From: Actinomycetes bacterium
GTDB taxonomy: Bacteria > Actinomycetota > Acidimicrobiia > Acidimicrobiales > Ilumatobacteraceae
Assembly: GCA_021414085.1 (NCBI GenBank)
Contig: JAIOPC010000014.1
Coordinates: forward strand, 62,001 to 126,000
Direction: 5' to 3'
DNA: 64,000 nt
Made by a program: the position numbers and the translations under genes
Shown here: piece by piece, positions 1 to 64,000 of the stretch
Layout of the letters: every line of letters begins with the position of its first letter
Position numbering within the stretch: position 1 is the first letter of the stretch
The notes under the pieces: generated by a model
What the model was told of the DNA's origin: nothing
What the model saw: the letters and a program-made list of their open reading frames with translations, nothing else
The model's database searches: none

Positions 1-504
1 ATGCGCGTCGGGTTCGTCGAGCACCAAAACATCCGCGCGGCCAGCCAGTGCGGCAGCGAGTGCAACTCGTCGCCGTTGGCCGCCAGACAGTCGACCGCAT
101 CGTTCGCTAGCGAGATCCACGAGGTCGACGTCGCGCAACGCGCGGTGAACGTGGCCGCGCCGCGCACGCGGGTTGGGTGCGAGCTCGCGCATCACTGCGA
201 TCAGGTCGACGTGGTCGAACACCGACAAGCGGCGCGGCACACTGTCGTCTTGCGGCAGGTAACCCAACCGGCGTCGGACGTTCGCCAAGCTGCGATCGAC
301 AACCGCCTCGCCGCCGACGACCAAGGTTCCCTCTGAAGGAGCCGTCACCGTCGCGAGTAGTCGGAGCAGCGTGGTCTTTCCGCATCCGTTGTTTCCGAGC
401 ACGACAGTGACGCCCGCACCGATCGTGAGCGACGGCACGCGGAGCTCGAAGCGCGGCGAGTTGCGGTACGTGACGCCTTCCATGTGCAGGACAGGTGCCG
501 TCAT
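1..504 (-). CDS. ABC transporter ATP-binding protein (3'-truncated by window edge)
   Basis: The 168 visible residues are the N-terminal three quarters of an ABC ATPase. Walker A is GNNGCGKTT (about 38-45), the Q-loop is YLPQD (82-86), the signature LSGGQ is at 139-143, and Walker B VLVLDEPD at 159-166 runs into the window edge. It would sit on the cytoplasmic face and energise an exporter; substrate is not deducible. The ATG overlaps the stop of the upstream membrane-protein gene (ATGA), so the two are translationally coupled and probably form one complex. The C-terminal part, including the H-loop, is outside the window. The family call is firm; any specific role is inference. Confidence 0.9.
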   Translation of the reverse strand, partial: MTAPVLHMEGVTYRNSPRFELRVPSLTIGAGVTVVLGNNGCGKTTLLRLLATVTAPSEGTLVVGGEAVVDRSLANVRRRLGYLPQDDSVPRRLSVFDHVDLIAVMRELAPNPRARRGHVHRALRDVDLVDLASERCGRLSGGQRRRVALAAALAGRADVLVLDEPDAH

Positions 505-1202
505 GCTTCGCTCCAGCGGTCGAGCCGTCGCCGGCTGACTAACAGCGCCGCTGCGGCAATGAGCGCTACAACCGCCGAACCCAGCTGGCCGACGACACGG
601 AACGGGGCGGTTGCGTCGCTGTTGGCTTGAGCAACGATGACAACCATCGTGAGCCAGGCGAGGCCGACACCCAACGCGGCGCGGCGGATGCCGATGTGCG
701 CACCGAAGGCCAGGGCCGTCGTGGTCGTGGCCAACGCAGGCAGCAGCCACGCCAACTGCAACCAGCCGTGCGTCGGCGAGGTGAGCACCGTCAACGCCGA
801 CAGCGTCGCAGCCGCAGTTACGACAGTGATCGTGCGCAGCAAGATCAGTCGCAAGCCCGAAAGCGGCGTCGCCACAGCGACTTCGTGGGCGCGGTCGCTG
901 TGCGGGCCGTACGCAAGCGCGACGCCCAGCACGGGCACGATTGGAGCGAGGGCAAGGAAGACCGCGAGTTGGTCTCCGGGCTTCCACTGCTTCGCGCCAG
1001 CGCTTGCCGCGAGAACCAGCACGAGGCCGACTGCCGCAAACCATGCCCAGCGCAGCACTGGTGTCGCCGCCATCAAGCGGGCGGTGGGTTCCGGAACGCG
1101 CAACGCAAGGAGCGCCCGCTCGAACCGACTGCGCGTCGGGGCGGTGATCTCGCCCATGATCGCGTCGAGGTTGCTCGCCAGTCGTTCGTCGATGCTCTTC
1201 AC
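501..1202 (-). CDS. Six-helix membrane protein, probable ABC permease subunit
   Basis: 233 residues. A charged N-terminal stretch of about 50 residues is followed by about six hydrophobic helices (roughly 52-68, 77-97, 118-140, 146-166, 175-190, 205-222) and a basic tail. I see no recognised motif. It lies between an ECF sigma gene and an ABC ATPase gene, overlapping both by 4 bases (GTGA upstream, ATGA downstream). A membrane partner of the ATPase is therefore the simplest reading. An alternative is a membrane anti-sigma factor, since ECF sigma genes are often followed by one; the cytoplasmic N-terminus would suit that, but no zinc-type Cys/His motif is present. The start is GTG. Confidence 0.75.
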   Translation of the reverse strand: MKSIDERLASNLDAIMGEITAPTRSRFERALLALRVPEPTARLMAATPVLRWAWFAAVGLVLVLAASAGAKQWKPGDQLAVFLALAPIVPVLGVALAYGPHSDRAHEVAVATPLSGLRLILLRTITVVTAAATLSALTVLTSPTHGWLQLAWLLPALATTTTALAFGAHIGIRRAALGVGLAWLTMVVIVAQANSDATAPFRVVGQLGSAVVALIAAAALLVSRRRLDRWSEA

Positions 1203-1708
1203 TTGGTCACCTTCTGAAGCAGATCGCGGGCGCGGGAGAGGCGACTCTTGACGGTGCCCTGTGGAATGCCGAGCAAAGCTGCGGCTTCGGCCGTGGTGAG
1301 TTCATCGATGTACACCGCGCTGACCACGGCGTGCAGATCGGCAGGAAGACGTGACAACAGGTCGTAGGTGCGAGTTCCTGGAGCAGGTAGTGGTTCGGGT
1401 TCTGGCATGGTCGCAACGGGGGTTGGGTGCGGATGACGGCGCAGCTGATCGATCAGCCTGCGCAGCGCGATCGACCACAACCACGCGCCGACCTCGCCCT
1501 TTTCGGGGCGGAACTGGCGAGCACTGCGCCATGCACTGATGAACGTGTCTTGCAGTGCAGTATCGACCAGATCGTCGTCGTTGCATCGCGATTGCAGCCT
1601 CAGCAGCAACCAGCGGGAGTGCCGGTGATAGAGCGCTTCGAGCGCGTGCCGATCGCCTGCTGCCACAGCGGCCAAGAGGTCGGCATCGGTGCGCTCGGGC
1701 GCGGTCAC
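1199..1708 (-). CDS. ECF-type RNA polymerase sigma factor
   Basis: 169 residues with the two-domain ECF layout. Region 2 (about 10-80) contains ALYHRHSRW, DDDLVDTALQDTF and the downstream AWLWSIALRRLIDQLRR. Region 4 (about 112-165) contains LPADLHAVVSAVYIDEL and the helix-turn-helix TTAEAAALLGIPQGTVKSRL. I chose GTG at 1708, just after the first conserved region begins; an in-frame TTG at 1714 is also possible. The reading frame stays open much further upstream, but that extension is antisense to nothing conserved and overlaps the hydroxylase gene in another frame. The stop overlaps the next gene (GTGA), implying co-expression with the membrane protein and ABC ATPase. Confidence 0.88.
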   Translation of the reverse strand: MTAPERTDADLLAAVAAGDRHALEALYHRHSRWLLLRLQSRCNDDDLVDTALQDTFISAWRSARQFRPEKGEVGAWLWSIALRRLIDQLRRHPHPTPVATMPEPEPLPAPGTRTYDLLSRLPADLHAVVSAVYIDELTTAEAAALLGIPQGTVKSRLSRARDLLQKVTK

Positions 1709-1734
1709 ACACAACAGCGTGCCAGTTCCGGCGC

Positions 1735-2679
1735 TCAAACGGCAGCGGCCCGGCGCTGCTTGCGACCTTGGCGCCAATTGCGCCAGTCGGAGCGAAGGCC
1801 GCGCATTGGAAAGGCGAGCTGCTGGATGATTCCGTTGGGCATCGGCCCCGGGATGCCGTAGTTCTGCGGACGCTGATCGCGGGGCATGCGGTACGTGCCG
1901 AACATGATGTCCCAGATCGGAAGGAAGGTGGAGAAGTTGCTGTTGTGTGCTTCGTGCCGCAGCTCGTGATGCCAGTGATGGAACTCGGGAGTCATCACCA
2001 CCGGCCACAACGGGCGCAGGCGGAAGCGCACGTTGAGGTGTGCACCGAGCCCGACAAGGAACTGAATGATGGCAAGCCCACCGGTGACCTTGTTGTCGAC
2101 GCCGGCCGCGATGAATAGAACGATGATCGGCGCGATGAACACGCCATCCAACGGGTGAGCACGAAAGCCTGACACCCAGTCGAGGTGGCGCGTGCTGTGG
2201 TGCACCGAGTGGAAGCGCCAGAACAGAGGGACGGTGTGCGACCAGCGATGCGTCCAGTACACGAGGAAGTCGAACAGCAGAAAGCCGCCGATCACTTGCG
2301 CGAGCGCGGGCAACGACGTGACGAACGGGCGCAGGAGTAGCCCCGGTATCCATGCGAAAGAGAGCACGCCGACGACGATCGCGACGACCAGGGTGATGAA
2401 CTGCAGCGCCGGCTGCGCGGCTGCGTAGGCGAGATCGGTGCGCAAGGCGAGTCGCCGAACCGGCACTGGGTGGCGGCGAAAGAAGCGCTCGAGCGGCCAG
2501 GAGATGATGAACAGCGCGACGATGCCGTTGACTGCCTCGTTGCCGATGAACACGCTGGCGACCGCAGCAGCGACTGCCAGCGACACGAGCACAGTGACGC
2601 GGCGGCTACGCGGTGCACGTTGGCGATTACTGGCGACAGGCGGGGGAAGAACTGGTCGGGAGAGTTCGAGAAGACTCAT
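1735..2679 (-). CDS. Sterol desaturase / fatty acid hydroxylase family membrane protein
   Basis: 314 residues, integral membrane, with the di-iron histidine boxes of the fatty acid hydroxylase superfamily: HRWSH (144-148), HSVHH (157-161), HP (175) and HHWHHELRHEAHNS (234-247). Hydrophobic helices at about 30-60, 85-110, 125-143 and 180-215 surround the boxes. Members hydroxylate or desaturate lipid chains or sterols/carotenoids; the substrate here is unknown. The gene is 26 bp upstream of the ECF sigma gene on the same strand, so both may share a transcript. Family assignment is firm, substrate open. Confidence 0.9.
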   Translation of the reverse strand: MSLLELSRPVLPPPVASNRQRAPRSRRVTVLVSLAVAAAVASVFIGNEAVNGIVALFIISWPLERFFRRHPVPVRRLALRTDLAYAAAQPALQFITLVVAIVVGVLSFAWIPGLLLRPFVTSLPALAQVIGGFLLFDFLVYWTHRWSHTVPLFWRFHSVHHSTRHLDWVSGFRAHPLDGVFIAPIIVLFIAAGVDNKVTGGLAIIQFLVGLGAHLNVRFRLRPLWPVVMTPEFHHWHHELRHEAHNSNFSTFLPIWDIMFGTYRMPRDQRPQNYGIPGPMPNGIIQQLAFPMRGLRSDWRNWRQGRKQRRAAAV

Positions 2680-2695
2680 ACCCCTCTATCGGGGT
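2680..2695 (-). promoter_or_regulatory. Hairpin abutting the hydroxylase start codon
   Basis: On the minus strand ACCCC-GATAGA-GGGGT forms a 5-bp G/C-rich hairpin that ends directly before the ATG. The purine-rich 3' arm is the only Shine-Dalgarno-like sequence, so pairing would hide it. It could modulate translation or be chance. Confidence 0.3.
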
Positions 2696-2722
2696 GAGAG
2701 AGCCGCTCGGTTCACAGCGCCG

Positions 2723-3178
2723 TTAGTTCTGCACCGCCGCGATGAGACGCGCTTTGAAGTCGTTTCCGGCATGGTTCGCCTCAAGCCCAATGAACACGCT
2801 GCCAGGGTTGCTGTTCTCGGTGTTCACGCCATTGACCACAACACCCGAGTCGGGAGCCAAGGCAGCGAGATTCGACTGGCCGTAATCCTGCACGGTGATC
2901 TGATTCAGGCGAGCCGACAGCGCGTGCGGGTTTGTCCGTGGGCCACTGATTGCCCACACCAGCCAACCCTTGGTGATGATCGCGGCCCCGTAGACGAGCT
3001 CTTCCTTGCCGAACAGACCCTTCTTTGGCCGCACCGAGGTGGTCTCAACGCCGTCGCCGGCATCTGCAAGGATCGCACCCAAGTTGAATTTCGCAACGTG
3101 TTCACGAATGGCGGCGGCGAGCTCTGGGCGCATCGACTGAAGGCTGCAAACGCGCGTCGTTCTCGTGTACTGGGTCAT
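2723..3178 (-). CDS. Conserved-looking hypothetical protein
   Basis: 151 residues, soluble, no signal peptide or membrane segment. I do not recognise the family. It has a central stretch with alternating strands (GAAIITKGWLVWAISG, about 71-86) and a later VVVNGVNTENSNPGSVFIGL (about 120-140), suggesting a small alpha/beta or beta-rich fold. It begins 8 bases after the stop of the short-chain dehydrogenase gene, so the two are probably co-transcribed. The ATG at 3178 was chosen because upstream codons overlap the dehydrogenase gene. Function unknown. Confidence 0.75.
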   Translation of the reverse strand: MTQYTRTTRVCSLQSMRPELAAAIREHVAKFNLGAILADAGDGVETTSVRPKKGLFGKEELVYGAAIITKGWLVWAISGPRTNPHALSARLNQITVQDYGQSNLAALAPDSGVVVNGVNTENSNPGSVFIGLEANHAGNDFKARLIAAVQN

Positions 3179-3186
3179 CGAAAGTT

Positions 3187-4077
3187 CTAGATCTGCAGGC
3201 CGAACCGGTCGGCGAACGCGTGGTAATAGTCGTCGTCGTCCTCGATCGTGCCAAGGGCGACCCATTGCTGATCGGTCATCGCTGCGCGGCCATCGATTAA
3301 CTCCTTGGCTCCCCAGCTGACGGGGTAGCGCAGTTGCGGTTGGTCGGTGGTGATCGCGTGATGCACCACCTTGCCAACCTCGAATGGGTCGGTTGCGTTG
3401 GCAAGACCAGCCGCGTACATCTGGAACATGCGGCGGTAGGCGGCGTCGTACGCGCCGGACTGATTGGGGGCGTCGATGTTCTTGGCGAAGATCGCACTCT
3501 TGGTCACACCCGGCTCGACGATGGCGACTCGAATGCCGAATGGCGCAACCTCTTGGGCGAGGCCTTCGCTGAGACCTTCCAGCGCCCACTTGGAAGTGAC
3601 ATACGGACTTTGTGCAAGCGCTGCAATCTTGCCAACCACCGACGTGATGTTGACGATGGTGCCGCGGCGACGCTCGCGCATACCGGGCAGCACCTGTTGT
3701 TGGCAGCGCACCGCGCCGCAAAGGTTGACGTTCATGATGTCGAGGTACATCTGCGGCGGGCATTCTTCGGCGACGGCGTTGCCGCCCACGCCAGCGTTGT
3801 TGACAAGCACGTCGACTACGCCGTCTGTCTCCGTGAGAATGCGCGCGAAGCCAGCCGCAACCGAATCGTCTGAGGCGACATCGAGCTCGATCAACTTCAC
3901 TTCAACGCCTGCATGTTCGGCCATCACGCCCAACTTGGCTGCCTTGTCGAGGCTGCGCACAGTGCCGTACACAACGAAGCCCTGCCCAGCAAGGTGGATG
4001 GCAGTGGCGCGACCGATGCCGCTGTTCGCGCCGGTAACAACAGCGATGGGCGTCGTTGCGTGAACGGGTTCAGTCAT
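3187..4077 (-). CDS. Short-chain dehydrogenase/reductase
   Basis: 296 residues, classical SDR. Cofactor motif TGANSGIG (15-22), NNAG (93-96), catalytic Ser146 in NITSVVG, and YVTSK with Tyr159 and Lys163 are all present. The Arg41 after the second strand (GTVRS) suggests NADP preference, though this is only a rule of thumb. The C-terminus is longer than the usual 250 residues and ends in an acidic IEDDDDYYHAF segment. It overlaps the upstream gene by 8 bases and is followed after 8 bases by a hypothetical gene, forming a three-gene unit. Substrate cannot be read from the sequence. Confidence 0.92.
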   Translation of the reverse strand: MTEPVHATTPIAVVTGANSGIGRATAIHLAGQGFVVYGTVRSLDKAAKLGVMAEHAGVEVKLIELDVASDDSVAAGFARILTETDGVVDVLVNNAGVGGNAVAEECPPQMYLDIMNVNLCGAVRCQQQVLPGMRERRRGTIVNITSVVGKIAALAQSPYVTSKWALEGLSEGLAQEVAPFGIRVAIVEPGVTKSAIFAKNIDAPNQSGAYDAAYRRMFQMYAAGLANATDPFEVGKVVHHAITTDQPQLRYPVSWGAKELIDGRAAMTDQQWVALGTIEDDDDYYHAFADRFGLQI

Positions 4078-4591
4078 GGTCGCCGATCGTAGGCGCGAAC
4101 TCGTCGTACCACACCGGGTCGGGGTCGCAGCCGAGGGCGAGGCTGCGCACGCGGTTGCCGTCGGTCAACAGCACATCGAGCAACAGCAATCCCTGCGCCA
4201 TGTGTGCCCTCCGCAGCGCGTGATAGCCGCGACGGTCAACTTCCGAAGGGGGACCGTCGGGCACCTCGTTGTCGATCACGATGCTGATCGTCTGGCAGAA
4301 CGGCGCTTCAACGCCGGGCAGGTTCGACATGCCGATCAGTAAGCCGACCTCAGCCGGCGGGTCGAGCAGCATTGCCGTGATGCGACGACGCTCGTCGAGC
4401 AAGGCAAGGACTTCGTGGCACACCGGCATGTCCAGCACTTCGGTGGCCAACATGACGGCGTCGGAGAACTCGGCGACAACGATTGGGTCGTCGGGACTGG
4501 GGAGAAAGATGCTCCACGGGTGATCGCCAGATTCCAGCTGCAACGACTGCTGGCGACGACGAGGCAAGCGCAAACGCGGCTTGAACGACAT
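4070..4591 (-). CDS. Hypothetical protein
   Basis: 173 residues, soluble, family not recognised. A basic N-terminus (FKPRLRLPRRRQQ) precedes an alpha/beta-like body. The start at 4591 is set by a strong GGAGG five bases upstream; an earlier in-frame ATG at 4615 lies upstream of that Shine-Dalgarno and is less likely. The stop lies inside the dehydrogenase gene (8-base overlap), which indicates coupling. The middle (about 75-130) mentions of note are CHEVLALLDERRRI and a hydrophobic ISIVIDNEV strand. No function proposed. Confidence 0.75.
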   Translation of the reverse strand: MSFKPRLRLPRRRQQSLQLESGDHPWSIFLPSPDDPIVVAEFSDAVMLATEVLDMPVCHEVLALLDERRRITAMLLDPPAEVGLLIGMSNLPGVEAPFCQTISIVIDNEVPDGPPSEVDRRGYHALRRAHMAQGLLLLDVLLTDGNRVRSLALGCDPDPVWYDEFAPTIGDHD

Positions 4592-4674
4592 GACTTCCTC
4601 CAAAGAAAACTGCAAGGTCGTGAACGACCGGAGTTGATTCCGGGGGAAGCCGTTGCGGCGAGACTATCGGTGCG

Positions 4675-5139
4675 TTACAGCAGTTCCGCTACGTGGGGAG
4701 CGATCTGTTCCGGCGTCACGCCGGTGCCAAAGCGCTGCACTTTGCCGTTGCGGTCGACCAGGAACTTCTCGAAGTTCCACTTGATGTCTTCTCCGTCGGT
4801 CTGTTCCTTCAGCCACGTGTAGAGCTCGCACGCAGCGTCGCCGTTGACCTCGATCTTGGCGAACATCGGAAACGCGACGTCGTACTTGGTCTGCACGAAC
4901 TTGAGGATGTCGGCATCCGGGTCGGGCTCTTGCTTGCCGAACTGGTTGCACGGGAAACCCATCACGGCGAAGCCGGCGGCTTTGTTGTCTTCGTGGAGAG
5001 TACGCAGACCTGCGTACTGCGGGGTAGCGCCTCAATAAGTGGCGACGTTGACCAGCAGCAGCACTTGGCCGCGGTAGTCGGCAAGGTTGACGTCCTCGCC
5101 GGTGATCGACTTCATCGTCAGGTCAAACATGTCGCTCAT
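4675..5139 (-). CDS. Glutathione peroxidase with selenocysteine at an in-frame TGA (Sec36)
   Basis: 154 residues when the TGA at 5034-5032 is read as selenocysteine. Both sides of the TGA are in one frame and match the GPx family without a gap: upstream GQVLLLVNVATY, then Sec36, then GATPQYAGLRTL, FPCNQFGKQEP and IKWNFEKFLVD. The family peroxidatic Cys/Sec falls exactly on this codon, and the other tetrad residues are present (Gln70, Trp121, Asn122). The enzyme reduces peroxides; in bacteria the electron donor is often thioredoxin. The ATG overlaps the stop of the P-type ATPase gene (ATGA). Automatic gene callers will split or truncate this gene or call it a pseudogene. Dedicated selenocysteine machinery should exist elsewhere in the genome. 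Confidence 0.88.
4999..5034 (-). promoter_or_regulatory. Candidate bacterial SECIS element (UGA plus downstream hairpin)
   Basis: Thirteen nucleotides after the UGA, the mRNA can form a perfect 7-bp stem AGUACGC/GCGUACU with loop AGGUCU. The loop starts 20 nt after the UGA and has G at its second position, both within what is described for bacterial SECIS elements. The core GCAGGUCUGC equals, as far as I remember, the apical stem-loop of the E. coli fdhF element. It encodes conserved GPx residues at the same time. Confidence 0.8.
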
Positions 5140-7511
5140 CGCTTCACTCTATCTCGCTGAGCCACTCGAGAACCGAGCTCGAGCAGTGGCCATGCGGCCG
5201 CGATCAGCCCTGCGGCGAGGCCGTACGCCCAGCCCGCGGTCGTGGGGAGTTCGAACCAATCGCGGCCTGTGGGGATCACGAACGCCAACGCGAAGAGTGC
5301 TGTCATCGTGATCACCAGCCCGCGGCGCAGGTGATTCAGCGGGCGCGCAACGCGGAACAGGTTCATCAGCGCAACCGAACCGGCGACGAGCACGGCGACC
5401 GTTCGCGCGTGGTCGCTGTCGATCGATTCGTCGAGTTGGGCGATGGCGAACACCGTCATGGTCGCCGCCGCGATCACGATTCCGGCCGGCACGGCGCGGC
5501 CGAGAACGCGTGGCATGAAGCCCTTCGCGACGCGCTGATCGTTGGGTTCCAGCGCAAGGAAGAAGGCGGGCAATCCGATCGTGAACCAGCTGAGGATCGA
5601 GAGGTGGATCGGGCGCAATGGGTAGGCGAGTGCGAATACGCCTGTGAGTACTGACAGCACCACCGAGTAGACGGTCTTGGCGAGAAACAGACTGGCGACG
5701 CGTTCGATGTTGTTGATCACGCGGCGGCCTTCGCTCACCACCGCGGGCATGGCAGAGAAGTTGGAATCCATCAGCACGAGCTGCGCGACACCGCGCGTTG
5801 CCTCGCTGCCCGACGCCATCGCGATGCCGCAGTCGCTGTCTTTCAAGGCGAGCACGTCGTTGACGCCGTCGCCGGTCATCGCCACCGTGTGACCGCGAGC
5901 CTGAAGTGCGCGCACCATCGCCCGCTTCTGGTGTGGCGTCACGCGGCCGAAAATCGTGCCGCTCTCGATTGCGTCGGCGAACTCCTTGCTGTCCTCATCG
6001 GGCAGCGTCGTGGCGTTGACGTTGTCTTCCCATCCGACAAGGCCCGCCTTCTGCGCGACAGCGCCGACGGTCACGTTGTTGTCGCCGCTGATCACCTTCA
6101 CGATCACGCCCTGGTCAGCGAAGTACTTGAGTGTCGCGGGCGCATCGGCGCGCATCACGTCTTCTAGCAAGACGAGTGCCACGGGACGAACCTTGGGGAG
6201 CTCCATGTCCTCGCTTGCAAAGGTTGTGTCCGTGCCGGCCAGTACGAGCACGCGTTCGCCGGTCGCAGCGTGCTGCTCGACCTGTTCCTGCAAAGCACCC
6301 GTGTATGCCTTGCCGAGCACATTCTCCGGAGCGCCGAGCACCCAGCTGCCGGCGGGCTTGCCGTCCGCGGTGGTGAAGGTCATGCCACCCCACTTACGGC
6401 CGGAAGAGAACGGCACCCGCCCGGTGACGAGCCACGTGGTCGGCTCGGTGAAGTGAGTACCCAGCGCGACGGTGGTGGCGTTGGGGTCGGGGTCGAGTTG
6501 CGCAAGTGCACACAACACAGGGTCGATGACTGCGCGATCTTCGCCGTCCATCGCCTTCACATCGGAAAGAGCAAGCGAGCCTTCGGTGATGGTTCCGGTC
6601 TTGTCCGCGCACAGCACATCGACGCGCGCGAGCACTTCGATTGCGGGAAGCTCCTGCACAAGGCAGCGTTGGCGAGCGAGTCGCACAACGCCGACGGCGA
6701 AGGCAACGCTGGTCAGCAGCACCAGGCCCTCGGGCACCATGCCGACCAAGCCGGCAACAGTGCTGATGATCGACTCTTGCCAGCCTTCGTGTCGCCGCAG
6801 GAACTGACTGCTCGCGAGCAGTAAGCCAACGGGGATGATGAGGTAGCCGACCCAGGTGACGATGCGGTTGATGTCGTTGCGCAGGGGCGAGTTGACGAGC
6901 GTGAAGCGGCGCGCTTCCTCGGCGAGTTTGATTGCGTAGTTTTCGGCGCCGACCTTCGTCACCAGCATGCGACCGGTGCCGGCGACGACGGCGCTGCCGC
7001 TGAGCACTTCGTCGCCTGGGCCTTTGCTAACCGCGTCGGCTTCGCCGGTGAGATGCGACTCGTCCAGCTCGAGGTTTTCGCCGGAGAGCACCTCGCCGTC
7101 GGCAACGACCTGAGCGCCCGAGCGCAGTTCAACGACGTCGTCGAGCACGAGTTCGTGCACCGCGAGTTCGACCACCTCGCCGTCGCGCACTGCTTGCGCC
7201 TTCGGCGCGCTGATCACGCTCAGCGAATCGAGCACTTTCTTCGCCCGTAGCTCCTGTACGACGCCGATCACGCTGTTGGCAACGATGACGCCGCCGAACA
7301 ACGCATCCTTCGGTGAGCCAGCGGCGATCACGAGCGCGGCCAGCACGCCAATGACGAGGTTGATCGGTGCCAGCACGTTGGCGCGGATGATCTGGCCGAC
7401 GCTGCGCGTGGGAGCGTCGGGGATGGCATTGGTCTCGCCGCGTGCCACCCGCTCGGCGACCTCGGCAGTCGTCAGGCCAGTCGTTGGGTCGGTCTTCGCG
7501 TCGGTATTCAC
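5136..7511 (-). CDS. P-type cation ATPase, CtpE-like
   Basis: 791 residues. Signature elements: actuator motif LTGEAD (about 154-159), MVPEGL in the ion-binding helix (about 258-263), phosphorylation site DKTGTITEG (about 304-312), hinge TGDGVND (about 543-549). Helices cluster near 45-90, 215-290 and 605-785. The MVPEGLVLLTSVAFA context and length resemble mycobacterial CtpE, described as a calcium uptake ATPase; the ion here is inferred, not shown. The start is GTG with no Shine-Dalgarno but a TATAG box 10 bases away, suggesting a leaderless mRNA. It is divergent from the PPOX gene by 27 bp and coupled to the glutathione peroxidase gene. Confidence 0.9.
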   Translation of the reverse strand: MNTDAKTDPTTGLTTAEVAERVARGETNAIPDAPTRSVGQIIRANVLAPINLVIGVLAALVIAAGSPKDALFGGVIVANSVIGVVQELRAKKVLDSLSVISAPKAQAVRDGEVVELAVHELVLDDVVELRSGAQVVADGEVLSGENLELDESHLTGEADAVSKGPGDEVLSGSAVVAGTGRMLVTKVGAENYAIKLAEEARRFTLVNSPLRNDINRIVTWVGYLIIPVGLLLASSQFLRRHEGWQESIISTVAGLVGMVPEGLVLLTSVAFAVGVVRLARQRCLVQELPAIEVLARVDVLCADKTGTITEGSLALSDVKAMDGEDRAVIDPVLCALAQLDPDPNATTVALGTHFTEPTTWLVTGRVPFSSGRKWGGMTFTTADGKPAGSWVLGAPENVLGKAYTGALQEQVEQHAATGERVLVLAGTDTTFASEDMELPKVRPVALVLLEDVMRADAPATLKYFADQGVIVKVISGDNNVTVGAVAQKAGLVGWEDNVNATTLPDEDSKEFADAIESGTIFGRVTPHQKRAMVRALQARGHTVAMTGDGVNDVLALKDSDCGIAMASGSEATRGVAQLVLMDSNFSAMPAVVSEGRRVINNIERVASLFLAKTVYSVVLSVLTGVFALAYPLRPIHLSILSWFTIGLPAFFLALEPNDQRVAKGFMPRVLGRAVPAGIVIAAATMTVFAIAQLDESIDSDHARTVAVLVAGSVALMNLFRVARPLNHLRRGLVITMTALFALAFVIPTGRDWFELPTTAGWAYGLAAGLIAAAWPLLELGSRVAQRDRVKR

Positions 7512-7521
7512 AGAGGTGAAC

Positions 7522-7527
7522 CTATAG
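7522..7527. promoter_or_regulatory. Symmetric CTATAG box between divergent starts
   Basis: The 27-bp gap between the ATPase start (7511, minus) and the PPOX start (7539, plus) contains the self-complementary hexamer CTATAG, 10 and 11 bases from the two start codons. It resembles a -10 element in both directions and neither gene has a Shine-Dalgarno, so one box could drive two nearly leaderless transcripts. Confidence 0.4.
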
Positions 7528-7538
7528 CGTCCACGCTC

Positions 7539-7925
7539 ATGGCCATCAGCGACGAGAAGTACGTACTGCTCACCACGTTTCGTAAGTCGGGTGACGCAGT
7601 TGCGACGCCGGTGTGGATCGTTGGGTTGCCCGACGGCACGGCCGGCTTCACCACCGAGCCCGATGCTGGCAAGGTGAAGCGCATTCGCAACACGCCGCGG
7701 GTCACGTTGCAGCCATGCTCGGTTAGCGGCAAGGTGAAGCCTGGCTCAGAGGTGGTGGAGGCCACGGCAACAGTGAAGGTCGGTGCCGATGCGCAGGCGA
7801 TTCACAAGGCGATCCGCAAGAAGTACCCGGTGATGGTTTCGCTGATGGCGGTTCCCGCGTTCTTCACGAAGCTGATTCGCCGCAAGCCCGCAACCGAGTG
7901 TGCAATCCATCTCACGTTCGTGTAG
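7539..7925 (+). CDS. PPOX-class F420/FMN split-barrel oxidoreductase
   Basis: 128 residues with the pyridoxamine-phosphate-oxidase-like split beta barrel: KYVLLTTFRKSGDAVATPVW (7-26), then TTEPDAGKVKRIRNTPRVTL (38-57), a pattern typical of actinobacterial F420H2-dependent PPOX enzymes. The lysine/arginine-rich KVKRIRN segment is the usual phosphate/F420-binding strand. Substrate unknown; relatives reduce quinones, biliverdin or other conjugated compounds. It stands alone, divergent from the ATPase gene. F420 rather than FMN as cofactor is inferred from the motif. Confidence 0.85.
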   Translation: MAISDEKYVLLTTFRKSGDAVATPVWIVGLPDGTAGFTTEPDAGKVKRIRNTPRVTLQPCSVSGKVKPGSEVVEATATVKVGADAQAIHKAIRKKYPVMVSLMAVPAFFTKLIRRKPATECAIHLTFV

Positions 7926-7975
7926 GTCGGTAGCTCGCTCTCGCCGCATTCGTGATGGACGTTTATACCTGGTAG

Positions 7976-8377
7976 TCAGGCGGCGCCGGGCCGACCGGTC
8001 GGCGGGTCGTTGCGCAACGTGAAGCCAAACGCGTCAGCGGCACCGGCGACATCCCCACGTCGCGCCGCTGCGGCCGAACCCATCGAGCGCGTCGCGAGAT
8101 CGGGCATGTCGTCCCACTCGATGCTTACGTCCCGCGGGTCGTCGGTTCCGACTCGCAGCGGCAACGCGTCGCCGATCAGTGGCGTCTTTGCGAGCGGGAC
8201 GTCGTCGACGACGTCGGTCTCGAACGCCGCCACGCCCTCAAGCTCGACGCGCATGCGCACCGTGTGCTCGACATCTCGTTTGCCGGTCTGTCGCGCGCCG
8301 CGCTTGGTCGGCCCGATCGAGATCACGACGCCGCGACCTTGAGTGCCGTTGGACTTGCGCTTCCCAAACAGACCCAT
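7976..8377 (-). CDS. Hypothetical protein
   Basis: 133 residues, soluble. It starts MGLFGKRKSNG and has a beta-rich centre (VVISIGPTKRGARQ, TVRMRVELEGVAAFETDV, LIGDALPLRVG) that looks like a small OB-like or barrel domain for a secreted or surface-associated protein, but no signal peptide is seen. The C-terminal third is Ala/Gly/Arg rich and probably disordered. No family recognised and no conserved neighbour; it is convergent with the PPOX gene and precedes the tRNA. Confidence 0.65.
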   Translation of the reverse strand: MGLFGKRKSNGTQGRGVVISIGPTKRGARQTGKRDVEHTVRMRVELEGVAAFETDVVDDVPLAKTPLIGDALPLRVGTDDPRDVSIEWDDMPDLATRSMGSAAAARRGDVAGAADAFGFTLRNDPPTGRPGAA

Positions 8378-8498
8378 GTGCTTGAGGGTACACGCCCCGA
8401 ACTCGGCGATCTAGCTCGGACACGCGCACGGTCTACGGTCCCGACTGCGCTCGCTCGGTAGCCTTTCGCGAAGCCGCACGCAGGTGTGTTGCGGCCAG

Positions 8499-8571
8499 GC
8501 CCTTGTAGCTCAGTGGATAGAGCAACGGTTTCCTAAACCGCAGGTCGCATGTTCGATTCATGCCAAGGGCG
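8499..8571 (+). tRNA. tRNA-Arg (anticodon CCT)
   Basis: Full cloverleaf: acceptor GCCCTTG/CAAGGGC, D-arm GCTC/GAGC, anticodon loop TTCCTAA with CCT at 8532-8534, T-arm GCATG-TTCGATT-CATGC, discriminator G. The first anticodon-stem pair is an A.C mismatch. CCA is not encoded. Anticodon CCT reads AGG (Arg). The 3' half is duplicated at 11760-11802. Confidence 0.95.
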
Positions 8572-8572
8572 C
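8530..8572 (+). repeat. Left copy of 43-bp att-like direct repeat (within tRNA-Arg)
   Basis: Positions 8530-8572 are identical to 11760-11802. The repeat runs from the anticodon loop to one base beyond the tRNA 3' end, exactly the type of segment used by tyrosine integrases. This copy is inside the intact tRNA gene. Directly after it the acceptor-end sequence (AAGGGCGC) recurs twice more within 35 bp, at about 8579-8586 and 8593-8600, possibly traces of earlier events. Confidence 0.85.
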
Positions 8573-8677
8573 TTTGTCAAGGGCGCGCTGCCAAGGGCGC
8601 GTTCAACGACACGGGTCGGGCAAAGGGGTGTGCTGCCGTGGCTCAAACTGAGAGCGCGGACAGTGAGGACGGCGTTG

Positions 8678-9241
8678 TCAGTCGGTCCCGCGGAAGAAGC
8701 CGGTCGCTTTGGCGGCGGATCTGAGCTTGTCGGGGTAGCCGGGGCCAAGTGTTGCGGAGACATCTTCGAGTTTGAGTTCGATGTTGCAGTTGGCGCACAC
8801 GACTCGAGTGGTGGTGTTGTGATCGCAGGTGTCGTGATGGAGCACGATGGGCGGACCGTCGGGGCCGGAGAGCCAGACGTCCGACCAAGTGGCCATCGCA
8901 GTGACGACTTTCCAATAGTCGCGACCCATGTCGGTGACGATGTAATCGTACCGTTCGGGGCGGTCTTGGTACTTGCGGCGTTCGAGGAGCCCGGTCTCGA
9001 CGATGCTGTTGAGGCGTCGGGTGAGGACGTTGCGGCTCATGCCGAGGCTGTGCTGGAACTGATCGAAGCGGGTGAGCCCGTAGAACGCATCGCGCATGAT
9101 CAGTGGCGTCCAGCGGTCCCCGGTGACAGCGAGGGCGCGGGCGATCGAGCAAGGCCAGCGGGAGATGTCAGGTCGGGTCATTCCGTCTGGTGCTGAGGAG
9201 GTCGGCGCATCTCTGGAAAGTCTAGGCGACGCTGTGGTCAC
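8678..9241 (-). CDS. HxlR-family winged-helix transcriptional regulator
   Basis: 187 residues. The HxlR core runs from about 25 to 125: WPCSIARALAVTGDRWTPLI, then LTRFDQFQHSLGMSRNVLTR (recognition helix) and the wing RPERYDYIVTDMGRDYW. A C-terminal extension has a CDHN...CANC cluster that could bind a metal or serve as redox switch. The start at GTG 9241 is backed by AGGA eight bases upstream; an inner ATG at 9181 lacks one. The protein diverges from the molybdopterin oxidoreductase and a 9-bp inverted repeat lies between them, so it probably controls both. HxlR proteins often sense aldehydes, quinones or other electrophiles. Confidence 0.9.
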   Translation of the reverse strand: MTTASPRLSRDAPTSSAPDGMTRPDISRWPCSIARALAVTGDRWTPLIMRDAFYGLTRFDQFQHSLGMSRNVLTRRLNSIVETGLLERRKYQDRPERYDYIVTDMGRDYWKVVTAMATWSDVWLSGPDGPPIVLHHDTCDHNTTTRVVCANCNIELKLEDVSATLGPGYPDKLRSAAKATGFFRGTD

Positions 9242-9242
9242 A

Positions 9243-9265
9243 GTCAGTTCCTATTGGGAACTGAC
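9243..9265. promoter_or_regulatory. Inverted repeat, probable HxlR operator
   Basis: GTCAGTTCC-TATTG-GGAACTGAC is a perfect 9-bp inverted repeat with a 5-bp spacer, one base from the HxlR start codon and about 60 bp before the oxidoreductase start. Position and symmetry fit the binding site of the dimeric HxlR regulator and would allow control of both genes. Confidence 0.7.
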
Positions 9266-9327
9266 ATGGTATGGTCCGGCCTGTGTGCGGCGGCACGCCG
9301 ACCAACTTCCGATCGACGGAGCAACCC

Positions 9328-11592
9328 ATGACCACCGAGCCATTGATGTTTCACAAGACGGCGTGCATTTTGTGCGAATCCAACTGCGGCATCGAGGTAC
9401 GGCTCGATGGTCGCACGTTCGAACGCATCCGCGGCAACAAGGACCACGTCGGCTCCAAGGGGTACACCTGCGAAAAGGCGTTACGTCTCGACTACTACCA
9501 GAACACCCGCGACCGCTTGACGTTGCCGATGCGTCGCCGCGCCGACGGGACCCACGAACAGGTGTCGTGGGAGACCGCGATCGCCGAGGTCGCCGAACGG
9601 CTTGCCGCCGTCCGCAACACGCAGGGTGGCGCCTCGATCTTCCGGTATGGCACCGGCGGACAAGGCAACCACCTCGGCGGCGTGTACGGCGACGCGCTCA
9701 GCAACGCCCTCGGAGTGCGCTACCGATCCAACGCCCTCGCGCAGGAGAAGACCGGACAGGCCTACGTCGAAGGTCGCCTCTACCGTGCCCACACCCGTGG
9801 CGACTGGGGACAAACCGAGGTCGCCGTCTTCCTCGGCAAGAACCCGTGGATGAGTCACGGCCTTCCTGAAGCGCGGCGGGTGCTCAAGGAGATCGCTGGC
9901 GACCCCGAACGTTCGATGGTCGTGATCGACCCTCGTCGAACCAAGACCGCGGAGCTCGCCGATTACTTCCTGCAGGTCAAGCCAGGCACCGATGCTTACT
10001 GTCTTGCGGCGATCGTCGCGGTCCTCGTGCGCGACGAACTCGTCGATGGCACGTTTCTCGATACGCATGTCGTCGACGTCGAACCCGTCCTCGACGCGAT
10101 CGGTCGCGTCCCGATCTCCGAATTCGCCCAACGATGCGGGGTCGCGCTGCCGGACATCGAAGCCGTCGCGCACCGCATCGGCCGATCGCAGTCGGTCGCG
10201 ATCTTCGAAGACATCGGCGTCGAGCAAGCGCCCCACTCGACGCTGGTGTCGTACCTGCAGCGTCTGATCTGGATCCTGCGCGGCAGCTTCGCGAAACCCG
10301 GTGGCATGAACCCGGTGACCTCGCTGTTTCCGACCGGCAAGCGACCTGCCGGCGAGCGACGCGCCAGCTACACGCCGGTCACCGGTGCCGAGATCATCAC
10401 GGGCCTGATTCCGTGCAACTCGATCGCCGACGAGGTCCTCACGGATCATCCGGACCGGTTGCGGGCGATGATCATCGAGAGCTCGAACCCCGTGCACTCG
10501 CTCGCCGGCTCGGCCCGGTTCCGTGAAGCGATGGCAGCACTTGAGTTCAGTGTCGTGTTCGATGTCGTCATGACCGAGACCGGTCGTCTCGCCGACTACG
10601 TCCTGCCGTCGTCGAGCCAGTTCGAGAAGCCCGAAGCCGTCTTCTTCAACTTCGAGTTCCCCAACAACGTGTTTTCGCTCCGCAAGCCGGTGCTGGAACC
10701 GCTCCCGGGCGTCATCGCCGAACCCGAGATCCACGCCCGCCTCATCGAAGCGCTCGGCGCGCTCGACGACACCGACATCGCTCCCCTTCGTTTGGCTGCC
10801 GACGCCGGTCGCGCAGCGTTCGCGGCTGCCTTCGCCGCGGCGATTGGGAACAAGCCCGCACTCGCCAAGGTCGGCGCAGCACTGCTGTACCGCACCCTCG
10901 GCCCAACGCTGCCAGACGGCCTTGCCGGAGCGGCCGCGTTGTGGTTCCCGATGCAGCTATGCGCCGCCGCCTACCCCGAGGCGGTCGAACGAGGCGGCAT
11001 CCAGCCCGGCCCCACCGGCCTCGGCGACGCCCTCTTCGACGCAGTACTCGCGAGTGATGACGGCGTGGTCTTCACGAGTCACCGATACGAGGACGCGTGG
11101 GACCTCATCGGCTTCGAGGACGGCAAGATCCACGTCACCATCGCCGTCCTCATTGACGAGCTCGACGCATTGCGTAACGCTCCCACGTCATACACGACTG
11201 AGGACTTCCCCTACGTTCTGTCTGCCGGGGAGCGGCGGTCGTTCTCCGCCAACACCATCATCCGCAACCCGAACTGGCGAAAAAAGGACGTGGACGGGGC
11301 CCTCGCCATCGGCCCGCACGACGCCATGGCACTCGGCGTCGAAGACGGCGACCGCATCCGACTCACCACCGCCGCAGGCGCGGCAGAGCCGATCATCATG
11401 ATTGACGAAGCGATGCAAGCGGGCCACATCAGCCTGCCCAACGGCTACGGACTCAGCTACCCCGACGAACACGGAGAGCACCACACCGTCGGCGTCGCAC
11501 CCAACGAGCTCACATCCCTCGACTGGAAAGACACCATCGCCGGCACGCCGTGGCACAAGCATGTGCCAGCACGCCTTGAACGACTCGCCTGA
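9328..11592 (+). CDS. Molybdopterin-dependent oxidoreductase (DMSO reductase superfamily)
   Basis: 754 residues. The N-terminal 4Fe-4S motif is CILCESNCGI plus a downstream Cys in KGYTCEKALRLDYY (about 12-60). The bis-MGD core follows (VSWETAIAEVAERL, RYGTGGQGNHLGG, IDPRRTKTAELADYFL, KPGTDAYCL, LPSSSQFEKPEAVF). The dinucleotide-binding domain is C-terminal (about 625-750: NPNWRKKDVDGALAIG, ISLPNGYGLSYP). No twin-arginine signal, so cytoplasmic. The region around LAQEKTGQAYVEGR where formate dehydrogenases carry a catalytic Cys/Sec has none, so it is not a classical formate dehydrogenase; substrate unknown. The start at 9328 has GGAG upstream; earlier in-frame starts overlap the operator. It is the main cargo between the two tRNA-derived repeats. 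Confidence 0.88.
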   Translation: MTTEPLMFHKTACILCESNCGIEVRLDGRTFERIRGNKDHVGSKGYTCEKALRLDYYQNTRDRLTLPMRRRADGTHEQVSWETAIAEVAERLAAVRNTQGGASIFRYGTGGQGNHLGGVYGDALSNALGVRYRSNALAQEKTGQAYVEGRLYRAHTRGDWGQTEVAVFLGKNPWMSHGLPEARRVLKEIAGDPERSMVVIDPRRTKTAELADYFLQVKPGTDAYCLAAIVAVLVRDELVDGTFLDTHVVDVEPVLDAIGRVPISEFAQRCGVALPDIEAVAHRIGRSQSVAIFEDIGVEQAPHSTLVSYLQRLIWILRGSFAKPGGMNPVTSLFPTGKRPAGERRASYTPVTGAEIITGLIPCNSIADEVLTDHPDRLRAMIIESSNPVHSLAGSARFREAMAALEFSVVFDVVMTETGRLADYVLPSSSQFEKPEAVFFNFEFPNNVFSLRKPVLEPLPGVIAEPEIHARLIEALGALDDTDIAPLRLAADAGRAAFAAAFAAAIGNKPALAKVGAALLYRTLGPTLPDGLAGAAALWFPMQLCAAAYPEAVERGGIQPGPTGLGDALFDAVLASDDGVVFTSHRYEDAWDLIGFEDGKIHVTIAVLIDELDALRNAPTSYTTEDFPYVLSAGERRSFSANTIIRNPNWRKKDVDGALAIGPHDAMALGVEDGDRIRLTTAAGAAEPIIMIDEAMQAGHISLPNGYGLSYPDEHGEHHTVGVAPNELTSLDWKDTIAGTPWHKHVPARLERLA

Positions 11593-11759
11593 CATTGATG
11601 GCGCCCCGCTCGGCGACGGCGGAGGCGCAAAGCTGTCCATCCACTTGTCCATCTACTGCGCGCTACTGCATGATGCCCAACGAGACAGACGAGGAGAACA
11701 CCGAAGCTGAGCAGGTCAGATGCGATTCAAGGTGACTCGCTGAGACCCACTCGCGCTCA

Positions 11760-11802
11760 TTCCTAAACCGCAGGTCGCATGTTCGATTCATGCCAAGGGC
11801 GC
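11760..11802 (+). repeat. Right copy of the 43-bp att-like repeat (tRNA-Arg 3' fragment)
   Basis: Identical to 8530-8572 over 43 bp. The tRNA 5' half is absent here, so it is not a functional tRNA. The 167 bp between the oxidoreductase stop and this repeat hold no gene I can support. The spacing between copies is 3230 bp. Confidence 0.85.
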
Positions 11803-11831
11803 GGAGTCAGCAGCTGTAAGTAGCGCCGCTG

Positions 11832-12755
11832 TCAGAAGGTCACGTGCGAACCACACGTGACATCGCCTTCGATATGGATCGTGTTTGGCGTCCCACTGGC
11901 CGGCGATTGTTCGACGAGGTCGCCGCTGACGTGTGCATTGTTCTCGAAGAGCACGATGGCGTCGCTGGCCGTGTAGACATATTGATGCGCGACGCCCACA
12001 GGATCTTCAAACGACTCGTACAGGGTGATTGTGCCTGAAGCGTCGAAGGCGAGCTGGTCGTTCTGTCGGAAGTATTCGAAGATGGTCAAGAAAAATGCAA
12101 TCTTCCCGCCGACCGACATGGTGCCAGCAAGGTTCAAAGTGTCGCGCAGGTTGTCCGTGGTGCACTCGACTCGGAACGGGCTGAGGCCACCGTCGATAGC
12201 GCCCTCAAGCGTGTCGCCGCTGAAGACGACGGTTGAAGTGCCGGTGGTCTGGTCGCCGCAATCGATCGAACCTGTGACCTCGGTGATGACCCCAACGGTC
12301 CCCGGGTTGGACTCCGCGGGAGTTGTCTCAACGACCGGCGTATCAATCTGCACGCCTTGCCCGGCATCGAAACTCGTCACGCCGGTGCCTTCGAACGTGC
12401 GCGATGTGTACGTTTCGCCGGCGTTAGACCCAGCGACAACAACCACCTTGTTGTTGGAGACCTCGAGTGAGATGTTCACGTCGCGGTTCACAGAATTCAA
12501 CTGAAGCCGAATGACGGTCGGTCCTTCGAACGTCGGGTAGTTACACAGCACCTGCGCGTTCTTGCCGGCACCGGTAAGCGAGGCGTCGTCGGCATCGCCC
12601 ACAAACTGCAGGTCGGCGGTGCCCATGTCTGCTGCTGGTTCGGTGGTGGGCGTCGACTCTGCAGCCGTGCTATCGGGAGTCGACGAACCCGACCCACCGC
12701 ACGCCGACAAAGCGAAGCAAACCACGAGTGAAGTGCGCAAGGCAGCCCTGTTCAT
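11832..12755 (-). CDS. Secreted lipoprotein of unknown function
   Basis: 307 residues. A short signal peptide ends in lipobox LSAC with Cys19, followed by a Ser/Thr/Pro-rich linker (about 22-45). The rest is predicted beta-rich, with strands such as VIRLQLNSVNRDVNISLEV and a C-terminal TIHIEGDVTCGSHVTF; four cysteines (about 71, 167, 199, 302) could form disulfides outside the cell. No recognised domain. It flanks the right att repeat and transcribes toward it. Confidence 0.8.
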   Translation of the reverse strand: MNRAALRTSLVVCFALSACGGSGSSTPDSTAAESTPTTEPAADMGTADLQFVGDADDASLTGAGKNAQVLCNYPTFEGPTVIRLQLNSVNRDVNISLEVSNNKVVVVAGSNAGETYTSRTFEGTGVTSFDAGQGVQIDTPVVETTPAESNPGTVGVITEVTGSIDCGDQTTGTSTVVFSGDTLEGAIDGGLSPFRVECTTDNLRDTLNLAGTMSVGGKIAFFLTIFEYFRQNDQLAFDASGTITLYESFEDPVGVAHQYVYTASDAIVLFENNAHVSGDLVEQSPASGTPNTIHIEGDVTCGSHVTF

Positions 12756-12977
12756 TCGCGCACCTTACCTTTTGAGCACTCGGCCCAGCGCGGGGTAGAC
12801 CGGTGGCGGGACTTCTCCGACGCGGTGACCGTAGATGGCATCTGCGGCACAGGATGGTCGTTCCCAGAACCTGTCAGCTGAACTGGCACGCCACCCCCTT
12901 TCGCGGGCCACAGTCTCACATAACGGTCGGCGTGCATAGCGGGGTACGGTTCGCAACTGCACCGAAAGGAGTCGTTC

Positions 12978-13391
12978 ATGTCCAACGTTCAGCCAGGTTC
13001 CGGCATTGCTCTCGACAAGGTCCCGGTGCATTTCGCGGCGACAGGTCGCGCGTCCACCATCGACGGGTTCACGTTCGACCCATCGGGGTTCGAGGCTTAC
13101 ATTGCGGCGAACACGTCATCGTCGGATCCGGGTCGGCTTACGTTCGTGGAGCACTCCGCGGAGTCGTGGGGGATGTGGGAGTGCCATCGGGCCGGTGATG
13201 AGCTGGTGATTGTCATCGCCGGCGCGGCGATCTTCATTCAGGAGATTGGTGGGGCCGAAGTACGCACGAGAGTTACCCCCGGGCAGGCCGTGCTCAATCC
13301 TTCCGGAACATGGCACACGGCTGATGTGGAAGTGCCGTTCACCGCGGTCTACCTCACTCCCTGCCCCGGCACAGAGCACCGGCCGAGGTGA
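12978..13391 (+). CDS. Cupin-fold protein
   Basis: 137 residues, single cupin barrel: WGMWECHRAGDELVIVIAG (about 64-82) gives the first motif (H and E as potential metal ligands), and GQAVLNPSGTWHTADVEVP (about 101-119) the second with His112. Likely binds a divalent metal; enzymatic or sensor role unknown. AAAGGAG lies seven bases before the ATG. It is followed by a CoA-binding protein and a deazaflavin reductase-like gene on the same strand with gaps of 76 and 12 bases. Confidence 0.82.
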   Translation: MSNVQPGSGIALDKVPVHFAATGRASTIDGFTFDPSGFEAYIAANTSSSDPGRLTFVEHSAESWGMWECHRAGDELVIVIAGAAIFIQEIGGAEVRTRVTPGQAVLNPSGTWHTADVEVPFTAVYLTPCPGTEHRPR

Positions 13392-13467
13392 CACTTTGCG
13401 CGGGCCCTATGGCACTAGCTCGCGTGTCGTCTGCGCCCCACGATGATAGGTGACAGGAGTGTGTGTA

Positions 13468-13944
13468 ATGAGCACCATCAAGGAAGCAGCTACGACTTTT
13501 CTGGCGAGTAAGCGCATCGCCGTTACAGGTGTGTCACGAGAGGCAGGAAGCCATGGGGGCAACGCTGTTTACAAACGCCTGCGAGACCGCGGTTATGAGG
13601 TCTTCGCCGTTAATCCAAACGCCGACACTGTGGAAGGTGATCGCGCGTATCACCACCTGACCGACATTGCGGGTGGCGTTGATGCCGTCGTCATCGCGAC
13701 GCGACCGGACCAGGCCGACGCGACCATGCGCGAATGCGACGGGCTCGGCGTAAAGCAGGTGTGGATGCACCATGGCCCGGGGCCGGGCAGTGTGTGCGAT
13801 GAGGCGACTGTGTTTGGTCGCAAACACGGCATGACGGTTATTGACGGCGGCTGCCCGCTCATGTTTGATCCCGCAGCCGACGTCGGACACAAGATGATGC
13901 GCTTCGTGTTGACTCGCACCGGCCGAGTCCCCAAGCAGGTGTGA
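13468..13944 (+). CDS. CoA-binding (Rossmann) protein, YccU-type
   Basis: 158 residues forming one CoA-binding Rossmann domain: KRIAVTGVSREAGSHGGNAV (about 15-34), then GYEVFAVNPNADTVEG and AVVIATRPDQADATM, with KQVWMHHGPG and IDGGCPLMFD in the second half. This matches the small stand-alone CoA_binding_2 family whose role is poorly known. The start ATG 13468 has GGAG about nine bases upstream; an earlier GTG-type start would add six residues (TGVCV). Confidence 0.88.
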   Translation: MSTIKEAATTFLASKRIAVTGVSREAGSHGGNAVYKRLRDRGYEVFAVNPNADTVEGDRAYHHLTDIAGGVDAVVIATRPDQADATMRECDGLGVKQVWMHHGPGPGSVCDEATVFGRKHGMTVIDGGCPLMFDPAADVGHKMMRFVLTRTGRVPKQV

Positions 13945-13956
13945 GGTCATTCAAAC

Positions 13957-14430
13957 GTGAGGAAGTTCCCGCTGTCGGATGACGCCGTGCGAGCGATGTA
14001 CGTGGGAGGGCGCGGCAACGCGTCGGCTCGACGCTTCGCGCGGCTGTGGCGGTGGGTGTTCGCAGCTGGGTTCTTTCCGCGACGGTGGGTGACGTTGGAG
14101 GTTGTTGGGCATCGGTCTGGACGGCTGACCAAGTTTCCGCTCGGAATGGCCGATGTGGACAGTCGCTGGTATCTGGTCTCGATGCTCGGCGAGGACTGCA
14201 ACTGGGTGCGCAACGTGCGCGCCGCTGATGGCCGTGTCGTGTTGCGCAGACGGCGCGCACGAAAGTGTCGGCTTGTTGAGGTCCCCGTGGACAAGCGTGC
14301 GCCGATCCTTCGTCGCTACGTGGAGAAGGTGCCCGGAGGGCGCCCGCACATTCCCGTTAGCAAGGGATCACCGCCCGCCGAGTTCGAGGCGATCGCTGCG
14401 TCCTACCCGGTGTTCGAGGTGACTGACTAG
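13957..14430 (+). CDS. Deazaflavin (F420)-dependent nitroreductase-family protein
   Basis: 157 residues. The pattern WVTLEVVGHRSGRLTKFPLG (about 44-63) with W YLVSMLGEDCNWVRNVRA (about 70-88) is characteristic of the Ddn/F420-dependent quinone or nitro reductase family. The usual RSG phosphate/F420 contact and GEDCNWVRN motif are intact. It follows the CoA-binding protein gene by 12 bases and begins with GTG. Its stop codon overlaps that of the convergent TetR gene (shared CTAG). Substrate not deducible. Confidence 0.87.
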   Translation: MRKFPLSDDAVRAMYVGGRGNASARRFARLWRWVFAAGFFPRRWVTLEVVGHRSGRLTKFPLGMADVDSRWYLVSMLGEDCNWVRNVRAADGRVVLRRRRARKCRLVEVPVDKRAPILRRYVEKVPGGRPHIPVSKGSPPAEFEAIAASYPVFEVTD

Positions 14431-15044
14431 CGAGTTCGCGCTCCGCTACGCGCGCCGCTGAGAATCAGTTGCTGGAATCGTCGAACACGATCGTTGGTCT
14501 TGATTGGTTTGCGGCCCTGCAGTTCGTCGAGGTAGTCCAGCTTGGGCTGCAACTCCACGAGACCCTGCATTGTCGACCAGCACAGGTTGGTGACATCGTC
14601 CGCGTCGGCACTGAGGTGTTCGGATCGGATGATCTCGGCAACCACATCGTGAAGGGCGGTGTACGCGCGTAGGCCTGCCGCCATCAGTTCGGGATCCTCC
14701 GGATCGACGATGTCGAGCCGGAACATCACCTGCGCATGGGCTGGACGCTTGGTGGCAAGGGTGACGTACGCCGTGCCCATCGCGATCAACTTCTCAGCAG
14801 GGTCGTTGTGCTTCGCGGCGGCCGCAGTGATTGCTGCGTACAGCGCTTCGAAGCCTTCGATCGCCAACGAAGTCAGTAGTCCGCGCACATCTCCGAAGTG
14901 ATGACCGGGCGCCGCGTGCGACACGCCGGCTCGCCGCGCGACCTCGCGGAGGCTGAAGTTGCCGACTCCCTTTTCGGCGATCACTTCCGCCGCGGCGCAA
15001 CGCAATGCGTTGGGGAGATCGCCGTGGTGATACGGGGTGTGCAC
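14427..15044 (-). CDS. TetR-family transcriptional regulator
   Basis: 205 residues. The N-terminal HTH is clear: HGDLPNALRCAAAEVIAEKG, then FSLREVARRAGVSHAAPGHH and F GDVRGLL (about 8-58). The C-terminal ligand domain is helical. I chose GTG at 15044 (VHTPYHHGDLP), the first plausible start before the HTH; the frame is open further upstream but that part overlaps the divergent MFS gene. It diverges from an EmrB/QacA-type exporter, the standard arrangement for a drug-responsive repressor. I see no strong palindrome in the 99-bp gap. Confidence 0.9.
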   Translation of the reverse strand: MHTPYHHGDLPNALRCAAAEVIAEKGVGNFSLREVARRAGVSHAAPGHHFGDVRGLLTSLAIEGFEALYAAITAAAAKHNDPAEKLIAMGTAYVTLATKRPAHAQVMFRLDIVDPEDPELMAAGLRAYTALHDVVAEIIRSEHLSADADDVTNLCWSTMQGLVELQPKLDYLDELQGRKPIKTNDRVRRFQQLILSGARSGARTR

Positions 15045-15143
15045 ATTGTCACAGTACCCGATTTGATGTTGACGTTGTCTAGATTCGATGTTTACAGTGG
15101 CAACTTGACATCGGAAAGTTTGAGCTGAGGACTGGATAGACGC

Positions 15144-16700
15144 ATGAACACCGCAACCGCCCCCCAGATAGAGGAAACGATCCACCGTCGCCGCTGGGCG
15201 ATTCTCGCGGTGGTCAGCTTGGCGGTCTTCGTGACCGTGCTCGATGGAACCATCGTCAACGTTGCGATTCCGTCGCTCTCGGTCAAACTCGGCGCGTCCA
15301 CACGTCAGCTGCAATGGATCGTCGACGCCTATCTGTTGGTGTTCACCGGGTTGCTGCTTGCCGCCGGCGGCCTCGGCGACCGGTTCGGGCGGAAGAAGGC
15401 GCTGCTGATCGGTCTTGGGTTCTTCGGGGCAACATCGGCCTACGCCGGGTCGGTGGAGAGCGCGAACGCGCTCATCGTTGGGCGAGCACTGATGGGCGTC
15501 GGCGCAGCACTGATCTTCCCCGCAACACTCGCGATTCTCACCAGCGTCTTTCGCGATCCCGCCGAGCGCGCGAAGGCGATCGGTGTGTGGAGTGCATCGT
15601 CGGGTATCGCCGTCGCCGCAGGTCCGATTGCGGGCGGTTGGCTACTCGAGCACTTCTGGTGGGGCTCGGTCTTCTACGTCAACGTGCCAGTCGTCATTAT
15701 CGCCCTCGTCGCGACGTGGGTACTCGTGCCCGAGTCGCGCGACTCGGAGGCACCGCGGCTCGACCTTGCCGGGTTCGCATTGTCGATCCTGGCGATCGGC
15801 GCTCTCGTCTACACCATCATTGAAGCGCCCGAGTGGGGTTGGCTCGACACCAAGACAATCGCGGGCTTCGTCGTGGCGGCGGCACTCGTGACGTGCTTCG
15901 TGGTGGTCGAGAGTCGAGTGGAGCATCCGATGCTGCCGGTAACAATTTTCCGCAATCTGCGCTTCACGGCGGCCAGTGCATCGATCACGGCGGCGTTCTT
16001 CGCGCTCTTCGGTTTCATCTTCCTCATCACGCAGTACTTCCAGTTGGTGCGCGGCTACTCGCCGCTCGCGGCCGGCATTCGCACGCTGCCAGTAGCCACG
16101 GCCATCGCAATCGCCTCGGTGGTCGGCCCACGAATCGTTGAGCGCATCGGCACAACGCGGGTAGTAAGTGGTGGGCTGCTGTCGATGTCGGTTTCGTTTG
16201 TGTGGATCGCGCAATCGGCCGAGGTCGACACGCCGTACCTGATGATCGTCGGCCAGATGATCCTGCTCGGGTTCGGTCTCGGTTTCACCACTGCTCCTGC
16301 GACCGAGTCGATCATGGGGTCGCTGTCCACCGATAAGGCCGGCATCGGTTCCGCCGTCAACGACACCACTCGCGAGCTCGGCGGAACCTTGGGAGTCGCG
16401 ATCGTCGGCAGTGTGTTCAGTTCGATCTACATCAATCAGCTTGATGCCAGCGATTCGTTTGGTCGCTTACCGCAAGAGGTGCAGGCGATCACGAAAGAGT
16501 CGGTCGGGGCAGCGCGTGCAATCGCAGAGCAACTCGGCGGTGATGGTTCCGGCTACCTCGCGACTGTCAACGACGCGTTCCTCTCGGGCCTGCAGGTTGG
16601 TTGCCTAGTCGCTGCCGGAGTCGCTGCGCTCGGTGCCGTCGTTGCTTGGCGATTCCTTCCGGCGCGCGCCGAGGAGCGGGCTGCTCACTCGCTTAAGTAG
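15144..16700 (+). CDS. MFS exporter, DHA2 (14-helix) family
   Basis: 518 residues. N-terminal helix with FVTVLDGTIVNVAIPSL (about 30-46), motif A GLGDRFGRKKAL (about 76-87), and motif C region GIAVAAGPIAGGWLLEHFWW (about 154-173) identify the EmrB/QacA-like DHA2 subfamily. These are proton-driven drug or metabolite exporters in the inner membrane. The adjacent divergent TetR gene probably regulates it. The last 16 bases overlap the 3' end of the convergent GntR gene. Confidence 0.92.
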   Translation: MNTATAPQIEETIHRRRWAILAVVSLAVFVTVLDGTIVNVAIPSLSVKLGASTRQLQWIVDAYLLVFTGLLLAAGGLGDRFGRKKALLIGLGFFGATSAYAGSVESANALIVGRALMGVGAALIFPATLAILTSVFRDPAERAKAIGVWSASSGIAVAAGPIAGGWLLEHFWWGSVFYVNVPVVIIALVATWVLVPESRDSEAPRLDLAGFALSILAIGALVYTIIEAPEWGWLDTKTIAGFVVAAALVTCFVVVESRVEHPMLPVTIFRNLRFTAASASITAAFFALFGFIFLITQYFQLVRGYSPLAAGIRTLPVATAIAIASVVGPRIVERIGTTRVVSGGLLSMSVSFVWIAQSAEVDTPYLMIVGQMILLGFGLGFTTAPATESIMGSLSTDKAGIGSAVNDTTRELGGTLGVAIVGSVFSSIYINQLDASDSFGRLPQEVQAITKESVGAARAIAEQLGGDGSGYLATVNDAFLSGLQVGCLVAAGVAALGAVVAWRFLPARAEERAAHSLK

Positions 16701-17419
16701 CCCTCGATCGCGCCGACGTGCCGACGCAACCTGCGCTCGGCAGTGTCGGCGTCGCGCGCCAGGATTGCTTCAGCGATGCGCATGTGCACGCGGTGAATCT
16801 GCTGTGCGCGCTCATTGAGATCGTCGGCGGACCCGACCGGGCTGGAGTGGCGGCTCGTCACACGACCGAGAATCTGCACGAACATCACCATCGCCGGACT
16901 ACCGCTGAGTTCCGCGAGCAGCAGGTGGAAGCGGTTGGATGGAGAATCCTCGCTCGGCTCATCCGGGTTCCAACCAGCGAGGATCATCTCGACTTCGTTG
17001 TCCATGTGCTCTCGAATGGCCGCCTCGCCGGCCTTCGTCAATCCTTTGATGGCCGCCCGCACACATGCGACCTCAATCGCAGAGCGCGCCTCGGTCATCT
17101 GGCTTGGGCTGATTTTGAGAAACTCGAGGTTCAGCAACACGGCGCGCACCGCGGCATCAACGTTCGGCTCGATGACCACCAACCCGCCGCCCGGCCCGCG
17201 GCGCATTTCAGCGACGCCATGATGCCCAACGAGACGGATGGCTTCCCGGAACACAGCGCGGCTGACTCCGTAGCGTTCGCAAAGTTCAGCTTCTGAGCCG
17301 ATGACCTGGCCGACTTTCCACCCGGAGGCGACGATCTCGTTTTCGATCCTTTCCGCAAGCAGTTCGCCCATTTTTCGGCCGCCAGCAGGCGCACTCATGC
17401 GGGTAGGTACGAGATTCAC
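16685..17419 (-). CDS. GntR-family (FadR subfamily) transcriptional regulator
   Basis: 244 residues. The winged HTH lies at about 20-85 (IGSEAELCERYGVSRAVFRE, MRRGPGGGLVV) and an all-helical FCD-type ligand domain follows (about 105-240), with candidate metal-binding residues in AIEVACVRAA, FHLLLAELSG and HRVHMRIAEAI. GTG at 17419 sits seven bases from a TAGTGT box and may be a leaderless start; ATG at 17398 is an alternative. The palindrome family seen across the catabolic region has a copy directly before this gene, and its GT-N2-AC core is of GntR type, so this is the best candidate for the regulator of the region. Confidence 0.9.
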   Translation of the reverse strand: MNLVPTRMSAPAGGRKMGELLAERIENEIVASGWKVGQVIGSEAELCERYGVSRAVFREAIRLVGHHGVAEMRRGPGGGLVVIEPNVDAAVRAVLLNLEFLKISPSQMTEARSAIEVACVRAAIKGLTKAGEAAIREHMDNEVEMILAGWNPDEPSEDSPSNRFHLLLAELSGSPAMVMFVQILGRVTSRHSSPVGSADDLNERAQQIHRVHMRIAEAILARDADTAERRLRRHVGAIEGYLSE

Positions 17420-17421
17420 AT

Positions 17422-17433
17422 TCAGGACACTAA
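17422..17433. promoter_or_regulatory. Shared palindrome copy 1 (TCAGGACACTAA)
   Basis: A variant of TNAGTNNACTNA between the GntR gene and the divergent SDR-like gene, two bases from the GntR start at GTG 17419. It overlaps the likely -10 box of the GntR gene, which would fit autoregulation. Confidence 0.45.
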
Positions 17434-17497
17434 TGGAGTTGCGCAGCCGCTCTTTCGAAGTCCGGTCGCCCCTGGATAATTAGGGTACTTTTCTCCC

Positions 17498-18214
17498 GTG
17501 ACACTCCAAGGACGCACGGTGGTGATCATCGGTGGGACGTCTGGGATGGGTTTCGCGACCGCCCAGCTGCTTCTCAGCAACGGCGCCAGCGTCGCCGTCG
17601 TCGGCCGCGATCGCGCCAAAGCAGAGCAAGCCGGTGAAGCGCTTGGTGCGGCGGCCACCATCGGAGTGCTGGACGCTGCCGACGAAACCGCGCTGCGCCG
17701 GTTTAGCGATCAGCTTCCCGCGGTCGATCATGTGGTCTCATTCGCTGGGCTGCAACCGGCGGTAGCGATCGGCCAGTCGACACACGATGACTTCATGGCG
17801 GCTTTCGACGCTCGCGTGTGGGCTGCTCGCAACAGCTGCGCGGTGTTTGAGCCACGGATGCCATCCGACGGATCGTTCACGTTCTGCTCCGGCGTCTCAG
17901 CGGTGCGGCCGCGTGCGGGGCGATCGCCGGGTGCGGTCGCGACGGCCGCCGTTGAATCGTTCTGCCGCGCGATGGCTGTCGAATTGGCACCGATACGCGT
18001 GAACGCGATTTGCCCCGGCGCGGTGGAAACGGAAGTGCTTCGGCGCGCAATGGGGGCCGACCCCGACGCTGCGCTTGCGCGACTCGCCGCCTCGATGCCG
18101 GTGGGCCACGTTGGGCAGCCCGCGGAGATTGCGCACGCAGTTCAATTCCTCATCACCAATACCTTCACCACCGGAATCACATTGCGGGTCGACGGCGGGG
18201 CCTTGCTCACATGA
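17498..18214 (+). CDS. SDR-fold protein lacking the catalytic Tyr-Lys pair
   Basis: 238 residues. The Rossmann start IIGGTSGMGFATAQ and C-terminal DGGALLT are those of an SDR, but NNAG is replaced by SFAG and the segment that should read YxxxK is GAVATAAVESF, with neither Tyr nor Lys. Ser in FCSGVSAV is kept. It may therefore bind NAD(P) without classical dehydrogenase chemistry, or use other residues. The stop overlaps the next gene (ATGA), a CoA transferase, implying a joint function on a CoA-linked substrate. No Shine-Dalgarno precedes the GTG; TAGGGT lies 11 bases before it. Confidence 0.85.
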   Translation: MTLQGRTVVIIGGTSGMGFATAQLLLSNGASVAVVGRDRAKAEQAGEALGAAATIGVLDAADETALRRFSDQLPAVDHVVSFAGLQPAVAIGQSTHDDFMAAFDARVWAARNSCAVFEPRMPSDGSFTFCSGVSAVRPRAGRSPGAVATAAVESFCRAMAVELAPIRVNAICPGAVETEVLRRAMGADPDAALARLAASMPVGHVGQPAEIAHAVQFLITNTFTTGITLRVDGGALLT

Positions 18215-19458
18215 CGAACCTTCTGAGTGGGGTACGCGTCCTTGAGTCAGCAATTCTGCTGAACGGCGACACCCTCGGCATGCACCTCGCCGATCTCGGC
18301 GCCGACGTCGTGAAGATCGAATCGCCGGGCACGGGCGACTATCTGCGTGACATTCTCGGGCAGATCACACCCCGCCATAGTCCCGCGCACTTGCAGGTCA
18401 ACAAGAACAAACGCAGCATCGCACTCGATCTGCGAGCGCCAGGCGGACTTGAAGTGTTCTGGGATCTGCAGCGCACCGCCGATGTTTTCATCGACGGATT
18501 CGCGGGGGCCGCGACCGACAAGCTCGGCATCGGCTACGAAGCGCAACGCCAGCACAAGCCCGACATCATCTACTGCCAGTACACCGGCTTCGGTCGCAAC
18601 GGTCCCTATGCCCCAATCCCGACGCACGGGCAGATGATGAACGCCGAGGCGGCGGCGATCTCGCTCGCAACCAGCGACGACGGATTCGTGCGCATCGTGG
18701 AGAACCGTGAGCTGATGGGCGGCACGACCATCGGTGGCGACGGCACCTCCGCGGGCGCGATTCATGCAGCGCTGCGCGTAGTTGCCGCGCTGCTTCGCCG
18801 CGATCGCACTGGTGAGGGCGCGTTCCTCGACGCGTCGGCGGCCGACGCGGTGATCTCCCAGGGTTGGATCGGCGCGGTCTACGGCCTGAACCATCACCGC
18901 ATCACCGATCACACGGGCCTCCGCCAACCTGGCAGCACACCGTTCACCGGCGCTAAGTATCAGTACTACGAGGCGGCCGATGGTAAGTACGTGCTGTTCT
19001 GTTGCATCGAGCCGAAGTTCTGGACCAAGTTCTGCGAGTTGGTCCAGCGCAGCGACCTTGCCGATCGCACCACTGAGGGCGGCGCGATCGACTTTGGGCG
19101 CGACGACCACGAGCTGCGCCGACAGCTGCAGGCGATCATCGGCAGCCAACCTCAGCAGCACTGGATCGAAATGGCGATTCGCGAGCGGCTACCGATCGGC
19201 CCCGCGCATCAGGGCGTCGCCAGCCTGCGCGACGATCCGCACATCGCCGAGCGCCAGATCATCGTGGAAGGCAGTCACCCGATCGCCGGACCGTTCACCT
19301 ATGTCGGCGAGCCGGTGATCGTCGATCATCTTCCGTATGACCCGCCGCGGCCGGCGCCGACCGTCGGGATGCAGACGCGCGAGGTGTTAGCGGAGATTGG
19401 CTACGAGAGCAGTCGCATCGACGATCTGCTCAGCAACCGCGTCGTCGCAGAGCCTTAA
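18211..19458 (+). CDS. Family III CoA transferase (CaiB/BaiF type)
   Basis: 415 residues. Typical N-terminal features: GVRVLESAILLNGDTLGMHL, LGADVVKIESPGTGDYLRD (about 29-47), NKNKRSIALDLRAPGG (about 64-79), YTGFGRNGPYAP (about 124-135). GEGAFLDASAADAV (202-215) carries Asp207 where the family has its catalytic aspartate. C-terminal domain with EAADGKYVLFCC is normal. It moves CoA between carboxylic acids. The true start is ATG 18211, overlapping the SDR-like gene stop; longer upstream reading is out of context. Confidence 0.92.
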   Translation: MTNLLSGVRVLESAILLNGDTLGMHLADLGADVVKIESPGTGDYLRDILGQITPRHSPAHLQVNKNKRSIALDLRAPGGLEVFWDLQRTADVFIDGFAGAATDKLGIGYEAQRQHKPDIIYCQYTGFGRNGPYAPIPTHGQMMNAEAAAISLATSDDGFVRIVENRELMGGTTIGGDGTSAGAIHAALRVVAALLRRDRTGEGAFLDASAADAVISQGWIGAVYGLNHHRITDHTGLRQPGSTPFTGAKYQYYEAADGKYVLFCCIEPKFWTKFCELVQRSDLADRTTEGGAIDFGRDDHELRRQLQAIIGSQPQQHWIEMAIRERLPIGPAHQGVASLRDDPHIAERQIIVEGSHPIAGPFTYVGEPVIVDHLPYDPPRPAPTVGMQTREVLAEIGYESSRIDDLLSNRVVAEP

Positions 19459-19466
19459 GGCTCGCG

Positions 19467-19658
19467 TCAGAAGATCTGAATTGCCTGCTCGGGGCAACCG
19501 AGCGCCGCGCGCCGGGCATCGTTTTCGAGCTCGGGTGGCACTTCGGCGAGCAAAACGATCGCGTGACCGTCTTCTTCGCTCAGACCGAACAACTTCGGAG
19601 CTGAGGTCGCGCACAGTGTGTGGCCCTGGCAGACATCGTCGAGCACTCGTACTTGCAT
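19467..19658 (-). CDS. [3Fe-4S] ferredoxin, P450-type
   Basis: 63 residues. Cluster ligands are Cys10, Cys16 and Cys55 in CQGHTLC and GCPEQAI; His13 replaces the fourth Cys, the pattern of actinobacterial 3Fe-4S ferredoxins that feed electrons to cytochromes P450. A P450 gene lies at 58520-59749, but they are 39 kb apart, so pairing is only a possibility. AAGGG five bases before the ATG supports the start. It is convergent with the CoA transferase gene (8-bp gap). Confidence 0.92.
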   Translation of the reverse strand: MQVRVLDDVCQGHTLCATSAPKLFGLSEEDGHAIVLLAEVPPELENDARRAALGCPEQAIQIF

Positions 19659-19702
19659 GTCGCCCTTCTTAGTTCATCGCTCGGCTCAGCGATGTGACAA
19701 AT

Positions 19703-19714
19703 TCAGTATGCTCT
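19703..19714. promoter_or_regulatory. Shared palindrome copy 2 (TCAGTATGCTCT)
   Basis: A copy of the TNAGTNNACTNA family within the 92-bp gap between the ferredoxin gene (minus) and the amidohydrolase gene (plus), about 37 bp before the latter's ATG. An adjacent TATTATAGT could be its -10. Confidence 0.5.
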
Positions 19715-19750
19715 ATTATAGTGCAGCCAAGCAACGAGGTAGGGGGCATC

Positions 19751-20920
19751 ATGGTTCCGAGACACGATTTCGACCTGATTAGCGTCGATGACCACATCAT
19801 CGAGCCACCAAAGGTGTGGACCGATCGCTTGCCGGCCAAGTACCAGGAAGCCGGCCCGCAGGTGGTCACCAAAGACGACGGCTCCGAGGCGTGGCAGTTC
19901 GAAGGCGAGTTGGTTGCCACGATGGGTTTGAACGCCGTCGCTGGCAAGGAGTTCAAGGACTTCGCCATGGACCCGATGACGTACGCCGACATGATCGAGG
20001 GTTGCTACAACCCGGTGCAGCGCGCACGCGACCTTCTGGCGGATGGTGTTCGCGGCAGCTTGTGCTTCCCGACGTTCCCACGGTTCGCTGGCCAACGCTT
20101 CACCACGGCGAAGGACAAGGCGCTCGGCGATCTTTGTGTGAAGGCCTACAACGACTGGATGATCGACGAGTGGTGCGCGTCGGTGCCGGGGCTGTACATC
20201 CCGATGATGATCGGCCAGCTGTGGGACCCGAAGTTGATGGCCGAAGAGATTCGCCGCTGCGCGGCACGGGGCGTGCGTGCGGTGAGCTTTCCGGAAAGCA
20301 CGACGCCGTTCGATCTGCCCTCGTTCCACACCGACTTCTGGGATCCGGTGTGGCAGGCCGCAGTCGAGACCGACATCGCAATCTGCATCCACATCGGCAC
20401 CAGTGGGCGCACACACCTGCCGTCGCCCGATGCCCCGTACTCGGTGGCGGTTGCACTCGGCCCGGTGAACGCGCAGATCACGTTTATGGATCTGTTGCTG
20501 TCGGGCATTCCCGAGCGCTTCCCGAAGATCAAGATCGCGCTGTCCGAGGGTGGCATCGGTTGGGTGCCGTTCGCGCTCGAGCGCGTCGATCGCACGTGGG
20601 AGCGTCATCGCTACTGGGCAAAGATGGGCGACACTCCGCCATCGGAATTGTTCCGCCGCAACTTCTGGGTCTGCTTCATCGACGAGTTCGCCGGGCTCGA
20701 AACCCGCGACCGCATTGGTGTCGACCGCATCATGTGGGAATGCGATTACCCACACGCCGACACTCCGTGGCCGAACAGCCAAGCGGAAGTCACCAAGATG
20801 CTCAAGGATCTTCCCGCCGACGATGTTGCCGCAATGACGCACGGCAACGCTGAGAAGTTGTTCCGTTGGGATGCTCGCCCGGATGTCGACGCAATTCTTG
20901 GTGTCAAGCAAAGCGCCTAG
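19751..20920 (+). CDS. Amidohydrolase-2 (TIM-barrel, metal-dependent) family protein
   Basis: 389 residues. VDDHIIEPPKVW at the N-terminus gives the D-H-x-x-E metal motif of the ACMSD/dihydroxybenzoate-decarboxylase-like branch; later ligands appear in ICIHIGTSGRTH and MWECDYPHADTPWP. Members hydrolyse or decarboxylate cyclic compounds. AGGGGG precedes the ATG at 19751 and decides the start over the longer in-frame one. A second member is encoded at 25032-26189. Acts in the cytoplasm, substrate unknown. Confidence 0.9.
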   Translation: MVPRHDFDLISVDDHIIEPPKVWTDRLPAKYQEAGPQVVTKDDGSEAWQFEGELVATMGLNAVAGKEFKDFAMDPMTYADMIEGCYNPVQRARDLLADGVRGSLCFPTFPRFAGQRFTTAKDKALGDLCVKAYNDWMIDEWCASVPGLYIPMMIGQLWDPKLMAEEIRRCAARGVRAVSFPESTTPFDLPSFHTDFWDPVWQAAVETDIAICIHIGTSGRTHLPSPDAPYSVAVALGPVNAQITFMDLLLSGIPERFPKIKIALSEGGIGWVPFALERVDRTWERHRYWAKMGDTPPSELFRRNFWVCFIDEFAGLETRDRIGVDRIMWECDYPHADTPWPNSQAEVTKMLKDLPADDVAAMTHGNAEKLFRWDARPDVDAILGVKQSA

Positions 20921-20930
20921 AGTGGGCAGC

Positions 20931-21464
20931 GTGATTCGCCACAAACTCTTCGCCCTCACGGCCTGCGCGCTGTTGATCAGTGCGTGCAGCAGCGACGACA
21001 AGTCCAGCGACGCGACGACTGCTCCGACTGCAGCAGATGCGACCACCACGGTCGCCGATGTGACTACAACAGCCGGCGGCGAGATCGTCAACGACGATCC
21101 GGTGCTCATCGATCTCAACTTCGGCGGCGACACCTTCCAGATCGGCGTCAGCACGACGACGTTCAAAGCTGGCACCATCAACTTCAAGGCCACGAACCTC
21201 GGCAAGACGCCTCACGAGTTCGGAATCGCTCGCGGTAACAGCTACGAGGAACTACCTCAGCTTGCTAACGGCAGCATCGATGAAGACGCACTTGGCGACG
21301 ACTTCCTCGGCAAGACGCCAATCGTCGACAAAGTGTTGGCCCCCGAGCGCGAAATCAGTTTCGACCTTGCCCCGGGCAACTATGTGTTCTTCTGCAATCT
21401 TGTGGTTGGCCCGGTGTCGCATGCGGCGAGCGGTCACGTGTTGTCCGTCACTGTCGTTGCTTAA
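20931..21464 (+). CDS. Cupredoxin-like lipoprotein
   Basis: 177 residues. Signal peptide ends in lipobox ISAC, then an Asp/Ser/Thr-rich linker, then a single beta-sandwich domain: INFKATNLGKTPHEFGIARG carries a His, FDLAPGNYVFFCNL a Cys and SHAASGHVL further His residues, in the order of a type-1 copper site. The usual axial Met is not seen. Likely binds copper and moves electrons or buffers metal at the membrane. A paralogue sits at 37755-38279. The GTG at 20931 gives a short normal signal peptide; GTG 20922 is possible. Confidence 0.82.
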   Translation: MIRHKLFALTACALLISACSSDDKSSDATTAPTAADATTTVADVTTTAGGEIVNDDPVLIDLNFGGDTFQIGVSTTTFKAGTINFKATNLGKTPHEFGIARGNSYEELPQLANGSIDEDALGDDFLGKTPIVDKVLAPEREISFDLAPGNYVFFCNLVVGPVSHAASGHVLSVTVVA

Positions 21465-21478
21465 GCAGTCCCCGCAAC

Positions 21479-21940
21479 ATGGGTGAGCTCTTCAATACGC
21501 CATCGCACCCGCTGCTGGTTCATATCCCGATCGTGTTGCTGCCGCTGCTCGCTGTCCTAGCGATTGTGATGGCGGCGAAGCCCTCGTGGCGCAGTCGGCT
21601 GTTGTGGCCGCTAGTCGTGGCAACGCTGGTGACCGCGGCGGTGACGTTCTGGGCCACGCAGGCTGGTGAGCAGTTGCAAGATGCATTGCAGCCCGCGCTC
21701 GGTTCGAAAGGCGACCGGCATGCGGAACTCGGTGATCAAACCGCGCTGCTGGCGACCATCTTCTTCGTCGGTGCCGCGGCGATGGTCGTCATTGACCGCT
21801 GGTTCAAGCGACTGATGCGTTCAGCAACGGCGCTCGCGTGGGCAGTCGCGGTGATCGGTGTCGTCGCCACCGTGTGGGTAATCCGCACGGGCCACGAGGG
21901 CGCCCGCATCACCTGGGACGGCGTCAACATCGGCGGCTGA
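21479..21940 (+). CDS. DUF2231-type membrane protein
   Basis: 153 residues, four helices (about 14-34, 43-60, 88-108, 116-135). The N-terminal HPLLVHIPIVLLPLLAVLAI is the hallmark of the DUF2231 family, whose conserved His residues have been suggested to bind haem. A second His is in TGHEGARITW at the C-terminus. It follows the cupredoxin-like lipoprotein by 14 bases; the two could form a small extracytoplasmic electron-transfer unit, which is inference. Confidence 0.82.
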   Translation: MGELFNTPSHPLLVHIPIVLLPLLAVLAIVMAAKPSWRSRLLWPLVVATLVTAAVTFWATQAGEQLQDALQPALGSKGDRHAELGDQTALLATIFFVGAAAMVVIDRWFKRLMRSATALAWAVAVIGVVATVWVIRTGHEGARITWDGVNIGG

Positions 21941-21995
21941 CACTCGACTCGGTTGGGCGCGATAGCGGGCGCCGGTGACACAGATCCGCGCCCGT

Positions 21996-22034
21996 GGGCG
22001 CGAAAGCGGGCGGAATTGGCGCTGAATCGCGCCC
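21996..22034. terminator. Inverted repeat between convergent genes (possible terminator)
   Basis: GGGCGCGA and TCGCGCCC form an 8-bp G/C-rich stem with a 23-nt loop between two convergent genes. No T-run follows on either strand, so termination is only a guess. Confidence 0.3.
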
Positions 22035-22057
22035 GACCCGGTGACGGGCGAACCGAC

Positions 22058-22540
22058 CTAGCTGCGCAGTTTTACGATCGCGTCGAGTTCGACGCTGGCA
22101 CCGCTGGGCAATGCGGCCACACCGATCGCCGAACGCGCCGGCAGCAGCTCGGCGCCGAAGATCGACAGCAGCACTTCCGAGGCACCGTTCATCACGAGTG
22201 GCGGGTCCTTGAACTCGGGCTTGCAACGCACGAAACCCATCAGCTTCACGAACCGCTCAACTCGGTCGAGGCTGCCGCCGAGAGCGCCCTTCAGGTTGGC
22301 CAAAGTGCACAGCATCGCCAAGGCGGCCGACTGCTTGGCGGTCTCGACATCCAGCTCATCGCCGACGGAACCGGCGAAGGCGAGCTTCCACGGCGGACCC
22401 TCGACGGCGACGATGCCCGAGGTGTACGCAGTCAAACCGTCGATCGCGACGCCTGGAAACATCGGATGTGCTGGCAGCGGTGGCGGAATGACCAAACCAG
22501 CAGCCTCCGCACGTTCGTCCCAACTCAGAGCTTTAGTCAT
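22058..22540 (-). CDS. RidA (YjgF/YER057c) family protein
   Basis: 160 residues. The family core is recognisable: AYTSGIVAVEG (about 38-48), AMLCTLANLKGALGGSLDRV (about 75-94), and ARSAIGVAALPSGASVELDA (about 135-154) with the Arg that contacts imine/enamine intermediates. RidA-type enzymes deaminate reactive enamines; homologues in catabolic clusters may hydrolyse ring or side-chain intermediates. It diverges from a carboxymuconolactone-decarboxylase-like gene. TATGCT six bases before the ATG and no Shine-Dalgarno suggest a leaderless mRNA. Confidence 0.88.
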   Translation of the reverse strand: MTKALSWDERAEAAGLVIPPPLPAHPMFPGVAIDGLTAYTSGIVAVEGPPWKLAFAGSVGDELDVETAKQSAALAMLCTLANLKGALGGSLDRVERFVKLMGFVRCKPEFKDPPLVMNGASEVLLSIFGAELLPARSAIGVAALPSGASVELDAIVKLRS

Positions 22541-22544
22541 GAAA

Positions 22545-22556
22545 TCAGCATACTCA
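22545..22556. promoter_or_regulatory. Shared palindrome copy 3 (TCAGCATACTCA)
   Basis: Copy of the TNAGTNNACTNA family between the divergent RidA and CMD-like genes, four bases from the RidA start. It overlaps TATGCT (minus) and CATACT (plus), plausible -10 boxes of both genes. Confidence 0.55.
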
Positions 22557-22581
22557 ATTCCGTGAGGGGTAATCTCAAGCG

Positions 22582-23160
22582 ATGACGCGACTTGACCCGG
22601 TGCCAACGACTACCGACGATCCAGTTCTCAGCCCCGTGTTCGACGTGTTCCGCAACGCAGGTCGCGAGATCCCGATGCTCTACCGCTTGCTGGGCAACTC
22701 GCCAGCGATGCTCGAGGCGTGGGTGGGTCTGGCCTGGCCGCTGCGCTCGAAGCCGACCACCAGCCGCGCGCTGCGCGAGCTGCTGATCATGCAGCTTGCG
22801 GTGCTCACCCGAGCGAGCTTCGAGTGGCAGGCACACTGGCCGGCGGCGTTGAAGGCCGGCGCCACACCGGCGCAGTTGGCCGCGCTGGGCAGCTGGGGCG
22901 CCTCCGATCTGTTCGACGCGCCCACGAAAGCAGCACTGCGCTGCGGCGACGAGATGATCAACAACGGTGGTGCGTCTGCCGAGGCGGTTGCAGCGTTACG
23001 TACACACTTCAACGACGGCGAGTGCATCGAACTCATTCTCACGTCGGCGTTCTACTCGTGCGTTTCGCACGTGTTGTTGAGCATTGGCGTCGGCGCCGAC
23101 CCATCGCATGGCGATACATCCGAAGAGTGCCTCGCGACGTACGCGGCACTCACCGCGTAA
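22582..23160 (+). CDS. Carboxymuconolactone decarboxylase/AhpD-like protein
   Basis: 192 residues, all-helical. LRELLIMQLAVLTRASFEWQ (about 68-87) and the following AHW match the CMD family, with the conserved E-x-x-x-H; there is no CxxC pair, so a peroxidase role as in AhpD is unlikely and a decarboxylase or hydrolase role more likely. It starts 41 bases from the divergent RidA gene and shares its regulatory site. Substrate unknown. Confidence 0.87.
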   Translation: MTRLDPVPTTTDDPVLSPVFDVFRNAGREIPMLYRLLGNSPAMLEAWVGLAWPLRSKPTTSRALRELLIMQLAVLTRASFEWQAHWPAALKAGATPAQLAALGSWGASDLFDAPTKAALRCGDEMINNGGASAEAVAALRTHFNDGECIELILTSAFYSCVSHVLLSIGVGADPSHGDTSEECLATYAALTA

Positions 23161-23604
23161 CTACTCCGACTTGATCAGCGCGTCGAACGCATCGACGACC
23201 GCCTGCGCAACCTTCACATCGTCGTCGTAGTGACCGCCGCTGACACCAACGGCGCCAACAGTCTGGCCATTCACCTTGAAGGGAATGCCACCCGGCACGA
23301 ACATGCGCTCGGGATTGTTCGACAATGCCTTCCACAAGACTTCATCCTGCGTCAGTCGCTTCTCGAGGAACATCTGTGTGGAGATGCCGAGTCCGGCTGC
23401 AGCACTTGCCTTCGCCAAGCCACCGCGCCAGCCGCGCGGGTTGACGCCATCGGTTGAAGCGACGGCGACGATTTCACCAGTGCCTTCCGTGATCACGATG
23501 GCCGCGCCCGTCTTTAACTCGGCTGCCTTCGCAAGGCCAGCCTTGATCACTTCGGTTGCGGTCGGGTATGTGATGTGACTGCGACTCACGACGTGCTTGG
23601 ACAA
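23161..23604 (-). CDS. GlcG/HbpS-family protein
   Basis: 147 residues. The DUF336/GlcG pattern is clear: IKAGLAKAAELKTGAAIVIT (about 22-41), LGISTQMFLEKRL, MFVPGGIPFKVNGQTVGAVG and VSGGHYDDDVKVAQAVVDAF. HbpS of Streptomyces binds haem, whereas GlcG homologues occur beside catabolic oxidases; role here unknown. The start is uncertain: TTG at 23604 has GGAGG seven bases upstream, TTG at 23610 is too near it. It follows the gamma-glutamyltranspeptidase-like gene by 21 bases in one operon. Confidence 0.85.
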   Translation of the reverse strand: MSKHVVSRSHITYPTATEVIKAGLAKAAELKTGAAIVITEGTGEIVAVASTDGVNPRGWRGGLAKASAAAGLGISTQMFLEKRLTQDEVLWKALSNNPERMFVPGGIPFKVNGQTVGAVGVSGGHYDDDVKVAQAVVDAFDALIKSE

Positions 23605-23625
23605 TTTCAAACCTCCGTAGATGGG

Positions 23626-25035
23626 TTATTCGATCACAACTGCGTGCCCACCACGGCGGGCATCGGCTCCGGCTTGCAGCACGCCATCGTGCCAGCCAAC
23701 CATTTGGGCAGCGCCGAAACCTTCCGGCCCTGGGTTTTTGTTCAACGCGTTGGGGTATAACGCGGCGAGCGGGTGACCCGCTTCCAGCGCGAGGTCGCCA
23801 CCGAAGCAGATCTTGAAACGCGGCATGTCGATGGCGGCCTGCGGGCTGCGATTTTCCAAGAGAGTTCGCAGCGTGAGTTGCACTTGCGTCTGCGGTTGCA
23901 TCACGCCACCAGCGACGCCAACGACGTAACGCAACGTGCCGTCGGCGCGGGTGATCAAACCCGGAATCGTGGTGTGCGGCGGCTTGCCCGGGCCGATCGG
24001 CTTCGTCACCAGGCGGTACGTCGTCGCGCGGTTATGAATCGGGCCACCGAGCGCCTTCACTCCCAGGTGCGATCCGAAGTCGCCGAACACTGACGTGATC
24101 AGCGACGCTCCGCGGCCGTCGTGATCGACAGCCGCGATGAAGGTGGTGTCGCCCTTGGCCGGGCTTGGAGCGCTCGTTCCCACATTGGTTGGGTCGAAGC
24201 CGGCTTCCACCATCCCGGCCGTCATCGCGTGATACGCGGCGTCCCAGTCGATCTCGCCTTCCGCGGAAATCTCGCGCAACGCGGCGAGCACAGCCGGACC
24301 CTGCGTTGGCGACGGCATCTGCCACATCCGATGTCCTGCGAAGTCGATGTAGACGGGTTCGATCGGCAGCGTGCGGTGCGCTGCGAGATCGGCGCGCGAC
24401 AGGTACCCGCCACCCGCCTGCATCGCTTCGACGATTGCGTCGGCCAATACGCCTGTGAGCATTGCGGCCGAGCCTTCGTCCGCGATCAACGACAAAGCGT
24501 CGGCGAGGTCACCGTTGATCACGGTCGCACCTTCCACCACGGCACTGCCGCCCGGCCAATACAGCGGGCCAAGCACTGGCTCGTTGGCCAGCTCGGCGGT
24601 CGCCTTCGCCGCTGCGACAGCGAGCGTAGGACGCACCGTGAAGCCGTCGCGCGCGAACTTCAATGCCGGCGCGATCGCGTCGCGCAGGCTGATCGTGCCG
24701 TGCTGCTGCAATGCCGACTCGAGGAGCGCAACAGCGCCGGGGGGCGTCGCTGTCTTTGCTCCACGAGCCGGCACATTGTCGAGGCCATCGGCCGCGAGCG
24801 CCTCGCGCGTCAGGCCCGCCGGTACTGCGCCCGACCCATCCAAACCAATCGGCGGCCCCGGTTCGTTGTGTACGAACATGAAACCGTCGCCGCCGATGCC
24901 GCACGATTGTGGCTCGACCACGTACAGCACGAGTGCTGCCGTGACCGCGGCGTCAATCGCATTGCCTCCGGAGCGGATGACATCGGCCCCTGCCTGCGTT
25001 GCGCGGGGGTCGCTGGTGGCGACGGCAGCGGTCAC
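23626..25035 (-). CDS. Gamma-glutamyltranspeptidase family protein
   Basis: 469 residues, shorter than secreted GGTs (about 550) and without signal peptide, so cytoplasmic. Features: RSGGNAIDAAVTAALVLYVV, CGIGGDGFMFVHN, KGDTTFIAAVD with Thr297 as the probable autoprocessing and catalytic nucleophile, and the late GGVMQPQTQVQ. Family members cleave gamma-glutamyl or related amide bonds. The GTG start overlaps the stop of the upstream amidohydrolase gene (GTGA). With the amidohydrolase and GlcG-like genes it forms a three-gene operon, suggesting hydrolysis of an amide or conjugate during degradation. Confidence 0.9.
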   Translation of the reverse strand: MTAAVATSDPRATQAGADVIRSGGNAIDAAVTAALVLYVVEPQSCGIGGDGFMFVHNEPGPPIGLDGSGAVPAGLTREALAADGLDNVPARGAKTATPPGAVALLESALQQHGTISLRDAIAPALKFARDGFTVRPTLAVAAAKATAELANEPVLGPLYWPGGSAVVEGATVINGDLADALSLIADEGSAAMLTGVLADAIVEAMQAGGGYLSRADLAAHRTLPIEPVYIDFAGHRMWQMPSPTQGPAVLAALREISAEGEIDWDAAYHAMTAGMVEAGFDPTNVGTSAPSPAKGDTTFIAAVDHDGRGASLITSVFGDFGSHLGVKALGGPIHNRATTYRLVTKPIGPGKPPHTTIPGLITRADGTLRYVVGVAGGVMQPQTQVQLTLRTLLENRSPQAAIDMPRFKICFGGDLALEAGHPLAALYPNALNKNPGPEGFGAAQMVGWHDGVLQAGADARRGGHAVVIE

Positions 25036-26189
25036 AGAATTCGCATGTACCTCTCGGCATTGGTGGACATGAGCTTCTTCATGTTGTCCTTACCGATCGT
25101 GTCTTCCCACGCGAACACATGGGCAGGCGAGTTCGGGAACTCGGCCTGGTTGTGTGGGTAGTCGCTGGAGTACATCAGCACGCCGTCGCCGAGCAGGTCG
25201 ATGACCGACTTGGCGATGCCCGCGCCCTCGTACAGCTCGATGCCGCAATAGATGCGACCGTCCTGTGCGTACTCGGTGGGGGTCATCTTGCGATACGGCA
25301 CCTTCTTTGCCATGTACGACGCCTGACCCTCAAGTCGGTTGAGCCACGCGGGCAACCAACCGACGCTGCACTCGGCGAAGCCGATGCGCAGTCGCGGATA
25401 GACGTCGAACAAACCGGACAGCGTGAGATAGGCGAGCAAGCGCTGCGCGCCCCACGGGTGTGCGGCCGCGCGAGCAACGACGACGTTGCCCCAGATATCG
25501 CGGTAGCCCGGGAAGTACGGCGGCTCGTAGAAGAACGAGTGATGCAGCAACGGCAAGTCGTAGTCGCCGATGGCGGACCAGATCGGGTAGAGCGACGGGT
25601 CGTCGATCGGAGTGCCCTCCGGCAGCACGACGCTGACAGCGGCCAGCCACTTCTTGTTGCCGTACTCCTTCACCATGCGCACCGCTTCCTCTGGCGCGTT
25701 AGCAGGCAATTGCAGCGATGCCTTCAAACGGTCTTCGTCGACCGAGCAGTACTCGTCGATGTAGCGGTGATACGCGTCGTACAACTCGACGGCAAGCGGA
25801 ATGTCGAACGTCGTCGCCGCATTGCCGAAGGTGCCGGGGATGATCAGGTTGACATCGATGCCCTCGATGTCCATGTCGTCGAGGCGACCTTTGGAATCGA
25901 GGTTGGAGCCTTCCGGTACCGGCGGTTGCACGAAGGTCTTGGTGACCGCGCCGCGCAGCGGCGAGTCGCCACCTTTCTGCGCTGCTTCGACGGTTTGTTC
26001 GGTGCCCAACTCGCGCCCGTACTTGAACGGGGCGACGCTGAGGAAGTGTCCGCCGAGCGTGACCGGCTGAAGGAATGGGTCGAACTCAGACCACCGAGCC
26101 TTCAACGCATCGGATGCGTACAGCTTCAACGTTTCCAGGTTCGGCCCGACGTGCGTGTCGGTGTCAATGATCTTGTAGCCGTTCTTCAC
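25032..26189 (-). CDS. Amidohydrolase-2 (TIM-barrel, metal-dependent) family protein
   Basis: 385 residues. IIDTDTHVG near the N-terminus supplies the first metal ligands, PLLHHSFFYEPP the next, and MYSSDYPHNQAEFPN the catalytic Asp region. It belongs to the same family as the gene at 19751 but is clearly divergent from it. The GTG start at 26189 is decided by GAGAGGAG five bases upstream; an earlier in-frame GTG at 26204 lies before that site. It is the first gene of an operon with the GGT-like and GlcG-like genes. Confidence 0.9.
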   Translation of the reverse strand: MKNGYKIIDTDTHVGPNLETLKLYASDALKARWSEFDPFLQPVTLGGHFLSVAPFKYGRELGTEQTVEAAQKGGDSPLRGAVTKTFVQPPVPEGSNLDSKGRLDDMDIEGIDVNLIIPGTFGNAATTFDIPLAVELYDAYHRYIDEYCSVDEDRLKASLQLPANAPEEAVRMVKEYGNKKWLAAVSVVLPEGTPIDDPSLYPIWSAIGDYDLPLLHHSFFYEPPYFPGYRDIWGNVVVARAAAHPWGAQRLLAYLTLSGLFDVYPRLRIGFAECSVGWLPAWLNRLEGQASYMAKKVPYRKMTPTEYAQDGRIYCGIELYEGAGIAKSVIDLLGDGVLMYSSDYPHNQAEFPNSPAHVFAWEDTIGKDNMKKLMSTNAERYMRIL

Positions 26190-26223
26190 GAAGGCTCCTC
26201 TCACCTTTAAGGGGTTCAGGTAT

Positions 26224-26235
26224 TCGGTATACTCA
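26224..26235. promoter_or_regulatory. Shared palindrome copy 4 (TCGGTATACTCA)
   Basis: Copy of the TNAGTNNACTNA family 35 bp before the amidohydrolase operon start and just downstream of the thioesterase gene stop. TATACT inside it resembles a -10 element on the plus strand; on the minus strand GAGTATACC is also -10-like. Confidence 0.55.
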
Positions 26236-26266
26236 ATCCTACGACAGTTGCAGGACTGCTGCCAAG

Positions 26267-26893
26267 TTAAGCAGGCCTAATAAAGATTGCCTCAGCCGTG
26301 GCGCACAGTTCGCCGTTGGCGCTGACCGATCCGGTAGTCGTGACCTTGCGTCCGTCGACCGACTGCACATGCGCCTCGAAGTCGAGGTCGGTGTCGATCG
26401 GCGTCAACTTCAGGTAGCGCACCGTCAGCGTGCCCGTGAACCCGCCAGCGCCGGCGACGACCCCGGCAAGGCCCAGCAACTCGTCAAGTGCGGCGGCCAC
26501 GAAACCACCGTGGACACCGTTGGGCGGTCCGTTCAGCGATGTCGGAATCCGGCCGGCACCACGAACCCCCGTGCCATCGCGCCACATTCGAATCGGCGGC
26601 GCAACCGGGTTCAGGTCGCCGGTGATCGGGCTGTAGGGCCACAGGTCGACTATTTCGCCGTCGGCGTACCGTTTGATGCGGTCCGGGTCGGTGCGCACGT
26701 CTTCCTCGCGCAGTCCGAACTGGGCTCGCATCCCGTCGACGCTGAACGGCGTGAGCGCGTCGGTGTGCGAGTGCAGGTCCGCTGCGATTCCATCCAGGTC
26801 GACGCCATTAGCTTGGGCTTGGTCGAGATCGCTCGTTCGCACGGCTTCGAGCAACGCTCGCAACTTGGCGACAAGGTGCGAGCTCGGGTTCAT
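26267..26893 (-). CDS. Hotdog-fold acyl-CoA thioesterase-like protein
   Basis: 208 residues. The hotdog signature NGPPNGVHGGFVAAALDELL (about 120-139) with His/Gly turn and acidic residue is present, followed by GTLTVRYLKLTPIDTDLDFE and a terminal SANGELCATAEAIFI, as in PaaI-type thioesterases. The first 110 residues are helical and not part of the hotdog. It would hydrolyse acyl-CoA. It diverges from the DUF35/thiolase operon across a 33-bp gap containing the shared palindrome. Confidence 0.87.
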   Translation of the reverse strand: MNPSSHLVAKLRALLEAVRTSDLDQAQANGVDLDGIAADLHSHTDALTPFSVDGMRAQFGLREEDVRTDPDRIKRYADGEIVDLWPYSPITGDLNPVAPPIRMWRDGTGVRGAGRIPTSLNGPPNGVHGGFVAAALDELLGLAGVVAGAGGFTGTLTVRYLKLTPIDTDLDFEAHVQSVDGRKVTTTGSVSANGELCATAEAIFIRPA

Positions 26894-26908
26894 CGCTCAG
26901 CATCCTAA

Positions 26909-26920
26909 TTGGTATCCTGA
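26909..26920. promoter_or_regulatory. Shared palindrome copy 5 (TTGGTATCCTGA)
   Basis: Copy in the 33-bp gap between the thioesterase gene and the DUF35/thiolase operon. TATCCT within it lies eight bases before the ATG at 26927, a leaderless-type spacing, so a bound regulator would block the promoter. Confidence 0.5.
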
Positions 26921-26926
26921 ATTCTT

Positions 26927-27355
26927 ATGACGAACAACTCCACTGCTACTCAAATCCCGTTCGTCGGCTATCTCGAGTTGAACGACGGCGAACCGCACCT
27001 GGTGGCGCACGAGTGTCGTTCGTGTGGTGCGCGCTTCTTCGATCGCCGCAACCTGTGCGCTAACTGCAGCGGTGCAGAGTTCAAGTCGGTGGCGGTCGCC
27101 ACGCACGGCACGCTCCGCTCGTTCAGCATCGTCGCCTTCGCTGGCCCCGGCGTCGAGGTGCCGTTCGTCGCTGCGTTGGTCGACTGCGACGGCACGACCG
27201 TGCGCGGCAACCTGATCAATTGCGATCCAACTCCCGATGCTGTTCATCTCGGCATGGCGGTTCGGCTGGCCACCTATTCGCTCGGCGCCGACAGCAATGG
27301 TGTCGAAGCGATCAACTACGGGTTCGAACCCGACCTTGGTAAGGAGACGCGATGA
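26927..27355 (+). CDS. OB-fold/zinc-ribbon (DUF35) acyl-CoA-associated protein
   Basis: 142 residues. The N-terminal zinc ribbon has CX2C-X10-CX2C (Cys30, 33, 44, 47) and is followed by the OB-fold (HGTLRSFSIVAFAGPGVEVP and later strands). Proteins of this type form complexes with thiolase-like enzymes and hold the CoA moiety. Its stop overlaps the thiolase ATG (ATGA), strongly supporting a complex of the two. The gene appears to be leaderless. Confidence 0.92.
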   Translation: MTNNSTATQIPFVGYLELNDGEPHLVAHECRSCGARFFDRRNLCANCSGAEFKSVAVATHGTLRSFSIVAFAGPGVEVPFVAALVDCDGTTVRGNLINCDPTPDAVHLGMAVRLATYSLGADSNGVEAINYGFEPDLGKETR

Positions 27356-28560
27356 GCGCCAGCGAAGAAGTGTGGGTACTTGGCATCAACATGACCAAGT
27401 TCGGGAAGTATCCCGACCTCGATGCCGTCGACCTTGCAGCCAACGCGGTGATCGCGGCGCTCGCCGACGGTGGCGTCACGATGAAGGACATCGGCGTGGT
27501 GGCCGCGGGCAACTTGCTCGGTAACGGCGCGGCGTCGGGTCAGAACGTTCTCAAGCAGGTCGGCCAAACGGGTGTGCCGATCTACAACGTGTCGAACGCG
27601 TGCGCCACCGGCGCAACCGCAATTCGCACGGTTGTCATGGCGATTCGCGCCGGCGAAGTCGACATGGGTCTCGCTGTCGGTGTCGAGAAGCTCTCGGGTG
27701 TTGGCTTGCTCGGCCCAGGCGGGCAGGGCAACAAGGATGCCGGGTGGGAGCCGAAGGGTCGCTACGGCGCTGTCGGTGGTATCGACGGTCGCCTCGGCAC
27801 GCAGGCGATGCCTGGTGTGTTCGCGCAGGTGGGCATGGAGTACTTGCACACGTACGGGCAAACCGACGTCAGCGTGTTCGCCCGCATCAGCGAGAAGAAC
27901 CATTCACACTCGACGCTGAATCCCCTCGCCGCGTACAACAAGGCGATGACGTACGACCAGATCATCAACGACGTGATGATCTCGTATCCGAACACGCGCC
28001 CGATGTGTTCCGCGAACTGCGACGGTGCCGCGGCAGCTGTGTTGGTCAGCGGTAGCAAGCTGAAGACGATGTCGCTCGAGCAGCGGCGTCGCGCCGTCAA
28101 GATCTCGGCATCGGTGCTCACCAGCGATCCGTATCAAGAGGCATGCCAGGTGTTGCCCGACGTCAACACGCTGACGCGCAACGCCGCCAAGATCGCGTAC
28201 GAGCAGTCGGGCGTTGGCCCCGCCGACCTCGACCTTGTCGAACTGCACGACTGCTTCGCCACCGCCGAGCTCGTCCACTACGACAACCTCGGGTTGTGCG
28301 CCCCGGGCGAAGCGGTTTCGTTCTTCGAGTCGGGTGCACCGTGGCGCGATGGCAAGACGCCGGTCAACGTGTCGGGCGGGCTGCAGTCCAAGGGTCACCC
28401 GATCTCCGCCACCGGCATCGCCAACGTGTGGGAGATCTGTCATCACCTGCGCGGTGAGGCTGGCCCTCGCCAGATCGAAGGTGCCAAGGTCGGGCTTGCT
28501 CACGTGATTGGTCTCGGTTCGGCGTGCGGAGTGCACGTCCTCGAGAAATCATCCGTCTAG
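27352..28560 (+). CDS. Thiolase-family (SCP2-type) acyl-CoA acetyltransferase or aldolase
   Basis: 402 residues. [15 protein letters not shown] holds Cys84, the usual thiolase nucleophile; [14 protein letters not shown] and [14 protein letters not shown] give the second-half histidines. This is the SCP2/non-degradative branch, which pairs with DUF35 partners; some such complexes act as thiolases, others as retro-aldolases on side-chain beta-hydroxyacyl-CoA. The retained Cys argues for thiolase chemistry. It is followed without gap by malate synthase (TAGTG junction). Confidence 0.9.
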
Positions 28561-30695
28561 TGCAGCAGAAGTCAGACCTGCTGGTCGATGACCAACTCGT
28601 CGACTTTGTAGAGAGCGAAGTCCTGCCAGCCGTTGGAATTGCTCCGGCGCGGTTCTGGGCCGGTCTCAGCGAGCTGGTCGCGGCAATGTCACCCCGCAAC
28701 ACAGCGCTGCTCGCACGCCGCGATGAGTTGCAAGAATCGATCGATGAGTGGCATCGCGCACACGCGGGGCAAGCGCACCACGAACGCGCGTATCGTCACT
28801 TCCTCCAGAAGATCGGCTACTTGCATGATGATGGCGCGCCGTTCACGATTGAGACTGCGAACGTCGACCCAGAGATCGCAACCATCGCTGGCCCGCAGTT
28901 GGTGGTGCCGATCACCAATGCGCGCTATGCGCTGAACGCAGCGAACGCACGCTGGGGCTCGCTGTACGACGCGGTGTACGGCACCGACGTGCTCGGCAAT
29001 GCGCCAGCGCCTGGGCCGTACGATCGCGAGCGCGGCGATCGAGTGGTCGCGTGGGTGCGAGGGTTTCTCGACGACGTGGTGCCGCTGCGCGATGCCTCAC
29101 ACGCCGACGTCACTGAATACACAGTCGACGGCGGTCGCTTGATGGCGCTCGTCAAGAATGGCAGGCACCATCTAGTCGACGAGTCTGTGTTCGTCGGGCA
29201 TAGCGGACCGGTCATCGAACCGACCGCCATCGTGTTCCTACATAACGGTCTGCACATTGAGGTCGTGATCGATCGCACGTCTGTGGTCGGCGCGACGGAT
29301 CGTGCTGGAGTTTCCGACGTGCTGCTCGAATCGGCAGTGACGACAATCATGGATTTCGAAGACTCGGTCGCGACCGTCAGCGTTGAGGAAAAGGTTGCGG
29401 GTTATCGCAACTGGCTCGGGCTGATGGGCGGCGCGCTCACGGCCTCCGTCAGTAAGGATGGGGCGCAGTTCACTCGGCGTTTGAACCCCGATCGTCCTGT
29501 CGTCGCTGCCGACGGTTCCGCGCAGCAATTGCGTGGTCGGTCGTTGCTGCTGTGCCGCAACGTCGGGTTGCACATGCTGACCGATGCGGTCCGCGACAGC
29601 GAGGGCAACGAAGTGTTCGAAGGTTTGCTGGACGCGATGCTGACTGTGGCGATCGCGATGGTGGATCTTCAGCGACCGACCAGCGACGCGAACTCGCCGG
29701 CGCGGTCGATCTACATCGTCAAGCCAAAGCTGCACGGTCCCGATGAGGTCGAGTTCGCGGTTGAAACGTTTGCGCGCGTCGAGGCGCTGCTCGGACTTCC
29801 GGCCGACACGATCAAGATCGGCATCATGGATGAAGAACGACGCACCACGGTGAACCTGGCCGAGTGCATTCGGCGTGCGTCGTCACGAGTCGTGTTCATC
29901 AACACCGGCTTCCTCGACCGCACCGGCGACGAGATTCACACGTCGATGGAGGCCGGGGCCGTGGCGCCGAAGGCGGAGATGAAGAGCCGTGCGTGGATCA
30001 AGGCGTACGAGGATCGCAACGTGGACATCGGCCTGGCGTGTGGTTTTCCCGGGCGCGCTCAGATTGGTAAGGGGATGTGGGCCGCCCCCGACCTGATGGC
30101 CGACATGTTGACGCAGAAGGTTGCGCATCCGGAGGCTGGTGCGAATTGCGCGTGGGTGCCATCGCCGACGGCGGCGACGCTGCACGCAACGCACTATCAC
30201 CGCGTCGACGTCTTCGCGCGACAGGCCGAGTTGCGTGCGCGCCCGATGGCGGCGCTCGCCGACATCCTGACCATTCCACTCGCGGACGGCTTCGGCGATC
30301 GCGAGCGCGAGGTCGACAACAACGTGCAAAGCATTCTCGGTTACGTGGTGCGATGGATCGACCAGGGCGTCGGCTGCTCGAAGGTTCCCGACATCAACAA
30401 CGTCGCGTTGATGGAAGATCGCGCCACGTGCAGAATTTCATCGCAACACGTTGCCAACTGGCTCCGACATGGCGTGGTCACCAGCGCCGATGTGGAGGCG
30501 TCACTGCGACGCATGGCTGCGGTGGTCGACCAACAGAACGCGGGCGACCCGCTATACCGACCGATGGCTCCAGCGTTCGACGGTGCTGCCTTTCGCGCGG
30601 CGAGCAGCCTGATCTTTGAGGGCTGCAGCCAGCCCAACGGTTACATCGAGCCGATCCTGATCGCACATCGCCGAGAGCAGTTGGCATGCACTTAG
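28560..30695 (+). CDS. glcB: Malate synthase G
   Basis: 711 residues, the usual size of the monomeric G form (about 720). Hallmarks include [20 protein letters not shown] (about 261-280), [36 protein letters not shown] and [19 protein letters not shown]. It condenses glyoxylate with acetyl-CoA to malate. Its placement after a thiolase and before an acyl-CoA synthetase suggests that acetyl-CoA and glyoxylate come from the same degradation route; no isocitrate lyase is in the window. GTG at 28560 shares its G with the thiolase stop (TAGTG). Confidence 0.95.
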
Positions 30696-32131
30696 CGTCA
30701 TTGGTCGACATGGTCGAATCGGGCTTCGACGACCGCGTCCTGCTCGGCAGCGGCGACGACGCTGTGACCGGTCGCCGACTCGGAGAACTCGTTCGTCGTG
30801 GCGCTTCAACGCTCAGCGGTTACGACGCGCTCGTGTACGCGGGCGAGAACCATCCGCTGCTGCCGGTCGCATTGCTCGCCGCCGCTTGGGCAGGAGTGCC
30901 GTTCGTGCCGATCAACTACCGGCTGGAGGACGCGCAGCTCAACAGCTTGGTTGCCCGCCAGCCACGCGCGTTGGTTTTGGCCGACGATCGCACCGTCGGC
31001 CGCGTTGCGTCGCCAGCAATGACCTTCGATGATTGGCTCGCTTCGTTCCCGGTGGAAGTCCCAAGCACCGAAGCAGTGTTCGACGACGACTCGGTCGCGG
31101 TCGTCTTGTTCACCAGTGGCACGACGTCGGAACCGAAGGCAGCGCTGTTGCGCCACCGACATCTCATGGCGTACCTGCTTGGCTCGGTGGAGTTTGGTAG
31201 TGCGGCCGACGACGAAGCGATGCTCGTCGCGGTGCCCCCGTATCACGTTGCCGGGATTGCGAACATGCTGTCGAATCTTTTCGCCGGCCGTCGGCTCGTC
31301 TATCTGCGCTCGTTCGAACCTCAGCTGTGGATCGACACGGTGCGCGCCGAACAGGTCACGAACGCGATGGTCGTGCCCACGATGCTTTCGCGAATCGTCG
31401 ATTCACTGAAGGGCAACGTGGCCGACGTGGCGACCCTGCGCACGCTTTCATACGGCGGCGCCAAGGTCTCCGAACGCGTGCTGACCGATGCGCTGCGACT
31501 GTTTCCTCACACCGGGTTTGTCAATGCCTATGGGCTCACCGAAACGGCATCGACGATTTCCGTGCTTGGTCCCGACGATCATCGCGCCGCAGTCGTATCC
31601 GATGATCCGGATGTTCGTCGTCGGTTGTCGTCGGCAGGTCGGGTGCTTCCAACGGTGGAGGTAGAGATTCGCGACGGCATCATCTTCCTGCGTGGTGAAC
31701 AGATCGCGGGCGAGTACGCGACCGGAAGCCTGCTCGACGCAGATGGCTGGTTCTGTACGCGAGACCGCGGTTGGATCGATGCCGGCGGGTACTTGTTCAT
31801 CGAGGGACGCGACGACGACACGATCATCCGCGGTGGTGAGAACATCGCTCCCGCCGAGATCGAGGATGTGTTGCTCGCCCACCCGGCGGTGGCGGAGGCG
31901 TGCGTTGTTGGACTGCCCGATGAAGAGTGGGGGCAGCGTATCGTGGCGGTTGTCGTGCTGCGCGATGGCGCAGTGGTCAGTGCGGACGAGCTTCGCGACC
32001 TTGTGCGCGCCGAGCTGCGCGGTGCAAAGACACCGGAACGGATCGTTTTTCGCAGCGAGTTGCCGCATACCGAAACCGGCAAGCTGCTGCGCCGTATCGT
32101 GTTAGAAGAGTTCAACGAGGAGAGCAACTAG
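30686..32131 (+). CDS. AMP-forming acyl-CoA synthetase
   Basis: 481 residues. Core motifs: P-loop [18 protein letters not shown] (about 137-154), YGLTETAS (about 287-294), [12 protein letters not shown] with the adenylate-binding Asp (about 353-364), hinge [14 protein letters not shown] and catalytic Lys near the end in [10 protein letters not shown]. It activates a carboxylic acid as CoA thioester. Slightly short at the N-terminus compared with typical 510-550 residues. It overlaps malate synthase by 10 bases. Substrate unknown. Confidence 0.92.
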
Positions 32132-32446
32132 ATGTCGGTGATGGTGAAGCCTGGGACGCGCCTGTTCAGCGCTGTTTGCTCGACGGAGATGATCGCGGTG
32201 AAGGGTCCCGGTGCGCCGGTCGACCTCACGATCGGTGGCGCGACGCCAGTTGCAGCCGCGGCCGATCGGCGGAGTGGTGGCAGGGTTGCACCCGGCCATG
32301 GCGGCGGCGCGCTGATGGGTAAGAGGTATGTAGACGCCGACGACACGATCGAGTTGCTGTGCACTAAGCCAGGCGACGGAGTGCCAGCGCTCGGCGGAGT
32401 GCTGCTGGAACTCAAAGAAGCGAAAGCAATGCCCGCCAGCGACTGA
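32132..32446 (+). CDS. Small hypothetical protein
   Basis: 104 residues starting directly after the acyl-CoA synthetase stop (TAG-ATG), thus last in that operon. The N-terminal half resembles a small beta domain (GTRLFSAVCSTEMIAVKGPG), a Gly-rich linker follows (GGRVAPGHGGGALMGKRYVD), and the end reads DTIELLCTKPGDGVPALGG. Two Cys could form a metal or redox site. No family recognised. Confidence 0.72.
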   Translation: MSVMVKPGTRLFSAVCSTEMIAVKGPGAPVDLTIGGATPVAAAADRRSGGRVAPGHGGGALMGKRYVDADDTIELLCTKPGDGVPALGGVLLELKEAKAMPASD

Positions 32447-32465
32447 ACGGCCGAAAGCCGCCGTT
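32446..32465 (+). terminator. Candidate hairpin terminator of the 26.9-32.4 kb operon
   Basis: AACGGC-CGAAAGCC-GCCGTT, a 6-bp stem right at the stop of the last operon gene, followed by only TAG after GTTT. Weak T-tract, so low confidence. Confidence 0.35.
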
Positions 32466-32519
32466 TAGTGACGGTCCCGAACGGCCGTGCCAAATCAACA
32501 GACGGCGTGGGGACAGACC

Positions 32520-32542
32520 GGTATCAGGTTGCTGGTGTCGGT
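32520..32542 (+). repeat. Dispersed repeat copy R1
   Basis: Sequence GGTATCAGGTTGCTGGTGTC (with GGT following) resembles three further copies at 33319, 33445 and 34021. It is the shortest copy and lies 73 bp past the 3' end of the DUF6869-like gene (which reads toward it). Confidence 0.5.
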
Positions 32543-32615
32543 CGCCCCGGTCAAGGCAACCTCTGTCGCAGCGCGCTGAATGAACGGGTCGCAGTTAAGG
32601 CGGTTCGCTCTGCGG

Positions 32616-33224
32616 TTACGGCTCAGCGCGGAGGTATTCCGCGACGGCTTCCTTGATCGCCGGCGTCATCTCCTCGTCGGTCAGCTGCCACCAATCGTGT
32701 CCGGCGAGCGCGATCAAACGTTCCTTTGCCTCTTGGTGCTCAATGACCCACGTGGGCAACTCTTCACGAGGACGCGGGCGCGCCAATCGAACACCCGCGG
32801 CGCAGTCAAGTCGGTACAGGGTCTCTGCTGATACGAAGTCGGCGCACCAGACACCGCTGAGCGCTGAGCGAAGTCGAGGATTGACAGCGCACTCCCGCTC
32901 TAACCATTTGAGGTCTTCCTCGTTGTCGGAGACGTAGTTCTCCAGCGGCCCAGCGCCCACGTTGCCCAAGGTGGTGTCGTCAGCGTGTTCGACCAACTTC
33001 AACAGGATCGATCGATACAGGTCTGTCCGTTGAAAGATCTCACGCGCCAACATCAGTGACACGGCCCACCAATCAGCGTCATCCTCGTCCTGAGTCGGAT
33101 CATGGGGACGTATTGAATACGAGCACCACGCGGTCGCGATCTCATCAAGCGTGACGAGCGAGAACAACTGGTCGAGGTCTTCGTCCATAACAAGCAACTC
33201 GAGCAGAGTGTGTCGATCCGTCAT
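32616..33224 (-). CDS. DUF6869-like hypothetical protein
   Basis: 202 residues, acidic and soluble. The segment LYRSILLKLVEHADDTTLGN with GAGPLENYVS, then RLRSALSGVW, recalls the DUF6869 family as I remember it; I cannot check. The C-terminal part (WVIEHQEAKERLIAL and LTDEEMTPAIKEAVAEYL) is helical. ATG 33224 was chosen because upstream codons run through a repeat-rich stretch. The gene is isolated in a patch of small accessory genes and faces a dispersed repeat at each side. Role unknown. Confidence 0.6.
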   Translation of the reverse strand: MTDRHTLLELLVMDEDLDQLFSLVTLDEIATAWCSYSIRPHDPTQDEDDADWWAVSLMLAREIFQRTDLYRSILLKLVEHADDTTLGNVGAGPLENYVSDNEEDLKWLERECAVNPRLRSALSGVWCADFVSAETLYRLDCAAGVRLARPRPREELPTWVIEHQEAKERLIALAGHDWWQLTDEEMTPAIKEAVAEYLRAEP

Positions 33225-33318
33225 CGGGAAAGCTTGGCCTGAACCGCAGCCACGGTCGAACTGTTTCCGCACTGACGCCGATTTGTCGCACCCTTCATAC
33301 GACTCGATGCCTTGAACG

Positions 33319-33357
33319 GGTGCTATTAAGAGTTGATCAGGTTGTTGGCGTCGGTTG
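33319..33357 (+). repeat. Dispersed repeat copy R2
   Basis: GGTGCTATTAAGAGTTGATC followed by AGGTTGTTGGCGTCGGTTG. Most similar to copy R3 127 bp downstream. The 341-bp gene-free gap 33225-33565 contains this copy, a 13-bp inverted repeat and copy R3 and no supported gene. Confidence 0.6.
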
Positions 33358-33370
33358 GACCTATCTCCAT

Positions 33371-33425
33371 CGTTTGTGTCGCGTCCTTGACCGAGTCGTG
33401 CCGTGGCCGAACCGCGACACAAACG
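33371..33425. repeat. 13-bp perfect inverted repeat
   Basis: CGTTTGTGTCGCG (33371-33383) and CGCGACACAAACG (33413-33425) with a 29-nt loop. It sits between dispersed repeats R2 and R3. It could be a terminator-like or recombination-type hairpin, or a small RNA element. Confidence 0.6.
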
Positions 33426-33444
33426 GGATGACAGCGGCTGAAGT

Positions 33445-33488
33445 GGTGCTATCAAGCAGTTGATCAGGTTGCCCATGGCGGTTGGCGT
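33445..33488 (+). repeat. Dispersed repeat copy R3
   Basis: GGTGCTATCAAGCAGTTGAT then CAGGTTGCCCATGGCGGTTG. Shares the block GGTGCTATyAAG...AGTTGATCAGGTTG with R2. Confidence 0.6.
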
Positions 33489-33565
33489 CGAACAACTCGC
33501 TGGTCGATTCGATGCGCATCGGACTCTCACGCGCGACGCAGCCAAATCGGCAGCTCTGCACATTC

Positions 33566-33952
33566 TCAGTCGGGCTCAGTGAGTTCGATCACGTTGCCGT
33601 CATGGTCGCGGTATCGAGCTGATGTTCCCCAAGGCTGCGACTTGGGCGCGTGAATCACGTCGACCCCAGCGGCCTCAGCTCGCTCGTGCGCGGCTTTGAT
33701 GTCGACGACTCGGAACGCCACCTGGGCACCCGAGGTGAAGGTCCCATCCTTGGTCTCATAGATCGCAAAGTGCATGAACGCGCCTTCGGTCCAGCTCGTG
33801 GCAGCGTGACGGCCGCTCGTCCATGGATCGTTTCCCTCGTGGTCATCGATGTGAAGATCGAGGCCCAACACGTTGCCGTAGAGATCGATGGAGCGGTCAA
33901 AGTTCGACGTTGTTAACACCACCGTCACCAGCCGATCGATTCCGCCAGTCAC
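33566..33952 (-). CDS. VOC (glyoxalase/bleomycin-resistance) family protein
   Basis: About 128 residues. One VOC unit: IDRLVTVVLTTSNFDRSIDL at the start, VLGLDLHIDD, then GAQVAFRVVDIKAAHERAEA and the final RYRDHDGNVIELTEPD, which contains the usual metal-ligand Glu. The family includes dioxygenases, isomerases and resistance proteins; no specific activity can be named. The start GTG 33952 begins exactly at the first VOC strand; the frame is open to an ATG at 33997 but the added MWYLCCAHKPG looks non-coding. Confidence 0.8.
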   Translation of the reverse strand: MTGGIDRLVTVVLTTSNFDRSIDLYGNVLGLDLHIDDHEGNDPWTSGRHAATSWTEGAFMHFAIYETKDGTFTSGAQVAFRVVDIKAAHERAEAAGVDVIHAPKSQPWGTSARYRDHDGNVIELTEPD

Positions 33953-34020
33953 CCCGACCAGATTGCCCGGTTTGTGTGCACAACACAAGTACCACAACCG
34001 ACCGTTTCGATCGCTTGGCA

Positions 34021-34060
34021 GGGTCGTATTAAGAGTGGACGAGGTTGCTGGTGCTGGTCT
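34021..34060 (+). repeat. Dispersed repeat copy R4
   Basis: GGGTCGTATTAAGAGTGGAC then GAGGTTGCTGGTGCTGGTCT. Lies between the VOC gene (minus) and the toxin-like gene (plus), matching the R2 pattern TATTAAGAGT...AGGTTG. Confidence 0.5.
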
Positions 34061-34111
34061 GCCTAGGTCGAGTGTATGGCGCTGTGGGCACCATCAAGAT
34101 AAGTTGACGTC

Positions 34112-34333
34112 GTGGATCCGGTGATCATCGCCAGCGCACGCAGCCACGGCGTGCAAGACGACGACATCCTCCACGCCTACCGCCACCCAACCCGAGTCTT
34201 AGAACTCGACGACCTCATCATGCTCATCGGACCAAGTCGGACTGGTCAACTGCTTGAGGTCGGCGTCAGCCACGCCGAAGGAATCGATTTCATTATTCAC
34301 GCCATGCCCGCAAGGGCGAAGTTCATGAGGTGA
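34112..34333 (+). CDS. Probable toxin-type small protein
   Basis: 73 residues. The block DDDILHAYRHPTRVLELDDL then GQLLEVGVSHAEGIDFIIHA and MPARAKFMR has the look of small BrnT/DUF4258-like RNase toxins, ending in the common HAMPAR.KF string. It is followed 6 bases later by a helix-turn-helix protein, as expected in a type II toxin-antitoxin pair with the toxin first. Start is GTG. Identification is by pattern only. Confidence 0.6.
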   Translation: MDPVIIASARSHGVQDDDILHAYRHPTRVLELDDLIMLIGPSRTGQLLEVGVSHAEGIDFIIHAMPARAKFMR

Positions 34334-34339
34334 TCCAAC

Positions 34340-34612
34340 ATGCCCCGATCAATTCAAGACATCCTCGACCACGGCGACGAACTCGCGAAGCGCTTCGCGG
34401 ACTTTGAACCCAGCCGAGCCCACGAAATCCCCGTCGAGGAGTACCAGCTCCAACGCGCAGTCGTCGCCCGCGCCCGTAGCGAACAACAACTGCTCGACAC
34501 CGTGATCGCGGCCCGAACCGCCGGTTTGTCCTGGCAGAAGATCGGCACACTCCTCGGCACGTCAGCCCAGGCCGCCCAGCAGCGCTACGCAATCGCAGTC
34601 GAAGCCTCCTGA
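34340..34612 (+). CDS. Small HTH protein, probable antitoxin
   Basis: 90 residues. N-terminal helix region (IQDILDHGDELAKRFADFEP) and a C-terminal helix-turn-helix, TAGLSWQKIGTLLGTSAQAA then QQRYAIAVEA. Shine-Dalgarno GAGGTG overlaps the stop of the preceding toxin-like gene. DNA binding is likely; role as the antitoxin and autorepressor of the pair is inferred. Confidence 0.65.
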   Translation: MPRSIQDILDHGDELAKRFADFEPSRAHEIPVEEYQLQRAVVARARSEQQLLDTVIAARTAGLSWQKIGTLLGTSAQAAQQRYAIAVEAS

Positions 34613-34765
34613 CGACCAAGTACTCAGGGGTCGTATCGCAGCCGGGTATCGATTGCGGCGGTTGCCCTCAGGCCGTAGGAACGTGGAATACGTCGAGAGA
34701 GTCGGATGGCACGCCGAGCGTGCCGTCTTCAAGTTTCACTCTCGGCAGTCTCTTCTCGTACATGG

Positions 34766-35575
34766 CTATTCGAGAAGGTGCCGGTTCTGTTCGATCCACG
34801 GGATTCGGTCGACGCTCTCGCTGACCTGACCCGTGCGCACCCAAGTCGCCTGGGGTTCAAGGTTTCTCGCCGCGAGTCTGCGGACGTAGAGATCATCGAG
34901 CCGCAGCCGCTCAATCACTGCGTCAACGAGTCCCGTCGTGGAGTCCAGTCCATAGGCGTCCGCGAAGATCGCGATACGACGCTTCCGGTCAGGGGCCTCT
35001 TCGAAGCCATGCCATCTGACGCACGTTTCGTCATCACGGAACGGAATCGCGTAATCGAGCGCATAGGCGACGTCATTCATCGGAAGCGCGGGACCCGCAA
35101 AGTCCCAATCAAGGATTCCAACTGGGGTGGCGCCTCGCCAGACGATGTTCCAAGGTGCGAAGTCCGTGTGACAGATCACCTCGTCGCTCTTTGGTGCGCC
35201 ATCTACGAGCGCCCAACGCGCGTCGTCGTCTATTGACAGTTGGCGTGTCGCGTCGTGATAGTCGCGCAACAGCCGAGCGAATCGTCGCAGTCCTTCATCG
35301 GGCGTGATCTTCGCCCACCCAGCGCCGCCACTCTCTCCGTCGATGTACGAAAGCTCCTCGCGGCCCTGTTCGTCGATGCCGAGAACACGAGGCGACTCCG
35401 CAAAACCGATTCCCTCCAAGCCAGCCAGCAACCGATGGACGGCTGGTGTCCACCAACCAACGGCGCGCCGAACCGTGTTCCCAACACGAACCACCGGCCG
35501 TGTTGGATCGTCTTTCAGGACTTCCGAGTGCATAGCGCGACACAACGTAGCGGTGCCGGGTGTCACACGCTTCAC
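34766..35575 (-). CDS. Aminoglycoside phosphotransferase (APH)-fold kinase
   Basis: 269 residues. The kinase catalytic loop CHTDFAPWNIVW (about 136-147) and metal motif GILDWDFAGP (about 153-162) are those of the APH/choline kinase superfamily. The substrate need not be an antibiotic; many such proteins phosphorylate small alcohols. An N-terminal nucleotide-binding beta sheet is short. GTG at 35575 is preceded by GGAG; ATG at 35533 is an alternative. It ends the accessory patch. Confidence 0.85.
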   Translation of the reverse strand: MKRVTPGTATLCRAMHSEVLKDDPTRPVVRVGNTVRRAVGWWTPAVHRLLAGLEGIGFAESPRVLGIDEQGREELSYIDGESGGAGWAKITPDEGLRRFARLLRDYHDATRQLSIDDDARWALVDGAPKSDEVICHTDFAPWNIVWRGATPVGILDWDFAGPALPMNDVAYALDYAIPFRDDETCVRWHGFEEAPDRKRRIAIFADAYGLDSTTGLVDAVIERLRLDDLYVRRLAARNLEPQATWVRTGQVSESVDRIPWIEQNRHLLE

Positions 35576-35606
35576 AAGTGCACACTCCCTGGGGAGTGTC
35601 TTCGCG

Positions 35607-36605
35607 CTAGTCGACTACTTCGTCGACGAGGCCCCACGACAACGCGGTCTCGGCGTCGATCCGTCGGCCCGTGAGCGCGAGTGCGGCGGTGCGTTGGCGG
35701 CCGATACGGCGCGGCAAACTCACGGTTCCGCCCGCGCCCGGAATCAAACCAAGCCCGACTTCTGGCAGACCGATTGTGGTGTCGCGACGGGCGACGACGC
35801 GCCCAGCAAACGCAGCCAACTCGATTCCGCCGCCCAGGGTCGACCCATGGATCTCCGCCGTCACGCGATCGCGCAATAGATAGAGGAGTCGCGCCGGGCT
35901 TTGCGCTAGTCGGGTGATGTGGGCAGTCGCCGGGTCGGTGCCGAAGCCGAACTCGATGAGGTCGCCGCCGCTACAAAACGATGGACCGTTGCCGCGCAGT
36001 AAAACGTTGCGGATTGAGTCGTCGGTGACGGCGACGGCGAGTGCCTCGCAGAGTTCGTCGCGCAGCCGGCTTGAAATCGCGTTGTGCCGTTGTGGTCGAT
36101 CGAGCGTGATTGTGAGCGTGTCGTCACTGCGCTCGACTGCGACTGTTGGCCCAATCTCTGCGGTTGCCGGCGAACGCGGCGCTGCGGCTCGCCACGCGGC
36201 GAACTCCGGCCCTGCTTGCAGCATTGAGTACGCGGCCGACTCTTGCGCGAGCGCGGACGCGACTGTGGCGTCGGCCGATGATCGCAGCAGTACCGCGAGA
36301 GTGGTCGCTGCCAGCGGATTGCGCGCAACAGTGCTTGTGAGATCAGCGATGTCGTCGCGGCCAACGACTAAGTCGGCAGCGCCCGGCCCGTCGCCGCCAA
36401 GGACATCGCCGATCCAACACACGATCACCGGCAGCGACTCCGGCGCCATCAACTCGCTCTTGGCCGCACCGCTCACGAGCAGCAGAGTTGTGCGGTCGGC
36501 GCCGGCAATGCGCTCGTGCGCCCACGGTGAAGCGATGAAGTCGTTGTACTCACTGACGGAGAGTTCGAGGAAGCCGATGCACTGATCGTAGATCGCGGCG
36601 ACCAA
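35607..36605 (-). CDS. Enoyl-CoA hydratase/isomerase family protein with N-terminal extension
   Basis: 332 residues. The crotonase domain lies at about 150-332: VAVERSDDTLTITLDRPQRH, FCSGGDLIEFG (first oxyanion loop), STLGGGIELAAFAGRVVARR and GLPEVGLGLIPGAGGTVSLP with the second catalytic region. The 150-residue N-terminal part (VSGAAKSELMAPESLPVIVC, ADLVVGRDDIADLTSTVARN) is not part of the crotonase fold. The only early start is TTG 36605, and the divergent CoA transferase begins 9 bases away. It hydrates or isomerises acyl-CoA; substrate unknown. Confidence 0.85.
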   Translation of the reverse strand: MVAAIYDQCIGFLELSVSEYNDFIASPWAHERIAGADRTTLLLVSGAAKSELMAPESLPVIVCWIGDVLGGDGPGAADLVVGRDDIADLTSTVARNPLAATTLAVLLRSSADATVASALAQESAAYSMLQAGPEFAAWRAAAPRSPATAEIGPTVAVERSDDTLTITLDRPQRHNAISSRLRDELCEALAVAVTDDSIRNVLLRGNGPSFCSGGDLIEFGFGTDPATAHITRLAQSPARLLYLLRDRVTAEIHGSTLGGGIELAAFAGRVVARRDTTIGLPEVGLGLIPGAGGTVSLPRRIGRQRTAALALTGRRIDAETALSWGLVDEVVD

Positions 36606-36614
36606 GATGGCTTT

Positions 36615-37742
36615 GTGACGTGGGAGCAGTTTGAGCCCGATTGGTCGCCCGGCGACGTCGATGCCGCCAGCGTGTGGGCTGCGTGCGGTGGTCAGTTGCT
36701 GACCGACCCGGAAGTCGCTGTGCCCAGTGGCCTCGTCAACGGCGTCGCCGGAGTCGCTGCCTACCTCGACCGCGTGGGCGCTGGTCTCTCAGATCGGTAC
36801 GGGAGTCATGGTCTCAGAGTCTTGACCGAACGCGCGGCAACACGACAGTTACGTGCATCCGGTCGTGTCAGTAGTCGTGCGAGTGTCGGTGGGGCGTCGC
36901 GGCTCGTTCGTTGCGTCGACGGTTGGATCGCTGTCTCGCTCCCGCGCCCCGACGATTTCGCTGCCGTGCCTGCGTGGCTGCAGACGGAAGCCTGCGACTG
37001 GTCGGCCGTCGAAACCGCGCTCGCTTCGGCAACAGTCGCATCGACGGTGGAACGTGCCGGGTGGTTAGGCATCGCGTGTGCGGCAGTCGGTGAGCGTGCC
37101 GCGCAAGGGTCGGGCATCCAAGTCGAGTCACTCGGCGCGGCATCTCCGAAACCAGTTGCTGAACTCGTCGTTGCCAACTTGGCGTCGTTGTGGGCGGGGC
37201 CGTTGGCGGCCGATGTGCTGGCGCGTTGCGGTGCGAGGGTGATCACCGTCGAGAGCACCTCGCGTCCCGACGGTGCTCGCGCGTGGCCTGTCTTCTTCGA
37301 CGACTTGCACAGCCGTTGCGATTTTGTCGCACTCGACTTCGCCGATGAGGTTGGTCGTCGGCAGCTCGCGGAGCTGTTGCACAGCGTCGACGTCGTGATC
37401 GAAGGATCGCGCCCGCGAGCGTTGGAGCAACTCGGCATAGATGCGCGTGAAGTGACGAACCAAGGGCCGCAGCTGTGGGTGTCGATCACCGGTCATGGAC
37501 GCGACGAACCGCACGCAAATCGGATCGGCTTTGGCGACGACGCAGCTGCGGCCGGGGGACTGGTCGGCTGGGTGAACGGTGAGCCGCGATTCCTCGCCGA
37601 CGCGGTCGCTGATCCGATCACCGGATTGGCTGCCGCTGCCGCCGTTGTTCAGCTCGCTGCCAGCGGCGGACGTTGGCTGGTCGACGCGCCACTCGCGGCT
37701 GTTGCGGCGTCGCACGCCGGAATGCCGGCTAGCAATTCCTGA
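36615..37742 (+). CDS. Family III CoA transferase-like protein with permuted domain order
   Basis: 375 residues. The block that begins normal family III enzymes appears only from about 180: LASLWAGPLAADVLARCGAR, then FVALDFADEVGRRQLAELLH, VDVVIEGSRPRALEQLGID, SITGHGRDEPHANRIGFGDD and, close to the C-terminus, GGRWLVDAPLAAVAA, where the catalytic Asp is expected. The first 175 residues look like the normally C-terminal half (RLVRCVDGWIAVSLPRPDDF). This suggests circular permutation or loss of part of a tandem protein. It starts with GTG, 9 bases from the divergent hydratase gene. Confidence 0.8.
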   Translation: MTWEQFEPDWSPGDVDAASVWAACGGQLLTDPEVAVPSGLVNGVAGVAAYLDRVGAGLSDRYGSHGLRVLTERAATRQLRASGRVSSRASVGGASRLVRCVDGWIAVSLPRPDDFAAVPAWLQTEACDWSAVETALASATVASTVERAGWLGIACAAVGERAAQGSGIQVESLGAASPKPVAELVVANLASLWAGPLAADVLARCGARVITVESTSRPDGARAWPVFFDDLHSRCDFVALDFADEVGRRQLAELLHSVDVVIEGSRPRALEQLGIDAREVTNQGPQLWVSITGHGRDEPHANRIGFGDDAAAAGGLVGWVNGEPRFLADAVADPITGLAAAAAVVQLAASGGRWLVDAPLAAVAASHAGMPASNS

Positions 37743-37754
37743 TACTCTTTTGTC

Positions 37755-38279
37755 ATGCGCACCTCGAGATTGCTTGCAAGTGTCGCGGCCCTTGGACTGA
37801 TCGCCGTCGGTTGTTCCGACGACAAGAAGTCGAGCGACACAACGGCGGCGGCCGACACGACGATCGCCGATACGGCTGCTGCAACAACCGTCGCCGACGA
37901 GACGCCGACCAACCCCGACCCAGTCAAGGTCGAGTTGCTGACCGGCTCGATCAACATCGAGCAAACAACATTCGTGGCCGGCACCATCAACTTCGAAGCG
38001 ACCAACATCGAGGAAACGCCGCACGTGTTCGCGATTGCGAAAGGCGAGTTCGACGCACTTCCCAAGACGGGCAACGGCGCGATCGACCTGGAGGCACTGG
38101 GCGACGACTTCATCGCCAAGACAGGTCTGCTGATGCCCGGACTCGGTACCACCAAGGTCATCACCGTCGACCTCGCCCCCGGCACGTATGTCATCTACTG
38201 CAACGGTGGCGACGACGAAAGCAAGGGCGAGGTGTCGCACGTGTCGGCGGGCGAGTACGTCGTCATCACGGTCGTCTAG
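37755..38279 (+). CDS. Cupredoxin-like lipoprotein (paralogue of 20931-21464)
   Basis: 174 residues. Signal peptide with lipobox AVGC (Cys20), acidic/Thr-rich linker, then a cupredoxin-like domain: INFEATNIEETPHVFAIAKG has the first His, VDLAPGTYVIYCNGG the Cys, and GEVSHVSAGEYVVI the second His. It matches the protein at 20931 along the whole domain. GATACT eight bases before the ATG suggests a nearly leaderless start. Copper binding is an inference from ligand order. Confidence 0.82.
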   Translation: MRTSRLLASVAALGLIAVGCSDDKKSSDTTAAADTTIADTAAATTVADETPTNPDPVKVELLTGSINIEQTTFVAGTINFEATNIEETPHVFAIAKGEFDALPKTGNGAIDLEALGDDFIAKTGLLMPGLGTTKVITVDLAPGTYVIYCNGGDDESKGEVSHVSAGEYVVITVV

Positions 38280-38291
38280 CTCGCTACTCGT

Positions 38292-39212
38292 GTGACTACG
38301 CCGATTCTCGATACGCACGTCCACTTCTGGGATCACGATGTTGCTGGCATGCGCTGGCCGTGGCTTGAGAAGGGCTTCAAGAGCTCGCTGCATAGCTGGA
38401 CAACCGAACGAGCGAGCAAGCGATTAGAAGCGATGCACGCCGCGCGCAGCTTCACCAGCGCCGAGTTCCGAGCTGAGGTTGCGGGCGTTGGCGTTGCAGG
38501 ACTGATTCACGCACACGCCGCTTCGGGAATGGACGACGCTGCGCAGGAGACGCGTTGGGTCGCCGAGATGGCGCGCAAAGACGGATGGCCAGTGGGCATC
38601 ATCGGTTCTTGCAACTTGGCTGCCGCCGATGGCCCTGATCTACTGCGCCGTCATCGAGCAGCGAGCGAGCACTGTCGTTCGGTGCGCGATATGAACGGAC
38701 CGAAAGGGATCGACGTCGATGCATGCGCGGACACTCTCGCAGTCGCGGAGGAGCTTGGCTTCTCGATCGAGATGCGCACGGCACCGGAGAAGTTCGACAT
38801 GATTGCCGCCTTCGTCGATCGTTGGCCGAACGTCAACTTCGTGCTGAGTCATGCGTCGCTGCCACTCGAGCGCACGCCCGAGTCATTGAAGGCGTGGATC
38901 GCGGCCGCATCGGATCTCGCGAAGCGTCCGAACGTGAGATGCAAGATCTCTGCGCTGTGCGGCGGCAGCGACCCCGACTGGACGATCGATTCGATTCGCC
39001 CGTGGGCCGAGGCGTGCTACGGCGTGTTCGGCCCCGACCGTGCGATGCTCGGAACGAATTGGCCGGTGGACCGACTGTTCGGCACCTACGGCGACGTCGT
39101 CAACGCGTACCGCACGATCTTCGCTCCACTCAGCGAGTCGGATCGGTCGGCGTTGTTCTATGGCAACGCGGCGAAGCTCTACGGAGTTGCGCTCACCGAC
39201 TTAACCCTCTGA
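38292..39212 (+). CDS. Amidohydrolase-2 / lactonase-like TIM-barrel protein
   Basis: 306 residues. ILDTHVHFWDHD at residues 5-16 supplies the HxH metal ligands typical of the L-fuconolactonase/4-sulfomuconolactone hydrolase branch; VLSHASLP and MLGTNWPVDRLFG continue the family pattern. It may hydrolyse lactones formed in ring degradation. It follows the cupredoxin-like gene by 12 bases; start is GTG. The third amidohydrolase-2 family gene in the region, but from a different branch. Confidence 0.88.
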   Translation: MTTPILDTHVHFWDHDVAGMRWPWLEKGFKSSLHSWTTERASKRLEAMHAARSFTSAEFRAEVAGVGVAGLIHAHAASGMDDAAQETRWVAEMARKDGWPVGIIGSCNLAAADGPDLLRRHRAASEHCRSVRDMNGPKGIDVDACADTLAVAEELGFSIEMRTAPEKFDMIAAFVDRWPNVNFVLSHASLPLERTPESLKAWIAAASDLAKRPNVRCKISALCGGSDPDWTIDSIRPWAEACYGVFGPDRAMLGTNWPVDRLFGTYGDVVNAYRTIFAPLSESDRSALFYGNAAKLYGVALTDLTL

Positions 39213-39213
39213 C

Positions 39214-40170
39214 TCAGCGGGGTAGCTCATAGTTCATCGGCTCGCCGGCGAGATAGAGCGCCAGATTGGCGAAGAAGATTTCCACCACCGCCCTTGGCCC
39301 GCCGAAACTGGAACCCGAGTTGTGTGGCGTGATCAGCACGTTCGGCAAATCCCACAACGGGTCGGCCGCCGGCAGTGGTTCGGTTTCGAAGACGTCGAGT
39401 CCCGCGCCAGCAATTCGGCCAGCGGCGAGTACTTCGGTGAGTGCCGTTTGGTCGACGAGCGCACCTCTCGCGACGTTTACAAACAGCGCGTGAGCTGGCA
39501 TGCGTTCGATGACGCCACGCGTGACCACACCTTGCGTCTCAGCGGTGAGCGGTAGCGCGAGCACCATCACGTCGTGCTGCGCGGCGACCTCTTCAAGCTC
39601 GCCGAGCGTGCGGGTCGGGCACGGCTCGTCGCCGCGGACCCGCTGGCGCACAATTGTGGGGCGCATGCCGTAGGCGAGCGCTACTTGGGTGATGCGCTGC
39701 CCAATCGGGCCGTAGCCCAGTACAGCGATCGTGCGACCTTCCAGCTCGGCCCACTCGTGCCACTCAAAGCGGTGCTGCGCTTGGGCTTGCGCTACGCCAC
39801 GCACATCGCGCGCCAAACCATGCAGAAACATGAACACGGTCTCGGCGATTGCATTCGCGGATGCGCCAGCGGACCTCGTCACGCGCACGCCGCGTTCGCG
39901 CAGCGTCTCGAAGATTGGGCCCTCGGCGCCCGCGGAAAAGATGTGAAACCATTCGAGGTGCGGTGCAGTCTCCACAACGTTCGTGAACGGCTTCGCCAGC
40001 TTCGGCCACGTGTCCTTCGACATGAACGCGATCGTCACGCGCGCGAGGTCGTCAGCCGAGATTGCGCCCGCAGCATCGAGCGCGATGACATCAACTTGCG
40101 GAGCGACCGCGGCTAGCCGATCGCGGTGTTCGCGAATGAAGTGGTCCGTGCAGAACAGGACTTGCTTCAT
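39214..40170 (-). CDS. D-2-hydroxyacid dehydrogenase family protein
   Basis: 318 residues. NAD-binding motif GYGPIGQ (about 152-158), NVARGALVDQ with the substrate Arg, GLDVFETEPLPAADPLW, and the catalytic His in ITPHNSG are all present. Reduces 2-oxoacids or oxidises D-2-hydroxyacids. ATG 40170 was chosen because earlier codons overlap the aldehyde dehydrogenase gene region. It lies 16 bases after that gene, third in an operon with a binding protein and aldehyde dehydrogenase. Confidence 0.9.
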   Translation of the reverse strand: MKQVLFCTDHFIREHRDRLAAVAPQVDVIALDAAGAISADDLARVTIAFMSKDTWPKLAKPFTNVVETAPHLEWFHIFSAGAEGPIFETLRERGVRVTRSAGASANAIAETVFMFLHGLARDVRGVAQAQAQHRFEWHEWAELEGRTIAVLGYGPIGQRITQVALAYGMRPTIVRQRVRGDEPCPTRTLGELEEVAAQHDVMVLALPLTAETQGVVTRGVIERMPAHALFVNVARGALVDQTALTEVLAAGRIAGAGLDVFETEPLPAADPLWDLPNVLITPHNSGSSFGGPRAVVEIFFANLALYLAGEPMNYELPR

Positions 40171-40186
40171 CGCGGCCTTCGGCTCG

Positions 40187-41653
40187 TTACTTGCGCGACC
40201 CGATGTCGACGTAGATGTTCTTGTCCTGCAAGAACTCCTTGACGCCAACGAGGCCGCCTTCGCGTCCGTAGCCGCTGTGCTTCATTCCCCCGAACGGCGC
40301 GCTCGGCGGCATTGGCGCGAACGCGTTGACGCCGACCGACCCGACTTTCAAGCGGTGAGCGACACGATGCGCGCGACCGATGTCGCGGGTGAACACCAAT
40401 CCGCCGAGACCGTAGAGCGAGTCGTTGGCGAGTTGTACGGCTTCGTCCTCGTCGGTGAACGGCACCAGGCTGAGTACTGGCCCGAACACTTCGTCTTGTG
40501 CAATCGGTGACGCGTTGTCGACGCGACCGAACACCGTCGGCGCCACGAAGAAGCCCGATGCCAAGTCGCCTTCCAGTCGTTGGCCGCCGGTGAGCAACGC
40601 GCCATCGCCGCGCGAGCGGGCGCCCTCGATCATCGCGAGAATGCGCTCGAGCGAGGCCTGCGAAATCACTGGTCCGGCTTGCACACCCGCATCGAACGGT
40701 CGGCCGACGGACAGTGCGGCCGCCGCGGCAACCACGCGCTTCTCGACTTCGTCGTAGGCACCCTTCTGAATCAGTAGTCGCGTTGGAAGCACACAGCCCT
40801 GGCCGCTCATGCCGCCCAGCGCCGAAAAGATCGTCGTCATGACTGCGGCATCGAGATCGCCGTCATCGAAGATGATGTTGGCCGACTTACCGCCCAGTTC
40901 GAGGATCACCGGCGTCAGGTTGGCCGCTGCTCCGCGCAGCACGTGACGCGCGGTCGCGGTGCCGCCAGTGAAGCTGATCTTGTTGACACCGGCATGCGCG
41001 ACCAAGGCCTCACCCGCCGCGACGCCGCCCGGCACAACGTTCAGCACTCCTGGCGGGATGCCAGCTTCGAGAGCAAGCTCGCCGAAGCGCAGCGGCGCCA
41101 GCGTCGCCAACTCCGATGGCTTGAGCACGACGCAGTTACCGGCCACCAGTGCGGGCACGACCTTCATCGCGACCGATACGACACCACCGTTCCATGGCGT
41201 CAGCGCGGCCACCGTGCCGTACGGCTCGGGGATGGTGTAGTCGAGCACGGTCGAGCTGATCGGGATCGTCGTGCCTTCCAACTTGTCGACCCAACCGGCG
41301 AAGTAGCGGATGTACTCCACGGCCATGTTCAGGCCCTTGCCCTGCTTCTTCGGTGCACCCAGCTCTAACGAGCGCAGGATCGAAAGCTCTTCGTGGTGTT
41401 CGTCGAGTTTGTCGGCAAGCGCAAGGATCAGGTCGCGGCGGCGCGTCGGAGCCAACGCTCGCCATTCGTTCTCTGCCGCATTTGCGGCGCGCACCGCTTC
41501 GTCGATCTCGGTGGCGCCAGCGAGCGTGACCGGCGCGAGGACTTCGCCAGTCGATGGGTCGATCTGTTCGAACACACCCGCGTCGGTACGGTCGACGCGA
41601 CCGTCACCGATTAAGAGCGATCCCTTGGGTAGCTCGATTCCGTGAATGGTCAC
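40187..41653 (-). CDS. NAD(P)-dependent aldehyde dehydrogenase
   Basis: 488 residues. TPWNGGVVSVAMKVVPALVA (NAD-binding), VILELGGKSANIIFDD with catalytic Glu, GGMSGQGCVLPTRLLI with catalytic Cys, and EVFGPVLSLVPF near the C-terminus identify the class. Oxidises an aldehyde to acid. The start GTG 41653 overlaps the stop of the binding-protein gene (GTGA), so uptake and oxidation genes are coupled. A longer in-frame reading overlaps that gene and is rejected. Confidence 0.93.
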   Translation of the reverse strand: MTIHGIELPKGSLLIGDGRVDRTDAGVFEQIDPSTGEVLAPVTLAGATEIDEAVRAANAAENEWRALAPTRRRDLILALADKLDEHHEELSILRSLELGAPKKQGKGLNMAVEYIRYFAGWVDKLEGTTIPISSTVLDYTIPEPYGTVAALTPWNGGVVSVAMKVVPALVAGNCVVLKPSELATLAPLRFGELALEAGIPPGVLNVVPGGVAAGEALVAHAGVNKISFTGGTATARHVLRGAAANLTPVILELGGKSANIIFDDGDLDAAVMTTIFSALGGMSGQGCVLPTRLLIQKGAYDEVEKRVVAAAAALSVGRPFDAGVQAGPVISQASLERILAMIEGARSRGDGALLTGGQRLEGDLASGFFVAPTVFGRVDNASPIAQDEVFGPVLSLVPFTDEDEAVQLANDSLYGLGGLVFTRDIGRAHRVAHRLKVGSVGVNAFAPMPPSAPFGGMKHSGYGREGGLVGVKEFLQDKNIYVDIGSRK

Positions 41654-42963
41654 GAACTTGCGTCGGCGAATTCGCCTTCGGCAGTCCAGCACCCGCAGTC
41701 GGTACCCCAGGTGATCGTGCGGACCTGACGTACACCGGCGTGGTTGTCGGCGCTGAAGGACACGGGGCCCCACCACGCCATCTCGAGGTCGGTGATCATC
41801 TCGTACCCGGCAACAAGGCTTTCGGCCGTGGGGTTAGCCCCAGCGTTCTTCAAGCCTTCCAGCAGAATCGACATCAAGTCGCAGGTGAAGAGCAGCTGGC
41901 CGGTCGCGGCGCTTGCCGGGAGCTCGACGTCGACGTCTTCGCCGGCATACGACTCGTAGTTGTCGATGCAGGTCGTGGCAGCCGCGCTGGATTCAATCCC
42001 GGCAGCGAGTTCGCCGACTCGGCTGAACGTCATGGCTTGCACGCCGTCAAGAAGGGTTTGCGGAAGTGCGTCCGTTGAAACATCGTTCAACTGACTCGCC
42101 CACTCGAACCACAGCAAATCTGGGTCGTAACCCTGCTGTTCGGCGGTTGCGAGAAAGCTGGTGACGCTGCTGGTGCCGACCATCAGGATCGGGAAGTCGA
42201 CGCCGTCGTCGATGAACTTCTGCACCACGATCGCATCTTGCGGGCTGCCGATTCCTTCACCATCGGAGGGCAGATCGGAGGCAACCTCGACACCGAGGTC
42301 GGCGAGCGCCGCCTTCAGAACGTCGGCAGCTTCCTCGGAGCGTGTGTCCCAATAGATGCCGACTTTCTTGCCCGCCAGCGCGCCCTTTGCATTGGCCCAC
42401 TCGACGAACGACGACATCGCCTGCGACTCAGTTGGTTGCACCGAGAACAGCCACGGCGCACCGCGCTCGTAGGCAGAGCTGGACATGCCCTGCGACGAGA
42501 TGGTGGGGATACCGAAGCGCTCGGCGAGACACTGCGAACCGACTCCGAAGTCGCGGCTCGCGATTACTGCGAATACTTGGTCGTCCTGGGCCAGCTTGTT
42601 GCAGGCACCGAGGATGTCCTCCGGGCTCAGCGTGTTGAACTTCGCGAACACCAACTCGATGTCGATGCCTTCCGGAAGCAGACCGTCGCGCCGCCACGCC
42701 TCGAGCACCGACTGGGCCTGCAGCTCGATATCACCGAGCGAGAACTTCTTGCTGAGGATGGCGAACGCCGAGACGTCTTGGTAGGCGTAACCGATCTTCA
42801 GAGTGCGGGTCTCCCCGGCCGGAGTGGTCGCGCCCGAGCTGCCGTCGGTGGCGGTGGTGGTTTCGGTTGCGTTAGTGGTCTTGGTGGCATCGCCATCGTC
42901 GCTACACGCGACTGCGAGCACTGAGACAACCATCAACGCTGCAAGCCCGGACTTTCGCTTCAC
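41650..42963 (-). CDS. ABC-type Leu/Ile/Val-family substrate-binding lipoprotein
   Basis: 437 residues. Signal peptide with lipobox AVAC, a Thr/Ser-rich linker, then a periplasmic-binding-protein type 1 fold (Peripla_BP_6): LKIGYAYQDVSAFAILSKKF, VFAVIASRDFGVGSQCLAER, FGIPTISSQGMSSSAYERGA and GKKVGIYWDTRSEEAADVLK. Receptor for a HAAT-type importer. No permease is adjacent; a LivHM-type permease lies at 62445. GTG 42963 has GGGGG seven bases upstream. Ligand unknown, possibly an aromatic or aliphatic acid considering the next genes. Confidence 0.88.
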   Translation of the reverse strand: MKRKSGLAALMVVSVLAVACSDDGDATKTTNATETTTATDGSSGATTPAGETRTLKIGYAYQDVSAFAILSKKFSLGDIELQAQSVLEAWRRDGLLPEGIDIELVFAKFNTLSPEDILGACNKLAQDDQVFAVIASRDFGVGSQCLAERFGIPTISSQGMSSSAYERGAPWLFSVQPTESQAMSSFVEWANAKGALAGKKVGIYWDTRSEEAADVLKAALADLGVEVASDLPSDGEGIGSPQDAIVVQKFIDDGVDFPILMVGTSSVTSFLATAEQQGYDPDLLWFEWASQLNDVSTDALPQTLLDGVQAMTFSRVGELAAGIESSAAATTCIDNYESYAGEDVDVELPASAATGQLLFTCDLMSILLEGLKNAGANPTAESLVAGYEMITDLEMAWWGPVSFSADNHAGVRQVRTITWGTDCGCWTAEGEFADASS

Positions 42964-43041
42964 GGTCAAACCCCCATGTCGTCAAATAATTCAGTAGCCC
43001 GAATCTAGCACCGGCCGCTGAGGGGTGCCAGAAACGAGAAA

Positions 43042-43081
43042 GGCCGCCGGTCACATCAGCGAACTGACGTGGCCGGCGGCC
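43042..43081 (-). terminator. Intrinsic terminator after the tandem-domain lipoprotein gene
   Basis: GGCCGCCGGTCAC / GTGGCCGGCGGCC: a 13-bp stem with one G-T pair and a 14-nt loop. On the minus strand it is followed by TTTCTCGTTTCT. It lies 25 bp past the stop at 43106. Confidence 0.75.
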
Positions 43082-43105
43082 ATTTCAACTAACTACGTGA
43101 AGAAC

Positions 43106-44098
43106 TCAGGCGCCGCCACCCATGGCAACGAACGCTGCCCAGATGTCGGACGAGATCTTCCAGACGCCGTTCTCGTACACCGAGACGCCGTTGCTGTGGT
43201 CAAGCTGCGTTGGGTTGCCACCGGAGTTGGCGCTGAAGACGTAAGTCGCCTCGGTGCCATCGGCGTTGAACGTCGGCGCTTCGTCGACGACGATCGTCAG
43301 CGTCGCAGCGAATGCGAGACCGGCGATGGTCGGGATTTGTGCCTGAACTTCTTCGGTGTCGCCACCCTCGATCAAGCACGCTGCGGCTGCCAGAGCCGGA
43401 TCAACGAGGCGCGGGTCCGAGTCGGGGTTGCCAGCGATGGCGAGCTGATCGAAGAGATCAACCACGTTGGCTTCAACCTTCGGGCCAGCTGTTGCCGCAT
43501 CGAACGGTGCGGTCATGTCCTCAGGAGTGCCGCCGCCCATGGCGATGAATGCGCTCCAGATGTCGGACGAAAGCTTCCAGACGCCGTTCTCGTACACCGA
43601 GACGCCGTTGCTGTGATCGAGCTGCGACGGGTTGCCGTTGCTGAGGGCGCTGAAGAGGTAGTTCGCCTCTGTGCCGTCAGCGTTGAACGTTGGTGCTTCG
43701 TCGATGACGAGCGTCAACACTGCAGCAGCAGCAAGGCCAGCAATGGTCGGAATCGTCGAGCGGATGGACGGGCAGTCGCCGCCCTGAATGAGGCCAGCAG
43801 CGGCGCCGATGGCAGCGGCTGCTTCCACCGGGTCTGCACCCTCAGCGCCAGCGATGGCGAGTTGGTCGAACAGACCGACCACGTTGGCCTCGACTTCGGC
43901 AGCAGCAGCGGCCTCATCGATTACCGGAGCAGGCTCCGTCGGCGGTGTGGTCTCGGCGACGGTCGTGTCTGGCGCCGGCTCCGTTGCGGGTGTGGTGGCG
44001 GCCACCGTTGTGTCGGACGACTTCTCGTCGTCGCTACATGCCGCCAGGATCAGAACGCCTGCGAGTGCAGCAGCCTGAACCTTTCTGAAACTGAACAT
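43106..44098 (-). CDS. Lipoprotein with two tandemly repeated domains
   Basis: 330 residues. Lipobox LAAC, a Thr/Pro-rich linker, then two copies of about 120 residues. Each contains VEANVV(G/D)LFDQLAIAG, a Cys (DCPS / ACLI), IPTIAGLA, VDEAPTFNADGTEA-type strand and SNGVSVYENGVWK(L/I)SSDIW. The copies remain similar at DNA level, implying a fairly recent internal duplication. The domain recalls small mycobacterial secreted Mtb12-like or NTF2-like lipoproteins, but I am not sure. ATG 44098 has AGGGGG upstream; a start at 44167 would add a non-signal N-terminus. Followed by a terminator. Confidence 0.82.
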   Translation of the reverse strand: MFSFRKVQAAALAGVLILAACSDDEKSSDTTVAATTPATEPAPDTTVAETTPPTEPAPVIDEAAAAAEVEANVVGLFDQLAIAGAEGADPVEAAAAIGAAAGLIQGGDCPSIRSTIPTIAGLAAAAVLTLVIDEAPTFNADGTEANYLFSALSNGNPSQLDHSNGVSVYENGVWKLSSDIWSAFIAMGGGTPEDMTAPFDAATAGPKVEANVVDLFDQLAIAGNPDSDPRLVDPALAAAACLIEGGDTEEVQAQIPTIAGLAFAATLTIVVDEAPTFNADGTEATYVFSANSGGNPTQLDHSNGVSVYENGVWKISSDIWAAFVAMGGGA

Positions 44099-44174
44099 TG
44101 GTTTCCCCCTAAAGGAATTTGGACGTTTCGAACGGTCTCGCTCGATCCATCGGGATGGCCCCTGCATCCGTAAA

Positions 44175-44186
44175 TCAGTACACTAC
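44175..44186. promoter_or_regulatory. Shared palindrome copy 6 (TCAGTACACTAC)
   Basis: Copy of the TNAGTNNACTNA family with the last base changed, 77 bp before the tandem-domain lipoprotein start on the minus strand. Confidence 0.45.
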
Positions 44187-44213
44187 ATAGCCGCTGGGAC
44201 CCACGCAAGGGCT

Positions 44214-44912
44214 CTAATCCAACCCCGCCCGGTTCTCGTCCCAGTACGCCCGAGTCTTGACGGGGTGATCGCTGAGGCCCGCGTGTTTCAGCGTCCGACG
44301 AATCGCCGCGATCGTTTGTGCTCTGCCGGACAAGATCAACGGTGCCGCCGGGTTTGCCTGTACCGCTTCGACAGTCGCGGCGACCAAGCTGGCGCGATCG
44401 CGAACCGCCACCTGTGGAGCGACACCGATCGCGAGTGTGGCCGCTTGGCACGCGGCGACGTCGATCGCTTCCAGCAGCACGATGGGTGGCGAATCGGGGT
44501 GCGCGTTGGACCACGCCGCACAGAGCCCGAGGATCGTCTCGTCACCAACAATGATCGGTGCCCTTTCGAGATCCAGGTTGACGCTCCGTTTCGGACCGAG
44601 CAGCTGTACCTCGTCGCCAACGGCGAGTCCGTGCACGAATCGCGTGCCCGGTCCACTGCCGAGACCGACGATCAGAAGGCGCGCCCGGCCCTCCTTTTGG
44701 TCCCAGTCGAAGGGTGTGTAGCTACGCAACTCATCTTCGGGTGTGCGCAACGAGATTCGGTCGCCGGCATGCCACAGGTGTTTTGCAAGTCCCGATCCGG
44801 CGAGCGTGATGAGCCTGAAACCAGGAGCCGGCGCCCGCAGCGCCACAACCGACGCGCGAAACCCAAGACGATCGAGTCCTGCAGACTTCACGCGACCCAA
44901 CAGGCTGGTCAT
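44214..44912 (-). CDS. Siderophore-interacting-type FAD reductase-like protein
   Basis: 232 residues. The FAD-binding barrel motif RSYTPFDWD (about 63-71) and subsequent RLLIVGLGSGPGTRFVHGLA correspond to the siderophore-interacting protein family (NADPH/ferric-siderophore reductase-like). The C-terminal half is a Rossmann-like NAD(P) domain (APIIVGDETILGLCAAW, PLILSGRAQTIAAIRRTL). The last residues YWDENRAGLD match the family's usual YW.pGR..  ending loosely. ATGA overlap with the upstream propeller gene implies coupling. Confidence 0.82.
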   Translation of the reverse strand: MTSLLGRVKSAGLDRLGFRASVVALRAPAPGFRLITLAGSGLAKHLWHAGDRISLRTPEDELRSYTPFDWDQKEGRARLLIVGLGSGPGTRFVHGLAVGDEVQLLGPKRSVNLDLERAPIIVGDETILGLCAAWSNAHPDSPPIVLLEAIDVAACQAATLAIGVAPQVAVRDRASLVAATVEAVQANPAAPLILSGRAQTIAAIRRTLKHAGLSDHPVKTRAYWDENRAGLD

Positions 44913-46555
44913 GTGCCGTTGTGCCAGTTGTCGCCGCCGTCGTCGCTGACGAAAAGTCCGACGCTGGTAGCCGCCGCGAGCAGGCCATCGGGTCCCTCGC
45001 GCAGGTCGTAGACACTCACACCGTCGATGCCGTTGTCGAGGATGGTCCAACTCTGCGCGCCGTCGTCGCTGCGCAACAGTTGCCCACCGGCGCCAAGGAA
45101 AAGACGGCCAGCTTTGTCACCGGCGAGCGAATACATCTTCGACTCTTGTCCGAGTGGCAGCGGGCAAAGCTCCCAGGTGTTGCCGTCGTCGGTCGAGCGC
45201 GAGATGTAGCAGCGGCGGCCGCCGGCATAGATCGTGCCGTCGGAGGTTTGCGTCATCTTGTAGTAGCTGCGCCCGGACAACGTTTGCACCCACGAGCGAC
45301 CATCGTCGTCGGACGTGTACACGCTTCCGTCTTTCTCGCCGTTGATGATTGCTCCGCTGCACGCGAGCAAGCGCCCGGACTGCGAGCGGATGATTTGGTA
45401 AATCTGCCAATCGGGTGGTCCGCCCGCGAGCGGGCCCCACGCGCCGTCCTCATATGTGTAGAGGCCCTCGGTCAGCGTGCCGGCCAACAGATGGTCGGGT
45501 GCCACCTCGAACAAGGCGTACACGCGTGGACCAACTTCACCGACTGGTCGCCAGTCGGGACCAACCTTCACTCCGTCGGTGCCGCCAGCCAAGATTTCAC
45601 CCGACGCCGTCTTGGCCAACGCAAACACGACCGAACCGGGGGCGATGTTGCGCCACGTGGCACCGCGATCGTCGGATCGCATCACTCCCGCCTTCGTGCC
45701 TGCGTAGATAGCGCCGTCGTCGGCGAACAACACGGCCCACCCTTCATCGGGTGTCAGGCCAGGGTCGACTTGTCGCCACTTCTCGTCGCGCCCGACCCAC
45801 ACATGCGCGTAGCTGCCGGCGATGATCCGACTATCGGCGAGTTCGCGGATCGCGAAGATTCGATGTCCGTGAAGCTCGCTCGCGTATGAGCCCCACGATC
45901 GTCCGTCATCAGTCGAGATCGAAATGCCGAGGCCCGTACCGGCGAGCACCGATCCGTCGGCAAGTTGCACCAAGCAATGCACATACACATCGGGGACAGG
46001 AGTGTTCGATGGCGACGACCAGGTCGCGCCGCCGTCGTCGGAACGCAGCACGCCGTCGCCGCGCGTTCCCGCCAACAGCGTTCCTGACGACGTCTCGAGC
46101 AGGCTGTACACAATCGATCCCGGCATTCCGAGTTGCGTCCATTTACCGCCGTCGCCAATCCAGACACCGTCGCCGTTGGTTCCCGCCAGCTTGCGGCCGT
46201 CTCTCAGTCGCAACAGGCGAAAGGTCGTTGACCCCTCCGGACCGTCGCTGCCATCCGACAACACCGCGTGCAAAGGGTCGTCGTTGATCGGCGCCCAGGT
46301 CGAGCCGTCGTCTGCCGAACGCCACAGTCCACCCGAGGTGGCGGCAAGTAGCCGGCCGTCGGGCTCGACGGCGAAGGAGTTGATGCTGATGTGGTCGAGT
46401 TCGCCGACCGGCTGCCAGGTGGCACCGGCGTCGCGTGATCGCGAAACGCCGCACACGCAACTTCCGACCAGTAGGGCTCCCGACGGTGTCTCCACAAACG
46501 TGTAGAACTTTGGGGGCCCGCCGGCGAGCCCCTCGTTGTGCAGGGAAGGCGGCAT
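44909..46555 (-). CDS. Asp-box beta-propeller protein without signal peptide
   Basis: 548 residues built of at least eight Asp-box hairpins (S-x-D-x-G-x-T/S-W): SRDAGATW, SADDGSTW, SDDGGATW, STDDGRSW, SDDRGATW, SDDDGRSW, STDDGNTW, SDDGAQSW, SDDGGDNW. Such repeats occur in sialidases and in YCF48/photosystem assembly proteins. There is no secretory signal, so it should be cytoplasmic. The stop overlaps the flavoreductase-like gene; a two-gene unit diverges from an acyl-CoA dehydrogenase operon. Probably a scaffold or ligand-binding propeller; function unknown. Confidence 0.85.
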   Translation of the reverse strand: MPPSLHNEGLAGGPPKFYTFVETPSGALLVGSCVCGVSRSRDAGATWQPVGELDHISINSFAVEPDGRLLAATSGGLWRSADDGSTWAPINDDPLHAVLSDGSDGPEGSTTFRLLRLRDGRKLAGTNGDGVWIGDGGKWTQLGMPGSIVYSLLETSSGTLLAGTRGDGVLRSDDGGATWSSPSNTPVPDVYVHCLVQLADGSVLAGTGLGISISTDDGRSWGSYASELHGHRIFAIRELADSRIIAGSYAHVWVGRDEKWRQVDPGLTPDEGWAVLFADDGAIYAGTKAGVMRSDDRGATWRNIAPGSVVFALAKTASGEILAGGTDGVKVGPDWRPVGEVGPRVYALFEVAPDHLLAGTLTEGLYTYEDGAWGPLAGGPPDWQIYQIIRSQSGRLLACSGAIINGEKDGSVYTSDDDGRSWVQTLSGRSYYKMTQTSDGTIYAGGRRCYISRSTDDGNTWELCPLPLGQESKMYSLAGDKAGRLFLGAGGQLLRSDDGAQSWTILDNGIDGVSVYDLREGPDGLLAAATSVGLFVSDDGGDNWHNGT

Positions 46556-46574
46556 AAGCCTGCAGGTTATACTA

Positions 46575-46588
46575 TTCAGTGTACTGAA
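46575..46588. promoter_or_regulatory. Shared palindrome copy 7 (TTCAGTGTACTGAA)
   Basis: The most symmetric copy: perfect 6-bp arms TTCAGT/ACTGAA around GT. It lies between the divergent propeller operon (start 46555) and the acyl-CoA dehydrogenase operon, with TATACT at 46568-46573 beside it. Confidence 0.65.
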
Positions 46589-46623
46589 AGTTCTTGAGCG
46601 CTACGCGAGGGTTGGGTGACAGA

Positions 46624-47583
46624 TTGAACTTGAAACTGTCGTACGACGACGAGCAGCTCGCGCTGCAGGACTCGATCGATGGTTTCTGTCGGCGCGCTGG
46701 CACCGGCCCCCTGTTCGCTACCGATGCTCCATTGCCTGCGACGTTTTGGTCGGGCCTCGCGTCGCTCGGCGTTCTGCTGTTGGGCACCGAGGCTGGCGGC
46801 GGCGGTGCGCTCGAGATCGCTGCCGCAATGGAGACACTTGGTCGCCACGGCGCGCCGGGGCCACTGGTCGGCACGTTTGCCGCCACGGCGCTGCTTGCAG
46901 ACGACGAGATCGAACGAATTGGTAGTGGCGACGCGCTGGTAAGCGTTGGTCAGAACCGGTTGTTCCCGTGGGCGCCGGTCGCCGGCTTGTTTGTCGAAGT
47001 CGATGGCGACGAAGCGTGGCTGATTGAACCGGGCGGCGCGGTCGATGCGCACCACACAACTGGCAACGAGCCGTGGGGTTACCTCGATCCTGTCCGTGTG
47101 CGATCGCTGGGCGACGCTCGCGCCGCAATGGCGCGCACACAGGTTGCGGCGGCCGCCTATCTCGTTGGTGCCGCGCAAGAACTGATCGACCTCGCGGCCG
47201 AGTATGCGCGGGATCGCGTGCAGTTCAACAAGCCGATCGCGACGTTCCAAGCTGTGTCGCATCCGTTGGCCGTTGCGTCGGTGCGGCTGAATGCGTCGCG
47301 CATTCTGACGCGTGGCGCTGCACAGCGACTTGATAGCGACGAGTCGGGCGCGCACGTTGCCGCTGCGGTTGCACGGTTGTCCGCGATCGGATCAGCGATG
47401 GCCGCCGGATACCAAGCGCATCAGCTGTTCGGCGCGATGGGCTTCACGCTGGAAGGCCCGGTAGGCCACTTGAGTCATCGCATTCGTCAAGTCGGCTTGC
47501 TGCCGCCCAATCAGAACTACTCGCACGAGCTCGTGCTCGACGATCTATTAGGCCCGCCGTTACTAGAAAGGACTGCGTCATGA
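46624..47583 (+). CDS. Short acyl-CoA dehydrogenase subunit (FadE-like)
   Basis: 319 residues, shorter than the 380 of canonical enzymes. The C-terminal helical domain is clear: YLVGAAQELIDLAAEYARDR, VQFNKPIATFQAVSHPLA, and HQLFGAMGFTLEGPVGHLSH. The central beta domain is reduced. Such short, divergent members are typical of heteromeric actinobacterial acyl-CoA dehydrogenases, in which one subunit is catalytic; partners would be the full-length genes at 48389 or 50311. TTG 46624 places the start at the usual family N-terminus; TTG 46594 would add ten residues. Confidence 0.85.
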   Translation: MNLKLSYDDEQLALQDSIDGFCRRAGTGPLFATDAPLPATFWSGLASLGVLLLGTEAGGGGALEIAAAMETLGRHGAPGPLVGTFAATALLADDEIERIGSGDALVSVGQNRLFPWAPVAGLFVEVDGDEAWLIEPGGAVDAHHTTGNEPWGYLDPVRVRSLGDARAAMARTQVAAAAYLVGAAQELIDLAAEYARDRVQFNKPIATFQAVSHPLAVASVRLNASRILTRGAAQRLDSDESGAHVAAAVARLSAIGSAMAAGYQAHQLFGAMGFTLEGPVGHLSHRIRQVGLLPPNQNYSHELVLDDLLGPPLLERTAS

Positions 47584-48392
47584 CTGTTGACCTCACCGCG
47601 CCGCTCGAGGGACTGAAGTACGAACGCAAGAATCACATCGCGTACATCACGATCGACCGACCCGATCGCGGCAACGCGCTCCACAAGACGATGGTCGAGC
47701 CGATGAAGGCGATCTGGGCAGAGGTGCGCACCGATCCATGGATCAGGTGCGCGATCGTCACCGCCACCGGCGAGAAGCACTTCTGCACTGGTGCCGATGT
47801 CGGTGCCGTTGCAAGTCGCGGCGGCGTGTCCGCCGGCAAGGGACCGATGAGCGAAGAGGTGCATTGGTCGCCGCGTCACAACCGTGTATGGAAGCCTGTC
47901 ATCTGCGCCGTCAACGGCACGGTCGCGTCGGCAGGACTGCACTTCGTGGTCGACTCCGACATCATCGTCGCCAGCAAGACGGCGCTCTTCCTCGACACGC
48001 ACGTCAATGTGGGCATGGTTGGTGCGCTCGAGAACATTGGTCTTGCCAAGCGCCTTCCGCTCGGATCGGCGTTGCGCATGACGCTGTGCGGCAAGGCATA
48101 TCGCATGACCGCCGAGCGTGCCTATCAGCTCGGACTTGTTGACGAATTGTGCGAACCCGCCGACCTGATGTCGACCGCGGAAGAAATCGCGCGCCAGATC
48201 TGCGCTAACTCGCCGGCGGCCGTCAGCCTGTCGCAACAGGCAGTGTGGAGTTCGGTCGAGCTGGGTTACCGCGACAGCCTCGAATACGGCTGGGCGCTGC
48301 TGCGCATGCACTGGGATCACCCCGACTTCAAGGAAGGGCCGAAGGCGTTCGTGGAGAAGCGCGACCCAGTCTGGGTCACTGGTGAGGAATGA
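47580..48392 (+). CDS. Enoyl-CoA hydratase/isomerase family protein
   Basis: 270 residues, one crotonase domain: IAYITIDRPDRGNALHKTMV, KHFCTGADVGAVASRG (oxyanion loop), GTVASAGLHFVVDSDIIVAS and DTHVNVGMVGALENIGLAKR. The position usually held by a catalytic Glu (GxxxE) is changed, so exact chemistry is uncertain. ATG overlaps the stop of the preceding dehydrogenase gene, and its own stop overlaps the next, giving a tightly coupled three-gene run. Confidence 0.9.
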   Translation: MTVDLTAPLEGLKYERKNHIAYITIDRPDRGNALHKTMVEPMKAIWAEVRTDPWIRCAIVTATGEKHFCTGADVGAVASRGGVSAGKGPMSEEVHWSPRHNRVWKPVICAVNGTVASAGLHFVVDSDIIVASKTALFLDTHVNVGMVGALENIGLAKRLPLGSALRMTLCGKAYRMTAERAYQLGLVDELCEPADLMSTAEEIARQICANSPAAVSLSQQAVWSSVELGYRDSLEYGWALLRMHWDHPDFKEGPKAFVEKRDPVWVTGEE

Positions 48393-49510
48393 ACTTAGAT
48401 CTCGGGCCCGAGCTCGAAGCCTTTCGCACTGAAGTCCGCGAGTTTCTCGACGACTACAAGGACACGCACGGCTTCTTCCATCATGAAGGCGGCTACCACG
48501 ACGCGACGCTGAAGCTGTATCGCGCGCTCGGCGCGCGCAACTGGTTAGCACTCGCGTGGCCGCGCGAGGTCGGCGGTGAGGGTAAGCATCCGCTGTACGA
48601 GTTCGTGTTGTGGAACGAGATGGCCCGCTGCCGCGCCGCGCGTCCGCCGCTCGGTTCGGGAATCGTGGCGAAGACGATCATCGCCGCGGGCACACCGGAG
48701 CAGAAGGAACGCTTTCTTCCCGCGCTACGCACCGCACAGATCGCGTTCTCGCTCGGCTACTCAGAACCGGAGGCCGGCTCGGATCTTGCCTCAGTGCGCA
48801 CGAAGGCAGTTCGCGACGGCGACAACTACATCCTCACCGGCGAGAAGCGCTGGACTTCGGGTGGGCACCGCGCCGACTATCTGTGGGTGCTGTGCCGCAC
48901 CGGCACGCAAGAGGATCGCGGTCGCGGGTTGACAATCCTCATCGTCGATCGCCGGTCGCCGGGTATCACGATCTCGCCGATTCCTGCGACCGGAGGTGAG
49001 CGGTTCAACGAGATCTTCTTCGACGATGTCGTCGTGCCGGTTGCCAATCGTGTCGGCGACGAGAACGGCGCTTGGGGATTGATCAGCATCGCACTCGCCA
49101 CCGAACGTCACGTCCAGTTCTCACCCGCCCGCATCGCGCAGGACTTCGACGACTTAGTCGCATGGCTCACCGAACGCGGTCTCACCGACGATCCGCTCGT
49201 GCGCCGTCGCGTCAGCGAAACCGCTGTCCTCGTCGCAGAAGTGCAAGCGCATGCGCTTGCGATGCTGGAGGCGGTGCAAGACGGCAGGGACGCGGTCGTC
49301 GAGGCCGCCGCCAACAAGCTCGCTGGCAGCGAGGCCGCGCAAGCGGTTGCGCGCGTTGCTGGCGATCTCGGTTACCCCGATTCCGTCGTCGCCGATTCGC
49401 AGATCGAGTTCCTTTGGCGGCAGTCGATCAGCGAGACGATCGGCGGCGGCACCTCTGAAATCATGCGCGGCGTGGTCGCTGGCCAAGGCCTCAAACTTCC
49501 CATCCGGTAG
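48389..49510 (+). CDS. Acyl-CoA dehydrogenase
   Basis: 373 residues, full-length FAD enzyme. LALAWPREVGGEGKHPLYEF (about 51-70), FSLGYSEPEAGSDLASVRTK (about 118-137) with FAD/substrate contacts, GEKRWTSGGHRADYLWVL and the final SETIGGGTSEIMRGVVAGQG are standard. Oxidises acyl-CoA to enoyl-CoA and passes electrons to ETF. Likely partner of the short subunit at 46624. Coupled to the hydratase gene by ATGA. Confidence 0.93.
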   Translation: MNLDLGPELEAFRTEVREFLDDYKDTHGFFHHEGGYHDATLKLYRALGARNWLALAWPREVGGEGKHPLYEFVLWNEMARCRAARPPLGSGIVAKTIIAAGTPEQKERFLPALRTAQIAFSLGYSEPEAGSDLASVRTKAVRDGDNYILTGEKRWTSGGHRADYLWVLCRTGTQEDRGRGLTILIVDRRSPGITISPIPATGGERFNEIFFDDVVVPVANRVGDENGAWGLISIALATERHVQFSPARIAQDFDDLVAWLTERGLTDDPLVRRRVSETAVLVAEVQAHALAMLEAVQDGRDAVVEAAANKLAGSEAAQAVARVAGDLGYPDSVVADSQIEFLWRQSISETIGGGTSEIMRGVVAGQGLKLPIR

Positions 49511-49531
49511 TCACTTGCACGAAAGAACGTC

Positions 49532-50311
49532 ATGACAACAAACGCTCAAACTCCCAACAGTGTTCAAGGCAGGGTCGTCATCGTCACTGGTGCCGCGCGC
49601 GGCCTCGGCCGCGACTACGCACGAATGTTCGCGATCGATGGCGCCAAGGTCGGGCTCGCCGATGTGAACTCGGAAGCGGTGACGACGGCGGCGCGCGAGA
49701 TCGCGGCCGACGTCCCCGGCTCCGATGTGGTCGGCCTGACGGTCGACGTCACCGACGCCGACAGCATTGCGGCCATGGTCGCTGGCGTCGTCGAGCGCTG
49801 GGGCACTGTCGACGTCCTCATCAACAACGCGGGCATCTGGGGCGATCTCGAGCCGGCACCGTTGTCGGCAACCAAGCCGAGCTACTTCGATCTTGTGTTG
49901 GCCGTGAACCTGCGCGGCCCGTTGCTGTGCACACAGGCCGTGCTCGAACCGATGCGCAAGCAGGGTTGGGGTCGGATCATCAACATTTCTTCGATGGGCG
50001 CGTACATGCCGTCTGGTGTGTACGGCGTTTCGAAGCTGGGGCTCAACCAGATGACGTACGCGCTTGCGACTGAACTCGGCACGAATGGCATCACCGTCAA
50101 CGCTGTTGCGCCCGGCCCAATCGACAATGAAGCGACGCGCAGCCAGTTGCCCGAGGCCGCCTTTCAGAAGATGATCAGCGGCACGGCGATGAAGCGGATG
50201 GGTAACTCGCAAGATCTTTACGGGATGATCCGTTACTTGGCGACCACAGAGGCCGACTGGGTCACGGGCCAGACCTTCCTCGTCAACGGTGGCTACAACA
50301 GCCGCATGTGA
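49532..50311 (+). CDS. Short-chain dehydrogenase/reductase
   Basis: 259 residues. TGAARGLG (19-26), INNAG (97-101), Ser153/154 in NISSMG, Tyr164 and Lys168 in YGVSK, and C-terminal GQTFLVNGGYNSRM are complete, so it should be active. Asp at the end of the second strand (LADVNS) suggests NAD preference. It follows the dehydrogenase gene by 21 bases and precedes another (TGATG overlap), consistent with the 3-hydroxyacyl-CoA dehydrogenation step of a beta-oxidation-like pathway. Confidence 0.93.
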   Translation: MTTNAQTPNSVQGRVVIVTGAARGLGRDYARMFAIDGAKVGLADVNSEAVTTAAREIAADVPGSDVVGLTVDVTDADSIAAMVAGVVERWGTVDVLINNAGIWGDLEPAPLSATKPSYFDLVLAVNLRGPLLCTQAVLEPMRKQGWGRIINISSMGAYMPSGVYGVSKLGLNQMTYALATELGTNGITVNAVAPGPIDNEATRSQLPEAAFQKMISGTAMKRMGNSQDLYGMIRYLATTEADWVTGQTFLVNGGYNSRM

Positions 50312-51504
50312 TGACGGAACTTACGGACGATCAATTTCGCGACAAGATTCGCGACTTCCTCGCGCGGTACGCCGACGTCGAAGGCTGGACGCGCGACAGG
50401 TACGGGCGGGCGCCACTGGACAGCGCGCCCAACGATGTGCGGTTGGCGCGTAATCGACGTTGTCTCACCTTGCTGCACGAGCACGGCCTCGGCGCGATCT
50501 CGTGGCCGCGTGAATACGGCGGGCAGGGGCTCTCCAATCGACACTCGGTGATCTTCAACCAGGAGATCGCGGGCTACTCGCTGCCACTGGGCATGTTCAT
50601 CATCGGTCACGGCATGTGTGCACCGACCGTGTTGGCATACGGCACCGATGCGCAGAAGGATCGCTACTTGCCGCCACTGCTCAGCGGTGAGGAGGTTTGG
50701 TGCCAACTGTTTTCCGAGCCTGGCGCCGGGTCGGATCTTGCCAGCGTGTCGTGTCGCGCGGAGCCCGACGGTGATGGCTGGGTGGTGAATGGCCAGAAGG
50801 TGTGGACATCGGGTGCACACAACGCCTCGTTCGGCCTACTACTCGCGCGTAGCGATGGCACCGCAGCACGTCACACAGGGCTGACGACGTTCATCGTCGC
50901 GATGGACAACCCTGGGATAGAGGTACGCCCGTTGGTCGAGATGACGGGCACCGCCAAGTTCAACGAGGTGTTCTTCACGGATTGCAGGCTTGAAGCCACC
51001 GCCGTGCTGGGCGAGGTCGGTTCCGGTTGGCGTAATGCGATCACCACGTTGATGAACGAACGCGTCACGATCGGCACCAGCTCTCCTGGCGGATTCGGAT
51101 TTCCGTCGTCGGTGCTCATCGAAGAAGCGAAGCTGAATGGCAAGGCGAGCAACCCGGTGATGGTCGACAAGATGGTGTCGATCGTGATTGCCGAGCGCAT
51201 CGTCAAGTTCCTCGGCATGCGCGTCACGGAAGCGCTGCTGAGCGGTGCCGAGCCTGGCCCGGAAGGTTCGATCGCCAAACTCGCTGGCACCCGCTTGTCC
51301 AAGACTTCCGCTGCGCTCGCGTTGGAACTCGTTGGCCCTGCTTCGCTCGCGTGGGATGCAGCCGACGCCGCCGGCGCGACGTGGGCCGACGTTGCAGTAG
51401 CGACACCGGGCCTATCGATCGCCGGCGGCACCGACGAAATCATGCGCAACATTCTCGCCGAGCGTGTGCTTGGCCTTCCGCGCGACCCGCGCCCTAACAA
51501 TTGA
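50311..51504 (+). CDS. Acyl-CoA dehydrogenase
   Basis: 397 residues. LGAISWPREYGGQGLSNRHS, CQLFSEPGAGSDLASVSCRA, NGQKVWTSGAHNASFGLLLA and the end LSIAGGTDEIMRNILAERVL mark a full-length enzyme of the actinobacterial FadE type. ATG 50311 shares its A with the SDR stop TGA. It is about 29% of the way apart from 48389 in sequence and would act on another chain length or on the same complex. ThDP enzyme gene follows after 11 bases. Confidence 0.92.
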   Translation: MTELTDDQFRDKIRDFLARYADVEGWTRDRYGRAPLDSAPNDVRLARNRRCLTLLHEHGLGAISWPREYGGQGLSNRHSVIFNQEIAGYSLPLGMFIIGHGMCAPTVLAYGTDAQKDRYLPPLLSGEEVWCQLFSEPGAGSDLASVSCRAEPDGDGWVVNGQKVWTSGAHNASFGLLLARSDGTAARHTGLTTFIVAMDNPGIEVRPLVEMTGTAKFNEVFFTDCRLEATAVLGEVGSGWRNAITTLMNERVTIGTSSPGGFGFPSSVLIEEAKLNGKASNPVMVDKMVSIVIAERIVKFLGMRVTEALLSGAEPGPEGSIAKLAGTRLSKTSAALALELVGPASLAWDAADAAGATWADVAVATPGLSIAGGTDEIMRNILAERVLGLPRDPRPNN

Positions 51505-51515
51505 AGGACTGAACA

Positions 51516-53162
51516 ATGACGACCATGACCGGCGGCGAAGCAGTTGTCGCAGCACTTGAGGCACTCGGAGTCGACACCGTCTTCGGCATCGTCAGCATTC
51601 ACAACGTGCCAACGCTCGACGCCATCGGCCGATCGAAGTCGATCGAGTTCATCGCCTGTCGCCACGAGCAGGGCGCGGTGCACGCGGCCGATGGCTATGC
51701 GCGGGCGAGTGGCAAGCTCGGCGTCGCGCTTACCAGTACCGGCCCCGGTGCCGCGAACACGATGGGCGGCATGTTCGAGGCCAACTACGCATCGTCGCCA
51801 GTGCTGATGATCACCGGCCAAGTGGAGACCAGCGAGTTCGGTCGCGGACGCGGCACCATCCACCAAGCCGAACAGCAACTAGCGATGTTGCGCACGGTCA
51901 CCAAGCGCGCCGAACACATCGAGCGCGCCGACGACATCGCTCCCACGATCATGTCGGTCGCGCTCGACATGCTCAGCGGGCGCCCCGGCCCGGGTGCGAT
52001 CGAGATTCCGATTGATCAGCAATACGCACCCGCGGAGGTGGCTGAACTGCGGGCAGTCGAGCCGCGACGTACGACGCCGTCGAAGGCGATGCTCGAAAAG
52101 GCGCGCGAGCTGATTGCCTCAGCGCAACGACCGCTGATCATCGCCGGCGGTGGCATCGGTCTTGCCAACGCCGGGGCGGAACTCACCGCGCTCGCCGAGA
52201 AGCTGTCGGCACCTGTGCTCACTACCGTCGAGGGTCGCGGCGCGATTCCAGAAACACACGCACTCGCACTCGGTCCGAACATCGACATGTCGGCGATGGA
52301 TCCGGTGATGGCGCAGGCCGATGTCGTCATCGCTGTCGGCACGCGCTTTCAACAGAACACCAACGTGCTCAAGTGGTTGCGCTTCCCTGGCAAGTTGATT
52401 CACCTCGATGCCGATCCGACGATGATCGGTCGCGTGCATCCGGCTGAGATTGCGCTGGTTGGCGATGCCCGTATTGGTTTGCAGGCGCTCCTCGACGGCG
52501 ACCTGGCGTCGTCCGCAAACGCCGACTGGGTTACGGCCTGTCAGGCGCGTCGCGATGAGTGTGTTGCTTCCAACCGCAGTGACGTCGGCCCCGATATCGC
52601 CGCGATCATGGACGCGATCTCGGCGACCTTGCCGCACGACGCGGTCGTTGCGAAGGATGCGACGATCTCCGCGTACCTGTGGGGCAACCGACTGCTGCCT
52701 GTTCATCAAACGCGCACGGCGGTGCGGCCGACTTCGCAAGCGATCGGGCCCGGCGTTCCCCTCGGTCTCGGGGCTGCGGTTGCGACGCGCAAGCCGACCG
52801 TCGTCATTCAAGGTGACGGTGGGTTGATGCTCAGCATCGGCGAGCTGGCGACGGCGGCGCAGTACAAGCTGCCGCTGATCGTGTGTGTGTTCAACGATCG
52901 TGGTTACGGAATGTTGCGTTTCATCCAAGACATGGCAGTCGCTGGTCGTCGCACCGGCGTCGAGTTGGCTACTCCGGACTTCGCCGCCGTCGGCGCTGCG
53001 TTCGGCATCAAGTCGGCGCGCATCGCGTCCGTCGCGGAGTTCACCGCCACGTTCTCGAAAGCCGTCGCCGACGGCGGTCCATGGATTCTCGACATCGATC
53101 TGTCGGCGCTGACACCGATGAAGATCACCCCGCAGCCAAAGCCGCCGCGCCCGAACGCCTAG
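51516..53162 (+). CDS. Thiamine-diphosphate-dependent enzyme (acetolactate synthase-like)
   Basis: 548 residues with three ThDP-enzyme domains. Pyr domain: FIACRHEQGAVHAADGYARA with catalytic Glu51; middle domain: PLIIAGGGIGLANAGAEL; PP domain: GDGGLMLSIGELATAAQYKL with ND RGYGMLR giving the metal motif GDG-x26-N. It lacks features of housekeeping IlvB and could be a 2-oxoacid decarboxylase, oxalyl-CoA-decarboxylase-like or benzaldehyde-lyase-like enzyme. It ends the acyl-CoA operon. Confidence 0.9.
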   Translation: MTTMTGGEAVVAALEALGVDTVFGIVSIHNVPTLDAIGRSKSIEFIACRHEQGAVHAADGYARASGKLGVALTSTGPGAANTMGGMFEANYASSPVLMITGQVETSEFGRGRGTIHQAEQQLAMLRTVTKRAEHIERADDIAPTIMSVALDMLSGRPGPGAIEIPIDQQYAPAEVAELRAVEPRRTTPSKAMLEKARELIASAQRPLIIAGGGIGLANAGAELTALAEKLSAPVLTTVEGRGAIPETHALALGPNIDMSAMDPVMAQADVVIAVGTRFQQNTNVLKWLRFPGKLIHLDADPTMIGRVHPAEIALVGDARIGLQALLDGDLASSANADWVTACQARRDECVASNRSDVGPDIAAIMDAISATLPHDAVVAKDATISAYLWGNRLLPVHQTRTAVRPTSQAIGPGVPLGLGAAVATRKPTVVIQGDGGLMLSIGELATAAQYKLPLIVCVFNDRGYGMLRFIQDMAVAGRRTGVELATPDFAAVGAAFGIKSARIASVAEFTATFSKAVADGGPWILDIDLSALTPMKITPQPKPPRPNA

Positions 53163-53175
53163 GCGGGTGACCTTT

Positions 53176-53592
53176 CTATCGAGTTCGCTTCCCACCGGAA
53201 GCAACGCCCCGATCGATCGCGGCTTGCAGACGCTCAGTGATGGCGGCGAGGTCGGGGTTAGACGATGCGATCCAGATGACAAGCTCGTACACGTCGTCGT
53301 TCGATGCGCTCGAGGCCTTGATGTCGTTGAGTTCTAGGAACACGGCGGTGGCGAGCCATCCAAGTCGCTTGTTGCCGTCGACGAGAGCGTGGTTGTTGAC
53401 GATCGACTGTAGGAGAGCGGCGGCCTTTGTGATCAGGTCGGGGTACGCGTCCTGACCGAATGCGGTGGCCTGTGGTCGTGCTGCGGCGGAGCCGAGGAGT
53501 CCGATGTCGCGTATGGGTGGTGGGTCGCCGAGCAGGGTGCGGGCGAGATCGACGAGGTCGTCGAGGTCGAGGTATTCGGTTGGGCCGCTCAT
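53176..53592 (-). CDS. Doc-family (Fic fold) toxin
   Basis: 138 residues. Fic-type motif HALVDGNKR (68-76) and the following LGWLATAVFLELND match death-on-curing toxins, which phosphorylate elongation factor Tu in the P1 system. The canonical motif has Phe at third position; here it is Leu70. The start overlaps the stop of the antitoxin gene (ATGA), antitoxin first, as in phd-doc. Confidence 0.9.
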   Translation of the reverse strand: MSGPTEYLDLDDLVDLARTLLGDPPPIRDIGLLGSAAARPQATAFGQDAYPDLITKAAALLQSIVNNHALVDGNKRLGWLATAVFLELNDIKASSASNDDVYELVIWIASSNPDLAAITERLQAAIDRGVASGGKRTR

Positions 53593-53792
53593 TCGCCGAG
53601 GCGTCGCAGCGCGTCGGCGTGTTTGTCGGTGATGAGCTTGGCTGCGGCACCGACGCGGTCGCGATGTTGCCCGTGGTTGACGAACTCTCGCACCGCCCGG
53701 CGGGCGGCTTCTTGCATGGAGATCCCTTCGGCCTCAGCGCGCTCGCGGAGCGCGTCTTGCTCGGTGTCGGTGAGGCGAAGGGTCATAGCCAT
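53589..53792 (-). CDS. Ribbon-helix-helix antitoxin of the Doc pair
   Basis: 67 residues. MAMTLRLTDTEQDALRERAE then EGISMQEAARRAVREFVNHG is a ribbon-helix-helix DNA-binding domain; the C-terminal QHRDRVGAAAKLITDKHADA would wrap the toxin. ATG 53792 lies 8 bases from a palindrome. A longer reading would cover that operator and is not favoured. Confidence 0.88.
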   Translation of the reverse strand: MAMTLRLTDTEQDALRERAEAEGISMQEAARRAVREFVNHGQHRDRVGAAAKLITDKHADALRRLGE

Positions 53793-53800
53793 TGATGAAA

Positions 53801-53819
53801 TGGTATCAGTTCGATACCA
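53801..53819. promoter_or_regulatory. Operator palindrome of the Doc toxin-antitoxin pair
   Basis: TGGTATC-AGTTC-GATACCA, 7-bp arms with a 5-bp spacer, directly before the antitoxin start and over the likely promoter. Typical autoregulatory site of a ribbon-helix-helix antitoxin. Confidence 0.75.
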
Positions 53820-53841
53820 CGTCGGACCGATCAATTTCGAC

Positions 53842-55092
53842 CTATCCGTTTAGAGCGGTGACCAGCGCGAAGACGGCACGCGCTACTTGTGTGTCTCCGC
53901 GAGCCGCGACGACGAGCGTGTACGCATCACTGTTGAACCGTACGTATGACAGGTCAGCGACTCCTTCGGCTTCTAGTGCGCCAGGGGGAAGGTCGCTGTT
54001 CGAAACGTAGGTCAGGCTGCCCGAATAGGGCACTAACGGTTGGAATCCTGAGTGCAGCGACACGTCTACAAGGTCGCCTGAGTCACTCGACCAAGCGCAC
54101 GGCTCGTTGCCCGAACGGACAACGTTGGCCTCGTCTGGAAACAGCTCAGGAATTGCGCTCTCTACACGACGGCACATTTCAATGATCGAGGGAACACCTT
54201 CCGGGATCGGCGCAGCAGCATCCAGCAGACCAGGAATGTCGATTGAAGGCACGAGCCAGAGGTCGCCCTGTTGGTCGCGAACGGTGGCGGCGCTGTCGGA
54301 GTCCGCACGTGCTTGGGGGATCTCCATAGCGACGCGGGGCGCGCAGTTGGTCAGCGGCAAATTGACCCTCACGTAAACTGCAAACTCGACCGTCTGCTGT
54401 GGTTCAACCGTGATGAAGTTCTCGAACTCCGGCAAACCTGCAAGCACCGCTGCCGTTTCGGGCGGATACTGCGAGACACCCAGTTCGCTCACCGGAAAGT
54501 TGCACCACAAATGCACACGGCCTGGTCCGCTCTCGATGGATCCCTCCGACATGTTCGTCACGCGCAAGCTGACGCCGACCATGGCTTCCAACTCATTTTC
54601 GCGACGAACCTCCGCGCTCGACACCTCGATGGCGAGGTCGCCACCTTCCGCAGGCGACGCGATGTCCGCTGGATTCGGGATCTCAATTGCGGGAGCGGGG
54701 TCGCCGCCCACGCTGCGGTACGGCCAATTGGGCGGGGCTCCCTCGATGACCTCAATGGGAACGGTGCTGAGTGTTGCGACGGTCTCGGCGGGAGCCGACC
54801 CCGTTGTCGGCGCAGCCGGTGCCAGCGTGGATTCGTCACCTCGAAGCTCAATGAAGGCGAGCACGCCAGCCAGCAGCATCACAACAGCAGCAGCGACAAG
54901 CCACCATGTTCGCTTCGTTGGGTGTGGGCTCATTGGGTTGACCTCCAGGTCGGTGAGTTGCGCGGCGTCATCGGACGCCACAGACGTTGCGTGCAGTCGC
55001 TGTTGCACCATTCGCATGACGGACTCGACAAATCGGTCGTCGGGATTCACCAACGGCGACTCGCCGCGAAGTGAATCGAATGGATCATTCAT
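53842..55092 (-). CDS. Membrane protein with one helix, probable ECF anti-sigma partner
   Basis: 416 residues. A 60-residue cytoplasmic N-terminus, a single helix WWLVAAAVVMLLAGVLAFIE (about 63-82), then a large extracytoplasmic domain with Cys residues (CNFP, NCAP, MCRR, PCAW) and a Ser/Thr/Pro linker. The topology and 8-base overlap with the upstream ECF sigma gene suggest it holds that sigma factor at the membrane, although no zinc anti-sigma motif is visible. The C-terminal domain might sense the exterior. ATG 55092 has GGAGG six bases upstream. Confidence 0.75.
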   Translation of the reverse strand: MNDPFDSLRGESPLVNPDDRFVESVMRMVQQRLHATSVASDDAAQLTDLEVNPMSPHPTKRTWWLVAAAVVMLLAGVLAFIELRGDESTLAPAAPTTGSAPAETVATLSTVPIEVIEGAPPNWPYRSVGGDPAPAIEIPNPADIASPAEGGDLAIEVSSAEVRRENELEAMVGVSLRVTNMSEGSIESGPGRVHLWCNFPVSELGVSQYPPETAAVLAGLPEFENFITVEPQQTVEFAVYVRVNLPLTNCAPRVAMEIPQARADSDSAATVRDQQGDLWLVPSIDIPGLLDAAAPIPEGVPSIIEMCRRVESAIPELFPDEANVVRSGNEPCAWSSDSGDLVDVSLHSGFQPLVPYSGSLTYVSNSDLPPGALEAEGVADLSYVRFNSDAYTLVVAARGDTQVARAVFALVTALNG

Positions 55093-55603
55093 CGTCATCC
55101 TCCATGCGTTCGTATTCGTCGCGGAACGCGCGTTTGGCGCGCATCAACAACGTCTCCGTCGAGGCCACGGAACGACCGAGCAGCGACGCCACGTCGGGCA
55201 CGCGAAGGTCGTCGATGTAACGCAGTGTGAGTGCAGCGCGATGCATCGGGCTAAGGCGGGCCAGCGTTGCCGCCGACCTATCGGACTCAAACACAACGTC
55301 GGTTCGTGTCTCCTCGTGCCCATGATGCAGCTCGAGGTGACGTCGGTCGCGCTCGGCCCGTCGCCAATGGTCGACCAGCTTGTGGCGGGCGATCCCCACT
55401 ACGTAGGCAACTGTGATGCGTTCGATCTCACCCGCAAGCAGACGGTCGACCGCCGCAAGAACCGCTTCGGACGATAAGTCCTCCGCGAGCGACTTCGAAC
55501 CACATCGATGGTGCAGATAGCGGTACACCTCGACCAGGGCGCTTCGAGAATCGGCCAAGGCGGTTGCCTGCTCGATCCCCTCGTCCTTCGGTGAAAGGTG
55601 CAC
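55085..55603 (-). CDS. ECF-type RNA polymerase sigma factor
   Basis: 172 residues. Region 2: VEVYRYLHHRCGSKSLAEDL (about 24-43) and AYVVGIARHKLVDHWRRAER; region 4: LSPMHRAALTLRYIDDLRVP and DVASLLGRSVASTETLLMRA. It is unlike the factor at 1199-1708. Start GTG 55603 with AAGGG upstream. Co-transcribed with the membrane protein that follows. No matching promoter identified. Confidence 0.88.
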   Translation of the reverse strand: MHLSPKDEGIEQATALADSRSALVEVYRYLHHRCGSKSLAEDLSSEAVLAAVDRLLAGEIERITVAYVVGIARHKLVDHWRRAERDRRHLELHHGHEETRTDVVFESDRSAATLARLSPMHRAALTLRYIDDLRVPDVASLLGRSVASTETLLMRAKRAFRDEYERMEDDDE

Positions 55604-55722
55604 GTCAACCCTTCGTCTGGCGAGAGCATTTTCCGATCATCCCGCCTCAGAAATCTACGCGGCGACCACCCGCGCGGAACCTGCTGTCCAGTTAGCGGCC
55701 TGTACCGCCGGATAGAGCGAAG

Positions 55723-56775
55723 TCATGTCTTTGGCTTGACCACGCCATGAGTGATCATCGATTCCGCCATTGAAACGACCATGTCTTCGAGCGGGCGTGG
55801 TGTCCAGGCGAGTGTGTGGCGGATGCTGCTGGTGTCGAAGCGGTGGTTGTTTCCGAGGTTGTTGATTGCGAGCTTGGCGGTCTTGTCGAACAAAGCGATC
55901 GCGCGCATTACAGAGTCGGGCATTTTGCGAGTCGTGACCTTGAATCCGAGTGGGCCGATGCGCTCCGCCAGAATTGCGGCAACCTCGCGCATCGAATGGC
56001 CGCCCTCGGCACAGATGAAACGCTGGCCAGCTGCCTCCGGCACGGTCATCGCCGCGAGATGAGCGGCAGCCACATCGCGGACATCAACCATCGAGAAGTA
56101 CACGTTGGGTACGGCCGGGTAGGCGCCGTCGAGGATCAGCTTCACCAACTCACCCGACGTCCCCCAATCGCTCGAGAGCAGAGGCCCGAGCACAAGCCCT
56201 GGGTTGATGGCGACTAGCTCGAGGCGACTGCCGGCGTTGCGGCTAGCCATGAACTCCCAGGCCGCACGCTCGGCGAGAGTTTTCGACTTTTCGTAGGCGC
56301 CGATGTGCGAGCTATCGATGTTCGACCAGTCGGCCTCGGTGAAGACGTGATCCTGTTCGTGCCCGTAGGTGACGGCCGCGAGTGACGAGGTGAGAACCAC
56401 TCGTTCAACCCCCGCATCGGAAGCCGCCCGCAGCACCCGCAAAACACCTTCACGCGCCGGCCGGATCAACTCATCGGAGTTCTTGGGCACTTTGCGCGGG
56501 AACGGACTTGCGACGTGCTGTACAAATTTGCAGCCTGCCACCGCGGCCGACCAACCCTCATCGCTCGTCAGGTCGGCTGTCACGATCTGGAACCTTTCAT
56601 CCAGATGAGATTTGGCCGCGGTGGAAAGGCTCGCCGCGAGGATCGCCTTCACTTCCGCGTTGCGATCAGTTGACCGCGCCGTGCCGCGCACGTTGTAGCC
56701 CGCCTCGAGAAGTTGCACGATGCAATGCTGCGCGATGAAACCGGTGGCCCCGGTTACCAAGACGGTGTCGTTCAT
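55723..56775 (-). CDS. NAD(P)-dependent epimerase/dihydroflavonol-4-reductase-like protein
   Basis: 350 residues, extended SDR. VLVTGATGFIAQHCIVQLLE at the N-terminus, Arg in RGTARSTDRN typical of NADP, HVASPFPR in place of the active Ser area and YEKSKTLAERAAW (Tyr/Lys pair about 188-192) follow the DFR/cinnamoyl-CoA-reductase pattern. Substrate unknown. ATG 56775 has AAGGGG upstream. Isolated: 119 bp from the sigma gene; the 237-bp stretch after its start contains nothing I can support. Confidence 0.9.
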   Translation of the reverse strand: MNDTVLVTGATGFIAQHCIVQLLEAGYNVRGTARSTDRNAEVKAILAASLSTAAKSHLDERFQIVTADLTSDEGWSAAVAGCKFVQHVASPFPRKVPKNSDELIRPAREGVLRVLRAASDAGVERVVLTSSLAAVTYGHEQDHVFTEADWSNIDSSHIGAYEKSKTLAERAAWEFMASRNAGSRLELVAINPGLVLGPLLSSDWGTSGELVKLILDGAYPAVPNVYFSMVDVRDVAAAHLAAMTVPEAAGQRFICAEGGHSMREVAAILAERIGPLGFKVTTRKMPDSVMRAIALFDKTAKLAINNLGNNHRFDTSSIRHTLAWTPRPLEDMVVSMAESMITHGVVKPKT

Positions 56776-57012
56776 GTTGACCCCTTCAGATCCGGACGAA
56801 CACACTGACGTGTCCGCGCCGCGAAGTATGCATCAGTCGACAATCACCAGCACCCTGATCCAGTCTCAATAGCCCTTGTTGGGCGCGGTTTAGTGTCACC
56901 AATGACCGCTACCGCACCCACGGGCGCGGAAGAGGTCGGTCGTGACACCATCTCGCGCCCAACCAGTACCAGCAACGAGAGGTCGGTGGGACCACCTCGC
57001 CCGACAACTCAG

Positions 57013-57390
57013 CTAGTCGGTGTTGGAGTTTTGGGCGAAGACTGTTTGCCACACACCGTCGCGGCGAACCCAGACGTGTGCGTAGCGACCTGAGCGCACG
57101 ATCGTCTTCTCGGTTCCGTCGGCTTGCGGCATGCGGCCCTTCAGGGTGGCGCGACCGGTTGAGATGGCCGTGTCGCCGTATACCTCTATCTTGGTGTCGT
57201 CGCGGGGATACTCATCGACGATCATCGGATTGGCGGCCAGCCGTTCGAGCACCATCGCACGCGTGACCTTCTCGCCGCTGGGCGACACTTCCCAAAACTC
57301 CGGCGCCAGCAAGTGGCCGACGTTGGCGCGGTTGGATGGATCGGCGTAGATCGATTCTTCGAGCGCGCGGACTTCGTCTTCGGCGCTCAT
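57013..57390 (-). CDS. NTF2-like (DUF4440-type) protein
   Basis: 125 residues of cone-shaped NTF2-like fold: EDEVRALEESIYADPSNRAN, LLAPEFWEVSPSGEKVTRAM, YGDTAISTGRATLKG and RYAHVWVRRDGVWQTVFAQN. Could be a small isomerase/dehydratase or just ligand-binding. ATG overlaps the stop of the enolase-superfamily gene; third in the P450 operon. Confidence 0.85.
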   Translation of the reverse strand: MSAEDEVRALEESIYADPSNRANVGHLLAPEFWEVSPSGEKVTRAMVLERLAANPMIVDEYPRDDTKIEVYGDTAISTGRATLKGRMPQADGTEKTIVRSGRYAHVWVRRDGVWQTVFAQNSNTD

Positions 57391-58523
57391 CGGCCAGCAA
57401 TCAGGATTGGGTCGCCGAGCAGTTCCGGCTTCGGAGTTGCGCCCATGCCGGGGGCATCCGGGTTGTGCAGCTTGGCGGTGCCGCCGTCCATGTAGACGCC
57501 TTCCCCATCCTTCACGATGTCTTCGATCGTGCGGGTGAACTGCGTGCCACCGCAGTCGGGCAGCGATGCGTGATACGTCGTCGAGAAGTGGATCATCATC
57601 GTCGACGCGAGCCGGGTCTGGATCACGTTGTCGTGCCGATACCCGAGGCCGGCCGCCTCACACATGTCGAGCATCTTGCATGCCTCGAAAAGTCCGCCGG
57701 TGCGCAAGATCTTCAGGTTGATCAGGTCGGCCGCATCGCGTCGAATGATGTCGGCCAGGATCTCGGAAGTGCCGACGCACTCGTCGGCGATCATCGGCAA
57801 CTTGATCGCCGAGTGCACCACCGCCAGATCGTCGAGACCCTTCACCGGCTGCTCGACGTAGACGTCGAATTCTTCAAGCCGGGGTAGCACTGAGATGGCT
57901 TCGTCGACGGTCCAACCCTGATTGGGGTCGGCCACGATCACCACATCAGGCCCAGCGGCTTTGCGAATGGCGGCGATACGAGCGATCTCGGTTTCGAGGT
58001 CGAGTTCGCCCTGGAAGCGGCCGAGCTTTACTTCGATCGTGCGGAAACCCTCGGCGACACGAGCCGCGGTGTCTTCACCCATTTCTTCGGGTGTGCGAAT
58101 GCTGATCGAGAAGTGCATCGGCACGCCGTCGTCGTAGCTGCCGCCGAGCAGTTTGTAGACGGGCACTCCAGCGGCCTTGCCCATCAGGTCGTGCAGCGCG
58201 AAATCAAGACTGCCCTTCAGCAACAACTCGCGGCTGGTGCGCTCGTCGCTGATCGTGTCGTCGATGCGCGCATAGATCTCGCGCAGACTGAACGGGTCTT
58301 GGCCGATGATCGCCGCAGCTAACGGCTTCAGTTCTTCGATGCACGCAGCGCGATCGTTCAGCGGCAAGGGCATGAGTTCGCCGTACCCAACCAGTCCGTC
58401 GTCGGTCGTCACGCGCACGATTGCGTTTTGCATCGCATCGATAACGCCGTACGACACCAAGAACTCTTTGCCCGGCTTGTAGCGCAGGTCTACCGGGAAG
58501 GCTTCAACGCGAACGATCTTCAT
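57387..58523 (-). CDS. Enolase-superfamily enzyme (mandelate racemase/muconate cycloisomerase type)
   Basis: 378 residues. N-terminal capping domain MKIVRVEAFPVDLRYKP, then the barrel with TIEVKLGR (Lys), VIVADPNQGW (Asp), YVEQPV (Glu), MIADECVG (Asp/Glu) as metal and acid-base residues. Members abstract the alpha proton of a carboxylate: racemases, dehydratases, cycloisomerases. A closing Lys is visible as NLKILRTGG, as in the muconate-cycloisomerase branch (two Lys). Start ATG 58523 overlaps the P450 stop. Confidence 0.9.
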   Translation of the reverse strand: MKIVRVEAFPVDLRYKPGKEFLVSYGVIDAMQNAIVRVTTDDGLVGYGELMPLPLNDRAACIEELKPLAAAIIGQDPFSLREIYARIDDTISDERTSRELLLKGSLDFALHDLMGKAAGVPVYKLLGGSYDDGVPMHFSISIRTPEEMGEDTAARVAEGFRTIEVKLGRFQGELDLETEIARIAAIRKAAGPDVVIVADPNQGWTVDEAISVLPRLEEFDVYVEQPVKGLDDLAVVHSAIKLPMIADECVGTSEILADIIRRDAADLINLKILRTGGLFEACKMLDMCEAAGLGYRHDNVIQTRLASTMMIHFSTTYHASLPDCGGTQFTRTIEDIVKDGEGVYMDGGTAKLHNPDAPGMGATPKPELLGDPILIAGR

Positions 58524-59749
58524 GAGCGGAACCACCGCATGCCGGGCGAGAAGGTGGCCGGCAAATCGAACATGCCGTACACGATGCCAACTGTGTCGGG
58601 CCGAGTCGCCGCATCGAGGTCGATCTCGTAATCCGGCATCCGCTGCAGCACAGCGTTGAGCGTGAGGTCGATCTGACGGCGGGCGAGGTTCGACCCGAGG
58701 CAACGGTGAGCGCCGAGCCCGAATGTCATGTGCCGATTGGGGAAGCGATCGAGTTGCAGTTCGTCGGGATTCTCGAAGGCCTCGGCGTCGCGGTTTCCGG
58801 AGGCCCAAACCAGCAGCAACTTTTCGCCAGCCTTGATCTGCTGGCCGCCGATCTCAACGTCGACCATCGCCGTGCGCGCCAGTGCCAGTTGGGGTGCCTC
58901 GAAACGCAGGAACTCCTCCGTTGCGGCACCCATCAGGCTCGGGTTGTCGATCAGACGTTGCCGTGCGTCGCGATCGCGGCTGAGGTGGATGAGCGCGTTC
59001 GCGATCGCGGAACCGGTCGTGTCGAAGCCACCCTGAATGGTGAGGTACGCCATCTCTTTGACTTCATCGTCAGTCACTGGACGACCGTCGACCGTGCACC
59101 CGACGAGATACGAGATCATGTCGTCGCGCGGAGACTCGCGGCGAGAAGCGATTGTTTCGTAGAGCATCTCGGCGATTGCACCGAGTTTGGCGATCGCACC
59201 CGCGCGCTCGGGGTTCTCCTGCCGAAGGAAGACCACCTGATGGAGCGGAACAGAGATTTCCTTCCAACGCTCCACGGGCAGGCCGAGCTTGTACAGCGTC
59301 GACATCGCGGGCACCGGCTCGGCCAGGTCGTGCACGAAGTCGCAGCTGCCAGCCTCGATGAAGTTGTCGATTGCTCCGTGCACAAACCGTTCGATGACTG
59401 GCGTCATGCGATCGACTGCGGCGGGCGAGAGCATGGGGTGCAGGATGCGACGGAACGCCAAGAAGTCGGGTGCGTCCATTTCGATCGGGATCGATCGCTG
59501 CCCCGTGTTCTTCTTGTCGGGGATCGTCAAACCATTCGCCGACGAAAACCGCACGTCGTCGCCCGCGACTGCCTTGATGTCGGCGTAGGAAGTGAGGATC
59601 CAGAAGCCGCCGTAGTTCTCGGAGTACGCGACCGGACAGGTCTCGCGGAGTTCGCGCAGCGGACTCCACGGGTCGGCAGCGAAGGCATGCGAATGATGAT
59701 CAAATGCGACCGGACACCGTGCGGGTGCGTCGACAACTTCCGAGCTCAT
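58520..59749 (-). CDS. Cytochrome P450
   Basis: 409 residues, soluble bacterial P450. Heme loop FGLGAHRCLG with Cys350, I-helix GGFDTT (240-245), ExxR at Glu279-Arg282. The normal A/G-G-x-D/E-T-T acid/alcohol pair is intact. It hydroxylates an unknown, probably hydrophobic substrate. First gene of an operon with an enolase-superfamily enzyme and an NTF2-like protein, all coupled by ATGA. It diverges from the MFS-ABC transporter operon across 84 bp. Confidence 0.95.
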   Translation of the reverse strand: MSSEVVDAPARCPVAFDHHSHAFAADPWSPLRELRETCPVAYSENYGGFWILTSYADIKAVAGDDVRFSSANGLTIPDKKNTGQRSIPIEMDAPDFLAFRRILHPMLSPAAVDRMTPVIERFVHGAIDNFIEAGSCDFVHDLAEPVPAMSTLYKLGLPVERWKEISVPLHQVVFLRQENPERAGAIAKLGAIAEMLYETIASRRESPRDDMISYLVGCTVDGRPVTDDEVKEMAYLTIQGGFDTTGSAIANALIHLSRDRDARQRLIDNPSLMGAATEEFLRFEAPQLALARTAMVDVEIGGQQIKAGEKLLLVWASGNRDAEAFENPDELQLDRFPNRHMTFGLGAHRCLGSNLARRQIDLTLNAVLQRMPDYEIDLDAATRPDTVGIVYGMFDLPATFSPGMRWFRS

Positions 59750-59787
59750 CGCGCAACAGTACCAGTCTGGACAGGGTCAATTTGATA

Positions 59788-59799
59788 TGAGTACACTCA
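59788..59799. promoter_or_regulatory. Shared palindrome copy 8 (TGAGTACACTCA)
   Basis: Perfect 5-bp arms TGAGT/ACTCA around AC, located between the P450 operon (start 59749) and the transporter operon (start 59834). Indicates common control of both. Confidence 0.65.
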
Positions 59800-59833
59800 A
59801 TATGCGTCTGACCGGCGCTTGAGGGGGCAAGCC

Positions 59834-62032
59834 GTGACGGCAACTGAACAAGTCAGGCGTTCGATATTGTCGCCAACGCTCACGCCGCGGCCCGATTTTC
59901 ACATCACGCGCAAGCTCGTTGGTGTGCCGAAGTGGCCGCTCGCCCTGCTGACCTTGATCTACACGATCAACGTCAGCGATCAGTACGTCTTGCCAGCGAT
60001 GTTTCCGCTGTTGAAGCGAGAATTCGGACTCTCCGACACGGGGCTGGGCATCCTCGCCGGGTCGTACGTCATCAGCGTCACCGTCTTTACGGTTCCGTTC
60101 GGAATCATCGCCGACCGTTTCAATCGCACACGCATCATTGCCTGGGGAACAACGGCGTGGGGCGTGACGATGATCTTCACGGGCATGGCCAACGGTTTCG
60201 CCATGCTGCTCGTCGGCCGCATGGCGTTGGGCATGTGGGACCCATGCGACAACCCGACCTCGCAATCGCTGCTCGCCGACTACTACCCCGTCAACCAGCG
60301 CACCAAGGTGATGGGCGTGTATCAGGCGGGACAGCTCGCCGGATTCGTGCTGCTGCCGATCGCGGGCACGATGAGCCAGGCATGGGGTTGGCGCGCGACG
60401 TTCTACTTCTTCGCGCTTCCCGCCTTCATCGTTGCGGCGCTTGTGTGGCGTCTCAAGGAACCGGTGCGCGGCACTCAAGATCGTAAGAACCTGCGCCTGC
60501 GAGAGATCGAGCGTCCGGCAGCAGAAGTTGCAGAGACGGCAGTCAAGCCAGCCGTAGCGAGCGATCGTTTCAGCTACAAGAGCCTGCTGAAGAACAGGTC
60601 GTACATGGCGATGCTGATCTCAGCGTCTTCGGGCAGTCTGTTCTTCGGTGGTATCGGAGTCTGGGCACCGACGTTTCTTATTCGTTATCACGATCTATCA
60701 ATCGCGGCTGCGACGTCGAGCATTGCCGTGGTCGCGGTTGGCGGTTTGATCGGCGCGCTCGCTTCGGGCAACCTCGCCGACTTTCTCACTCAGCACAAGC
60801 GCCCCTCGGCGCGTATTGCTGTCGCGGGTTTCGCTCGGCTGCTGTCGGTTCCGTTCTTCGTCATCGCTTTCAGCGTCCCGCAGATCTCACTCACGTTGCT
60901 TTCACTGGCGATCGCGGCGATGTTCTTGGTCGCCGGCATTCCGCCGACAAATGCCGCCCGCGTCGACGTGCTGCACCCGAACCTTCGTGGCCGCGGCGCA
61001 TCGCTCGACGCCGTTTGCCAGGGTTTGGCGTCGGCCTTCGCACCGATCCTGTTCGGGCTCTTGTCGGATGCCACCAACCTGCGCACGACCTTTCTCGTAC
61101 TCTCGCCGTTGGCGGGCGTCGCCGGTCTCATCTTGCTGACGCTCGGCCTTTCCAGCTATCGCAGCGACACCAAAGCGGTGCGCGATCAGGTCAGGCGTGA
61201 TCACTTCGTCAGCCTCGGATTCCCAGCGGGCGAAGCGCACGACGAAATCGGTTTGGTCGAGCCCGACGAGGAGCCGACGTTGGCAGAAGCCGTCAGGGCT
61301 TGGGTGCCCGCCGATGGACCGATGTTGGAAGTGAAGTCGCTCGACTTCTCGTACGGCCCGATCCAAGTTCTGTTCGGAGTCGACTTCGCGATTCCGCAGG
61401 GTGGCTGTCACGCGCTTGTCGGACGCAATGGCGTGGGCAAAACGACGCTGCTGTCGAACATTGGTGGTCTGCTCGACGCGCAAGGTGGCCAGATCTTCTA
61501 TCGCGGCCAAGACCTCACTGGCATCCCTCCTGATCAGCGCACGAAGCTCGGGATCACGTTGATGGCGGCTGGCCGATCGACGTTTCCGTCGTTGAGCGTT
61601 CGCGACAACCTGATGTTCGGTTCATACCCATTCACCGACAGTCGCGAGCTCGCTGAAGAACGGTTGGAAGCGATCCTCGAAATCTTTGCGCCGCTGAAGG
61701 GGCGCCTCGATCAACGAGCAGGAACGCTCTCCGGTGGCGAGCAACAGATGGTCGCACTCGGTCGCGCGCTGGTCGCGGGGCCGGATCTGTTGCTGATCGA
61801 CGAACTCAGCTTGGGCCTGGCACCAACGATCACCAGCCAACTGCTCGACGTGCTGGATCAAGTGCTCGAGTGTGGAACGACGATCCTGCTCGTCGAGCAA
61901 TCGATTGGTGTTGCGTTGGCGGTCGCCGACACGGTGTTCTTCATGGACCGCGGCGTTGTCGAACCGCTCGGGGCTGCAGACAACCTTGATGCTGGCGCAC
62001 TCACGCGGCGCCTGATCGAAGGTCGGGTATGA
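59834..62032 (+). CDS. Fusion of an MFS carrier and a LivF-like ABC ATPase
   Basis: 732 residues in one uninterrupted frame. Residues about 30-442 are a 12-helix MFS carrier (motif A GIIADRFNRTR at 90-100, second copy near 312-323, central loop 207-245). A 50-residue charged linker (443-495) leads into a complete ABC ATPase (about 497-732): Walker A VGRNGVGKTT (529-538), LSGGEQQM (632-639), Walker B LLLIDE (652-657), SLGLAPTI and the H-loop region. The ATPase is closest in pattern to LivF; the typical PEGRR after the Q-loop reads MAAGRSTFPSLSV, and the Pro after DE is Leu. GTG 59834 has GAGGGGG upstream. The next two genes are an anchored protein and a LivHM permease. Confidence 0.93.
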   Translation: MTATEQVRRSILSPTLTPRPDFHITRKLVGVPKWPLALLTLIYTINVSDQYVLPAMFPLLKREFGLSDTGLGILAGSYVISVTVFTVPFGIIADRFNRTRIIAWGTTAWGVTMIFTGMANGFAMLLVGRMALGMWDPCDNPTSQSLLADYYPVNQRTKVMGVYQAGQLAGFVLLPIAGTMSQAWGWRATFYFFALPAFIVAALVWRLKEPVRGTQDRKNLRLREIERPAAEVAETAVKPAVASDRFSYKSLLKNRSYMAMLISASSGSLFFGGIGVWAPTFLIRYHDLSIAAATSSIAVVAVGGLIGALASGNLADFLTQHKRPSARIAVAGFARLLSVPFFVIAFSVPQISLTLLSLAIAAMFLVAGIPPTNAARVDVLHPNLRGRGASLDAVCQGLASAFAPILFGLLSDATNLRTTFLVLSPLAGVAGLILLTLGLSSYRSDTKAVRDQVRRDHFVSLGFPAGEAHDEIGLVEPDEEPTLAEAVRAWVPADGPMLEVKSLDFSYGPIQVLFGVDFAIPQGGCHALVGRNGVGKTTLLSNIGGLLDAQGGQIFYRGQDLTGIPPDQRTKLGITLMAAGRSTFPSLSVRDNLMFGSYPFTDSRELAEERLEAILEIFAPLKGRLDQRAGTLSGGEQQMVALGRALVAGPDLLLIDELSLGLAPTITSQLLDVLDQVLECGTTILLVEQSIGVALAVADTVFFMDRGVVEPLGAADNLDAGALTRRLIEGRV

Positions 62033-62442
62033 AAAAGCGATTCTGGAATCCGGCGACTCAACGCATCGTGTTTGTCGCCATCGTCACGCTTGGCCTGGTA
62101 CTGGGTTTGGTGCTCGGAGTACGCGAGGCCAGTCAGAAGCCGGTGCTGAAGATTGGCGAACCGCGCGTGCGCGTCGAGGGCACCACCGCCACGGTTCAGA
62201 TCACGGTGAAGAACACATCCGAGAAAACCGTGTACTGCCCAAGCGTGGGCATTGCTGCAATCGACAGGGATGGTCTCGACCTGGCCAAGAGCGTTGCGCT
62301 TCCGGACTTGACCGATGGGCGCTTGGAACCGCGGGCCAGCGCCAACTTCATCGGAACATTGACCGACCTCAGCCAACAAGACATCGACGAGAAACTCGAC
62401 GAATACGTCGCGTTCATCATTGACAAGAATCCCTGCGAGTGA
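62029..62442 (+). CDS. Small membrane-anchored protein of the transporter operon
   Basis: 137 residues. One N-terminal helix (about 13-31, IVFVAIVTLGLVLGLVLGV), then an extracytoplasmic beta-sandwich-like domain (VRVEGTTATVQITVKNTSEK, PRASANFIGTLTDLSQ) with Cys near 75 and 136. The pattern resembles FxLYD/Ig-like small domains. ATG overlaps the fusion gene stop (ATGA). A role as accessory subunit of the transporter is inferred from coupling only. Confidence 0.8.
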   Translation: MKKRFWNPATQRIVFVAIVTLGLVLGLVLGVREASQKPVLKIGEPRVRVEGTTATVQITVKNTSEKTVYCPSVGIAAIDRDGLDLAKSVALPDLTDGRLEPRASANFIGTLTDLSQQDIDEKLDEYVAFIIDKNPCE

Positions 62443-62444
62443 CG

Positions 62445-64000
62445 ATGAGCCATTCACTTTTCGCTTTCACCATTCCACTGGTCGACTTCGAAGTACCGCT
62501 CAGCATCGTCATCATCGGGCTGATTCGCGGTCTGACCTATGCCCTGCTTGGCATCGGCATCACGCTCGTGTATCGATCCTCGCGGGTCATCAACTTCGCG
62601 CACGGTGAGATGGGCGCACTACCCGCGCTGCTGATACCGATCTTCGTGATCAACCTCGGCTGGCCGTACTGGCTTGCGCTCGCACTCGCGCTGTTGGCTT
62701 CTGGTGTGCTCGGCGGTGCGTTCGAGTTCAGCATCGTGCGACCGCTACGCAAGGCGTCGCGCCTTACCGTTCTTGTGGCAACCATCGGAGCCGCGCAGTT
62801 GCTCTACTTTGCCGGCGCCTTGCTGCCTAAGGGTGGCGGCGACCTGGCGGGCAAGAGTTACCCGACGCCGTTCCACAGCACGATCAAGATCGGCGATCTC
62901 ACGCTGACTGCGGGCGACCTCACCATCCTCGTCGCGGTACCGATCCTCACCATCGCGCTTGCGACGTTCCTCGGTACCAGCAAGATCGGCAAGGCCAGTC
63001 GCGCGTCGGCGGAAAACGCGGACGCCGCACGGCTCGCGGGCATTCCAGTCGAACGCGTGTCGTTCACCATTTGGACGATTGCCGGGCTGCTCGCTGGTAT
63101 CTCGGCAATTCTGATTGGTCCGACGCGACCGCTGAGCTTCAGTGCGGCACTCGGCCCGATCCTCATGCTGCGCGCACTTGCATCGTCGATGCTCGGCGGG
63201 CTGCGTGGCTTCTTCGCAGTGTTCGCAGCTGGTCTCGCGATCGGTGTGCTTGAGAACCTCGTGATCTGGAACTTCCCGATTGGCGGCGCGCTCGACATCG
63301 TGTTCCTCGCCGCAATCGCGTTGAGCTTCCTTTTGAAGAAGGGTTTAGGCAGCATCGTCCGCGGGTCCGAGACCAGTTCGTGGTCGCTGGCCGCGGCAGT
63401 GCGCCCACTGTCGCCGCTCGTTGCACGCGCGGCGCGGGTTCGTGGGGCACAGGTGCTGATCGCCGTCACCCTCATCGCGTTGGCGGCCTACCTACCGACC
63501 AAGGTGTCGGCATCCGAGCAGTTCTTCTACGGAGGCATTGCACTCTTCGCGCTGTTTGGGCTTTCGCTCGTTGTGCTGACTGGCTACGCCGGTCAGGTGT
63601 CGATGGGACAGTTCGCGTTTGTCGCCATCGGTGCCGCGTTCGGTGGTCGGCTCTATCAGGCCGGTGTCCCGCAAGGACTCGGCCTCGTACTGGCGACCTT
63701 GATCGGCGGCGCGTTCGCTCTCATCATCGGCATACCTGCGCTGCGGATTCGCGGCCTTTTCCTAGCCGTCATCACGCTCGCGTTTTCGGTGGCCGTCGTT
63801 GGATGGCTGCTGCAGCAGGATTGGCTCAATCGCCGCGGCAGCGATGGCAGCTCGTCGATGTCGATTCCGCGGCCGACGTACTTCGGCATCAGCTTCGAGT
63901 CGGAACTGCGGTACTACTGGATCTGCCTCGCCGGTCTTGTACTCACCGCGCTCTTTGTCTATCGCTTGCGCCACAGCGGTCTCGGCAAGCGCATGATCGC
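62445..64000 (+). CDS. Fused LivH-LivM branched-chain-amino-acid-type permease (3' end beyond window)
   Basis: 518 residues visible. Residues 20-300 are a LivH-type permease: GLIRGLTYALLGIGITLVYR, VINFAHGEMGA (49-59), ENADAARLAGIP (190-201), ASSMLGGLRGF. After a linker (about 300-335) a LivM-type permease follows: FALFGLSLVVLTGYAGQVSM (368-387) and FAFVAIGAAFGG. Normally these are two subunits. With the LivF-like domain of the upstream fusion, only a LivG-type ATPase and a binding protein are lacking; a candidate binding protein is at 41650. Start ATG 62445 is two bases past the previous stop. Confidence 0.93.
   Translation, partial: MSHSLFAFTIPLVDFEVPLSIVIIGLIRGLTYALLGIGITLVYRSSRVINFAHGEMGALPALLIPIFVINLGWPYWLALALALLASGVLGGAFEFSIVRPLRKASRLTVLVATIGAAQLLYFAGALLPKGGGDLAGKSYPTPFHSTIKIGDLTLTAGDLTILVAVPILTIALATFLGTSKIGKASRASAENADAARLAGIPVERVSFTIWTIAGLLAGISAILIGPTRPLSFSAALGPILMLRALASSMLGGLRGFFAVFAAGLAIGVLENLVIWNFPIGGALDIVFLAAIALSFLLKKGLGSIVRGSETSSWSLAAAVRPLSPLVARAARVRGAQVLIAVTLIALAAYLPTKVSASEQFFYGGIALFALFGLSLVVLTGYAGQVSMGQFAFVAIGAAFGGRLYQAGVPQGLGLVLATLIGGAFALIIGIPALRIRGLFLAVITLAFSVAVVGWLLQQDWLNRRGSDGSSSMSIPRPTYFGISFESELRYYWICLAGLVLTALFVYRLRHSGLGKRMI

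Follow-up and report, generated by a model that had tools for sequence, protein, structure and literature searches.

The question raised by this locus is whether a gene of the glutathione peroxidase (GPx) family, whose reading frame is broken by a TGA at the codon of its catalytic residue, encodes a selenocysteine (Sec) enzyme. The stretch of 64,000 nucleotides that was analysed (hereafter named the window) forms part of an assembly of 18 contigs (3.2 Mb, 97% complete), in which this gene was the sole GPx match found. When the TGA was read as a residue, the frame matched Pfam GSHPx (PF00255) with 132.8 bits (cut-off 27), and codon 36 was the sole interruption across its 154 residues, as had been stated in an initial annotation made from the sequence. 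The positions of this gene and of the features around it are collected in Table 1. The catalytic tetrad is made up of U36, Q70 (within QEP), W121 and N122 (both within WNF), and the UxxT motif is present as U36-G-A-T39. The best PDB sequence match was 2v1m (E 9.9e-39), which we take to be the Schistosoma mansoni enzyme, natively a Sec protein. Matches to the NCBIfam equivalogs, which describe single GPx types, stayed below their own cut-offs (150.5 against 270 and 125.5 against 207.3 bits). A six-frame control of the window revealed that 76 of its 1780 TGA codons likewise have an open frame of comparable length on either side. By itself, therefore, the open frame proves little, and it is the homology that carries the case. 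Taking together the evidence presented below, we give a probability of about 0.95 to the prediction that this gene inserts Sec at UGA36 and encodes a Sec peroxidase of the GPx family.

Table 1. Positions of the predicted Sec-GPx gene, its recoding elements and its neighbours in the window.
Feature	Position	Strand	Remarks
GPx-family peroxidase gene	4675..5139	-	154 residues, predicted Sec at residue 36
In-frame TGA, predicted Sec codon	5032..5034	-	codon 36, read as 5034-5032
Bacterial SECIS hairpin, within the GPx coding region	4999..5018	-	stem AGUACGC/GCGUACU, loop AGGUCU
Apical loop AGGUCU	5006..5011	-	extended by two stem bases at either end, gives the 10-nt core GCAGGUCUGC, also in E. coli fdhF
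P-type ATPase (E1-E2), upstream, probable operon partner	5136..7511	-	stop overlaps the GPx start (ATGA, 5139-5136)
Downstream gene, no Pfam match	4070..4615	-	retained beside Sec-GPx in close relatives
Short-chain dehydrogenase, downstream	3187..4077	-	retained beside Sec-GPx in several close relatives

Conservation of the TGA was analysed in a sample of 200 genomes of the Ilumatobacteraceae, 175 of which had a GPx match. At least 41 of the 200 carried a GPx match interrupted by a single TGA. The comparison of homologues at codon 36, proposed in the initial annotation, showed the TGA at this catalytic codon in all of the 30 family genes examined as loci. The tetrad motifs QEP and WNF were also present in 30 of 30. 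Comparison with the nearest homologue gave dN/dS values of 0.17 before the TGA and 0.16 after it. A selA match was detected in 40 of the 41 genomes with a TGA-containing GPx and in 112 of the 159 others (Fisher p 7e-5), a count that includes weak and partial matches (E 0.001 or better) and is drawn from related, not independent, genomes. The one exception (G157) has a TGA-containing GPx and no selA match; this genome is 78% complete and contains a tRNA-Sec scoring 66.3 bits. In the 112 genomes where selA was matched, in part only weakly, without a listed TGA-containing GPx, the Sec trait is probably kept by other selenoproteins.

The initial annotation had regarded the absence of the selenocysteine genes as evidence that would speak against Sec; all four of them were found in the window genome. 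The tRNA-Sec scored 67 bits, above the curated cut-off, and was called tRNA-SeC by ARAGORN, with the anticodon TCA (UCA). The selA (400.6 bits) and selB (273.6 bits) matches, both over their curated cut-offs, correspond to overlapping genes on contig C10, and selD (311.1 bits) also exceeded its curated cut-off. The models of selB and tRNA-Sec gave weak matches in 14 of 14 control genomes, exceeding the cut-off in 2 and 5 of them, respectively, and for this reason only matches over the cut-off were accepted for the window genome. The SelD protein of this genome has Cys, not Sec. The overlapping selA and selB genes (456 and 576 amino acids; locus L227, 6335-9423) are a probable operon, and the tRNA-Sec lies on the same contig, about 27 kb off.

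The hairpin described in the initial annotation was recovered downstream of the TGA. Its stem comprises 7 bp (5018-5012 with 5005-4999), the inner six of which are common to the family, and its apical loop AGGUCU (5011-5006), which contains a G, begins 20 nt after the UGA. A likeness to the apex of the E. coli fdhF SECIS had been proposed there and proved to be right: in the sequence of E. coli K-12 fdhF, the 10-nt core GCAGGTCTGC is located 3' of Sec140 and is identical to the window apex. The fdhF element (GCAGGUCUGC in its core) belongs to another gene, and it differs from that of the window in the distance between UGA and loop (17 nt instead of 20) and in the lower stem. During translation, SelB with its Sec-tRNA-Sec would bind the hairpin just 3' of UGA36, and Sec would be inserted at this codon in place of termination; the selenolate of Sec36, within the tetrad U36/Q70/W121/N122, would then reduce the hydroperoxide.

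Within the family this region is almost frozen. A run of 18 nt (positions 15 to 32, the T of the TGA being 0), extending over the 5' stem and the loop and into most of the 3' stem, was identical in 30 of 30 Sec genes and includes the codons GCA (Ala), GGT (Gly), CTG (Leu) and CGT (Arg). Downstream in the same 30 genes, GCA accounts for 25 of 268 Ala codons, GGT for 52 of 232 Gly codons and CGT for 6 of 71 Arg codons. At position 33, 21 genes have A and 9 have G, and either of them can pair with U. The seven codons of the hairpin showed less codon diversity than 106 other sites (Mann-Whitney p 0.001); in the comparison with the nearest homologue, the hairpin codons 41-47 showed no difference.

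Sequences from a wider search (see below) made it possible to analyse the base pairing. Among 128 distinct sequences, the 111 with loops of the AGGUCU, CGGUCU or CGGGUU type were counted and the 17 with hairpins in another register were omitted; of the 111 sequences selected in this way by their loop, 106 to 111 form each of the six stem pairs, and of all 128 sequences, 106 to 127 do so. One of the stem pairs is G-C in 100 of the 111 sequences, A-U in 8 and U-G in 2, and the adjoining pair is C-G in 105, U-A in 1 and U-G in 2. The two-sided swaps, which occur in other phyla, alter the protein (from QYAGLR to QYTGLC or QYAGLH), and such changes, which keep the pair at the expense of the amino acid, point to selection on the RNA. 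As judged from these sequences, the hairpin is under constraint at the RNA level and varies by two-sided changes; the compensatory changes that alter amino acids suggest that RNA structure overrides protein sequence at this site. In 22 representative cores, 90.9% of the cells were paired (85.1 in shuffles), the covariation score was 0.260 (0.152 in shuffles) and two-sided changes were present in 7 cells (1.6 in shuffles), values that none of 500 shuffles reached. The number of pairs with two-sided changes in these cores (two) was not above that of the shuffles, 173 of 500 of which reached it. Sliding the pairing by +2 gave a covariation score close to that of the true register (0.242 against 0.260), but only 62.9% of the cells were then paired, against 90.9%.

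The mean energy of the best hairpin was -8.0 kcal/mol in 135 distinct Sec sequences versus -2.6 in 20 genes of the Cys type; of the latter, 9 lack any hairpin of at least 4 bp and were entered as 0. Taken singly, the 50-nt sequence of the window does not fold exceptionally well (z -0.61; 49 of 200 shuffles were at least equal), and 14 of 1000 synonymous recodings attained the energy of its hairpin. An Rfam search at the hairpin gave no SECIS match, even with E values up to 10, which ruled out its assignment to an Rfam SECIS family. A search of the window genome with a pattern of the fdhF-like core, which would miss other SECIS types, returned four rows corresponding to three places. One of them is the GPx hairpin, the second (L085 and L086) falls in a reading frame that stays open with no need of the TGA, and the third (L083) is located among overlapping ORFs of other frames, with a stem of only 4 bp around the core.

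Two other explanations of the TGA have to be weighed against insertion of Sec. The gene might be a Cys-type GPx with a premature TGA, arisen as a pseudogene or by sequencing error and not translated past codon 36; indeed, according to translation table 11 the frame ends at codon 36, and the downstream ORF of 96 amino acids could be annotated on its own. The same TGA is kept at codon 36 in all 30 family homologues, which excludes a sequencing error, and a single TGA recurs in the at least 41 of 200 family genomes mentioned above. Moreover, at least 117 TGA-bearing GPx genes were found in the wide scan (the pattern of which required the TGA, and some genomes of which are shared with the family set), the dN/dS of 0.16 after the TGA is like that before it, and the synonymous run in the hairpin is unusually frozen. 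Conservation and dN/dS thus rule out a pseudogene or an error, the probability of which we regard as negligible. It is also very improbable that the TGA is decoded as another amino acid, by near-cognate read-through or a reassigned code, with neither SelB nor selenium taking part. This would account for a frame that stays open past the TGA, but the adjoining ATPase gene terminates with TGA, and since TGA is a stop in that gene, another recoding of it was ruled out. Furthermore, the codon sits exactly at the catalytic residue, the hairpin is conserved, and the genome has a complete set of Sec genes, with co-occurrence of the TGA-containing GPx and selA. Incorporation of Sec at codon 36 is therefore the preferred reading. 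Because table 11 gene calling ends such genes at the TGA, a catalytic antioxidant enzyme can be overlooked in this way.

Bacterial Sec-GPx is on record from computational surveys. A survey of the Sargasso Sea included 5 sequences of Sec-GPx, chiefly from bacteria (PMC1088965), and a survey of 2006 included one, the name Gpx being given for Treponema denticola (PMC1794560). The GPx row in a table of the GOS survey reads 40, 18 and 3,287, where 40 presumably counts the Sec sequences and 3,287 the Cys homologues (PMC2398784), and a review of 2026 states that the bacterial Sec-GPx family is predicted with high confidence (PMC13188914). The selenoprotein families catalogued so far thus include bacterial Sec-GPx (PMC1088965, PMC1794560, PMC2398784, PMC13188914). 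Hence, the Sec form that the initial annotation had considered notable for a bacterium was upheld, but it is of a known kind. In the open-licence literature, as far as its excerpts go, no report of a Sec-GPx in Acidimicrobiia was found; co-occurrence of SelA and SelB in bins of sponge symbionts has been described. The window gene shares with the known bacterial Sec GPx-like family (PF00255; Treponema denticola, Sargasso Sea, GOS) the catalytic TGA, the SECIS directly downstream and the UxxT motif, and differs from it in its occurrence in Actinomycetota (Acidimicrobiia) and in its near-invariant, fdhF-like apex. In eukaryotes the SECIS is located in the 3'UTR (PMC1088965), whereas in the window gene it lies in the coding sequence. 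The useful additions made here are the actinobacterial lineage, the spread across phyla and the exchange between Sec and resolving Cys.

In the wide scan, contigs were searched broadly with a DNA pattern requiring a TGA in the GPx motif, which returned at least 120 stretches, a number that is not a measure of prevalence. BLASTP identified at least 117 of them as GPx and three, among the matches listed, as chance hits; some of the genomes are also present in the family set. The Sec-GPx genes came from Acidimicrobiia, Gammaproteobacteria, Myxococcota, Planctomycetota, Brachyspira, Clostridia and Alphaproteobacteria, mostly from metagenome-assembled genomes (MAGs). Planctomycetota of the Pirellulales type, Brachyspira and Clostridia have other hairpins at nearly the same place; MAGs of Alphaproteobacteria, which lie outside the rows of the tree, have the same hairpin type. 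A Sec-GPx was also present in Ilumatobacter nonamiensis YM16-303, a named strain with a record that bears no MAG label, and selenium dependence and thiol preference are thus directly testable.

A tree of 101 rows was obtained by a quick method, for which the wide-scan rows were thinned to the odd-numbered loci longer than 140 amino acids. The Cys rows were 18 of the 20 genes described below, each of them from the Ilumatobacteraceae. The Sec genes with hairpins of the AGGUCU and CGGGUU types from Acidimicrobiia, Gammaproteobacteria and Myxococcota grouped together (support 82-86, not starred), and a single change parts the 30 family Sec rows from 18 family Cys rows (support 86). Two Cys rows (L207 and L210) were placed with the Sec rows of Brachyspira and Clostridia (support 95, starred, with a long-branch warning), so the Cys rows do not form one group by themselves. 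Since the Cys rows come from a single family, the tree cannot tell how many times Sec was gained. A more far-reaching reading, which we regard as less likely than not, is a Sec-GPx clade with a near-frozen SECIS of the fdhF type and without resolving Cys, spread across Acidimicrobiia, Gammaproteobacteria and Myxococcota, that might act as a one-Sec mycothiol peroxidase in the actinobacteria that use mycothiol, where a Sec enzyme would thus be linked to a thiol system other than glutathione.

The absence of a resolving Cys bears on the reductant of the predicted enzyme. The window GPx has Val82 at the position in helix alpha-2 that the resolving Cys occupies in Cys-type GPx, and thus lacks the residue by which the 2-Cys, thioredoxin-type GPx is recognised. 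In the 30 family Sec genes this position is Ala in 25, Val in 5 and Cys in none. The Cys-type relatives of the family (2-Cys, Hyr1-like) have the same domain, with both the catalytic and the resolving Cys in 20 of 20 (the latter assigned by script in 16 and by eye in 4) and with a hairpin that is weaker or absent; these 20 genes, 47-53% identical, were drawn from the first 26 stop-free rows of the family GPx listing. The eukaryotic GPx4-type and S. mansoni (2v1m) enzymes are like the window protein in having QEP and WNF and no resolving Cys at the aligned position. Among the 117 Sec genes listed from the wide scan, 13 have the resolving Cys (9 from Planctomycetota and 4 from Bacillota) and 2 could not be assigned, which indicates that the exchange between Sec and resolving Cys characterises the window lineage and related ones but does not extend to every Sec-GPx. 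One bacterial family thus offers an unusually clean natural comparison between Sec without a resolving Cys and Cys with one.

Without a resolving Cys, the oxidised Sec36 would most likely be reduced by an external thiol. No match to the profile of gshB (glutathione synthetase) was found in the window genome, and an MshC-like ligase gene is present (contig C9:113000-117000), which makes mycothiol, or a direct action of thioredoxin, more probable than glutathione. The best model for the MshC-like protein was TIGR03447, with 414.8 bits, under the cut-off of 485.1. With the cysS model the same protein scored 342, just over the cut-off of 340, a separate CysS-like gene being present; mycothiol is therefore only weakly indicated. 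MshC matches were present in 29 of the 30 Sec-GPx genomes, all below the curated MshC cut-off, and the Ilumatobacteraceae may hold a diverged mycothiol pathway. Sec in the MshC or CysS proteins of relatives was ruled out, as in 4 of 4 rows with one TGA this codon precedes the start codon by a few residues. The mycothiol peroxidase Mpx of Corynebacterium glutamicum and Streptomyces, an actinobacterial peroxidase that uses mycothiol, presumably belongs to the GPx family; the literature entries found for it do not mention Sec.

Use of glutathione, as the family name implies, or of Cys104 or Cys64 as an internal resolving thiol, seems unlikely to us. The window protein does contain C104, and the motif PCNQF (with C64) is present in 30 of 30 Sec genes. 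Nevertheless, only 5 of the 30 Sec-GPx genomes gave gshB matches, all under the cut-off, an equivalent of Cys104 is present in just 20 of the 30 Sec genes, and the C64 motif (CNQF or CDQF) is also found in the 20 Cys-type relatives and is therefore not special to the Sec form. On balance, we lean slightly towards mycothiol, or thioredoxin directly, rather than glutathione, as the predicted reductant of this enzyme.

The initial annotation had also coupled the GPx to a CtpE-like ATPase. In the window the two genes overlap at ATGA, but such a coupling is limited by lineage. Of the 30 family loci, 13, all belonging to two genera, have a relative of this ATPase as the next gene upstream in the same orientation. 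The other 17 lack such an upstream ATPase, although one of them has a weak match on the opposite strand and at least two end short upstream. In the wide scan the ATPase relative was directly upstream in 3 of the 117 loci listed and in none of the remaining 114, some of these loci being short. A shared operon of ATPase and GPx is thus likely in the window lineage and not a general feature; that both proteins form one functional unit, such as metal export combined with peroxide defence, is doubtful given the loci without the ATPase, in spite of the overlap and the 13 family loci.

Other possible selenoproteins were also considered. The FdhA match of the window genome (889.6 bits) has no internal stop, which rules it out as a selenoprotein. 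At positions 9271-11592 (+), the window contains a molybdopterin oxidoreductase, with Pfam matches to the Molybdopterin, 4Fe-4S and dinucleotide-binding domains, a frame open without TGA and scores below the listed NCBIfam cut-offs. In genomes of Ilumatobacteraceae, 17 of the loci examined contain a SelD with one in-frame TGA; the motif GAG-U-[GA]CK, followed by a different sequence, was present in 16 of these.
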